DNA of 40,027 nt from the NCBI GenBank assembly GCA_030951025.1, contig JAUZQK010000143.1, positions 1-40,027 on the forward strand. Reading direction: 5' to 3'. The first letter of the stretch is position 1. Each line of letters opens with the position of its first letter. Positions 1 to 40,027 of this stretch are shown here, in pieces. The position numbers and the translations under genes are program-made. Below the pieces are notes generated by a model. It was not told the origin of the DNA and did no database searches. It saw only the letters and a program-made list of their open reading frames with translations. This DNA comes from Mariprofundus sp. (lineage in GTDB: Bacteria; Pseudomonadota; Zetaproteobacteria; Mariprofundales; Mariprofundaceae).

Positions 1-123
1 TGTTTCATACTGCACGGGTTCATTTTATCATGTTTCATGCTGCACGGGTTCATCTTGTGTTTCATACTGCACGGGTTCATTTTATCATGTTTCATCGCAC
101 ATGGATTGCATGGGTTCATATCA
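1..123 (-). repeat. 30-bp tandem repeat inside the NPC-repeat gene
   Basis: Plus-strand copies lie at 1-30, 31-57, 58-87 and a diverged copy at 88-123. Copies 1-30 and 58-87 are identical; 31-57 lacks one codon (3 bases). Each unit encodes ten residues (MNPCSMKHDK). Near identity at the DNA level suggests recent expansion by slippage or unequal recombination. Confidence 0.9.
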
Positions 124-203
124 TGGTGGCCTGCAAAAGCAGGTGCTGCAGATATGCCCATCGCAATAAACATTGCGAACAATAAGCTGGTCATTTGTTT
201 CAT
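1..203 (-). CDS. Secreted Cys/Met/His-rich repeat protein (NPC-repeat), 3' end outside window
   Basis: Partial gene with 67 residues visible. The start ATG at 203 follows a good ribosome site (GAGGAG) with about 8 bases spacing. Residues 1-24 form a signal peptide (MKQ, hydrophobic core, APAFA cleavage site). After this comes GHHD, then near-identical units of MNPCSMKHDK: one NPCNPCAMKHDK and at least three MNPCSMKH units. Every unit offers Cys, Met and His, all soft-metal ligands, so binding of a metal or metalloid in the periplasm is my inference; I know no assigned function. It lies 74 bases downstream of the ArsM-like gene on the same strand, so it is probably the third gene of that unit. 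The number of repeats cannot be told because the gene runs off the window. The open frame on the opposite strand at 37-237 is its shadow. Confidence 0.75.
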   Translation of the reverse strand, partial: MKQMTSLLFAMFIAMGISAAPAFAGHHDMNPCNPCAMKHDKMNPCSMKHKMNPCSMKHDKMNPCSMK

Positions 204-277
204 GGTTGATCTCCTCTTGTCCCTGATAGGGTTATAAGTGGATTAGGCGATATAACGAAACAATCCTTACAACTGCA

Positions 278-1126
278 TTAACAACAAGCTGAATCGGCAC
301 AGCAAGCGCCCGGCTTAACAGCCTCGATATAAGCCGACACCACATAGGCCTCCACTCCACTGCCCGGAGCCCAGTCACGAATAAAATCACGTGATGCATC
401 TTTGGGTACAATGCTAATCTGCTCAAAACCTGCGGCTTGCATCATCACCTCTAAATCATCAATCAATGATGCACCAGCCATGCAACCGGCATGCAGCATC
501 GGATCATTTTTCATCTCATCCGGCATCACAGCAGTTGCCACCACATCGGAAACAGCCAAGCGGCCACCCGGTTTGAGTGCCCGGAAAGCATCGGCAAATA
601 CCTGATCTTTAAATGGTGATAAATTGATCACACAATTGGAGATAATAATATCGGCAGTGTTATCAGCGACTGGCAAATGTTCGATTTCACCGAGCCTAAA
701 TTCCACCTGCGAAAAAGCCCCTTTTTCAGCATTTTTACGTGCTTTGGAAATCATCGCCGGAGTCATATCGATACCGATCACATGGCCGCCCTCACCCACT
801 TCACGAGCCGCCAGAAAAGCATCAAAACCGCCTCCACTGCCCAGATCAATCACCGTTTCACCCGCTTTTAGGCTGGCAATCGCACGCGGATTACCGCAAC
901 CCAAACCCATATCCGCACCGGCCGGAACATTGGCCAAATCATCTTCGGAATAACCCAAGCGGGTGGAGATCAAGGTATTGATCGCCGTATCATCAGAGAC
1001 GCCGCAACAACTGGCGACTTCACCACAGCAATCACCTGCATTGCTCGCTTCCGCCACTTCAGCATAGGATTCACGCACATGCTGGCGCAGTTGATCAGCA
1101 TTCAGACTCGAGTTATTTTCACTCAT
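278..1126 (-). CDS. arsM: Arsenite S-adenosylmethionine methyltransferase (ArsM-like)
   Basis: Of 282 residues. ArsM methylates trivalent arsenic using SAM in the cytoplasm. The Rossmann motif is DLGSGGGFD at 94-102, with the acidic strand end GID near 118-120. The family's substrate cysteines are all visible: GLGCGNP (Cys77), SNCVINLS (Cys165) and HAGCMAG (Cys215), with CC pairs upstream (Cys33-34 and Cys40-41). The C-terminus adds two further pairs, CCADSACC (275-282), a plausible metalloid-capturing tail. The start is supported by GGAG eight bases before ATG. It sits 80 bases downstream of the ArsS-like gene, as in arsenosugar gene pairs. The conserved cysteine set makes a generic methyltransferase unlikely. 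Substrate is inferred from family, not shown. Confidence 0.88.
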   Translation of the reverse strand: MSENNSSLNADQLRQHVRESYAEVAEASNAGDCCGEVASCCGVSDDTAINTLISTRLGYSEDDLANVPAGADMGLGCGNPRAIASLKAGETVIDLGSGGGFDAFLAAREVGEGGHVIGIDMTPAMISKARKNAEKGAFSQVEFRLGEIEHLPVADNTADIIISNCVINLSPFKDQVFADAFRALKPGGRLAVSDVVATAVMPDEMKNDPMLHAGCMAGASLIDDLEVMMQAAGFEQISIVPKDASRDFIRDWAPGSGVEAYVVSAYIEAVKPGACCADSACC

Positions 1127-1206
1127 GTTTTTTTCTCCATTCCTGTTTTGTTTATAAATATATGAGATTTGCTTAAGCGTTGTTTTGATGGGTTACCGCT
1201 CATCGT

Positions 1207-2169
1207 TTAATCCAGCGCACCGCCACAGCTCGAACCCTGCCCTGCTGTACAGCCATAACAATGATCCATCACAATAATCGAACGTCCGCTAATATCCTGT
1301 TGCATCAAATCGCTCAGATGTGCTGCCTGTCCATGTTCTGCCTTGATCGGCAAATTCAGCATTTGATTAAAATCACAATCATACACATAACCCTGCCAAT
1401 CCACGCTGATCAAGCTATGACACATCACCCCGGCCAGATTATCTTCGCTATACACCTCTTTCAGCAGCTGCATATACGATGCAAATTTACCTTGTGAGAT
1501 TAATGTGCTGCCAAAGCGCTTGATCGGCATATTGGTGATCGTGAACAATTGATTGAAGGCAATGCCAAAACGCAGCTGCAATTCACGTTTATATGCAATC
1601 TCCAGTTCAGCTTGTGGTGGAGGCAGACTTGCGCCCTGCGGATTATAAACCAGCCTCAACATCAAATCCGAATCATCCATACCATAACCGAGCTTGTTCA
1701 AACGCTGCAAGGCATCAATACTACTGGAGAACACCCCTTTACCACGTTGGGCATCGACATTATCACTCAAATAACAGGGTAAGGAGGCCACCACTTCGAC
1801 CTTATGCAGAGCCAAAAACTCAGCCATATCTGCATAACCATCTTCTTCTAAAATCGTCAAATTGCAGCGATCAATAATGCGCACACCCAAGGCGCTGGCT
1901 TGCTCGACCAAGAACTTGAAATGTGGATTCATTTCCGGTGCCCCACCAGTCAAATCGAGTGTGCTAATCTGCTGTGCAGCCAGATACGCGAGAATCACAT
2001 CAATGGTGGCCCGATCCATAATCTCAGTACGACGCGGCCCTGCATCGACATGGCAATGCAAGCAGGTCTGGTTACATAAATAACCGAGATTCACCTGTAA
2101 TGTATTAATTTTTCCCCGGCTAAGCGCTGGGAAAGTAGTCATCTGCAATAATGGCAGTGTTGCATGCAT
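1207..2169 (-). CDS. arsS: Radical SAM protein, arsenosugar-biosynthesis ArsS family
   Basis: Of 320 residues. The radical SAM cluster motif is CNQTCLHC (Cys32, 36, 39), followed by HVDAGP and the strand LDLTGGAPE. The C-terminal domain ends CYGCTAGQGSSCGGALD, the Cys-rich tail typical of the ArsS (rSAM/DUF3641) family. Family knowledge: ArsS works with ArsM in making dimethylated arsenosugar, and some members carry selenocysteine. Here I see only cysteine codons and a normal TAA end. I chose the ATG at 2169 because AGGGG lies about eight bases upstream; an in-frame ATG 13 codons earlier (2208) has no such site. It is the first gene of the probable arsS-arsM-NPC unit. Confidence 0.87.
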   Translation of the reverse strand: MHATLPLLQMTTFPALSRGKINTLQVNLGYLCNQTCLHCHVDAGPRRTEIMDRATIDVILAYLAAQQISTLDLTGGAPEMNPHFKFLVEQASALGVRIIDRCNLTILEEDGYADMAEFLALHKVEVVASLPCYLSDNVDAQRGKGVFSSSIDALQRLNKLGYGMDDSDLMLRLVYNPQGASLPPPQAELEIAYKRELQLRFGIAFNQLFTITNMPIKRFGSTLISQGKFASYMQLLKEVYSEDNLAGVMCHSLISVDWQGYVYDCDFNQMLNLPIKAEHGQAAHLSDLMQQDISGRSIIVMDHCYGCTAGQGSSCGGALD

Positions 2170-2210
2170 CGGTTTACCCCTGTTTGTTTTAGGATGGTTC
2201 AGTCGCATCC

Positions 2211-2226
2211 GTAATGCTTACATTAC
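2211..2226. promoter_or_regulatory. Palindrome upstream of arsS, possible operator
   Basis: GTAATG-CTTA-CATTAC is a perfect 6-bp inverted repeat with a 4-bp spacer. It sits about 42 bases upstream of the arsS start, in the only sizeable gap before the ars unit. The position suits a repressor site, but no regulator gene such as arsR is in the window. Function is inference. Confidence 0.35.
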
Positions 2227-2277
2227 AGAGGTACTCACGATCATAGAGATCTACTCGACTAGCTGGCTATAAGCAGA

Positions 2278-2832
2278 CTAGGACTGATAAGCGATATCAC
2301 CTGCAATAAATGCTTTTTTCAATTTCCATTTGGAAATAAGTGCTCCAGTTCGATCCGCACGGGTCAAGTTGATGCGTTTGAGGCTGGCATTACGAAAATC
2401 AGCATCACGGACATTGCTGAATGATAAATTGGCTTCGTTCAAGATTGCACCACGGAAATCCGTACCTTCCATATCACAACCCTGCAGATTGGCGCGCGCC
2501 AGCTTGGCATTTCTCAAATCCTGACCGGATAAATCCAAGCCTCTCAAATCCACCCCGCTCAGTGACCAGCCACTGCTGATGCGGGCTTTCAATAGTGCCA
2601 AATCAATGCGAATGCCATCTTGTTTGGTATTGATCAGAACAGCACCATCGAGCTTTGCGCCACGAATATCTGCACCACTTAAATCAGCGCCAGAGAAATT
2701 ACAGTTTGAAAGGTTTGCACCGGCCAAGTCAGCACCGGATAAATCCTGATTCGAAAAATCCAAACCCGATAAATCCGCATTCGCCAGACTTTCGTCTGCT
2801 TTTAGCGCAGCAATCACTTCTGAAACTGTCAT
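2278..2832 (-). CDS. Pentapeptide-repeat protein
   Basis: Of 184 residues from the ATG at 2832, chosen because AGGAGGGG sits just before it; an upstream in-frame start at 2880 lacks this. Most of the protein is A(D/N)LSG-type pentapeptides such as ANADLSGLDFSNQDLSGADL, in two runs (about 15-60 and 90-160) split by a short non-repeat segment with KQDGIRIDLALLKARISSGW. Such repeats fold as a right-handed quadrilateral beta helix. No signal peptide or membrane segment is seen. Roles of family members vary widely (some mimic DNA and bind gyrase, most are unknown), so no specific job is assigned. It stands between mdh and the ars genes on the same strand. Confidence 0.85.
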   Translation of the reverse strand: MTVSEVIAALKADESLANADLSGLDFSNQDLSGADLAGANLSNCNFSGADLSGADIRGAKLDGAVLINTKQDGIRIDLALLKARISSGWSLSGVDLRGLDLSGQDLRNAKLARANLQGCDMEGTDFRGAILNEANLSFSNVRDADFRNASLKRINLTRADRTGALISKWKLKKAFIAGDIAYQS

Positions 2833-2924
2833 ATCCCCTCCTAGAAAAGCAGTCATATTAAAAAAAACAACACAAAACACAAGTGATGTTTGGATATTGC
2901 AAGCACCGGAACCACTTAGTCAGG

Positions 2925-3905
2925 TTAAAAATAACCAAATGCATCAATGGTTTTAACCAAGTCTTTCACCGCCAGCATCGATTGATGCAATGCCGCAGCT
3001 TCTTTTTTTGTGAGATCCAGTTCAATAATGGCTTCCACACCACCACCACCGAGTTTGCACGGCACACCCAGATAATAACCATCAACGCCATACTCCCCTT
3101 GCAAAAATGCAGCGCAGGGCAATATGCGTTTTTTATCTTTGATAATCGCTTCTGCCATTTGTACGACCGATGCACCTGGTGCATAAAAAGCTGAACCTGT
3201 TTTTAGAAAACTGACAATCTCGGCACCGCCATTGGCCGTGCGTTCACAAATCGCTTCAACACGTTCAGCATCCATCAATTCGGTGATCGGAATGCCCGCC
3301 ATAGTCGAATAGCGCGGCAAGGGGACCATGGTATCACCATGACCGCCCAACACGCAGGCTCCGACATTCTCAATCGACACCTGCAATTCTTCCGCAATAA
3401 ATGCACGCATACGGGCCGAATCAAGCACACCTGCCATGCCGATCACCCGCTGTTTGGCAAAGCCCGATACACGTAACGCTGTATAAACCATGGCATCGAG
3501 TGGGTTGGTGACCACCAAAATAATGCAGTCGGGCGAATGCTTAACGATCTTTCGAGTAACCTCAGATACGATTTTCACATTGATGCTGAGCAAATCATCA
3601 CGACTCATGCCCGGTTTGCGTGCAATGCCAGCAGTAATAATCACCAAATCCGAATTCGCCGTATCGGCATAATCCTGTGTGCCATGCACATAAGCATCAA
3701 AACCCTGAATGGGTGAGGATTCAAACATATCCAGCGCTTTGCCCTGCGGCACGCCTTCAACCACATCAATCATGACAATATCAGCCAGCTCTTTTTGTGC
3801 CGCCAAAAAGGCGGCTGTCGCACCAACATTACCGGCACCGACAACGGTTATTTTTTTACGATGAACAGCTGATTTATTTATTCCACGGGTTGCAGACCAA
3901 CGCAT
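2925..3905 (-). CDS. mdh: Malate dehydrogenase, LDH-like type
   Basis: Of 326 residues. It interconverts malate and oxaloacetate with NAD in the TCA cycle. The nucleotide loop is GAGNVG (23-28). The active-site loop is [10 protein letters not shown] (93-102), whose arginines (Arg96, Arg102) mark malate rather than lactate specificity. VTNPLD and the catalytic histidine motif [10 protein letters not shown] (His189) follow. The start has AGGGAGAT about nine bases upstream. Compared with usual family members it carries about 16 extra residues ahead of the first strand ([16 protein letters not shown]), which are basic. The gene appears monocistronic, with a putative promoter directly upstream. 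Confidence 0.95.
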
Positions 3906-3950
3906 AGTTTGTATCTCCCTTTAACTCATGTAGATAAAATCATCTTAGGC

Positions 3951-3978
3951 AAGATAAGCATGACGATGATGATCACAA
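3951..3978 (-). promoter_or_regulatory. Possible sigma-70 promoter for mdh
   Basis: On the minus strand TTGTGA (3973-3978) and TATCTT (3951-3956) are separated by 16 bases and lie about 45-75 bases before the mdh start. The match is moderate and the surrounding DNA is AT-rich, so this is tentative. Confidence 0.3.
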
Positions 3979-4026
3979 TAGTCCAACGAAACAGGCCGAT
4001 GAAGCAGTCCAACGGTATAAATGAGC

Positions 4027-4830
4027 TTAAACGTCAGCCTGTAAATAATCGATAGCATGTTGAACAGCTTGTTTGAGTGGCTGCTGATGCGCCAAATTGG
4101 CTGTGATGGCCGATGCCAGCCGGCAGCCTGTGCCATGCCGCAACTTAGCCGACCATGGCTGACGTGGATGCCTGAAAGCATGTATGGAGCCATCCGGCTC
4201 ACACAGCACATCCATCAAGCAATCCGTATCTGCATGACCACCCTTTAATAACACCGCACAACCGAATTGTGTTTGCAATGCCATTGCCGCTTGTTCGAAA
4301 TCTGTAATGACAGACTCACCCAACAATACCGCAGCTTCATCCAGGTTGGGGGTAAGCAGCCTGGCCATGGGCAATAAAGCATGAATCACCGTATCGACTG
4401 CAGCAGCCTGCAGCAACCGTTTACCGGAGCTTGATACCATCACCGGATCAACTACGAGAGCTCCCTTATGTCTATCATGCAGCAAGGCCGAAATCAGCGC
4501 AATATGCTCCACATCAAACAACATACCTGTTTTGACCGCAACCACTTCATAATAATCAAATACAGCATGCAATTCCGCATCGAGTTGCGCCAACGATACC
4601 GCTTCGATGCGGGATATATTGGCCGGGTTTTGTGCTGTTAAAGCTGTAATCGCCGAGCAACCATGTACACCGAGTGCCTCAAACACACGCAGATCAGCCT
4701 GAATACCTGCCCCGCCGCAAGAATCAGAACCACCAATGCTCAAACACACCGGCCGTTTCGTTTTGCCCCCGTCATCCACCAGACTATCCACCAGACTATC
4801 CACCATACAATCTACCATGCTATCCGTCAT
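4027..4830 (-). CDS. thiD: Hydroxymethylpyrimidine (phosphate) kinase
   Basis: Of 267 residues. ThiD phosphorylates HMP and HMP-P in thiamine biosynthesis. The substrate loop is GGSDSCGGAGIQADLR and the C-terminal ribokinase-fold motif is HGTGCRLASAI with the anion-hole GTGC. DPVMVSSSG and LTPNLDEA are also present. The N-terminus is odd: five tetrapeptides of the form [ML]-[TV]-D-[SC] precede the normal start of the domain near KRPVCLSI, encoded by a 12-bp repeat. The start codon lies one base after the thiE stop with no clear ribosome site, so translation is probably coupled to thiE; another in-frame ATG in the repeat could also serve. Confidence 0.92.
   Translation of the reverse strand: MTDSMVDCMVDSLVDSLVDDGGKTKRPVCLSIGGSDSCGGAGIQADLRVFEALGVHGCSAITALTAQNPANISRIEAVSLAQLDAELHAVFDYYEVVAVKTGMLFDVEHIALISALLHDRHKGALVVDPVMVSSSGKRLLQAAAVDTVIHALLPMARLLTPNLDEAAVLLGESVITDFEQAAMALQTQFGCAVLLKGGHADTDCLMDVLCEPDGSIHAFRHPRQPWSAKLRHGTGCRLASAITANLAHQQPLKQAVQHAIDYLQADV
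4775..4822. repeat. 12-bp tandem repeat at the 5' end of thiD
   Basis: On the plus strand TCCACCAGACTA occurs twice perfectly (4775-4786, 4787-4798), then TCCACCATACAA and TCTACCATGCTA. The repeat is in frame (4 codons per unit), so copy-number change would lengthen or shorten the ThiD leader without a frameshift. Confidence 0.85.
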
Positions 4831-4831
4831 C

Positions 4832-5479
4832 TTATGACGCGTTCCACACCGCGATCAATCTGGCTGCTTCAGCCTCGATATCATCAGCCGCAAACAGGCC
4901 TGAAATCACTGCAGCGCAATCTGCTCCTGCAGCTTTAACCTGAGCCAGGTTATCAATCGTAATGCCGCCAATGGCGCAGACATGACTATCTGTGAACATC
5001 TGCCGCGCCTTGATCAAACGGTGAATGCCAATCGCCGGCACGTCCGGCTTGGACTTTGTGGCCCACACTGCACCAAAGGAGATATAATCGGCACCGCCTT
5101 TCAATGCAGACTGGGCAAATGCCGCATCAGCCCGACAGGTAATACCGACAATAAAGTCATCGGCCACCTGCGTACGCAGCTGAGTCAGATTGGGTGCATC
5201 ATCACGCCCCAAATGCACCCCATCGGCATCGGCATCCTGCGCCAGCCTGACGGAATCATTGATGATCAATAACGCGCCATAATCACGGCTTAACTGACGC
5301 AATGCCCTGGCACGTTTAAGCTGGCGTTTATAACCTTGTTTTTTATCGCGAAACTGAAGGATGCGCACTCCCCCCTTCAACGCCGATTCGGCTTTCGCCA
5401 GCAAATCAGCAGTATCAAGCTCGGCCGGTAAAATGCCATAAATACCTTCAAGTCGTGATGTGATGCCCCTTTCCAGCAT
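4832..5479 (-). CDS. thiE: Thiamine-phosphate synthase
   Basis: Of 215 residues from ATG 5479. It couples HMP-pyrophosphate to the thiazole phosphate to make thiamine phosphate. TIM-barrel motifs visible are ILQFRDKK, LLIINDSVRLA, DGVHLGRDD, ISFGAVWATKSKP and CAIGGI. The start was chosen because GGGGAGGGG lies about eight bases upstream; the longer frame from 5503 would overlap gph. It is 13 bases downstream of the gph stop and one base upstream of thiD. Together thiE and thiD give the coupling step and its pyrimidine substrate; thiazole genes are not in the window. Confidence 0.94.
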   Translation of the reverse strand: MLERGITSRLEGIYGILPAELDTADLLAKAESALKGGVRILQFRDKKQGYKRQLKRARALRQLSRDYGALLIINDSVRLAQDADADGVHLGRDDAPNLTQLRTQVADDFIVGITCRADAAFAQSALKGGADYISFGAVWATKSKPDVPAIGIHRLIKARQMFTDSHVCAIGGITIDNLAQVKAAGADCAAVISGLFAADDIEAEAARLIAVWNAS

Positions 5480-5492
5480 TACAGCCCCTCCC

Positions 5493-6152
5493 CTACAAAT
5501 CAATCAGCTGCAACAAGTCCGTAAATTTAGGCAACGATAATACCTTGTCGGCATATTCTGCGGGCACATCCTGATAACCGTGCTCGGCAAATGCGACGGT
5601 ATGACAGCCAGCATTAAATCCAGCCTCCACATCGAAACGTGTATCACCAACCATCACTGTTTCACTCGGATCAACGCCCATCGCGCGGCAACATTCCACC
5701 AGCATATCCGGTGCAGGCTTTTTGGCAAAACCATCTTCAGGCGACAAGGCCAGTGTGAGGTAAGGGGTCAGACCCATCGCATCAAGCACTTTCACACGTG
5801 CTTTGGCAGGCTTTGCTGTTACCACAGACATCGGGATACCCTTACCTTTTAGCAGATCCAACACTTCCAGCACACCCGGGAAAATGACCCCGTGATCGGC
5901 CGGATGCTGCTCATAAATATCTGCAAAACGATGGTATAAAGCCATGGTTTCATCATGCTCCATCGGCAATGCCAATACATTGGAAGCCAGCTTGTGTGCC
6001 CCGCCACCAACATGCGGCTGTGTTTCAGCCAGGCTCAAACGTAAATCGTAACCCAACGATTCCAGCGCACGATTGGCATTGGCCTGAATATCCGGCAATG
6101 CATCCACCAGCGTACCATCGAGATCAAAAATAAAAGCCTTAGGTGTAGTCAT
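5493..6152 (-). CDS. gph: HAD-family phosphoglycolate phosphatase-like hydrolase
   Basis: Of 219 residues. The HAD signature is FDLDGTLVDALPD (nucleophile and acid Asp in DLDGT). Motif II is VVTAK, the motif III lysine region FAKKPAPDML, and motif IV is VMVGDTRFDVEAG. Length and motifs fit Gph, which removes phosphoglycolate formed in DNA repair or by oxygenase side reactions; other small phosphosugar substrates are possible. Its first 14 bases overlap the end of queG, so the two genes are translated together. Confidence 0.85.
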   Translation of the reverse strand: MTTPKAFIFDLDGTLVDALPDIQANANRALESLGYDLRLSLAETQPHVGGGAHKLASNVLALPMEHDETMALYHRFADIYEQHPADHGVIFPGVLEVLDLLKGKGIPMSVVTAKPAKARVKVLDAMGLTPYLTLALSPEDGFAKKPAPDMLVECCRAMGVDPSETVMVGDTRFDVEAGFNAGCHTVAFAEHGYQDVPAEYADKVLSLPKFTDLLQLIDL

Positions 6153-7302
6153 AGTTACTCCTTAAATATTGCATCGTTATATCAAACTCTTGCAGCACTT
6201 CTTCATTCTCTTCATCATCCACGCGGTGCTGCAGCGCAGTATATATCTGATGTTGATTTTCCTCACCTGCCAAACGCGCCAAAGCCCATGCGGCATGGGC
6301 ACGAATCAGTGCTTCATCATCGCCAAGCACTGCCAGTAAATCAGCCACAAACGCATGATTGCCCGAATTACCCATCGCAATGCACACATTACGCAACAAA
6401 CCCGCCCGCTTGGTACGCTTTATTGGCGATTTACGAAACAGACTACGAAAAGCATCATCATCAAGATGCAGCAAGCTAACAAGATCGGGTAAATGATTCT
6501 CCCCCCGAGGTTTTAAGGGATCATCAGCCAGCATCGGTGTGCTGGCATGTTTATTCCACGGACAGATCAACTGGCAATCATCACAGCCATAAATACGATT
6601 ACCCATCAAGATACGCAAAGGGTGTGGAATAAAACCATCGAATTCAATGGTTAAATAGGAAATACACAAACGCGCATCGACCACATAAGGCGCAACAATG
6701 GCTGCCGTCGGACAGACATCGATACAGGCCGAACAAGTGCCACAATGATTACTGGCGGCTTCATCGGTCTCAATTTCAGCCGTGGTAAAAATCTCACCGA
6801 GTAAAAACCATGAACCCAGATCGCGATGAATGCTCAGCGAGTGTTTACCCTGCCAGCCCAAGCCCGCCGATTCGGCCAGCGCATGTTCCAAGACCGGCGC
6901 GGTATCGACGAACACCCGTTGATCATGTTTACCCAACATCATATCGAGCTCGGCGGCAAAGGCTTTCAATCGTTTTTTCATCACATCATGATAATCATCA
7001 CCATGTGCATAAGCTGAAATCACGCCGCTCTCTTTGGACGCACAGGCTTCATCCAGATCATAAGCTGGCGCTTGATAAGACATGGCCAGGGAGATGACCG
7101 TGCGCACATCTTGCAACATTGATTCCGGCTGCAAACGTCGCTGCATGCGTACCTGCTCTGCCATCCAGTCCATATCACCCTGCATCTCTGCCTCAACCCA
7201 GCCTTGCAGACCCTGCTGATGAATGGTGTTCAATGTCGGCCGCGTAAATCGACACAAGGCAAAACCATGCTTTAATGCGCTTTGCCGAATTATTTCTTTC
7301 AT
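6139..7302 (-). CDS. queG: Epoxyqueuosine reductase
   Basis: Of 387 residues from ATG 7302. QueG performs the final reduction of epoxyqueuosine to queuosine in the tRNA anticodon, using cobalamin and two 4Fe-4S clusters. Cluster motifs are CGTCSACIDVCP and YGCDDCQLICPWN, with a further lone Cys (RLCISYLTIE) between them. The N-terminal domain holds QGDMDWMAE and VDTAPVLEHALAE. The C-terminal third looks like HEAT repeats (HAAWALARLAG). AAGGG before the ATG supports this start; the open frame from 7422 would reach into the divergent rlmJ region. It ends inside gph. Confidence 0.93.
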   Translation of the reverse strand: MKEIIRQSALKHGFALCRFTRPTLNTIHQQGLQGWVEAEMQGDMDWMAEQVRMQRRLQPESMLQDVRTVISLAMSYQAPAYDLDEACASKESGVISAYAHGDDYHDVMKKRLKAFAAELDMMLGKHDQRVFVDTAPVLEHALAESAGLGWQGKHSLSIHRDLGSWFLLGEIFTTAEIETDEAASNHCGTCSACIDVCPTAAIVAPYVVDARLCISYLTIEFDGFIPHPLRILMGNRIYGCDDCQLICPWNKHASTPMLADDPLKPRGENHLPDLVSLLHLDDDAFRSLFRKSPIKRTKRAGLLRNVCIAMGNSGNHAFVADLLAVLGDDEALIRAHAAWALARLAGEENQHQIYTALQHRVDDEENEEVLQEFDITMQYLRSNYDYT

Positions 7303-7441
7303 CTCCATCCCTTGCATGCCGACACACTGACAGATTCTTATTTGTGTCGCATTGTCAGATGCCCTCTGCAATTTCATCAGCTTGGAGACGCTTAATCCAC
7401 CGGCTCTGTACTGTGTAGGCAAGAGGACTCAACATAGCGCC

Positions 7442-8287
7442 ATGCTAAGTTACCAACACACCTACCACGCCGGCAATCATGCCGATATATTCAAACACAT
7501 CCTGCTCGGTGACATTGTCGCTGGCATGCAACAGAAACCCTCCCCCATGTATCTGCTCGATGCCTTTGCCAGCCGTGGCATCTATGATCTCACATCGACT
7601 GAAGCTCAGAAAAACCGCGAATTTGAGACGGGCATCGGTAAATTATGGCCCATGCGACATCAAACGGTTGCGGCCGGAGTAAAGCGCTGGTTCAAACTCA
7701 TTGAGGCTGAAAACTGCGATGGCAGCTACCATCGCTTTCCCGGCTCCACTGCTCTGCTGGCTTCAATGTTACGGGATTCAGATCGTCTGGCCGCCTGTGA
7801 TTTACATCCGCAGGAATTCGAATCTCTGCGTCAGGGATTCAAAAGTAGTCGTAAACTTACCCTGCACAAACGCGATGCCTTCGAAGCCCTCGGGGCATTG
7901 TTACCACCCAAAGAAAAACGTGGTGTAGTATTTCTCGATCCATCCTATGAAAACAAAACAGAGTACAGCGATATCGCCAACGTCATCAGTAAGGTCTACC
8001 CGCACTTTCGAGCCGGTGTTTATGTGATCTGGTATCCACTCTTGCCTGCCGCCCGACATCAGGACTTATTCAAAGAGCTAAAGCGCTCCGGCATTCGTAA
8101 AATACTGCGTGTGGAACTTGATTGCGGTGATTGTTTCCCCGACATGCAAATGCACGGCAGCGGCCTGTTGATCATCAATCCACCATGGCATGCCAAACAA
8201 GCCATGCAATCATCCCTAAGCTGGATCAATCAAAACTTAACCCAGGGCAAAGGCATCACATCTTTGGGCTGGCTGGTGCCTGAGTAA
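7442..8287 (+). CDS. rlmJ: 23S rRNA (adenine-2030-N6)-methyltransferase
   Basis: Of 281 residues, matching the usual length of about 280. The family opening MLSYQHTYHAGNHADIFKH fixes the start at 7442 although the frame is open upstream. YLLDAFASRGIYDL near the N-terminus and CDLHPQEF mark the SAM-binding core. The catalytic motif IV reads FLDPSYENK; the usual form in this class is DPPY, so the second Pro is Ser here. It is transcribed divergently from queG, with about 140 bases between start codons for both promoters. Confidence 0.93.
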   Translation: MLSYQHTYHAGNHADIFKHILLGDIVAGMQQKPSPMYLLDAFASRGIYDLTSTEAQKNREFETGIGKLWPMRHQTVAAGVKRWFKLIEAENCDGSYHRFPGSTALLASMLRDSDRLAACDLHPQEFESLRQGFKSSRKLTLHKRDAFEALGALLPPKEKRGVVFLDPSYENKTEYSDIANVISKVYPHFRAGVYVIWYPLLPAARHQDLFKELKRSGIRKILRVELDCGDCFPDMQMHGSGLLIINPPWHAKQAMQSSLSWINQNLTQGKGITSLGWLVPE

Positions 8288-8297
8288 TAACTCAGGC
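8278..8297 (+). terminator. Hairpin over the rlmJ stop codon
   Basis: GCCTGAG-TAATAA-CTCAGGC is a perfect 7-bp stem containing the TAA stop in its loop. No U-run follows, so it may be a weak or factor-dependent end, or a 3' stabilising structure. Confidence 0.4.
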
Positions 8298-8340
8298 CCG
8301 GTCTGCGCCATACCGCTTAAAGAAGAACAACAGCAATAAC

Positions 8341-8435
8341 CGCAGAGGACGCAAGGGACACAGAGGACAGTCAAAGGCAGTTATAACATGAAACTGTAAC
8401 TGTGCTTTTGCTCTGTGTACTCCGCGCCTTCGCAG
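8341..8435. repeat. Long imperfect inverted repeat between convergent genes
   Basis: The left arm at 8341-8366 (CGCAGAGGACGCAAGGGACA then CAGAGG) pairs imperfectly with the right arm at 8411-8435 (CTCTGTGTACTCCGCGCCTT then CGCAG). Inside is a smaller stem CAGTTA (8378-8383) / TAACTG (8397-8402). Arms of this 'cgcagaggacgcagagg' kind are common as dispersed intergenic elements in proteobacteria. It separates the convergent ends of rlmJ and alaS and may end transcription from both sides. Confidence 0.65.
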
Positions 8436-8516
8436 TGAATGTCTTTGAATCTGTTTCAAGATGACCTGATAACCTCACCTTAAAACACCCATTTCGCGCG
8501 TTATTCAGAATGCCCC

Positions 8517-11132
8517 TTAGTTTTTTAGCAATGCCGGAACTGCTGCCAAAGCTGCTTTTAGCTTGCCCGGCTCTGTGCCGCCAGCCATGGCCATATCCGG
8601 TTTTCCGCCGCCTTTACCACCACAGATGGTGGCCACTTCACGTACAATATTACCAGCATGAAACTGCTTGCTTAAATCGCTGCTAACACCTGCAACCAAT
8701 TGCACTTTTTCACCTTTAATCTGACCAAACACGATAATGCCTGATTTAAGTTTAGCTTTGGCTTTATCCATGAAATCGCGCATATCGGCGATATCTTTCA
8801 CTTCTGCCGTGAGTAACTGAATGCCATTCACATCTTGAGCCGTGCCAATCAATTCATCGAGCACACCGGTGGCCGCTCTGGCTTTGAGCGACTGCAGTGA
8901 TTTTTCTGTTTGCTTGAGTTTGTTTTGCAGATTCTGCACACCATCAAGTGTTTCAAAATTGCGCACTTTTAATTGGGTTGCAACAGTATTCAAGGTATCA
9001 GCATCCAGCACATAACTTTGATAAGCCGCAAATCCAGTCACCGCTTCGATGCGGCGCACACCGGCTGCAATACCTGTTTCCGATACAATGCGAAATAAAC
9101 CGATATCACCTGTGCGTGATACATGCGTACCACCACAGAGTTCAGTGGAAAAACCAGCTGAAACGACTCGTACTTCATCACCATACTTCTCACCAAACAA
9201 GGCCATGGCTCCAGAAGCCACCGCTTCATCCTGAGTCATGAGATGCGTTTCAACCGCATCATTGAGCCACACGGCCGCATTCACCTTGGCTTCGATGCTG
9301 GCCCGTTCTGTTTCAGAGACAGGCTGATGATGACTGAAATCAAAACGCAAACGCTCCGCATTCACCAGCGAACCAGCCTGTTTCACATGCTCACCCAACA
9401 CATCGCGTAATACCGCGTGCATCAAATGGGTCGCGGTATGGTTGCGACGAATGGCATCACGACGATCACCTGTCACTTCAAGACTGGCCGTATCATTCAA
9501 TCTGAACGTCCCTTGTGTGACTTTACCAATATGCACAAACAAATCGGACAATACTTTCTTCGTGTCCGACACCGCAAAGTTTGCATCACCAATGGTGATC
9601 AAGCCCGTATCACCGGCCTGACCACCGGACTCTGCATAAAACGGTGTTTGATTGGTGATCAGCCACGCCTCATCACCTGTCTCCAAACTTTCGACAACCC
9701 GCTCTGCCTGAATCAGTCCGGTAATCACACCATCAGCTTGCAAGGTGGTATAACCCAAAAATTCAGTCGCACCATGTTTCTCGCGCAGTTCAAACACAGC
9801 TTTCGGCAAGGCCGATTCACCACTACCGCCCCATGCCGCGCGGGCGCGGGTACGCTGCTCGTCCATGCACACATCAAAGCCAGCCATATCGAGATGAATA
9901 TCCTGACCTTTGAGGATATCAGCCGTTAAATCGGTAGGGAAACCAAAGGTATCGTACAAGGTGAATAACGTCTTGCCGGAGATCGTGCCGCCCTGCCCTG
10001 CATCGGCAACCGCCTGCTCCACCAGTTTCAAACCTTTGTCGAGCGTTTTAATAAAACGCTCTTCTTCGATGCGAATCACTTGCACGATATTGGCCTGTGC
10101 TTCGATGAGTTCAGCAAAATGGCTGCCCATTTGAGCCACCAGCGCCGGTACCAGTTTATACATAAACGCGTCGTGCATGCCCAACAAACGGCCATGACGG
10201 CAGGCGCGGCGCAAAATACGACGCAATACAAAACCACGACCTTCATTCGATGGCAACACACCATCGGCCAGCAAGAACGACACCGAGCGCAAATGATCCG
10301 CCAGCACACGCAGGGAAACATCCGATTCAGTGCCCTGCCCCTGTTGAATGCCAATTACCTTGCATGAGGCTTCAATCAGCGATTGAAACAAATCAGTATT
10401 GTAATTGTCATGTGTGCCCTGCAACACTGCAGCCACACGCTCCAGCCCCATGCCGGTATCAACTGAGGGTTTGGGTAACGGATTCAGATTACCCTCTTCA
10501 TCACGATCATATTGCATGAATACCAGATTCCAGATTTCAACGAATCGATCACCTTCTTCATCCGGTGTGCCCGGAGGGCCACCCCAGACATCCGCGCCAT
10601 GATCATAAAATATTTCAGAACAAGGCCCACAGGGGCCGGTATCACCCATGCTCCAGAAGTTATCTTTGGCACCAATGCGGGCGATTTTGTCTGTGCCGAT
10701 ACCCACACCATTCACCCACAAATCATAGGCTTCATCATCATCTTCAAAGACAGTGACAAACAAACGATCTTTATCCAGCCCCAGTTCAACCGTCAAAAAC
10801 TCCCAGGCATAATCAATCGCTTCTTTTTTAAAATAATCACCAAAGGAAAAATTACCCAGCATCTCGAAAAAAGTATGATGACGCGCCGTATGCCCGACAT
10901 TTTCCAGATCATTGTGCTTTCCGCCCGCACGCACACATTTCTGACTGCTCGTTGCCGTTTGATAAGCCCGTGTTTCATTGCCCAAAAATGTGTGTTTAAA
11001 CTGCACCATGCCCGCATTGGTAAACATCAGAGTTGGATCTCCATGCGGCACTAGGGAACTTGATTCCACAACTTCATGCCCCTTTGAGGCAAAGTAATCG
11101 AGAAACGTTTGACGGATCTCAGATGTCTTCAT
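8517..11132 (-). CDS. alaS: Alanyl-tRNA synthetase
   Basis: Of 871 residues from ATG 11132. It charges tRNA-Ala. The class II catalytic core shows FTNAGMVQFKHTFLG, RAGGKHNDLENVG and HHTFFEMLGNFSFGDYF. The editing domain has NHTATHLMHA and ELCGGTHV with zinc-type His and Cys ligands. The C-Ala domain ends with the Gly-rich CGGKGGGKPDMAMAGG. The chosen ATG aligns with the family start (KTSEIRQTFLDYF), but it has no clear ribosome site. An in-frame TTG at 11159 has GGAGG seven bases upstream and would add nine residues (ESKQSKQ-rich), so the real start is open. Confidence 0.97.
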   Translation of the reverse strand: MKTSEIRQTFLDYFASKGHEVVESSSLVPHGDPTLMFTNAGMVQFKHTFLGNETRAYQTATSSQKCVRAGGKHNDLENVGHTARHHTFFEMLGNFSFGDYFKKEAIDYAWEFLTVELGLDKDRLFVTVFEDDDEAYDLWVNGVGIGTDKIARIGAKDNFWSMGDTGPCGPCSEIFYDHGADVWGGPPGTPDEEGDRFVEIWNLVFMQYDRDEEGNLNPLPKPSVDTGMGLERVAAVLQGTHDNYNTDLFQSLIEASCKVIGIQQGQGTESDVSLRVLADHLRSVSFLLADGVLPSNEGRGFVLRRILRRACRHGRLLGMHDAFMYKLVPALVAQMGSHFAELIEAQANIVQVIRIEEERFIKTLDKGLKLVEQAVADAGQGGTISGKTLFTLYDTFGFPTDLTADILKGQDIHLDMAGFDVCMDEQRTRARAAWGGSGESALPKAVFELREKHGATEFLGYTTLQADGVITGLIQAERVVESLETGDEAWLITNQTPFYAESGGQAGDTGLITIGDANFAVSDTKKVLSDLFVHIGKVTQGTFRLNDTASLEVTGDRRDAIRRNHTATHLMHAVLRDVLGEHVKQAGSLVNAERLRFDFSHHQPVSETERASIEAKVNAAVWLNDAVETHLMTQDEAVASGAMALFGEKYGDEVRVVSAGFSTELCGGTHVSRTGDIGLFRIVSETGIAAGVRRIEAVTGFAAYQSYVLDADTLNTVATQLKVRNFETLDGVQNLQNKLKQTEKSLQSLKARAATGVLDELIGTAQDVNGIQLLTAEVKDIADMRDFMDKAKAKLKSGIIVFGQIKGEKVQLVAGVSSDLSKQFHAGNIVREVATICGGKGGGKPDMAMAGGTEPGKLKAALAAVPALLKN

Positions 11133-11326
11133 TTGTTTCGATTGTTTCGATTCTTTCAATGGGAACCCTCCATCAGGCACAGCCACACAAGCTAAATCAT
11201 GATTTTGCCGAAAGGTACGCAAAGACGATGCAATTGAACACATCCTTCAACACTTCCAAATCCTCAAGGCTCGATCAGCTATCGACCCCAAAGCCTCTCA
11301 TGGCTCAGTGCATCGTTACAATCACA

Positions 11327-12148
11327 TTAGCTCAGTTTTTCCAAACCCTCATATTCTTCCACTTCAACATACACGCAGCGCGGATACACAGGGCCGACAT
11401 CCACCATCACCCAGCTATCGCCCCGTAAACCCAGTTCAATATCAAACACATCGCCCAGTTCAATCAAATCCAGTACCAGTTGCGGCAATACGACAGGGCC
11501 AATCTCTTCACCCTGATTCTCAAAGTTGAACACCAAAGCGCCTTCTTCAAGCTTTGATACACGCCCATGCCCCTCAACAAACCGCGAAAAACGTTGCCCA
11601 CGCAAACGCGGCGGCACCCCGTTTCCCGATCTCACAAAATGGTACAATACCTGTGACAACCGTGCCGTACGTTCAGCCGCAGGCCCCACATCGGCCAGCG
11701 TTTCAACAAAAGCCAGATACTCACTCTGTCGCCACCAGCCACGCTGATAAATAAATTCCACCCACTGACTCAAGGCTTTGGCATACGCATGCAAGACTTC
11801 CGAATCACTGGTTTCACGCAACACAAACCAGCCCAGAAAATCACGCAAATGCTCCACATCCAACTTATCCAGCGGCAATGCACCCAAATCACCTACAGGC
11901 TCCACATCACCTTGCAAGAGCTTACTCATATGCTCCTCAAGACCTTGCTCCCAGTCGGCATAATCGGCTTCATCGGACAAATCCTGATCTTTAAATAAAT
12001 CCGAAAAATGAATCAAATACTGCGCCAGCGCTTCCAGACACTGCTCAGCATGCAATAGCACCTGAGCATCAGCCTGCGGCTCCGATGTCAGCTGTCGAAT
12101 AAAGCCATCCATAGTTTCCTGCAAGGCCGGCATCTCAGCGATCACCAT
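11327..12148 (-). CDS. Conserved-looking protein of unknown function
   Basis: Of 273 residues; I do not recognise the family. It is acidic and mostly helical in the first 200 residues (ALPLDKLDVEHLRDFLGWFV, WVEFIYQRGWW). A C-terminal beta-like part follows with RLRGQRFSRFVEG, FENQGEEIGPVVLP and GDSWVMVDVGPVYP. No signal peptide, membrane segment or Cys ligand cluster is seen. Codon use looks normal and the frame is long and open, so it is very likely real. It is divergent from efp with 100 bases between starts, and about 195 bases downstream of it lies alaS on the same strand. The start at 12148 has no strong ribosome site; ATG 12112 with AGGA upstream is an alternative. Confidence 0.75.
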   Translation of the reverse strand: MVIAEMPALQETMDGFIRQLTSEPQADAQVLLHAEQCLEALAQYLIHFSDLFKDQDLSDEADYADWEQGLEEHMSKLLQGDVEPVGDLGALPLDKLDVEHLRDFLGWFVLRETSDSEVLHAYAKALSQWVEFIYQRGWWRQSEYLAFVETLADVGPAAERTARLSQVLYHFVRSGNGVPPRLRGQRFSRFVEGHGRVSKLEEGALVFNFENQGEEIGPVVLPQLVLDLIELGDVFDIELGLRGDSWVMVDVGPVYPRCVYVEVEEYEGLEKLS

Positions 12149-12248
12149 ATCTAAAAGATAATAACATGCGCCAATTGTTGCTGGAAATGCATCAAATGGC
12201 TATGTTCGCAACCGTTCTGGAAATCGTTAGCTTTAAATCGGAGTTTTT

Positions 12249-12809
12249 ATGCAAATCAATGTCGTATCTGTTCGTGTCGGAAATATCCTGGAATGGAACA
12301 ATGGCTTGTGGCGCATTATGAAAACCCAGCATGTCACCCCCGGCAAGGGTGTGGCCTGCATGCAGCTGGAAATGCGTAATATCGAAACCGCGACCAAAAC
12401 CAATAAACGCTTCAACTCTACCGAACGTGTTGAACGGGTCATACTCAACCAACGTGAAATGCAATACCTGTACAGCGATGGCGAAGATTATCATTTCATG
12501 GATACTGAAACCTACGACCAGATCACACTGGCTGAGGACATGTTGGAAAACGTGCTACCTTATATGTTGCCAGAATCTATGGTTACGGTTGAATCCCACG
12601 AAGAGCGACCACTCAACGTCAAACTACCCATGGTCGTAGTATTGGAAGTTGTCGAATGCGATGCATCCATCAAGGGTCAAACCGCCACAGGCTCCTACAA
12701 ACCGGGCAAACTGGAAACCGGAGCTTCCATCATGGTTCCCCCCTATCTGGAATCCGGCACCAAGGTTAAGGTCAATACCGAAACCGGTGAATTCATGGAA
12801 CGCGCTTAA
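12249..12809 (+). CDS. efp: Elongation factor P
   Basis: Of 186 residues, the usual length. EF-P enters the ribosome E site and relieves stalling at polyproline. The three beta-barrel domains are visible: the KOW-like N-terminus with the modification loop HVTPGKGVA (Lys33 at the tip), a middle OB domain (NSTERVERV, EDYHFMDTETYDQI) and the C-terminal OB domain with GSYKPGKLETGASIMVPPY. A Lys at the tip with a following Gly suits lysylation by EpmA/EpmB, which are not in the window. CGGAG lies six bases before the ATG. It is divergent from the unknown 273-residue gene. Confidence 0.97.
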   Translation: MQINVVSVRVGNILEWNNGLWRIMKTQHVTPGKGVACMQLEMRNIETATKTNKRFNSTERVERVILNQREMQYLYSDGEDYHFMDTETYDQITLAEDMLENVLPYMLPESMVTVESHEERPLNVKLPMVVVLEVVECDASIKGQTATGSYKPGKLETGASIMVPPYLESGTKVKVNTETGEFMERA

Positions 12810-12829
12810 GCTTTAGAATTCAAAAGCTT
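12808..12829 (+). terminator. Weak hairpin after efp
   Basis: AAGCTTT (12808-12814) and AAAGCTT (12823-12829) form a 7-bp stem that begins at the stop codon. No U-run follows, so intrinsic termination is doubtful. Confidence 0.3.
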
Positions 12830-12957
12830 TCACCATGGAATACGCAGAGTCAATCAAGATCAAAGTCGTTATCCATTAATGATTGTTAAGGTATTCCCCC
12901 GCGTACTGAAGGTGGGTGCGTAGCAAGCTGGGGTACTACGTTAAAAACATTCGTGCC

Positions 12958-12985
12958 TGAATATCAATTCACCCTCAAATATTCA
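12958..12985. repeat. Inverted repeat plus direct repeat after the histidine kinase gene
   Basis: TGAATAT (12958-12964) and ATATTCA (12979-12985) are inverted with a 14-bp spacer. They overlap a direct repeat ATTC(G/A)TGCCTGA at 12949-12960 and 12981-12992. It lies between the convergent ends of efp and the kinase gene. The 240-base gap otherwise holds no gene that I can see. Confidence 0.4.
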
Positions 12986-13049
12986 TGCCTGAGTCCTTCG
13001 ACTTTCATCAACATTTTGCGCGTGTTGCACCTGGATCTTGAAACCGCCA

Positions 13050-15683
13050 TTATATTAACGCATCAATGGACTTATGTAATTCATCAACCTTAAATGGTTT
13101 CGTCATAATAACACTGTTACTCAACCCTGATTCAGCATTACCCAGCACTTGGGAAGGGTCATAACCCGTTGCAAATATAATGGGCACGGCAGCAGATATT
13201 TGCCGAATTAATTCGGCTGCCCTTATGCCCCCCATCCTCGGCATGACAATATCCATAATAATAAGTCTTACATGCTGTTTGTTAGCATTAAATTTTTCTA
13301 CTGCTTGCAGACCATCAGCAGCCTCAATCACTTGATAACCAAGTTCTTCAAGGATGGCAGAATTCACTTCTCTCAACTCAGACTCATCATCAACCAGCAG
13401 GATACATTCGCCTGAAGCAACTGCCAGACTATCCGAATTCACATCCATAACCATGATGTCCATATTGCTCATGTCTGTGCTTATATCGAGTAACGGCAGG
13501 TAAATACTAAAGGTGGTACCTTCTCCAAGCACACTTTCAACATCAATGATTCCATCATGTGATTCAACCGTTCCTTTTACCATCGCCAAACCTAAACCCG
13601 TCCCTTTACCAACCTCTTTTCTGGTAAAGAATGGTTCGAATATTTCCTCAAAGTGGCTTTCATCAATACCATGACCATTATCTGAAACAGCTATACAGGC
13701 ATATTGATCTGAAGGTATCGATGAATACTCAAGACAAAGATTTTGTGAAAGCTTCTTTGCTTGTACTGAAATTGTAATCACAGGCGTATCAGACTCCAGC
13801 AATGCATCTCTGGCATTATTAACCAAATTCATAATAACCTGTTGTAATTGAGTTTCATCTCCTCTGATCAAGAGCCGGTCTTGACATACATCTACATTCA
13901 ACTGAATATTTTCAGGAACAGTTAATTTAAACAGCTGGGTGGATTTCTCAACCACATCACACACGGATATGACTTCCTTTTGATGAATATCTTTGCGCGC
14001 GAATGCCAGCAACTGCTTAACAATGTCAGCGGCTCGTTCCGCTTGGCTTTCAATGTTTGTTAAACTCTTATCATTACCAAACTTTCTTTTGGCAAGAAAA
14101 GCTGCGCCTGTAATAGCAGCCAGAATGTTATTAAAATCATGAGCAATGCCGCCGACCAATACACCAATGGATTCCATTTTTTGTGACTGCCTAAATTGCT
14201 CTGCAAGTTTTTCAATTTCGGTGAGATCGGAATTTACACCTACAAAATGAGTAATCTCCCTAGCTTCATCAAAAATTGGAGAAATGGTTAACCTTGCTGG
14301 AAAAAGACTACCATCCATCTTTTTATCAATAATTTTTCCACTCCAAACATGACCACTGGTAATTGTTTCCCACATATTATCGTAGAACTCAGCATCCTGT
14401 TCTTCACTGTTCATTAACGCTGGAGTTTGACCAATAACATCCTCAGAAGAATAGCCTGTTAGCTTCGTGAATGCCGCGTTCACATACTCGAGAACCCCTG
14501 CCCTGTTTATGATAATAATAGATTCACCTGCTTGTTCAACGGCTTGAGACAATTTTCGCAAATCACCTTCAACTTGCTTCATTGAGCTAATGTCTCTTAT
14601 CGTCCCTTCAACGCCGTTAATTTCACCAGCAGCATTATAAATCAAATGTGTATTTACAGAGACCCAAATAATCTCACCATCTTTTCTTTTAATCCGGGTT
14701 TCAAAGCCTTTAACTTCCCCTCCGGATGAGGACAATAAAAGCTTCATAAGCTTTTTGCGATCATCGGCCTCAACATAATAATCTGACAACACAGTACCGA
14801 TTATTTCATCAAGATCAAAAGCCATCAGTGTTGTGATTGATGGTGAAGCATAGATAAGTCTGCCATCTGCATCTGTCCTGTACAAACAGTCTTGAATGTT
14901 TTCCACCATATTACGAAATTCTATTTCCAGATGATTAATCTTTTCTTTGGCATAGATGTTTTCATCCATTAAAATAACAAGTGCCCCTCCTCCCTGAATA
15001 AGAAATACAATGATTGTAATCGCAAAAACGAGCCCCATATTCAAATCAGTATTTATGCCCCCCGAATGAACATGAATAGCCGCCGCCTCCATCGCTACAT
15101 AATGTACTGCTGAGATGCCAACCCCCATCACGATAGCATTGGGTAATTTCTTGAAAACACCCACATTAAATTTTAAATTCTTAAAGTTGTTAAACTGGGT
15201 TAGTGCCATGTATGAGATAACAAAAGAAATAAAGGCAGAAACAAACACCATACTTAAATCGTATGACACTTCCACTGGCGCTTTAATGGCTGCCATACCA
15301 ATAAAATGCATTGAAACAACACCGATGGCCAATGATATGCTGCCCAGCATACGAGCCAGTCTCTTCTCTTGAAGGCGATTCATGGTCAAGAAAGCCAAAA
15401 AACCAAAAACAATTGCTGCGATTAAAGATAACACCGTGAGGCCAACATCATACGCGACAGTAAATGGCAAAACCATCGCAAGCATCCCTATAAAATGCAT
15501 CGACCAAATGCCAGACCCCATTGCAATCCCGCCACCCAACATCCAATAGAATTGATGCAATGCACTTCGAGTGACAACAACGCGTCCAGCAATACCAAAG
15601 GAGATATATGATGATATAACTGCAATGAAAACTGACAATAAAACCAGACTTGGTAAATAGGTCATTGAAATCGTATTAAGCAC
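13050..15683 (-). CDS. MHYT-PAS-PAS hybrid sensor histidine kinase with receiver domain
   Basis: Of 877 residues. Residues 1-240 form a seven-helix membrane domain with three MHYT motifs (MHFIGM at 62, MHFIGM at 125, VHYVAM at 193), thought in this family to sense oxygen, CO or NO through bound metal. PAS domains cover about 255-370 and 375-490. The dimerisation histidine is in GIAHDFNNIL (His515). ATPase boxes are MNLVNNARDA, SDNGHGID and GKGTGLGLAMV. A CheY-like receiver runs from about 757, with VDDE and phosphoacceptor Asp811 in MDIVMP and the Lys in TKPF. The start is GTG with GAGAGAGG upstream; ATG at codon 7 is possible. It is flanked by 240- and 170-base gaps and is richer in A+T than its neighbours. 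No partner regulator is adjacent. Confidence 0.93.
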   Translation of the reverse strand: MLNTISMTYLPSLVLLSVFIAVISSYISFGIAGRVVVTRSALHQFYWMLGGGIAMGSGIWSMHFIGMLAMVLPFTVAYDVGLTVLSLIAAIVFGFLAFLTMNRLQEKRLARMLGSISLAIGVVSMHFIGMAAIKAPVEVSYDLSMVFVSAFISFVISYMALTQFNNFKNLKFNVGVFKKLPNAIVMGVGISAVHYVAMEAAAIHVHSGGINTDLNMGLVFAITIIVFLIQGGGALVILMDENIYAKEKINHLEIEFRNMVENIQDCLYRTDADGRLIYASPSITTLMAFDLDEIIGTVLSDYYVEADDRKKLMKLLLSSSGGEVKGFETRIKRKDGEIIWVSVNTHLIYNAAGEINGVEGTIRDISSMKQVEGDLRKLSQAVEQAGESIIIINRAGVLEYVNAAFTKLTGYSSEDVIGQTPALMNSEEQDAEFYDNMWETITSGHVWSGKIIDKKMDGSLFPARLTISPIFDEAREITHFVGVNSDLTEIEKLAEQFRQSQKMESIGVLVGGIAHDFNNILAAITGAAFLAKRKFGNDKSLTNIESQAERAADIVKQLLAFARKDIHQKEVISVCDVVEKSTQLFKLTVPENIQLNVDVCQDRLLIRGDETQLQQVIMNLVNNARDALLESDTPVITISVQAKKLSQNLCLEYSSIPSDQYACIAVSDNGHGIDESHFEEIFEPFFTRKEVGKGTGLGLAMVKGTVESHDGIIDVESVLGEGTTFSIYLPLLDISTDMSNMDIMVMDVNSDSLAVASGECILLVDDESELREVNSAILEELGYQVIEAADGLQAVEKFNANKQHVRLIIMDIVMPRMGGIRAAELIRQISAAVPIIFATGYDPSQVLGNAESGLSNSVIMTKPFKVDELHKSIDALI

Positions 15684-15852
15684 TGATAAGAACCTCTCTC
15701 AAGAGCTACTTGTAAAAGTCTGAAGGATGAGCTGCAATCCCACTCCTAGCCTTGTGGAGCAAGACATCATTTCACACAGATACATGCACGGTGCAAAATG
15801 TTGTTTTTAGAAGACTACTGAGTTTTTGACTAGAATGAAGGTTCAACACTAT

Positions 15853-17025
15853 CTATGGTCGAATATGCACATTGAATAATCGATCATATTCTTCCAGCGC
15901 ATAACGATCAGTCATGCCGGCAATATAATCGGCTATGATTCTGGCCAAGCGGTGCTCAGTCAACAGAGCCGCCGCCTTGGCTTGACTCATCTCATGCTGT
16001 TGATTTTCCGGCAACATGGCCGGATTTTGAATATACACATCAAAAATCTCTTTCAGCACCCGCTCTGCTTTGTTGGCCATGCGAGCCACACGATAATGGC
16101 GGTACATATTTTTATAGAGAAACTTTTTCATTTCACCATTCATTTGCCTGACCGGCTTCGAAAAGCCAACCAGAGCCGTACCTGCAGCACGCACATCGGC
16201 AAAGCTTTTCACCTGCTTGTCTTGAATACGCCGATAGGTTTCTTCAATCACATCGACAATAAGGAAGTTGATCATGTGGCGTACCGTTTCGTTTACTTTC
16301 AGACGCTCCACTGCATCAGGAAAATCGCGCTCCACTTCATCATAAAAGCGACCAAATAAAGCCAGCCCTTTCAACTCATCAATCGACAACATGCCCGCCC
16401 GATAACCGTCATCGATATCATGATTATTGTAGGCTATTTCATCAGCCAAATTGCCAATCTGAGCTTCCAGCGCCGGCTGCTCATGCAAGTTAAAATGACT
16501 TAAATCCTTGTTTTGCGGAATATCATAAGTCGAATGATGTTTAACGATGCCTTCGCGTGTTTCATAGCTGAGATTCAAACCCGTAAACGCAGCGTATTTA
16601 TGCTCCAGTTCTTCGACAATACGCAACGACTGACGATTGTGTTCAAAACCACCAAAAGGCTGCATCACGGCATTCAGGGCATCTTGTCCTGAATGCCCAA
16701 AAGGTGTGTGTCCCAGATCATGCGCCAGAGCAACAGCCTCTGCCAAATCTTCATGCAAACGCATCGAACGGCAGATGGAGCGAGCAATTTGTGCCACTTC
16801 AATCGAATGGGTCAAACGGGTGCGATAATGATCACCCTCATGGTTCACAAATACCTGCGTTTTATATTCCAGGCGACGAAATGCAGTCGAATGAATGATA
16901 CGGTCACGATCACGCTGGTAAGGATTACGGTGCGGTGATTCCGGTTCATCATGTATACGCCCGCGCGAATGGCATGCCCTGCAAGCATAGGCTGCCAAGG
17001 ATGATTCATAGGATTGCTCAGGCAT
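15853..17025 (-). CDS. dgt: dGTPase-like HD-domain triphosphohydrolase
   Basis: Of 390 residues from ATG 17025 (the frame opens with an in-frame TTG three codons earlier). The family splits dNTPs to nucleoside and triphosphate. Motifs include RDRDRIIHSTAFRRLEYKTQ, TRLTHSIEVAQIAR (first metal His) and ALAHDLGHTPFGHSG (HD pair), then AYNNHDIDDGYRAG with a further metal Asp. It belongs to the shorter dGTPase-like type rather than E. coli Dgt (about 505 residues), so substrate preference may be wider than dGTP. It is the last gene of the long minus-strand block, 63 bases after pyrF. Confidence 0.92.
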   Translation of the reverse strand: MPEQSYESSLAAYACRACHSRGRIHDEPESPHRNPYQRDRDRIIHSTAFRRLEYKTQVFVNHEGDHYRTRLTHSIEVAQIARSICRSMRLHEDLAEAVALAHDLGHTPFGHSGQDALNAVMQPFGGFEHNRQSLRIVEELEHKYAAFTGLNLSYETREGIVKHHSTYDIPQNKDLSHFNLHEQPALEAQIGNLADEIAYNNHDIDDGYRAGMLSIDELKGLALFGRFYDEVERDFPDAVERLKVNETVRHMINFLIVDVIEETYRRIQDKQVKSFADVRAAGTALVGFSKPVRQMNGEMKKFLYKNMYRHYRVARMANKAERVLKEIFDVYIQNPAMLPENQQHEMSQAKAAALLTEHRLARIIADYIAGMTDRYALEEYDRLFNVHIRP

Positions 17026-17088
17026 AAGAATCAAACGCCAGAATGATTGATCTATAGCTGCGATGATCGAACTTTAGCTGCGAATAAA

Positions 17089-17775
17089 TCAAGCCGAAGC
17101 CATTAATGCTAAAGCTTCCAGTGCCGCCTGACGCGGACTCTCCGCCTGCAAAATCGGACGACCGACCACCAGATAATCGGAACCACCTGCAATCGCGGTT
17201 GCCGGATCAGCCACGCGCTTTTGATCCTGCACACCTTGTCCACCCCAGCGAATGCCGGGAGTCACAGTCATAAAGTCTGTTCCGCAAGCAGCCTTGATCG
17301 AGGCTGCCTCAAACACACTGCACACCACACCACTCAAGCCTGCATCCTGTGCCATTCGGGCGCGCTCAAGCGCCACCACCCTGGCCTGATCCTTGGGCAT
17401 CGCATCACTGGTCAATACAGTGACCGCAATCAGCTTCATATCCGGAAATAATGCCGCTGATTTTGCTGCAGCATTCAACATATCGGCTCCACCACCGGCA
17501 TGCACATTGATCATATTCACACCCAGCCCACCTGCACTTTCAACCGCTTGCGCTACAGTATTGGGAATATCATGGAATTTCAGATCGAGAAAAATCCGAT
17601 GCGATTGATTCAAATCAGATACCAGCGCAGGCCCCTCGGCCACAAACAGGCGCAAACCCACCTTCAACCAACCCACCGAATCACCCAGACTATCCCGCAT
17701 ATTCAAGGCCGCATCCCGATTGTTCACATCGAGCGCCACCATCAATCGGTTTTTCATCAAACCATCCCGCATCAT
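17089..17775 (-). CDS. pyrF: Orotidine 5'-phosphate decarboxylase
   Basis: Of 228 residues. It forms UMP from OMP, the last step of pyrimidine synthesis. The barrel motifs are MVALDVNNRD, the catalytic LDLKFHDIPNT, and near the end VTPGIRW and YLVVGRPI. The ATG overlaps the lapB stop by one base (TGATG) and the ribosome site GAGGAG lies within the last lapB codons, so translation is coupled. The lapB-pyrF pairing is also seen in E. coli. Confidence 0.96.
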   Translation of the reverse strand: MMRDGLMKNRLMVALDVNNRDAALNMRDSLGDSVGWLKVGLRLFVAEGPALVSDLNQSHRIFLDLKFHDIPNTVAQAVESAGGLGVNMINVHAGGGADMLNAAAKSAALFPDMKLIAVTVLTSDAMPKDQARVVALERARMAQDAGLSGVVCSVFEAASIKAACGTDFMTVTPGIRWGGQGVQDQKRVADPATAIAGGSDYLVVGRPILQAESPRQAALEALALMASA

Positions 17776-18914
17776 CAAAGCTTCTCCTCGACTTTAGGGT
17801 GCAGCGTACCCCAAGAATGGCACTGCGGGCATTGCCAGCGCACTTCAACCACTTCAACACCGCATTGCTCACAGCCATAGTTTTTCGCCGTCTTGCGCCA
17901 TTGGCGAGCAAAACCGGTATGCACATCATCACCCGCACCCAACACAGCATGCAAACGCAATGACTCACGCAATGAATGCGGCGCAAAAGCCAGCTCATCA
18001 CACAGCGATTGCGCCTCTGAAACACTGCGGAATTCAGCCAGAGCTTCGATCCAGGCCAAGATCAATTCGGCATCATGACTATCCAGCCACAGCTCACGCA
18101 ACAATGCCGTAATATGCTCTTTATAGAATAAATCGTGCTGCAATAAGGCTGGAATCACCAGAGGGAAATGCTCACGCGCCTGTTGCCATAATGCTTTCAC
18201 TCCGGCTTCAGCCGCATCCAAATCCTGCTTATTCAAGGAAAGGTCAATTTCAACCATACGCGCCGGTGCACAGGCTGCATCGAGTTCCAGGGCTCTGGCT
18301 GCATCGATCGCTGCAGCATCCATATCGCCTTGCTCAAAGTGCTGACGTGCGACTTCGGCAAACAGATAGGCCCGGTGTAGACCATAAGATTCATCCCGCA
18401 CACGTTCTAAACGGGACAATAAATCTTCAGCCAGCAACCATTCGCTGCTCTGCTCGCGAATTCTCAGGCTAGCTTCTAATGCGACGGCATGATCCGACTC
18501 AATATCCAGCGCCTTCTGATACTGCACCAGTGCCCGATCCAACAAACCACCGGTTTGAAAATCAATGGCTAAAGCCACATGGGCTTGCAAATGGAGTGAT
18601 TGCGGCAAATCTGGACGTGCCAATAAATTCTGATGAATACGCACCGCTCGACCAATTTCACCACGCGAGCGAAACATTTCTCCGAGCGCCATATACACAT
18701 CGGCCGCTTCCGAACGCAATCGAGCCACCTGCACCATTTCCTGCAAAGCACGATCCGGCTCATCTGAAAGTAAATAATTGATGCCGCGCAAGAGGGGTGA
18801 AATGCGTTCATCTTCTTCCGGCTGAGCATCGCGTTCTTCCTGAACAGGACGCAACAGCAAGGCCACCAACACCACCAGCGCGAGCGCTGTAATTGCCAGC
18901 AGTAATGTATTCAT
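17775..18914 (-). CDS. lapB: Lipopolysaccharide assembly protein B (TPR and rubredoxin-like)
   Basis: Of 379 residues (E. coli 389). LapB (YciM) is anchored in the inner membrane, faces the cytoplasm, and guides FtsH to degrade LpxC, so limiting LPS synthesis. Residues 1-22 are the membrane anchor. Residues about 35-330 are TPR-like helical repeats (LLSDEPDRALQEMVQVARL). The C-terminus has two metal-binding pairs, CEQC and CPQC, of the rubredoxin-type knuckle that the E. coli protein needs. It overlaps lapA by four bases at its start and pyrF by one at its end. Confidence 0.94.
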   Translation of the reverse strand: MNTLLLAITALALVVLVALLLRPVQEERDAQPEEDERISPLLRGINYLLSDEPDRALQEMVQVARLRSEAADVYMALGEMFRSRGEIGRAVRIHQNLLARPDLPQSLHLQAHVALAIDFQTGGLLDRALVQYQKALDIESDHAVALEASLRIREQSSEWLLAEDLLSRLERVRDESYGLHRAYLFAEVARQHFEQGDMDAAAIDAARALELDAACAPARMVEIDLSLNKQDLDAAEAGVKALWQQAREHFPLVIPALLQHDLFYKEHITALLRELWLDSHDAELILAWIEALAEFRSVSEAQSLCDELAFAPHSLRESLRLHAVLGAGDDVHTGFARQWRKTAKNYGCEQCGVEVVEVRWQCPQCHSWGTLHPKVEEKL

Positions 18915-19222
18915 ACGTCGTCTTGCAAGGGGATATTTCTGAGATTATCAACTTCCCGCTGCAAGCGTTCATGTTCAGCTTTAAGCCAGATAATTTCCTG
19001 TTTGTGTTTGCGTCTGGAAAAGCTCAAGGCCAGTACACCCCCCACAAAACCCAGCATGAAAGCAACAAACACCGGTATATAAATTGGAATATGTGCACTG
19101 CTAACACCTAAGAAATGAATCTGCACCGGCAATAAATTGGCCATGGCAAACATCGTCGCAAACGATGTCAGCACAATAACCAACAAAATATTAATCCAGT
19201 TTACAGAATTGAATCCTTGCAT
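18911..19222 (-). CDS. lapA: Lipopolysaccharide assembly protein A
   Basis: Of 103 residues. Two membrane helices (about 10-30 and 46-68) are followed by a basic stretch (SRRKHKQE) and a cytoplasmic coiled-coil-like tail rich in Leu, Glu and Arg. This is the LapA/DUF1049 layout. It partners with LapB in controlling LpxC levels. The stop overlaps the lapB start (ATGA-type overlap of four bases) and the start lies nine bases after ihfB. Confidence 0.9.
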   Translation of the reverse strand: MQGFNSVNWINILLVIVLTSFATMFAMANLLPVQIHFLGVSSAHIPIYIPVFVAFMLGFVGGVLALSFSRRKHKQEIIWLKAEHERLQREVDNLRNIPLQDDV

Positions 19223-19231
19223 CAGGACAAC

Positions 19232-19516
19232 TCAGCTCGGGCTATCAACCCGTTCACGCAGTTCTTTGCCGGGTTTAAAGTGCGGCACGGTTTTGGCCGG
19301 AACCATGACAGAAGCACCTGTCTTCGGATTCCGACCCAAACGTGCATTGCGCTGCTTGGTCGTAAAACTACCAAAACCGCGCAGTTCAACATGATCACCG
19401 TCAGCCAACGCATCACCAATCACAGCAAAAATGGTATTCACCACCACTTCAGCTTCGCGGCGCGTAATGCCATCCTGCTGTTCAGTAATCATCTCAACCA
19501 ATTCAGATTTTGTCAT
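19232..19516 (-). CDS. ihfB: Integration host factor subunit beta
   Basis: Of 94 residues from ATG 19516, exactly the E. coli length. GGAGGG five bases upstream fixes this start; the frame extends four codons to a TTG. DNA-bending HU/IHF fold features are ELRGFGSFTTKQRNARLGRN and the Pro-tipped arm NPKTGASVMVPAK. The immediate placement after rpsA is the classic rpsA-ihfB order and favours IHF beta over plain HU. The alpha subunit is not in the window. Confidence 0.95.
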   Translation of the reverse strand: MTKSELVEMITEQQDGITRREAEVVVNTIFAVIGDALADGDHVELRGFGSFTTKQRNARLGRNPKTGASVMVPAKTVPHFKPGKELRERVDSPS

Positions 19517-19570
19517 TTCACCCTCCAAGCATGACTAGCATAGACCATCAGCATCTATTCGCAACTGCCA

Positions 19571-21526
19571 TCAAGCCTTCTTTTTCTTAGCCTTGGCGGC
19601 TTTTTTTGTATCTGCCTTATCCGCCGGTTGATCCAGTTTCAACGCCTGCAGAGCCAGAGCCAAAGCTGATGGTGTGGCCTCGGCGGCATTCTTCTGGGAA
19701 TAGTTACGTACGGCATCGCGCTCTTCATCACGCAGTTGCTGACTGATCGACAGGCTCACCTGTCGGCGCTTGCGATTGACTTCGATGATCTTCGCTTCGA
19801 CTGCATCACCAACCTTCAAATCGGCATCATCACGTGGCACTTCGCGGCGTGCCAAAAAGGCGTGTACACCTTCAGCCACTTCAACCACAGCACCGCCCTG
19901 ATTGAGTTCGCTGACCTTGCCATTGACACTGTCACCACGTTTAACACCGGCCAAAAATACTTCAAATGGATCACCGGAGAGCTGCTTGATACCCAATGAA
20001 ATACGCTGCTGAGCCACATCAACACCAAGCACCACGGCTTCAACTTCCTGCCCCTTGTTATATTCAGGCAACACATCCGCACCCTTTTGATCCCAGGATA
20101 GATTCTCCAAATGCACCAGCCCGTCCATACCATCACAAACCGGTACGAAGAAACCGAAATCCGTTACATTTTTAATCTTGCCCGTCACATGCGTACCAAT
20201 CGGATGCTCGGCCAACCAGCTCTGCCATGGGTTTTCACTGACCGCTTTCAGGCTCAAACGGATACGGCGCGCATCAGCATCGACTTCCAATACAGACACA
20301 TCAACCACATCACCTTCAGACAATACACTGGCCGGTTTCACATCATTTTTAATCCAGCTCAATTCAGAGCGATGGATCATGCCTTCGATGCCCGGTTCGA
20401 TTTCAACCACTGCACCAAAATCCAGTAATCTGCGCACCGTACCAGTCAAACGCATGCCGGATTCGTAATTGACTGCCACATTTTCCCAAGGATCAGACTG
20501 CAATGCTTTCATCGAAACAGACACCTTACCCGTTTCAGCATTCAATTTAACGATTTCAACCGTCACACTTTGACCTGCAGCCAGCATTTCAGATGGGTGT
20601 TTGATGCGACGCCAAGAAATATCAGACACGTGCAACAACGCATCCACACCACCCAAATCAACAAACGCGCCAAAATCAGCCATACGTTTGACTTCACCAC
20701 TGAGTTTGTCACCAGTAGCATGACTCTCAAAGAATGCCGCACGCTCCAGATCACGTTCAGCCGCCATTGGTTTTTTGCGTGAAACCACAACATTTTCAGG
20801 TTTGCGACGTGCTTCCAGCACCGCCACCTTGCACGGCTTACCCACCAGCGATTCAGGGCTGACATGCATATCGGTATCGGCTTCCGAGCGTGGCATAAAG
20901 GCATTTAAACCAGACAAACTTACACGGTAACCACCTTTGATCGCAGCCGTCACCACCGCATCAATCGCTTCACCACTTGCAGCCGCAGCCTCTACACTCA
21001 CCCAGGCTTCACGCTGTTTCACTTCCAACACAGAGAGTTTTACTCCACCACTGCCACCGGAAGACTGCACCAGCGCATCAATTTCATCACCGACTGCAGG
21101 CAACTCCATGCCAGCCTGTACAAATTCAGCCACCGGGATTGTGCCTTCATCCTTGGCCGCCACATCGATTGTCACCGTATCTGCAGTCACGCTAACCACC
21201 ATACCACGGATCATTTCACCGCGTTTCACAATAGGCTGCTCTTTAAGTGACGCTTCAAACATTTGTTTGAATGATTCTTCTTCAGGCTCGGCAGTTGTTG
21301 CTGCCGGTTCGGTCTCATCCGTTTTCACTGCCTGTTCAGCTGCAGCTGTGAGATCACCGCTTTGGCTCGCAGTTTCAGTTTTTACAGCGTCAATCTCTAC
21401 AGCTTCAGTTTTTACAGTTTCAAGCTCGGCTGCTGTCTCCACAGCATCTGCTGTTGTATCAGCCATCTGTATTACAGCCGCTTGATCTTCTTCGATGCGT
21501 TCAACGCTATTGGTGATTTCGCTCAT
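19571..21526 (-). CDS. rpsA: 30S ribosomal protein S1 with long acidic N-terminal extension
   Basis: Of 651 residues against 557 in E. coli. S1 delivers mRNA to the 30S subunit. Six S1 (OB) domains can be followed from about residue 102 to 600 (for example VKRMADFGAFVDLGGVDALL, VRRLLDFGAVVEI, IKNVTDFGFFVPV). The E. coli start region (ESFAQLFEESLKE) matches residues 84-96 here (ESFKQMFEASLKE). So residues 1-82 are an extra, Glu/Ala/Thr-rich acidic leader with internal repeats (AVKTE, VETA). The C-terminus is Lys-rich (KKAAKAKKKKA). The ribosome site is weak, as is usual for rpsA. The extension could be an unstructured tail or mis-start, though it reads as coding. Confidence 0.95.
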   Translation of the reverse strand: MSEITNSVERIEEDQAAVIQMADTTADAVETAAELETVKTEAVEIDAVKTETASQSGDLTAAAEQAVKTDETEPAATTAEPEEESFKQMFEASLKEQPIVKRGEMIRGMVVSVTADTVTIDVAAKDEGTIPVAEFVQAGMELPAVGDEIDALVQSSGGSGGVKLSVLEVKQREAWVSVEAAAASGEAIDAVVTAAIKGGYRVSLSGLNAFMPRSEADTDMHVSPESLVGKPCKVAVLEARRKPENVVVSRKKPMAAERDLERAAFFESHATGDKLSGEVKRMADFGAFVDLGGVDALLHVSDISWRRIKHPSEMLAAGQSVTVEIVKLNAETGKVSVSMKALQSDPWENVAVNYESGMRLTGTVRRLLDFGAVVEIEPGIEGMIHRSELSWIKNDVKPASVLSEGDVVDVSVLEVDADARRIRLSLKAVSENPWQSWLAEHPIGTHVTGKIKNVTDFGFFVPVCDGMDGLVHLENLSWDQKGADVLPEYNKGQEVEAVVLGVDVAQQRISLGIKQLSGDPFEVFLAGVKRGDSVNGKVSELNQGGAVVEVAEGVHAFLARREVPRDDADLKVGDAVEAKIIEVNRKRRQVSLSISQQLRDEERDAVRNYSQKNAAEATPSALALALQALKLDQPADKADTKKAAKAKKKKA

Positions 21527-21548
21527 GTCTTGTACCGTCCCGGTTAGT

Positions 21549-21567
21549 CAATTCATCAAATGAATTG
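21549..21567 (-). promoter_or_regulatory. Hairpin in the rpsA leader
   Basis: CAATTCAT-CAA-ATGAATTG gives an 8-bp stem ending 22 bases before the rpsA start, in an AT-rich 98-base gap after cmk. In enterobacteria S1 represses its own mRNA through leader hairpins with a poor ribosome site; this could act likewise (inference). Confidence 0.45.
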
Positions 21568-21624
21568 TTATTCAGTGTATTCTCAGTATTGTGTATTAGT
21601 CTTATATTTCAAACAATTAAACTT

Positions 21625-22317
21625 TTATCTTAATGCAGTAATTAACTTCCTGCGTTGCAGCACACCAAGCATGCGATCCACCACATCATCGGCACGCATG
21701 GTGGTCGAATCAATGCAAATCGCATCAGCTGCCTGTTTCAGTGGTGCATGCTGACGTTCAGCATCGCGTTGGTCACGTACTTTCAGCTCCGCCAACACTG
21801 ACTCCAGGCTATTGTCTTCTTGGTTTTTCAATTGTGCCCAACGCCGACGCGCCCGCTCACGCAACGATGCTGTCAAAAAGAACTTGGCCGGTGCATCGGG
21901 CAAGACCACCGTACCAATATCGCGGCCATCCATCACACAGCCTTCTTTAGCCAGCTTGTGTTGCAAGGCCAATAGCTTCTCACGCACCGATAACATTGCC
22001 GCCACACATGATGCCGCAGCCCCCACCGTTTCCGAACGCAGCTCTGCCGTTACATTTTTACCATTGAGAAAAATGCCATCGATCGTCCAGACGATCTCAT
22101 CCAGCAACACATCCACCAAAGCTGCCACGGCCTGTTCATCATCCAGCGATAATCCGCGCTGCAAGGCCGCTGAACCCGTCAAGCGATACAACAAGCCGGT
22201 ATCGAGTACAGGTACACCTATTTCATCGGCCAATAATGTTGCTACCGTGCCCTTGCCGGAGCCCGACGGCCCATCAATGGCGATGCTCAGCCCTTCAATC
22301 GCAGCCCATTCAGCCAT
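21625..22317 (-). CDS. cmk: Cytidylate kinase
   Basis: Of 230 residues. It phosphorylates CMP and dCMP with ATP. The P-loop is DGPSGSGKGTVA near the N-terminus. LDTGLLYRLTG, the VMDGRDIGTVVLPDA strand and the lid arginines RERARRRW follow, along with the C-terminal DRQRD-type element (RDQRDAER). The ATG lies two bases after the aroA stop, so the genes are cotranscribed. The usual aroA-cmk-rpsA order is kept. Confidence 0.96.
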   Translation of the reverse strand: MAEWAAIEGLSIAIDGPSGSGKGTVATLLADEIGVPVLDTGLLYRLTGSAALQRGLSLDDEQAVAALVDVLLDEIVWTIDGIFLNGKNVTAELRSETVGAAASCVAAMLSVREKLLALQHKLAKEGCVMDGRDIGTVVLPDAPAKFFLTASLRERARRRWAQLKNQEDNSLESVLAELKVRDQRDAERQHAPLKQAADAICIDSTTMRADDVVDRMLGVLQRRKLITALR

Positions 22318-22319
22318 GT

Positions 22320-23663
22320 TTAATCATCCTCTGCCCAACACACATTCATGCCAATGCTCTGCGCCAACGCTACAAAGTTCGGGAAACTCGTCGCAATTGC
22401 TGCCGCATTGTGAATGCGAATTTCGCCCTTTGCACGCTGTGCTGCCACAGCCATAGCCATGGCAATGCGATGATCACCATGTGCATCCACATCCGCATTA
22501 CCAGATAATGCTGGCAAACCCTGAATCACTGCCCCATCGGCTTTCTCTGCAATACTTGCGCCAGCAGCTAATAACGCCTGCGCCATCACCGCAATGCGAT
22601 CCGACTCTTTGACCCGCAACTCTGCCGCATCAGCCAGCACAAATTCACCATCGGCCAAGCATGCAGCGGCAAACAGCACCGGAAACTCATCAATCGCATC
22701 CGGCACGTCATTCGCATCCACCACCATACCATGCAAACCACCGGCTCGCACACGCACATCCGCTACCGGCTCTTTACCCACGCTAGCTTCATTCAACAGG
22801 GTTAAATCAGCGCCCATAGCTTTCATCACCCGCCGCCAACCATCACGGCGCGCATTGATGCCAATGCTTTTTAATGTCACATCCGATCCCGGCACCAAAC
22901 TCGCAGCCACGGCAAAAAAGCAAGCTGATGATGGGTCGGCTGGAATATCCACCGCATGATCCGGTGCGCTCAATTGATCGGTTGGAGCAAGAGAGATTGT
23001 TCCATCCTCCGCCACTTCAACCGGCTGACCAAACAGCGGCAGCATGCGTTCAGTATGATCGCGCGTTGGTTTTGGTTCATTCACCCGCGTTACACCCTCG
23101 GCATACAGGCCAGCCAATAACACACACGATTTCACTTGCGCGCTGGCCACTTCAGACACATGCTGAATGGCCTTGAGTTTTCCGCCGCTGATCGTCAGCG
23201 GCAACAAATTACCACCATCGCCACCATCAACCTGCGCGCCCATTTTACGCACCGGATCAACCACCCGCCGCATTGGCCGCTTGCACAACGATGCATCACC
23301 AGAAATCGTCGAGGCAAAGTCCTGGCCTGCCAACACGCCCGTCATCAAACGCACACAGGTGCCGGCATTGCCGGCATCGAGCACGGCATCAGCCGCTTTC
23401 AAACCATGCAGGCCCACACCGTGAATGCGCAGCGATGTTTTTTCATCGTTGAGCCATTCAATCTTGACCCCCATATCGATAAACATTTGTGCTGTTGAGA
23501 TATTATCTTCACCGGGCAGAAAGCCGTGAATCTCCGTCACACCATCAGCCAGCGATGCCAGCATCACCGAACGATGCGACATCGATTTATCGCCGGGCAC
23601 AATAATATCCCCGCGCAACGGCCCTTTGGCCGGCCCTGCAATCAGTATTCCACCCACATTCAT
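22320..23663 (-). CDS. aroA: 3-phosphoshikimate 1-carboxyvinyltransferase (EPSP synthase, class II-like)
   Basis: Of 447 residues from ATG 23663, preferred because GAGAG lies eight bases upstream and it avoids overlap with tyrA; the frame opens at 23693. It joins shikimate-3-phosphate and PEP. Motifs are PGDKSMSHRSVM, GNAGTCVRLMTG, KRPMRRVVDPVRKMGAQ, SAQVKSCVLLAGL, PDAIDEFP, LRVKESDR and ATSFPNF. GEDN, RPMxRV and ASAQVKS resemble the class II enzymes (CP4 type) more than E. coli AroA. At the position where the CP4 enzyme has Ala (GNAAT) this one has Gly (GNAGT), so tolerance to glyphosate is not predicted from this residue. Confidence 0.95.
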   Translation of the reverse strand: MNVGGILIAGPAKGPLRGDIIVPGDKSMSHRSVMLASLADGVTEIHGFLPGEDNISTAQMFIDMGVKIEWLNDEKTSLRIHGVGLHGLKAADAVLDAGNAGTCVRLMTGVLAGQDFASTISGDASLCKRPMRRVVDPVRKMGAQVDGGDGGNLLPLTISGGKLKAIQHVSEVASAQVKSCVLLAGLYAEGVTRVNEPKPTRDHTERMLPLFGQPVEVAEDGTISLAPTDQLSAPDHAVDIPADPSSACFFAVAASLVPGSDVTLKSIGINARRDGWRRVMKAMGADLTLLNEASVGKEPVADVRVRAGGLHGMVVDANDVPDAIDEFPVLFAAACLADGEFVLADAAELRVKESDRIAVMAQALLAAGASIAEKADGAVIQGLPALSGNADVDAHGDHRIAMAMAVAAQRAKGEIRIHNAAAIATSFPNFVALAQSIGMNVCWAEDD

Positions 23664-23679
23664 GGCATCACTCTCATCA

Positions 23680-24573
23680 TCATGATTTCTCATACCTTAC
23701 CAGCCAGGCATCTCTCGCCTGCTTGGCCGATGTAAAATTCTCTAACAAGGCTTCAGCATCTGCGTTCAACAAAGCCTGTTTCAATATATCCAGCTCAGCC
23801 TGCAAAGCATCTATCTGATGCATCACCGCCGCACTGTTACACAGCGCAATATCGCGCCACATCTGCGGTGAGGATGATGCAATGCGCGTAAAATCACGAA
23901 ATCCGCCTGCCGCAAACTCAAACGGATCATGCCCATCATTGGCCTGTTTACGCACCGCATTGACCAGCGCAAACGCAGTCAAATGTGGCAAATGACTAAC
24001 CGCAGCCAGAAACTCATCATGCTCAAGCGGATTCATGCTCACCACCCGACTACCAGCACACTGCCACATCGCCTGCACGCGCTGCAAAGCCTGTGCATCG
24101 GTATCGGCATCGGGTGTTAAAATGCACAAACGCTGCTCAAACAATTCAGCAAACGCAGCGCCCGCACCGGATTGCTCGGTGCCTGCAATCGGATGCGCCG
24201 CCACAAAGCGGGTCGCATCCGGCAAGTGCTTGCGTGCTGCTATCAACGCCGACTGCTTGGTACTGCCCGCATCGCTCACAATTGCTGCGGCGGGCAATGT
24301 ATCAGCCATTGCCGCAAACACCGACCCATAAGCTGCCATCGGTACGGCCAGCAGTACGACATCAGCATCAACTACGGCAGCTGCAACATCATCTGTGTAA
24401 TCGTCCGCAATACCGCGCTCAACTGCGAGCTCCAGATTAGCACGGCCACGCCCGACTCCGGTCACACGCTCAACCACACAGGCCTTTTTCAACGCCAGAG
24501 CAAGCGATCCGCCAATCAAACCCGTACCGATCACCACCAAATGTTTTATCGGCATCATAGCTTCAGAGCCCAT
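23680..24573 (-). CDS. tyrA: Prephenate dehydrogenase
   Basis: Of 297 residues. It oxidises prephenate (or arogenate) on the way to tyrosine. The dinucleotide loop is VVIGTGLIGGSLALAL. DAGSTK, HPIAGTEQSG, the SHLPHLTAFAL helix and GGFRDFTRIASS follow, all typical of TyrA. No chorismate mutase or ACT domain is attached. The frame opens 11 bases inside hisC (ATG 24573); ATG 24558, just after the hisC stop and nearer the first strand, is an alternative start. It stands alone from aroA here, whereas Pseudomonas fuses the two. Confidence 0.94.
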   Translation of the reverse strand: MGSEAMMPIKHLVVIGTGLIGGSLALALKKACVVERVTGVGRGRANLELAVERGIADDYTDDVAAAVVDADVVLLAVPMAAYGSVFAAMADTLPAAAIVSDAGSTKQSALIAARKHLPDATRFVAAHPIAGTEQSGAGAAFAELFEQRLCILTPDADTDAQALQRVQAMWQCAGSRVVSMNPLEHDEFLAAVSHLPHLTAFALVNAVRKQANDGHDPFEFAAGGFRDFTRIASSSPQMWRDIALCNSAAVMHQIDALQAELDILKQALLNADAEALLENFTSAKQARDAWLVRYEKS

Positions 24574-25663
24574 TCATCAGCCTGTTCAACGCGCTCAAAA
24601 AAACCGCATTTTCTGCTGCTGTGCCAACCGATATGCGCAAATAATCAACCATGCCATAAGCCGCCAGCGGACGCGGAATAATACCCTGATCTTCCAAACG
24701 TCGTAAAATTTCAGCACTTTGATGATGCCGCAACAACACAAAGTTCGCGAAACTCTTGCCACCCAACAAAGCCAAAGCATCGAGCCCCGCTTCAAGCTTA
24801 TCGCGCTCCGCTATTGTTTCCGCCACGCGTGCTTTCACCCACGCTCCATCATCCAATGCCGCCAGTGCAGCCGATTGTGCCAGCAGGCTGACATTAAACG
24901 GTTCACGAAACCGATTCACCAACGCCACAATCTGCGCATCAGCCACAGCATAACCGATCCGGCAACCGGCCAAACCATAGGCTTTGGAAAACGTACGGCT
25001 GATCACCAATCCCGGATGTTGTAACACATGCACCGAATCACCTAACTCATCAGCAACAAAGTCATAATAAGCTTCATCAATAATAACTACTACATCACGC
25101 GGCAGCCGATCCAGAAACGCCTGAATCACCGCATTGCTTAATAATGTACCGGTCGGATTGTTCGGATTGGCAATGCACACAACCTTGGTACGATCACTTA
25201 ATGCATCCACCATGCCGTCCAGATCATGCGTGAGACCATCGGCTTCCGGCACGGCTATACCGCTTGCACCAGCAGCCTGTGTGGCCAGCGCATAGACAAT
25301 AAAACCGCGCTGCGCATACACCACTTCATCACCAACACCTGCAAAACTGCGAATCAGCAATTCCAGCACTTCATTGGAACCATTACCGATCAGTATTTGT
25401 TGCCGGTCCACAGCATGAAACGCAGCCAGTTTTTCTTTCAAGGCATTGGCATCGCCATCCGGGTAACGATGTACCTCCGTCGCCGCCTGCTGCATGGCTT
25501 TAATGGCCAGCGGTGATGGCCCATAGGGATTTTCATTCGAAGCTAGTTTTATAGCGCGCTGCAAGCCTTTTTCACGCAGCAATGTCTCCACAGGTTTACC
25601 CGGCACATAAGGGTATAAGCCCTCCGTTTGCGGCACACAACGCGCCAACCAATCAATACGCAT
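24563..25663 (-). CDS. hisC: Histidinol-phosphate aminotransferase
   Basis: Of 366 residues from ATG 25663 (an in-frame TTG directly precedes it; AGGTGA is upstream). It is a PLP fold-type I aminotransferase. Motifs include LASNENPYGPSP, IGNGSNEVLELL, ANPNNPTGTLL, VVIIDEAYYDF and SRTFSKAYGLAGCRIGY with the PLP lysine. The enzyme also uses aromatic keto acids in many bacteria. Placement between pheA and tyrA supports a role in phenylalanine and tyrosine synthesis besides histidine, since no other his gene is nearby. Confidence 0.95.
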   Translation of the reverse strand: MRIDWLARCVPQTEGLYPYVPGKPVETLLREKGLQRAIKLASNENPYGPSPLAIKAMQQAATEVHRYPDGDANALKEKLAAFHAVDRQQILIGNGSNEVLELLIRSFAGVGDEVVYAQRGFIVYALATQAAGASGIAVPEADGLTHDLDGMVDALSDRTKVVCIANPNNPTGTLLSNAVIQAFLDRLPRDVVVIIDEAYYDFVADELGDSVHVLQHPGLVISRTFSKAYGLAGCRIGYAVADAQIVALVNRFREPFNVSLLAQSAALAALDDGAWVKARVAETIAERDKLEAGLDALALLGGKSFANFVLLRHHQSAEILRRLEDQGIIPRPLAAYGMVDYLRISVGTAAENAVFLSALNRLMNGL

Positions 25664-25671
25664 CAAATCAC

Positions 25672-26823
25672 CTACAACGCTTTTGAGACGGGATAAGAGC
25701 CCAAAACTTTAATAAAGCCACCCGGTTTATTCTGAATTTCAGCAATTGCTTCAGCTAAACACGCATCATCACGATGCCCCTGCGCATCGGCAAAAAAGAC
25801 ATATTGCCACAGTTTTTTCTTCGATGGACGCGATTCGATACGCGTCAAACCAATCCCGCGCTCGGCAAACGAAGCAATCAGCGTATGCAAAGCCCCCGGC
25901 TCATCTTTGATCGACATAACCAACGATGTTTTATCTTCGCCCGAAGCCGGTGAATCGTGTTTGCCAATGACCAGAAAACGGGTGGTATTATCATGAAAAT
26001 CTTCAATATTACGCTGCATCAAGGGCAGACCGGACTGATCCACCACCGAATAAGGCCCTACCACAGCACAGGTTTTCCAGTTCAGAGCAGCGCTATCATC
26101 CTGCTTGGCCTCATCCACAATCTGGGCAGCACGAATGGTGGAAGAAGACTCCATCAATTGTGCTTTGGGTAAATGCGCTGCCAGCCAGCTGCTGCACTGG
26201 CCAAGCGGTTGCGGATGCGAAATCACCACCTCGATATCGTTGAGTTTTTCAGCATAGGTGAATAGATGATGGCGAATGGAGAGTTGGATTTCAGCGCAAA
26301 TAAAAATATCACGCTCCATATTGGCGAATAAATCCAGAGTTGGAGTCACCGCCCCTTCAAAGGCATTTTCCACCGGTACAACGCCATAAGTTGCACGACC
26401 TGACTCCACCTCATCAAACACCATTTCCAGCGAAGCGCAAGCCAGATACTTTGGTGCAGCACCGAATTGCCGTGTCGCCGCAGTATGACTGAACGTACCC
26501 TGAGGGCCTAAATAGGCAATCGTCATCGGATGTTCCAGGGCCAGACAGGCACCAATAATTTCACGATAAATGCCATGAATGGATTCATCCGGAATTTTTG
26601 TTTCATGCTCAGCCGCAGCCGCTTCAGCATTGCGTGCCAACAGCCTGCGAATAATGGATGCCTCGCGGCTCGGCACATAAAAAGGCACATCACCCTTATT
26701 CTGCTTGGCTTCACCCACCTTGCCCGCCAAACGTGCCCGCTTGCGAATCAGATCCAGCATTTCATCATCAACCGCATCAATCGCCACGCGCAATTTATTC
26801 AATTTCGTTTCCAAATCATCCAT
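25672..26823 (-). CDS. pheA: Bifunctional chorismate mutase / prephenate dehydratase
   Basis: Of 383 residues. Residues 1-90 are a chorismate mutase (AroQ) helix domain (LRVAIDAVDDEMLDLIRKRA). Residues about 98-285 are prephenate dehydratase (YLGPQGTFSHTAA, VPVENAFEGAVTPTLDL, NTTRFLVIG). Residues 300-375 are an ACT domain with GALHTLIASFAERG and ESRPSK, the site where phenylalanine feedback usually acts. It leads the minus-strand block; hisC begins eight bases after its stop. The ribosome site is weak (GCAGG close to ATG). The promoter is expected in the 321 bases upstream. Confidence 0.96.
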   Translation of the reverse strand: MDDLETKLNKLRVAIDAVDDEMLDLIRKRARLAGKVGEAKQNKGDVPFYVPSREASIIRRLLARNAEAAAAEHETKIPDESIHGIYREIIGACLALEHPMTIAYLGPQGTFSHTAATRQFGAAPKYLACASLEMVFDEVESGRATYGVVPVENAFEGAVTPTLDLFANMERDIFICAEIQLSIRHHLFTYAEKLNDIEVVISHPQPLGQCSSWLAAHLPKAQLMESSSTIRAAQIVDEAKQDDSAALNWKTCAVVGPYSVVDQSGLPLMQRNIEDFHDNTTRFLVIGKHDSPASGEDKTSLVMSIKDEPGALHTLIASFAERGIGLTRIESRPSKKKLWQYVFFADAQGHRDDACLAEAIAEIQNKPGGFIKVLGSYPVSKAL

Positions 26824-27144
26824 GCCTGCACGCTATCAGCAGCCAAAGACGCAATCCATGCCGACCTTGCTCGAATGCTTTGCAGAGCATGTGACCCAAA
26901 CAATACCAGCCATAGCTCACCGAAAGCCATTCGTGGGATAACACCCATTTTGCTCTGCGCTTTATTGGATAACGTGAAAAAGCAAGATTACCGCATGCCA
27001 ATAAACAGATCGATGGAGAAATCGACATGTAAACCGTCACCGTGGCACCCAAGTTTCAGATTGTCATCCCGAAGCAGGTGCGTGAGCAGGCTTGAGTATT
27101 TCTGGATTGAATCCGCGAAACAAGTCCCGACCGCGCGCGCCCTT
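26824..27144. other. Gene-free stretch between pheA and fic
   Basis: I see no gene supported here on either strand. The promoter of pheA should be in the left half, but no clear -35/-10 pair stands out. At about 27058-27112 the sequence ATTGTCATCCCGAAGCAGG to CTGGATTGAATCC resembles a worn copy of the dispersed intergenic hairpins that read 'GTCATTCCCGC...TCCAG' in other bacteria. Identification is weak. Confidence 0.4.
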
Positions 27145-28281
27145 TTATTTCTCACTATCAAAATCTCTCCCAAGATTCAGCCAGTATCGAGAGCCTTTCC
27201 GCTCCCCCGTTTTGGTCAGGGCTCCCAGCTTCACCAGTTTGCTGAGATCATTGGTCGTGGTCGTAGGCGGGGCTCCGGTAATCCTGATGTAGTTGCTGGC
27301 AGAAATACCACCTTTAAAGCCATCCAGACCTTCAGCAAACATGCGCAGCAACACGGTCTCCTGACGTTCGTTGATCTGACCACCTACCCGCTCCAGGAGC
27401 CTGCTCTTCTGCACGATGAATTTGACGAGCTTCTGTGAGTGCTTGGCCGCATCCAGCGTCGTATTGGCAAAGTATAATAACCAGGAGTCGGTATCCAAGC
27501 CTTTCTGATTGCGCTCAAGCTGGCTGTAATACTCTGATCTGGTTTTCTCAATCACATGCGACAAAGCAATCAAGGCAGGCCGACCGAGAGACTGCGCCAG
27601 TGCCTTTTCACTTAATGCCCGGCCGATCCTACCGTTGCCATCATCAAACGGATGAATGCTCACAAAATAGATATGCGCAATAGCGGCACGGGTAAGCGGT
27701 GGCAACGGATTGCTTCCTGTCGGCCCAGTGTCGTTAAACCATGTCACAAAAGCCTGCATCTCTTCCGGCACGCTTGTTGCCGGCGGGGCTTCAAAATACA
27801 CCTTCTGCCTGCCTTCGTAACCCGACACAATTTGCATTGGCTCCTCGCCAGTTCTGTACTGCCCGACATCGCGAATCAAAAAAGATCTTGTAACCACGCA
27901 TGGATGCCAGCCAAACATCATGTCATGGGTAAGCGGCTGGTCATAAGTCTGGTAGTTGTTCACCATGAGGGCGGCGATACCCTTCTCTTTATCATTGGCT
28001 CTGTGATCGCTGTATTCCGGAGCAAGCCCAAACTGCCGCAGCAGTGAGGATGCAACGCTGTCTCGATTTAACAGCTCACCCTCAACCATGGAGCTCTTCA
28101 AGGCTTCTTCACTCATCAGATCAATGGTGAACCGCTGTTGCTGCTCATCTGTAATAATAGAAGACGCACCAATCAGTTTCGATGATTCGACAATAAATCT
28201 CTGCTCCAAGACTTCCAGAGCTGAACTATTATAAGTAAATTCAGGCCAGTTTTTTTGTTCCCAATTCCACATCATAGCCAT
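27145..28281 (-). CDS. Fic-family adenylyltransferase with N-terminal inhibitory helix
   Basis: Of 378 residues from ATG 28281 (AGAG upstream); the frame opens at 28332, but that part covers the promoter palindrome. The N-terminal WNWEQKNWPEF is the DUF4172-like lead. The inhibitory helix motif SSMVEG (63-68, fitting [S/T]xxxE[G/N]) precedes the Fic core, whose HPFDDGNGRIGR (210-221) is complete. A winged-helix-like C-terminus (TTTTNDLSKLVKLGALTKTG) suggests DNA binding. Known Fic proteins transfer AMP to protein hydroxyls; the target here is unknown. No separate antitoxin is seen, consistent with the built-in inhibitory helix. Confidence 0.92.
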   Translation of the reverse strand: MAMMWNWEQKNWPEFTYNSSALEVLEQRFIVESSKLIGASSIITDEQQQRFTIDLMSEEALKSSMVEGELLNRDSVASSLLRQFGLAPEYSDHRANDKEKGIAALMVNNYQTYDQPLTHDMMFGWHPCVVTRSFLIRDVGQYRTGEEPMQIVSGYEGRQKVYFEAPPATSVPEEMQAFVTWFNDTGPTGSNPLPPLTRAAIAHIYFVSIHPFDDGNGRIGRALSEKALAQSLGRPALIALSHVIEKTRSEYYSQLERNQKGLDTDSWLLYFANTTLDAAKHSQKLVKFIVQKSRLLERVGGQINERQETVLLRMFAEGLDGFKGGISASNYIRITGAPPTTTTNDLSKLVKLGALTKTGERKGSRYWLNLGRDFDSEK

Positions 28282-28291
28282 AAACTCTAAC

Positions 28292-28344
28292 TTATAGCCC
28301 AAATTATCAATGTATAACGGGCTATAAAACAATGTTTATAGCCC
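28292..28344. promoter_or_regulatory. Triple operator-like repeat over the fic promoter
   Basis: A perfect 10-bp inverted repeat GGGCTATAAA (28319-28328) / TTTATAGCCC (28335-28344) has a 6-bp spacer. A third half-site TTATAGCCC lies at 28292-28300, facing the first arm. The three arms flank and overlap the likely promoter, so a dimeric repressor, perhaps Fic itself via its winged helix, could bind and loop or stack here. The repressor identity is inference. Confidence 0.7.
28303..28332 (-). promoter_or_regulatory. Likely fic promoter
   Basis: On the minus strand TTGTTT (28327-28332) and GATAAT (28303-28308) are 18 bases apart. The -10 lies about 22 bases before the fic start, and the operator arms overlap it. 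Confidence 0.45.
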
Positions 28345-28687
28345 ATGTAACAATCACAACAGTTACACGGAGTCGCTTAGCCCAAGCACTTGATCAATAT
28401 CCGCGAATTGCAAGACCAGACCCCGGCAACTTGGAAATGTATGATTGCAAGACCAGACCCCGACAACTCCAAGACCAGACCCCGACAACTCGGAAATGTA
28501 TGATTGCAAGACCAGACCCCGACAACTCAAGCCATCACACATATAAAATCACCCATGACTGTTGATCACGCTTGCAAGAGTTCGATGCTCCGAACTATGG
28601 ACATGACTATATGGTCATCGAGCAGACAACTTCTGGCAATATCATCATGATAGCATAGTCTGCTCTCAATCGACTCAGGAGACCTTG
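28345..28687. other. Gene-free stretch with a direct repeat array
   Basis: It holds the AAGACCAGACCCCG repeat array (28411-28530). The right part, 28560-28687, is an unremarkable leader for the next gene, with the ribosome site AGGAG at about 28677-28681. The plus-strand open frame at 28332-28565 is made largely of repeats and is not believed. Confidence 0.6.
28411..28530. repeat. Direct repeat array, 'CAAGACCAGACCCCGACAACTC'
   Basis: Four copies of a 22-bp core begin at 28411, 28448, 28470 and 28507. Copies 1 and 3 carry a 15-bp tail (GGAAATGTATGATTG), giving a 37-bp unit; copy 2 lacks the tail. Only copy 1 differs within the core (CCGGC and ACTTG). The 'AAGACC(A/T)GACCCC' phrase is reminiscent of ends found near REP-associated tyrosine transposases. 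No transposase is present here. It is not a CRISPR, since no variable spacers occur. Confidence 0.8.
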
Positions 28688-29374
28688 ATGACCCCACCCT
28701 ATCGTTACATTTCATTGATACTCGTTGGCATGATGCTCACAGCTTTTTCATCGACCAGCGCCAATGCGGCTCCTGCAAGCATGAAAACCATGCTTGCAGG
28801 CATGCAAGCGGATGCAGAAGGTATTGTTGATACAGCCTTGGCAAAGGATGTCCCCGGTTCCCAGAAACTATTCCATAAAATCCAGCAGCGTATGAATCAA
28901 TTGCATCAGCATTTGGCTGGACAAGCCTTTGATGAGCGCCGTTCACGAGAACTGCTCATGGCATATTCATGGATGCGCGTAATCGCTCTGGATCTCAAGC
29001 AACATGCCTGGACAGGAACTGCCATTGCAGCCAATCAACTCACCGCCTCCGTTATACGTTTCACCAACTATTCTACGCTGGAGCAGCGGGATCTCGCATG
29101 GATGGATTATCTGGCTCGGGAATTACTATTGTTAAGCATGGAAGACGCCAGTGCGAATGCTCAATTGCTCGATGCGCGCCGGGCAAACCTTGTGGAGACT
29201 TGGGGGCGTATCAAAACAAAACTGATCCGCAACAGTTTTCGCAACAAACCACTGGTTCTGCGCGGCGACAGTCTTATGCATCGTTTGCAAAATAAGCCTA
29301 AGCCTGAAAAAAGCATGGAGACAGCCAGAGAGTTGATGATTTTTGTCGATGAAGTTGAACAGATTAAACAATAA
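28688..29374 (+). CDS. Exported helical protein of unknown function
   Basis: Of 228 residues from ATG 28688 with AGGAG seven bases upstream. Residues 1-27 look like a signal peptide (membrane core ISLILVGMMLTAF, end SANA or ANAAPA). The rest is predicted almost all helical, rich in Leu, Arg and Gln, with no Cys and no haem motif (MNQLHQHLAGQAF, LTASVIRFTNYS). I do not recognise the family. A periplasmic location is likely. It is 18 bases upstream of the chalcone-isomerase-like gene, so the two probably form one unit. Confidence 0.75.
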   Translation: MTPPYRYISLILVGMMLTAFSSTSANAAPASMKTMLAGMQADAEGIVDTALAKDVPGSQKLFHKIQQRMNQLHQHLAGQAFDERRSRELLMAYSWMRVIALDLKQHAWTGTAIAANQLTASVIRFTNYSTLEQRDLAWMDYLARELLLLSMEDASANAQLLDARRANLVETWGRIKTKLIRNSFRNKPLVLRGDSLMHRLQNKPKPEKSMETARELMIFVDEVEQIKQ

Positions 29375-29392
29375 CAGCATCGATCACTACGA

Positions 29393-29965
29393 ATGTTACG
29401 CATCTATGCTATAATTTTTTACTCCTTATGCATGCCCTTATCTGCATGGGCAAGCACCCCGGAGGAAAGCATCACTAGGCTGGAGAGTGTGGAGCTTGAC
29501 GGTCAAACGCTCACATTAAATGGTACTGGTTTTCGTTCGATTTTTATGATGGATATTTATCAGCTATCACTTTACCTGCCTCGCCTATCCCGTGATGTCG
29601 ACTCGATCATTCAACATACTCGACCTGCACAATTACGCTTGGTGTTTTTACACGGCGGCGTTGGTCATGACATGTTAGCCCGAGGCTGGCGAAAAGGCTT
29701 TGAGCGCAATCAGACAGCCGACATGATGATTCGTCTGGAAGAGCGCTTAAAACAATTCAGCGATTTGTTTGGAGATATTCATAAGGGGGATGAATTCGTT
29801 TTTGATTTCTTATCCAACAGCGACACCCGCATACGTTGCAATGGACAGGTGCAAAGCATCATTCACGGCTCTGAGTTTCAACACGCTTTACTGGCTATTT
29901 GGCTGGGGACGCACCCAGTTCAGAATTCACTAAAAAAGGCACTATTGCAGATGTCGGAAGGTTAA
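29393..29965 (+). CDS. Exported chalcone isomerase-like protein
   Basis: Of 190 residues. A signal peptide covers residues 1-20 (YAIIFYSLCMPLSAWAS). The body has the CHI-like pattern LESVELDGQTLTLNGTGF, then FMMDIYQLSLYLPRLS and RLVFLHGGVGHDMLARGW. These match the bacterial chalcone-isomerase-like domain found in secreted proteins of unknown role. They do not imply flavonoid chemistry. The C-terminus (ALLAIWLGTHPVQNSLKKALL) also fits the family. It follows the exported helical protein closely on the same strand. Confidence 0.8.
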   Translation: MLRIYAIIFYSLCMPLSAWASTPEESITRLESVELDGQTLTLNGTGFRSIFMMDIYQLSLYLPRLSRDVDSIIQHTRPAQLRLVFLHGGVGHDMLARGWRKGFERNQTADMMIRLEERLKQFSDLFGDIHKGDEFVFDFLSNSDTRIRCNGQVQSIIHGSEFQHALLAIWLGTHPVQNSLKKALLQMSEG

Positions 29966-30013
29966 AAAATACCTCACCATGCGATAAGCCTTGCAGCTCA
30001 CACGAATCAAACT

Positions 30014-30067
30014 ATCTGTTCATAGCCTTTCACCATCATGATCTGTTCATAGCCTTTCACCATCATG
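30014..30067. repeat. Perfect 27-bp tandem duplication at the end of the transporter gene
   Basis: ATCTGTTCATAGCCTTTCAC plus CATCATG occurs twice in a row (30014-30040 and 30041-30067) with no mismatch. The second copy encodes the last residues HDGERL and the stop of the minus-strand MFS gene; the first lies just beyond the stop. Confidence 0.9.
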
Positions 30068-31318
30068 CACAGTGCCATTATCCTTCACCTGCAACAGCAG
30101 TACCGCGCCAATAACAAACAACAGCACAATCACCAGAATAGAAACACGTGTACTACCCGATGCAATACTCGCCACCCCCATGAGAGCCGGCCCCATCACC
30201 GCTGCAAATTTACCCAGCATATTGAAAAAGCCGAAAAATTCAGCCGCCTGATGCGGCGGAATAAGGCGCGCATACATCGAACGCGACAAGGCTTGCACGC
30301 CGCCCATCACCAAACCAATCGCTGCCGCCAGCCAGTAGAAATCATTGGCCTGCTGCATGGTCGAACTCCACACACATACCCCGGCATACACAGCCAGACA
30401 GATGAGGATCACACCCTTGGCGCTCCAACGCTCACCCAGCCACCCCAGCGCCAACGCCGATGGAAAGGCTATGACTTGTGTCATCAGCAATGCCGTGATC
30501 AATACCGTCGAATCAAAACCCAGTGACTAACCATACTCGACAGCCATGCGCGCCACCGTATTCACGCCATCGATGTAGAAGAAATAAGCCAATAAAAACA
30601 ACCAAACCGTCTTTAATGAGCGCAAGTGATGAAATGTCTCCAGCAACTGGACATAACCTTTAACCAATGCTTGCCGCCAGGGCATCGATTCGGCGGATCG
30701 TTGTTCATGCACATACAAGGCCAACGGCAGGGTAAACAGACTCCACCACAATGCCACCGAGATAAACGACCAACGCACTGCATCTGTTTTATCCATCAAC
30801 CAAAACCAATCCGGATGCAGAATCATCGACACATTCAGCCCAAACAACACACCGCCACCCGCATAACCCACCGCATAACCGAGCGCTGAAACCCGATCCA
30901 GCTGGCGGCGTTCAGCCACATCCACAATCAGCGCATCATAAAATACATTGGCACCGGAAAAGCCAATCATGCCAAACACATAAATCATCAGCGCCAACAG
31001 CCAATGCCCTTCACCCACCAGAAACAATGATGCAGTCATCAATACACCCATGCTGGCAAAACTCAGCAGCATGCGTTTTTTCAAACCGCCCTGATCCGCC
31101 ATTGCACCCAATAACGGAGCCAGCAACGCCACCAGCAACCCAGCTCCGGCATTGGATAAACCCAGCCAGAAGGTCGATTCATTGACCGATAGATCTGCCG
31201 CCCAATACTGTTTGAAAAAGATCGGAAAAAAACCCGCCATAACCGTTGTTGCATAAGCAGAATTGGCCCAATCATACAGAGCCCACGACCAGATCGTTGT
31301 TGATTTGCTCTTCATCAT
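30047..31318 (-). pseudogene. UMF1-type MFS transporter split by an in-frame amber stop
   Basis: The whole reading frame is 422 residues with one internal TAG at 30527-30529. Its start (ATG 31318 or 31315, giving MKSKSTTIWSWALYDWANSA) carries the hallmark ALYDWANSAYATTV of the UMF1 (Atg22-like) family. About seven helices lie before the stop (ending VARMAVEYG) and the rest follows in the same frame (SLGFDSTVLITALLMTQVIA). Both parts look intact and in the same frame, so this is a single nonsense change, read as pseudogene, recent mutation or sequencing error. A separate restart at ATG 30502 would give a 151-residue fragment of unlikely function. Read-through is possible but unproven. Confidence 0.85.
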
Positions 31319-31444
31319 CGCTGCAATGTAACAAGCCAGCAGTGTTAAGCGAGAAACAATTGCTTTGCAGAAGGTTTGCAGAAACAACACATCGACATGA
31401 CACATGCAAGTAGACGATCTTACTCATGGCGCTAGATTGGCGGC

Positions 31445-32209
31445 ATGAAAGATAATAAATTAAGCCATGATATCACCTTGGAAAAAGCCCTGCTAAAACT
31501 TAAAAAGAACCACCCACATATTTCCGGCACACATCTGGATATTGGTAGCGGCACAGGCAACTTGATCCACCGTATTCAACAGCAATACAACGTCACCAGT
31601 TCTGCTTGTGATTATACCGACGCATTCATGGAACTCGATGGTATCAAGGTTGATATTGTTGATCTCAATGATGGGCTTCTACCTTATGCTGATGCCTGCT
31701 TTGATCTAATCACATTTACCGAAGTGGTTGAACACTTGGAAAATCACCGCGCCATTATACGCGAAGCATACCGTATACTAAAACCAAACGGGGTAATTTT
31801 GATCACTACCCCCAATGTATTAAACATGAAATCGCGTTTACGTTTTCTAAGCAATGGATTCTGGAGCATGTTCGGCCCCTTGCATGTCGGCGAAACGGCC
31901 ATTGAAAGCACTGGCGGACACATCACCCCAATACCCTATCCATATCTGGCTCACGCATTAATGAGTGCTGGCTTTAATATGCCCAAACTGCACATCGACA
32001 AGATTCAATGCCCATCCCTGTTATGGCTGATTCCATTCTGCCTACCCATCCACATTGTTGCTGCACTGGTTTGGAGAAAGGAACGCAATCGTTATAAAAC
32101 CCTGGATAAACACAACGCTCCGATTATCCGTCAAATCAACTCACTCAATATGTTACTCGGTAGAAGCATCCTGGTATTGGCATGCAAACCGAATAGCCCC
32201 ACGATTTAA
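31445..32209 (+). CDS. Class I SAM-dependent methyltransferase with hydrophobic C-terminal segment
   Basis: Of 254 residues. The SAM loop is HLDIGSGTGNLI, acidic end SACDYTDAFMELD, motif IV LITFTEVVEHLENH and motif post-III ILKPNGVILITTPN. These mark the Methyltransf_11/23 class, including UbiG-like enzymes and enzymes acting on lipids. Residues about 196-217 (LLWLIPFCLPIHIVAALVW) are strongly hydrophobic, suggesting membrane association, so a lipid or quinone substrate is possible. The substrate is not identified. It precedes the DASS transporter gene by 37 bases. Confidence 0.85.
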   Translation: MKDNKLSHDITLEKALLKLKKNHPHISGTHLDIGSGTGNLIHRIQQQYNVTSSACDYTDAFMELDGIKVDIVDLNDGLLPYADACFDLITFTEVVEHLENHRAIIREAYRILKPNGVILITTPNVLNMKSRLRFLSNGFWSMFGPLHVGETAIESTGGHITPIPYPYLAHALMSAGFNMPKLHIDKIQCPSLLWLIPFCLPIHIVAALVWRKERNRYKTLDKHNAPIIRQINSLNMLLGRSILVLACKPNSPTI

Positions 32210-32246
32210 ACATTCACCCCCCTGCAAAATACCGGCTCACACTGCA

Positions 32247-33713
32247 TTGAATAAGCCACGCACCCTCGCCCGCATCAGCGGCCCGCTTATAGCTCTATTT
32301 TGCGCTACGATGGTAGAGATCCCCGGCCATGCACAAGCAGCAGCCATGCTTGGCATTGCGTTGTGGATGGCCATCTGGTGGATTTCTGAATGTGTGCCTC
32401 TGGCACTGACCGCACTGATTCCTCTGGTCTGTTTCCCCTTATTCGGTATTGCCACAGGCAAAGAAATCGCCCCACGTTATCTCAATAGCATTATCTTTCT
32501 CTTCATTGGTGGCTTTCTGATCGCTCAGGCCATGCAAAATACCAACCTGCATAAACGCATTGCGCTCAATATGCTGGCGCGTTTGCATGCCAGCCCCTTA
32601 CAACTGGCACTTGGTTTTGCCGGCGCTACGGCATTTCTATCCATGTGGATTTCCAATACAGCCACCACCATGCTGATGGTCACCATCGCCCTGCCGCTAT
32701 TGCAACGCTTGATGGAGGAGCACCAAAGCGAAGACATCGCCCCCATGGCAGCCAGCTTTTTATTGATTATCGCTTACTCCGCCAATATCGGTGGCATGGG
32801 CACACCGGTTGGCACAGCACCCAATTTGGTGTTTCTAGAAAACATGCGCATCTATGCACCCGAATCCGTGCCCTCATTTCTGGAATGGATGATGGTTGGT
32901 GTACCCCTGATGATTGTAGGGCTGGCGGTATTGTTCGCAGTCTTGGGGCCGGGGCTTGCACGCCTGCCATGGAAACAATCCAATGCATCTGCGATACAGC
33001 AATCGCTATTGGAACTAGGCCCGATCCGATTTGAAGAAAAAGCTGTCGGCTGGACTCTCGGCATCACTGCCTTATTGTGGATGAGCCGCAAAGGTATTCA
33101 GGGTGAAGACTTCAATATCCCCGGCTGGAACGCATTACTGCCCTACCACGGTGTCGATGATGGAACAGTGGCCATCCTGATGGCCAGTTTATTGTTTTTA
33201 TTTCGCAGCCAGAGCCAGGGCATTAAACACGGCGCTATTTTAAATACCGCCTCATTCAGAAAACTACCCTGGGATATTATTCTGCTGCTCGGTGGTGGTT
33301 TCGCGCTGGCTTATGGCATGCAACATTCAGGCCTCTCCAGCTGGGTCGGTAGCCAGCTTGAATTCCTCAGCGATGTGCCCCTGCCAGTCATGATGCTGGC
33401 CATCGCCTGCATTATTATTTTCCTCACCGAAATCACCAGCAACACCGCCACCACCCAGGTGATGTTACCGATTTTAGCCGCAGCGAGTCTGGCAGGTAGC
33501 ATGGATATCACCTCTATCCTGCTCGTCGCCACCCTCACCTCCTCCTGCGCCTTCATGCTGCCCGTTGCCACCCCGCCCAATGCCATTGTGTTTGGCACTG
33601 GTCACATCCCCATGCATCAAATGGTCAAAACAGGCATTCGACTGAATTTAATCATGATTTTTATCGTCACCGGCATGGTCTATTTGATCAGACCCTTGTT
33701 GCCCGGCCTGTAG
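32247..33713 (+). CDS. DASS (SLC13) family sodium:anion symporter
   Basis: Of 488 residues. It takes up di- or tricarboxylates or sulfate with sodium. Two SNT motifs, the sodium/substrate clamshell signature, are plain: WISNTATTMLMV and EITSNTATTQVMLPIL. About 11 membrane helices are visible. ANIGGMGTPVGTAPN and PVATPPNAI are further family signatures. No ATG lies between the methyltransferase stop and the first helix, so I suggest the TTG at 32247 (NKPRTLARISG follows); the frame stays open back to 32055 inside the methyltransferase, which is not believed. The anion carried cannot be told. Confidence 0.88.
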   Translation: MNKPRTLARISGPLIALFCATMVEIPGHAQAAAMLGIALWMAIWWISECVPLALTALIPLVCFPLFGIATGKEIAPRYLNSIIFLFIGGFLIAQAMQNTNLHKRIALNMLARLHASPLQLALGFAGATAFLSMWISNTATTMLMVTIALPLLQRLMEEHQSEDIAPMAASFLLIIAYSANIGGMGTPVGTAPNLVFLENMRIYAPESVPSFLEWMMVGVPLMIVGLAVLFAVLGPGLARLPWKQSNASAIQQSLLELGPIRFEEKAVGWTLGITALLWMSRKGIQGEDFNIPGWNALLPYHGVDDGTVAILMASLLFLFRSQSQGIKHGAILNTASFRKLPWDIILLLGGGFALAYGMQHSGLSSWVGSQLEFLSDVPLPVMMLAIACIIIFLTEITSNTATTQVMLPILAAASLAGSMDITSILLVATLTSSCAFMLPVATPPNAIVFGTGHIPMHQMVKTGIRLNLIMIFIVTGMVYLIRPLLPGL

Positions 33714-33761
33714 TTTTTCCAACTCACGCTGATCAAATCCAGACAGGCCTATATTAGCAGC

Positions 33762-33866
33762 ATGAAATGGACATGGGTTTTATCATGCCATCTCATCGCA
33801 ATTGCTGGCTGGCTTTGTTATTGTTCGCTGAAATCAACCCAACATTGTCGTTCCACCACGAGGTAA
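33762..33866 (+). CDS. Possible small membrane protein (34 residues)
   Basis: MKWTWVLSCHLIAIAGWLCY followed by CSLKSTQHCRSTTR. It has one hydrophobic segment (6-21) and a basic end, and sits directly before trpS; its last codons hold the trpS ribosome site. The ribosome site for this frame is weak. It may be a leader peptide or a chance frame. I know no family. Confidence 0.3.
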   Translation: MKWTWVLSCHLIAIAGWLCYCSLKSTQHCRSTTR

Positions 33867-33869
33867 GAC

Positions 33870-34901
33870 TTGAGCACTACAGATCACCCACAAGATAAAC
33901 CCATGCGTATTCTCTCAGGCATGCGCCCTACCGGACGTTTGCATTTGGGGCATTATAAAGGTGTATTGGAAAACTGGCTAAAGCTGCAAGAGCAGCACCA
34001 GTGCTTCTTCTTTGCGGCCGACTGGCATGCGCTGACCACCGATTATGCCAATCCATCGATCGTCAAAGATACCATTTGGGATATGTTGATTGACTGGTTG
34101 GCTGTCGGCATTGATCCCGAAAAAGCCACGGTGTTTATTCAATCGGAAGTACCTGAGCATGCCGAGCTGCACTTGTTGTTTTCATTCATGACCCCGCTTT
34201 CATGGTTAGAGCGTGTACCGACCTATAAAGATCAGATTGAACAGCTGCGTGAAAAGGATCTCGGCACTTATGGTTTCCTTGGTTATCCATTGTTGCAGGC
34301 TGCCGATATCCTGATTTACCGTGCAACTGGTGTACCTGTTGGTGAAGATCAGGTGCCGCATGTGGAGCTGACCCGCGAAGTTGCGCGCCGATTCAATCAT
34401 CTCTATCGCAAGGGCATTCCCCCCCTGTTTCCAGAACCGCAATCCTTGCTCATGCCTACCGCCAAGTTGCCAGGGCTTGATGGGCGAAAAATGAGTAAAT
34501 CATATCAAAACACCATTGAACTGGGCGAAACATGGAAGGTCACAGAACAAAAAATAAAATCCATGTTAACCGATACCGCCCGTAAACTGCGCACCGATCC
34601 GGGCACACCTGAGAAATGCCCGGTATGGGATTTTCATAAAGTCTATTCCACCGAAGATGAACAGCAATGGGTACAGGATGGCTGCACTACGGCTGGCATC
34701 GGCTGTATCGATTGCAAAGGATGCCTGTTAAATCATCTGGAAGCAGAATTGCAACCGATCCGTGATCGCCGTGCTGATATTGCCTCACGACCGGATGACC
34801 TCAAGGACATCGTGCGCGCCGGTAATGAACGCGCCCGTATCGAAGCCGGTCGCACCATGGAGAAAGTACGCAAGACTTTAAAAATGGGTTACCGTGTATA
34901 A
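33870..34901 (+). CDS. trpS: Tryptophanyl-tRNA synthetase with iron-sulfur-type cysteines
   Basis: Of 343 residues from TTG 33870, supported by GAGG six bases upstream; ATG 33903 is the alternative. It charges tRNA-Trp. Class I motifs are the HIGH equivalent HLGHYKG (25-31) and KMSKS (207-211). In the C-terminal half Cys250, Cys272, Cys279 and Cys282 (with Cys285) are spaced C-x21-C-x6-C-x2-C. This is almost the C-x22-C-x6-C-x2-C pattern of the Thermotoga maritima enzyme, which binds a 4Fe-4S cluster near the anticodon region. It heads a tight plus-strand operon. Confidence 0.95.
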   Translation: MSTTDHPQDKPMRILSGMRPTGRLHLGHYKGVLENWLKLQEQHQCFFFAADWHALTTDYANPSIVKDTIWDMLIDWLAVGIDPEKATVFIQSEVPEHAELHLLFSFMTPLSWLERVPTYKDQIEQLREKDLGTYGFLGYPLLQAADILIYRATGVPVGEDQVPHVELTREVARRFNHLYRKGIPPLFPEPQSLLMPTAKLPGLDGRKMSKSYQNTIELGETWKVTEQKIKSMLTDTARKLRTDPGTPEKCPVWDFHKVYSTEDEQQWVQDGCTTAGIGCIDCKGCLLNHLEAELQPIRDRRADIASRPDDLKDIVRAGNERARIEAGRTMEKVRKTLKMGYRV

Positions 34902-34907
34902 GTTTTC

Positions 34908-35684
34908 ATGAATGCCACGGCTCACATCCCCTTCAAGCAAGCCAATCAAGAAGCACATGCCTTACCAGCTGTGCATCTCGATCAGTTTGATGGGCCGCTG
35001 GATATTTTACTGCACTTAATTCGCAGTCAGGAACTGGATATTTTCGATATTCCCCTGGCCATGATTACCCAGCAATATCTGGATATTCTGGAGACACAGA
35101 CAGACATGGATCTGGAAGACAGCTATCTAGAAACTGCCGGTGATTACCTGGTCATGGCCAGCACGCTGATGCAATTAAAATCGCGTTTACTGCTGCCGCG
35201 CCCTGAAATGGATGAGGCCGGCAATGCCGTTGATCCACGCAGCGAACTGGCCGCCCAGTTGTTGGCCTACGAGCAATATCGTTTGCTGGCTGAAGGCTTG
35301 AATGAACGCCCCCTGATGCAGCGGGATGTATTCACACGCTGTGTTTTTCCAGAAGCAGATGATGTGCAGCGACCCTTAGCGCAAGCTGATCTCGATGCCC
35401 TGCTGCTGGCTTTTCGACAGATTTTAAAACGCCGCAGCGGCGAAGTGCGCCATCAAATCTTTACCGAAACCATCAGCATGCGCGAGCAAATGAGTGTGGT
35501 ATTGCAGCGTCTGCGTAAGGGTAGTTTGCAACTCGATGAATTATTGCGTGATACACCCGGCCGCGAGGCATTGGTGACCACGGTACTGGCAATCCTTGAG
35601 TTATGGCGGCAGCAAAGTATTATCGTATTGCAAGGCGAACATTGCACTGCCATCACCTTATTAAACAACGATGGCAACACATGA
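34908..35684 (+). CDS. scpA: Segregation and condensation protein A
   Basis: Of 258 residues. ScpA is the kleisin subunit of the Smc-ScpAB condensin. The N-terminal Smc-neck binding region reads QFDGPLDILLHLIRSQELDI, then ETAGDYLVMASTLMQLKSRL. The C-terminal winged-helix region (EALVTTVLAILELWRQQSI) is visible. It starts six bases after trpS and its TGA overlaps the scpB ATG. No smc gene is in the window. Confidence 0.95.
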   Translation: MNATAHIPFKQANQEAHALPAVHLDQFDGPLDILLHLIRSQELDIFDIPLAMITQQYLDILETQTDMDLEDSYLETAGDYLVMASTLMQLKSRLLLPRPEMDEAGNAVDPRSELAAQLLAYEQYRLLAEGLNERPLMQRDVFTRCVFPEADDVQRPLAQADLDALLLAFRQILKRRSGEVRHQIFTETISMREQMSVVLQRLRKGSLQLDELLRDTPGREALVTTVLAILELWRQQSIIVLQGEHCTAITLLNNDGNT

Positions 35685-36271
35685 AGCACCAGATCGAAGC
35701 CATTGTATTGGCCAGCGATGAGCCGATCAGCCTGCAAAAACTGCGCGATTTATTGGATCATAAGCTATCCTCGGCTGATATCCGCTCAGCATTGACGGAG
35801 CTACAACAGCACTACCAAACACGCGGCATCAATTTTGTAGCCGTGGCTGGCGGCTGGCAATTTCGCACCGCTCCCGCACACGCCGCACTGGTACAACGCT
35901 TATGGCAGGTCAAGGCACCGCGCTTATCACGTTCGGCTTTGGAAACGCTGGCTATTATTGCTTACCGCCAGCCCATCACCCGCGCTGAAATCGAAGCATT
36001 ACGCGGCGTAAGTGTATCGAGTCAAATGCTGGCTACATTGCAGGAACGCGGCTGGATCAAGCTGCTGGGGCGCAAAGATGTGCCCGGACGACCACATCTT
36101 TATGGCACGACGAAACAGTTTTTGATTGATTTCAGCTTGAATGAACTCAATGATTTGCCCGATTCCAGTCAATTGCTTGATGATCATGAAACAACGAACA
36201 ATGCAAACATAACAAGTACAGCAACAATGGCAACACAACAGAATCTTCGCTCAACCCATGGACAACAATGA
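35681..36271 (+). CDS. scpB: Segregation and condensation protein B
   Basis: Of 196 residues from ATG 35681, which overlaps scpA by four bases (ATGA). ScpB dimers bind ScpA. Two winged-helix halves are visible: QIEAIVLASDEPISLQKLRD and LETLAIIAYRQPITRAEIEA, then GRKDVPGRPHLYGTTKQFL, the most conserved motif. The tail beyond about 160 is low complexity (Asn/Thr/Gln). It overlaps rluB by four bases. Confidence 0.95.
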   Translation: MKHQIEAIVLASDEPISLQKLRDLLDHKLSSADIRSALTELQQHYQTRGINFVAVAGGWQFRTAPAHAALVQRLWQVKAPRLSRSALETLAIIAYRQPITRAEIEALRGVSVSSQMLATLQERGWIKLLGRKDVPGRPHLYGTTKQFLIDFSLNELNDLPDSSQLLDDHETTNNANITSTATMATQQNLRSTHGQQ

Positions 36272-37149
36272 AACAGAAACCAGCTCACTACTCAAAACAA
36301 CTGCAACAAAAGCCACAACAGAAACAACCAAAGCCGAAAAAAGACCGGGCTGCGAAAGCACCCCGTCAGCAGTCAGGACAGCATCCGGGACAGCACGCTT
36401 CAGATGCTGATCAGGATGTCTCAGCCGGCGAACGCATCAATCGCTATCTGGCCAGCTGTGGTCTCTGCTCGCGCCGCGAAGCTGATCGCTGGGTTGCTGG
36501 CGGACGTGTCATTATCAATAACGAGGCCTGTCAGGAGCCCGGCAGCAAGGTCAAGCCGGGTGATATCGTCAGGGTGGATGGTAAGGTCGTTTCGCCGCAA
36601 GAGAGCTTCACTTATATCCTATACAACAAACCCACCGGCCAACTCTGCTCACGTAAAGATGCCATTCGCAAACGACCATTGATTTACGATTTTCTCAATG
36701 TCGCACCGAATGTGCAATCGGTCGGCCGACTCGATATGGATAGCGAAGGTTTATTGATTCTTACCGATGATGGTGCTCTCACCCGCGCCCTAACCAAGCC
36801 GGGAGCCAAGGTGCCGCGCGAATACCGTGCCCGTGTGGCAGGCCTTGTGGACATGGAGACATTGGCCAAACTGCGTCGTGGTGATATCGACATGGGTAAG
36901 GGAGATAGCAGCGATGCCTGGGAAGTGACAGTGGATTCCGAATCCAAGGGGCACACTTGGCTGAGCATTGTCATTTACCGTGGCCGCTGGCGTGAAGTAC
37001 GGCGCACACTGGAAGAATGTGGCCATCCGGTCAGACGTTTGATGCGCATCCGTTTTGCATCCCTGCGACTCGATGAAGGCATGCCGCGCGGCAGCTTTAG
37101 GAACCTCAATCGCTCCGAAGTTAAAAAGCTCAAAGAACGTTTGACCTAA
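36268..37149 (+). CDS. rluB: 23S rRNA pseudouridine synthase of the RsuA/RluB type
   Basis: Of 293 residues. An S4 RNA-binding domain (RINRYLASCGLCSRREADRW through VRVDGKVV) is followed by the catalytic domain with GRLDMDSEGLLILTDDG, whose Asp forms the covalent intermediate. The first 50 residues are an extra, very basic Gln/Lys/Pro-rich tail, useful for RNA contact. RluB (position 2605) is the best match by adjacency to scpB, which is the usual neighbour; RluE/F-type is less likely. It overlaps scpB by the four bases ATGA. Confidence 0.9.
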   Translation: MKQKPAHYSKQLQQKPQQKQPKPKKDRAAKAPRQQSGQHPGQHASDADQDVSAGERINRYLASCGLCSRREADRWVAGGRVIINNEACQEPGSKVKPGDIVRVDGKVVSPQESFTYILYNKPTGQLCSRKDAIRKRPLIYDFLNVAPNVQSVGRLDMDSEGLLILTDDGALTRALTKPGAKVPREYRARVAGLVDMETLAKLRRGDIDMGKGDSSDAWEVTVDSESKGHTWLSIVIYRGRWREVRRTLEECGHPVRRLMRIRFASLRLDEGMPRGSFRNLNRSEVKKLKERLT

Positions 37150-37152
37150 ACG

Positions 37153-37839
37153 ATGGTCATCTCACCCTTACAGACTTATGAAAAACTATTGGCCGCTTAC
37201 GGCGAGCAGCACTGGTGGCCGGCAGATACTCCTTTTGAAATGATGGTCGGTGCAATTCTGACCCAGAACACCAGTTGGCATAATGTTGAAATGGCCATCG
37301 CCAATCTCAAAGAACACCAGATGCTCAACCATGAAACCATTGCCAGCAGCAATCTGCATCAACTTGCTGAAATCATTCGTCCTTCCGGCTCATTCATGCA
37401 GAAAGCCCGTTATTTACAGCATTTTTCATTGTTTTATATCGAGCAGGGTGAACGCAAGGGATTGATGAAATGGCCGATGAGTGTACAACGCACACGTTTA
37501 TTGGCGCTTTACGGCATTGGCCCTGAAACGGCCGACTCCATCCTACTCTATGCCCTTGATCGCCCGGCATTTGTAATTGATAGCTATACCAAACGCCTGT
37601 TTGTACGGCTTGGTCATTTCGATCATATCCTTGGTTACGATGGCATTCAGCATTATATCCAGCAACGCTTGCCGGAGAGTCTGCCATTATTTCAGGAGTT
37701 TCACGCCCTCATCGTTGAACACGCCAAACGCTATTGCAAAAGCAAACCCTTGTGTGGCGAGTGCCCCTTGTTTGACTGTTGCCCGACAGCTGCCAGCTCT
37801 ACCGTGGAAATCAGCCGAACAATTATGCCTGATATCTGA
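37153..37839 (+). CDS. Endonuclease III-like DNA glycosylase without the lyase lysine
   Basis: Of 228 residues. The HhH-GPD fold shows MMVGAILTQNTSWHNVE at the N-terminus, LYGIGPETADSILLYAL as the hairpin, and VIDSYTKR with the catalytic Asp143. The Fe-S cluster cysteines are Cys195, 201, 204 and 209/210 near the C-terminus. The hairpin of E. coli Nth has GxGRKTA with the catalytic Lys; here it is GIGPETA, so Lys is replaced by Glu. This fits monofunctional glycosylases of the MagIII/EndoIII-like group acting on alkylated bases rather than Nth itself. It lies directly before uvrC, whose ATG overlaps its stop, so a DNA-repair role is supported. Confidence 0.88.
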   Translation: MVISPLQTYEKLLAAYGEQHWWPADTPFEMMVGAILTQNTSWHNVEMAIANLKEHQMLNHETIASSNLHQLAEIIRPSGSFMQKARYLQHFSLFYIEQGERKGLMKWPMSVQRTRLLALYGIGPETADSILLYALDRPAFVIDSYTKRLFVRLGHFDHILGYDGIQHYIQQRLPESLPLFQEFHALIVEHAKRYCKSKPLCGECPLFDCCPTAASSTVEISRTIMPDI

Positions 37840-39674
37840 TGTGGATTGAAGCACCTGTATCCTTAACTGACTTACCCCGCGAGCCTGGCATTTATCGCAT
37901 GCTCGATGCCGAGCGTAAAGTGTTATATATCGGCAAAGCGCGTAATCTGAGAAAACGTGTGGGCAGTTATTTTCAACGCCGGCCTGATTCACCACGCACC
38001 CAGGCGATGGTGCAACAAATCAAAGATATCGCCTTTAGTATCACGCCGTCCGAAGCCGAAGCGCTGGTGCTTGAACACAATCTGATCAAACAACTCAAAC
38101 CACGTTACAACGTGTTGATGAAAGATTCAAAAACCTACCCTTACATTTTACTCACCGATGAGACCTACCCAAAGCTGCAACTCTATCGCGGCAATCGATC
38201 TCTGGCCGGTGAATATTTCGGTCCGTTTCCGCATGCCGGCGCTGTACATACCACACTGCATGTCATGCAATCGATTTTCCAAATCAGAGATTGTGAAAAC
38301 AGTGTGTTCAACAACCGCTCGCGCCCCTGCATGCAGCATCAGATTGGCCGCTGCTCTGCTCCCTGCTGCGATATTGTTTCACAGGCCGAATATGCGGAAC
38401 AAGTCGCGGAAGTGCGTGTGTTTCTCAAAGGCAATGACAATCAATTGCTGAGCAAATGGCAACACGACATGCAGCAGGCTGCAGATGAACAACATTTTGA
38501 ACAGGCCGCCAGCCTGCGTGACCGTATTATGGCCTTGCGCTCTGTGTTAGCAGGATCAGAGCAGAGCCAATTGCCCGATGATGCCGATGCCATCAGCTTG
38601 ATTCGTCATGCGGGCGGCGTGATGGCCAGCATCGGCGTACGCCGGTCTGGCCACGATATGGGCAATCATAATATCCGCATTGATCAGGCCATGGATGCTG
38701 ATGATATGGAAATCATGCAAGCCTTATTGATTGAACGTTATGCAAAAGAAAAACCACCAAAACATATCTTTTTATTATTTTCAGAAACTCATCTGGCCAC
38801 ACTCAAGTCTTTACTCAAACTGATCCAGCCCAAAACCCACAGCACATTGTACTGCCCCAAACGTGGCGAACGTTTGCAATGGTTGCAACAGGTCAGCCAC
38901 TCCGGCCAACAACTGCTGGCCAGCCGCAAACAGGATAATCAGCAAACAGCATTTGCAGCGCTGGCAACGCTGTTGGGGCTCGATGCCATACCTGCCCGAA
39001 TTGCAGCAGTTGATAATGCCCATCTCGGCGGAAAGCAAATGGTTGCAGCCATCACCTATGCCGGCTGGCAAGGAGCTGAAAAGGATTTGTACCGCCGTTA
39101 CAAACTCGATGGCATCGCTGGCAGCATTACCGAAGGCGATGATTATGCCGCCATGCATGCTGTACTAAGCCGTTTCTGCCGCGCCATTAATGAGAACAGC
39201 ATCCCCTGCCCTGATGTGATGCTGATTGACGGTGGCCGTGGGCAATTGGCTATTGCCCAACAATGTGCCAGCGATGCTGGATTGTTTGATTTGAAACTGC
39301 TCGGTGTGGCCAAAGGCGATAGCCGAAAACTGGGAGAAGAAACCTTATGGCCGGGCTGGCAGGGCCACAACCATCAGATTATCGGATCGCCCTTAAAACC
39401 CGGTCGCCATGATACTGCCCTGCTGCTCATCGCCCGCGTACGTGATGAAGCCCATCGCTTTGCCGGCTCATACATGCGCAAACGCAAAAAACAAAGCATG
39501 TTCAGCTCAGCTCTGGATAGCATCGATGGCATTGGTTCAGCCAAACGAAGCAGCCTGCTCAAACATTTTGGTGGCATCGAAGGTGTCAAAAAAGCCAGCC
39601 GAGAACAACTCACCCAGGCAGTGGGTATTTCCAATATCCTGGCTGAAAAAGTATTTGTGGCACTGCATCAATAA
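37839..39674 (+). CDS. uvrC: Excinuclease ABC subunit C
   Basis: Of 611 residues. UvrC makes both cuts in nucleotide excision repair. The GIY-YIG domain reads EPGIYRMLDAERKVLYIGKA; the UVR interaction helix is near residues 205-240 (QAADEQHFEQAASLRDRI). The RNase H-like endonuclease domain includes DNAHLGGKQM, LIDGGRGQLA and HRFAGSYMRKRKK. Helix-hairpin-helix repeats close it (SIDGIGSAKRSSLLKHFGG). The ATG overlaps the previous gene's TGA by one base. Length and motifs fit intact UvrC. Confidence 0.97.
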   Translation: MWIEAPVSLTDLPREPGIYRMLDAERKVLYIGKARNLRKRVGSYFQRRPDSPRTQAMVQQIKDIAFSITPSEAEALVLEHNLIKQLKPRYNVLMKDSKTYPYILLTDETYPKLQLYRGNRSLAGEYFGPFPHAGAVHTTLHVMQSIFQIRDCENSVFNNRSRPCMQHQIGRCSAPCCDIVSQAEYAEQVAEVRVFLKGNDNQLLSKWQHDMQQAADEQHFEQAASLRDRIMALRSVLAGSEQSQLPDDADAISLIRHAGGVMASIGVRRSGHDMGNHNIRIDQAMDADDMEIMQALLIERYAKEKPPKHIFLLFSETHLATLKSLLKLIQPKTHSTLYCPKRGERLQWLQQVSHSGQQLLASRKQDNQQTAFAALATLLGLDAIPARIAAVDNAHLGGKQMVAAITYAGWQGAEKDLYRRYKLDGIAGSITEGDDYAAMHAVLSRFCRAINENSIPCPDVMLIDGGRGQLAIAQQCASDAGLFDLKLLGVAKGDSRKLGEETLWPGWQGHNHQIIGSPLKPGRHDTALLLIARVRDEAHRFAGSYMRKRKKQSMFSSALDSIDGIGSAKRSSLLKHFGGIEGVKKASREQLTQAVGISNILAEKVFVALHQ

Positions 39675-39676
39675 AC

Positions 39677-39892
39677 ATGGCCGCAAAGCATCATCAGCCC
39701 ATCAATAGCGATGCCAGCCGCTGCCCGCTATGTGGCGAAGCCAATCACTGCATGATGATCGAAGCTGAAACACCGAAAGACTGTTGGTGCCAATCAATGC
39801 AGTTCCCGGATAAGCTACTCGAGCGCGTGCCAGAAGCCGCAACAGGGCGCTGTTGTATTTGCCAAACTTGTCTACAAAAAAGTCGTATCTAG
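39677..39892 (+). CDS. Small cysteine-rich CWC-type protein
   Basis: Of 71 residues. The motif set CPLCGEANHC, then CWC at 36-38 and CCICQTC near the end, matches the cysteine-rich CWC family of small proteins. Function is unknown; metal binding by the two Cys groups is likely. It starts two bases after uvrC, so it is the last gene of the trpS operon. The sequence ends about 14 bases before the mobile-element-like end at the right edge. Confidence 0.8.
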   Translation: MAAKHHQPINSDASRCPLCGEANHCMMIEAETPKDCWCQSMQFPDKLLERVPEAATGRCCICQTCLQKSRI

Positions 39893-39905
39893 GAGTCTGT
39901 CGGAC

Positions 39906-40027
39906 TTATGAGAAATCTACTGCGCGGCAGGGTAAGTGGCCTAAAATATCCTGATTTATCGTCACATAGTTGCCACTATGATTCTCAAAATCATGCTGTT
40001 TTTGACTCACTTCCCCACCTGCTCGCT
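39906..40027 (-). CDS. C-terminal fragment of an open frame running in from beyond the window, possible transposase
   Basis: The minus strand has 39 open codons ending in TAA at 39906-39908, reading about ...GGEVSQKQHDFENHSGNY... and ending HLPCRAVDFS. The stop is followed at once by AGTCCGACAGACTCC (39892-39907 on the minus strand), a short sequence resembling insertion-sequence ends. The other two minus frames close early. The fragment is too short to name; a transposase C-terminus is a guess. Confidence 0.4.
   Translation of the reverse strand, partial: RAGGEVSQKQHDFENHSGNYVTINQDILGHLPCRAVDFS

Follow-up and report, generated by a model that had tools for sequence, protein, structure and literature searches.

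What a small, presumably exported repeat protein rich in cysteine, methionine and histidine does directly behind a pair of arsenic genes is the question raised by the first 203 nt of the window, the whole 40,027-nt stretch of Mariprofundus DNA analysed here. The window is the entire contig C50 of a 163-contig, 2.2-Mb assembly (G000) that is ∼92% complete.

The repeat gene and its relatives

The minus-strand frame from position 203 to position 3 translates to MKQMTSLLFAMFIAMGISAAPAFAGHHDMNPCNPCAMKHDKMNPCSMKHKMNPCSMKHDKMNPCSMK and meets no stop codon up to the contig edge, which cuts the gene. Its 5′ part encodes a signal peptide (residues ∼1-25, predicted by eye) and four repeat units of the form MNPC(S/A)MKH. 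The preliminary description spoke of near-identical ten-residue units that each contain a single Cys, two Met residues and a single His. That content holds for every MNPCSMKH, but the length of ten residues is approximate, since the units are spaced by 30 or 27 nt and unit 1 is longer (NPCNPC). At the DNA level, the tandem array occupies positions 1-95 (minus strand; units of 27-30 nt encoding MNPCSMKH(D)K; TRF period 30, 3.3 copies, 82% matches). Searches of the contigs of the same genome found no continuation of the array, and the assembly probably broke at this edge because of the 27-30 nt units. Elsewhere in the window lies a near-perfect 59-nt tandem repeat (28411-28528; 2 copies, 96%).

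The gene begins 74 nt 3′ of arsM, an arsenite methyltransferase gene at 278-1126 (minus strand; PRK11873, 351 bits against a cut-off of 263), which follows arsS, encoding an arsenosugar radical SAM protein, at 1207-2208 (minus strand; TIGR04167, 468 bits against a cut-off of 300). The true start of arsS is probably near 2169, as suggested by relatives that begin MHATLPLL. With arsM ending at 278, the repeat gene starting at 203 and all three genes on one strand, the reported placement directly downstream of an ArsS-ArsM pair is confirmed. A pentapeptide-repeat protein is encoded upstream of arsS at 2278-2880, with relatives beside arsS in several other genomes.

Searches of the window protein against Pfam and NCBIfam returned sub-threshold matches only. 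Two candidate identities were rejected on their scores, prokaryotic metallothionein (PF02069, 11.4 bits against a cut-off of 33) and the CopI cuproprotein (NF047895, 15.6 bits against 200), and the truncated protein gave no match to PF10048 (DUF2282) at E values up to 1. Viral contigs held no relative of it; a plasmid search with a second repeat protein from the same genome returned 8 records, none covering 80% and all below 60% identity. In the open PubMed Central literature, which leaves subscription papers mostly outside, no paper on an NPC-type repeat was found by motif, judging by titles, and the single paper found on cysteine-rich repeats and cytochromes in Zetaproteobacteria is a review of quorum sensing; a passing mention in broader Zetaproteobacteria papers is possible; the same literature gave no paper joining arsenosugar genes with an ECF sigma factor, or arsM, arsS and radical SAM.

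Relatives are nonetheless numerous. Repeat genes are present in 43 of 74 family genomes (a weak match in G026, E=5e-4, is excluded) and absent from 31, among them the single-contig genomes G008 and G012. The named genomes contain 28 repeat loci, and the closest named relatives belong to Mariprofundus, Ghiorsea and other Zetaproteobacteria. The proteins fall into two types. Type A proteins are short, heme-less repeat proteins, and in type B the repeats are fused to a SoxA/TsdA-like monoheme cytochrome. The loci read comprise 53 repeat genes, 26 of type A and 27 of type B; these counts cover those loci alone and leave out further short repeat matches (e.g. G051:C45, G068:C189), and the A set is without the B fragments G019_5430 and G063_4944.

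The truncated window gene is likely of type A, that is, heme-less, judging by two kinds of evidence. Its head scores 70.7 bits against the A profile and 48.7 bits against the B profile, in a classifier with a leave-one-out accuracy of 44/52. Because three B proteins (G004, G017, G024) also score A-like by at least 16 bits, head similarity alone is no proof that the window gene is cytochrome-free. The assignment also draws on position: the repeat gene directly 3′ of arsM is of type A in 13 of the 13 genomes other than the window's own.

The frame is a real coding frame and not a nonsense one. Purifying selection is evident among the 26 A genes, where pN is below pS in 325/325 pairs (which are non-independent) and dN/dS, computed for the 29 pairs whose dS falls between 0.05 and 2, has a median of 0.147. 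The B heme domain gives similar values (pN<pS in 351/351 pairs; median dN/dS 0.136 over 21 unsaturated pairs). The soft-ligand character ascribed to the units is borne out by the residue frequencies of A, counted from its first NPC (C 0.137, M 0.150, H 0.082, K 0.161), which make the repeat part more than one third Cys, Met and His, and Lys-rich. Copy number, for which a recent change had been proposed, does vary, with 4-17 Cys among 25 complete A proteins. The Cys number is odd in 12 of these 25, so full Cys pairing is not the rule, and a disulfide-paired reading of A was rejected on this mixed parity. Two A proteins (G025, G063) carry a lipobox-like LAGC.

A search with the whole B profile at 1e-8 matched 73 of 398 genomes; 43 of these belong to the family, and many of the others match by the heme domain only. 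Outside the family, in other Pseudomonadota, the repeat is mostly NPCAAK (NPC itself being the search key), with Ala at position +2 (0.54), Lys kept at position +3 (0.64), and Met and His lost. A view of the repeats as pure Met/Cys/His metal sites therefore misses some members.

Genomic partners: the cytochromes and the arsenic genes

The second repeat gene of the window's own genome, on contig C128, is of type B: a signal peptide, NPCNPC(S/A)MKKHM repeats and a C-terminal monoheme domain that matches PF21342 (SoxA/TsdA) at 42.1 bits, above the gathering cut-off of 27. A c554-like cytochrome with five CXXCH motifs begins 96 nt 3′ of it. This arrangement is typical, as B is usually followed by a pentaheme cytochrome (MHC) gene: 17 of the loci read have the gene order A, B, MHC, and all 29 of the 29 MHC genes at these loci encode five CXXCH. 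An MHC homologue also lies 3′ of B in the outgroup genomes G094 and G078.

The heme domain lies 3′ of the repeats in 27 of the 53 repeat genes (identified in the own-genome B and aligned in 26). It aligns with SoxA (1h31, E=2.4e-8), including one Cys at the INYC position that is invariant in 26/26 aligned B proteins; in SoxA the corresponding Cys is a distal heme ligand. The own-genome B is not SoxA proper, missing the TIGR04484 equivalog cut-off (44.1 against 110 bits). AF2 modelled the heme domain only weakly (pLDDT 68.5), and the nine best Foldseek matches of the model are TsdA/SoxA, at a non-significant E of 0.7 or worse. Several variants were seen in passing. The B gene of G019 (L126, 5430-5798) looks broken, with fragmented frames and the heme part in pieces, through decay or assembly error. 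Relatives of the heme domain in G159 (L191) and G147 (L192) have CX4CH (CLSGGCH) in place of CXXCH and almost no repeats. DUF6969 (PF22308) genes stand beside outgroup repeat cytochromes at L199 and L201 (Pfam) and at L193 and L194 (by eye).

The tie to the arsenic genes that the preliminary description drew from the window holds in one respect. A repeat gene immediately follows arsM in 14 genomes, which represent five genera (G000, G001, G004, G006, G007, G009, G013, G019, G020, G022, G041, G047, G049 and G067; in G004 the adjacency was read from coordinates). In their distribution, the repeats track MHC, not arsM. Across the 74 family genomes, the counts of both, repeats only, other gene only and neither are 40/3/5/26 for MHC (p=7e-12), 33/10/19/12 for arsM (p=0.20, including two partial matches in G009 and G014) and 36/7/24/7 for arsS (p=0.56), p values that are comparative only because gene presence is correlated with phylogeny and many of the assemblies are incomplete. 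Restriction to the 36 better genomes gives 20/1/3/12 for MHC (p=4e-6) and 18/3/9/6 for arsM (p=0.12). The steadier partner of the family is the pentaheme cytochrome, not arsM.

The arsenic genes also occur alone, arsS being found in 116 of 398 genomes overall. G008, G012 and G015 have arsS-arsM without the cassette, beside an rsmB-like gene (named by eye) that elsewhere comes after it. AhpC/ResA-like thioredoxin-fold genes lie between arsS and arsM in G006, G007, G011, G033 and G049 (e.g. L132 6524-7192, L133 1100-1750).

A predicted ECF-type stress regulon

Upstream of the window gene lies a predicted ECF-type promoter motif, TGTAAGG-N15-CGCC (246-271, minus strand), whose GTAA starts 67 nt before the ATG. 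A second, TGTAATG-N15-CGAC (2202-2227, minus strand), precedes arsS. These are the only two TGTAAKR-N15-CG(A/C)C sites on either strand of the window. Two forms of the motif were scored, a strict one, TGTAA(G/T)(A/G)-N15-CGAC (TGTAAKR-N15-CGACY in genome scans), and a broad one, GTAA-NN-N15/16-CG(A/C/T)(A/C). The motif was derived post hoc from the A/B set, and the only genes that played no part in its discovery are arsS and the TVP38 and bufferin genes; the A gene of G017 has too short an upstream region and was left out of the score.

The strict motif precedes 19/27 A rows, 16/27 B rows and 14/20 arsS, compared with 0/22 arsM and 0/29 MHC. The 35 matches in 54 repeat-gene regions stand against a shuffle mean of 0.06 and a maximum of 1, and 29 of the 35 lie 65-90 nt before the start. 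Among 283 non-repeat, non-MHC regions, 19 carry it: 14 before arsS, 2 before TVP38/oxidoreductase genes and 3 inside the sigma ORF before the anti-sigma gene. The broad motif precedes all 25 of 25 A genes (25/27 rows, both misses being B fragments), 20/27 B and 20/20 arsS, giving 65 of 74 A, B and arsS upstream regions against a mononucleotide-shuffle mean of 2.6 and maximum of 6. Six of the seven motif-less B genes overlap an A gene or start within ∼15 nt of one, so that they would be driven by the A promoter; the remaining one is in G023. Since A has its own motif and arsS the same one, the link between A and arsS-arsM appears to lie in shared regulation and not in read-through alone. Plain operon cargo of arsM is an insufficient description of a gene that has its own motif and no co-occurrence with arsM. 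A scan for sigma-70 promoters and terminators gave nothing above shuffles.

A finer resemblance concerns A. The neisserial sigma-E consensus, as given in an excerpt of PMC2893595, is GTMAGBWTT and CGTCTAAH with a spacer of 12-13. The window A site, GTAAGGATT-N12-CGCCTAAT, agrees with 16 of the 17 positions of this consensus. It is the only site scoring at least 15 in the 40-kb window on both strands at spacer 12-13; in ten shuffled windows, taken together, there were three such sites. The best score near arsS is 14, with a spacer of 16 and in another register, so the finer match holds for A and not for arsS.

In 12 chosen genomes the strict form has 50 sites, against 21 for a backward control pattern. 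Eleven of these fall within the sigma gene and were set aside as non-promoters. That leaves 39, of which 24 precede arsS (11), A (2), B (6) or operons with TVP38 (5), and a further 3 precede a PBP/PstS-like gene, msrA (G003:C4, L270, 1938-3059; the site is 49 nt before msrA, which msrB follows) and, as a single site in G001, a receiver-domain gene. Among the remaining 12, L262, L269 and L271 are intragenic and L264 is 35 nt before an ORF. The window's own genome has four strict sites, before arsS, B, a VTT (TVP38)/pyridine nucleotide-disulfide oxidoreductase operon and the PBP/PstS-like gene; arsS, A, B and TVP38 operons recur behind strict sites in the 11 other chosen genomes. The TVP38/oxidoreductase operons with a site are those of G000:C154 (L260, Pfam-checked) and, by eye, G001:C3 (L267), G013:C28 (L263), G020:C9 (L261) and G030:C5 (L272), and DUF547 joins the operon in G013 (Pfam-checked) and G020 (by eye). 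The PBP/PstS-like gene (G000:C45, L268, 1954-2011) starts 57 nt behind its site and is followed by transport-like genes, which may reflect a phosphate/arsenate link or chance.

A related ECF sigma factor is present in 19 of 20 genomes examined. The window's own genome is among them, with one sigma of this kind (C32) beside a zf-HC2 anti-sigma gene. Related sigma/anti-sigma pairs adjoin the cassette in G024, G047 and G053. We infer that a sigma factor of the C32 type reads the motif.

The bufferin operons served as an independent test, since a metal-stress class of motif predicts its presence there. MNIO (PF05114) occurs in 7 of 74 family genomes and in 3 of the 43 that bear repeats; in G000, whose assembly is ∼92% complete, it has 0 matches. 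Five of the seven MNIO loci have a DUF2282-type gene (G003, G007, G021, G022, G045), Pfam-checked in G007, G022 and G045 at 67-72 bits, and the ORF lists of the G046 and G065 loci contain none (the G065 gene is partial). Four of the five operons, all except that of G003, have GTAAG-N-CGAC 72-75 nt upstream of the start. The A and B motifs share this geometry, and the window A site, at 67 nt, matches in sequence. The presence of the motif before bufferin operons makes general soft-metal/thiol envelope stress the more likely inducing signal, as opposed to arsenic alone.

Outside the family, the broad motif appears in 5 of 16 rows, which are 5 of the 11 rows with repeats (shuffle mean 0.6 of 16; several starts are uncertain), and an outgroup scan with narrower spacing found it in 3 of 18 rows, of which two belong to the family. 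Both repeat genes of outgroup G368 carry GTAACC-N16-CGAA exactly. According to an excerpt of PMC3511200, the Caulobacter sigma-F regulon, which responds to Cr and Cd, has the motif GTAACC-N16-CGAA and includes DUF2282, DUF692, DUF2063 and DoxX genes.

Candidate functions and comparison with known systems

On balance, we lean towards the reading that A is a soft-metal/thiol buffer of the periplasm that works without MNIO and has in B a sibling wired to a cytochrome, both belonging to an ECF envelope metal-stress regulon that includes arsenic methylation. Metal or thiol stress would free the ECF sigma factor, and promoters of one type, if the motif works as such, would switch on arsS-arsM, A and B-MHC. 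The A protein, probably disordered and presumably exported, would fill the periplasm with Cys/Met/His/Lys-rich chains and act as a sponge for soft metal or metalloid ions that arrive there. B could hold ions or thiols beside its heme and exchange electrons with its MHC partner, in whichever direction, so that oxidised thiols are re-reduced or the redox state of an ion is altered. In the cytoplasm, ArsS and ArsM would methylate and further process arsenic, and the oxidoreductase may also handle what enters the cell. Several points count against this reading: a general metal buffer needs no cytochrome, periplasmic thiols may be oxidised, Met and His are lost outside the family, most genes there have no motif, and neither does the bufferin operon of G003. 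More tentatively, and with some doubt, the NPC-repeat proteins could represent a second class of periplasmic metal buffer under ECF control, one that has no maturase and whose B-MHC arm, wired through a heme-thiolate and a pentaheme, would be redox-active and process captured metal(loid)s or thiols electronically, with arsenosugar-type methylation in the same regulon.

Four other explanations were weighed against the buffer. The system might be specific to arsenic, with A and B binding As(III) or the methylated trivalent arsenicals made by ArsM and ArsS and B-MHC oxidising them. The conserved place of A behind arsM in the 14 genomes and the broad motif at every arsS agree with this, as do a B-like gene, the CX4CH variant without repeats, adjoining arsS in outgroup G147 and arsenosugar glycosyltransferases (TIGR04282/TIGR04283) near the repeats in G382. 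However, the repeats occur with arsM and arsS no more than by chance, ten repeat-bearing genomes have no strong arsM match (some are incomplete) and the motif is shared with four of five bufferin operons, which makes an arsenic-specific role unlikely. It is less likely again that the Met/Cys repeats are a sacrificial antioxidant that scavenges periplasmic oxidants or metal-driven radicals and is recycled by Msr and cytochromes. This would fit the five relatives in which a thioredoxin-fold gene separates arsS from arsM, the motif site before msrA-msrB in G003 (export by eye) and the control of msrAB by meningococcal sigma-E (PMC2893595). Yet the msrAB site is found in one genome only, Met is lost outside the family, and the Lys/His enrichment and the motif common to arsS and the bufferins point to metals.

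SoxAX loads SoxY, and by analogy the SoxA/TsdA-like heme might conjugate thiosulfate or sulfane sulfur to the repeat Cys, which would act as carriers. The alignment with 1h31, its invariant Cys and the PF21342 match speak for such sulfur chemistry, as does the presence of NPC, albeit the search key, where Met and His are lost. SoxB, however, has no match at E 1e-20 in any of the 74 family genomes, which disfavours a Sox system as such, and the SoxA equivalog cut-off is missed by the own-genome B; moreover, the free A is heme-less and a promoter in common with arsS-arsM and bufferins would be unexpected. We rate sulfur chemistry as improbable, slightly more so than the antioxidant role. A part in the Fe(II)-oxidation electron chain is the least credible: the hosts are members of an iron-oxidising group and the cassette has two cytochromes, but the repeats are absent from the 31 family genomes, including the single-contig G008 and G012, and the motif is of the stress type.

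If the buffer reading is right, an unannotated repeat family of iron-oxidising bacteria acquires a testable function, and one predicted stress regulon joins arsenic methylation, metal buffering and cytochromes. It suggests that periplasmic metal buffering can proceed without the bufferin maturase, and, with a low-complexity Cys/Met/Lys repeat joined to a SoxA-like heme, such a metal buffer might be redox-wired.

Known systems resemble the NPC-repeat proteins in part. Like the prokaryotic metallothioneins (PF02069), the window protein is Cys-rich, but it is exported (by eye) and has another Cys spacing. SilE/PcoE-type proteins are Met/His-rich, disordered periplasmic binders and share the low complexity, the periplasmic location and the Met/His content; the NPC-repeat proteins differ in one Cys per unit, the NPC core, the ECF-type motif and the cytochrome-fused sibling. 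The B heme domain has PF21342, CXXCH and the invariant Cys at the INYC position in common with SoxA/TsdA, whereas B has a single heme with repeats in front, stays below the SoxA cut-off and has no SoxB in the family.

Bufferins are metal buffers, DUF2282 peptides encoded with MNIO/DUF692, DUF2063 and DoxX, and full operons of this kind occur in sister genomes of the window's host. A was rejected as a bufferin itself, having no DUF2282 and no MNIO in its own genome. Both are small, exported proteins that contain Cys, and their genes are preceded by the same kind of ECF-type motif at a similar distance; what sets the NPC-repeat proteins apart is the NPC(S/A)MK repeats, the missing DUF2282 and the cytochrome-fused form. 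By this analogy, the NPC-repeat proteins may work like bufferins.
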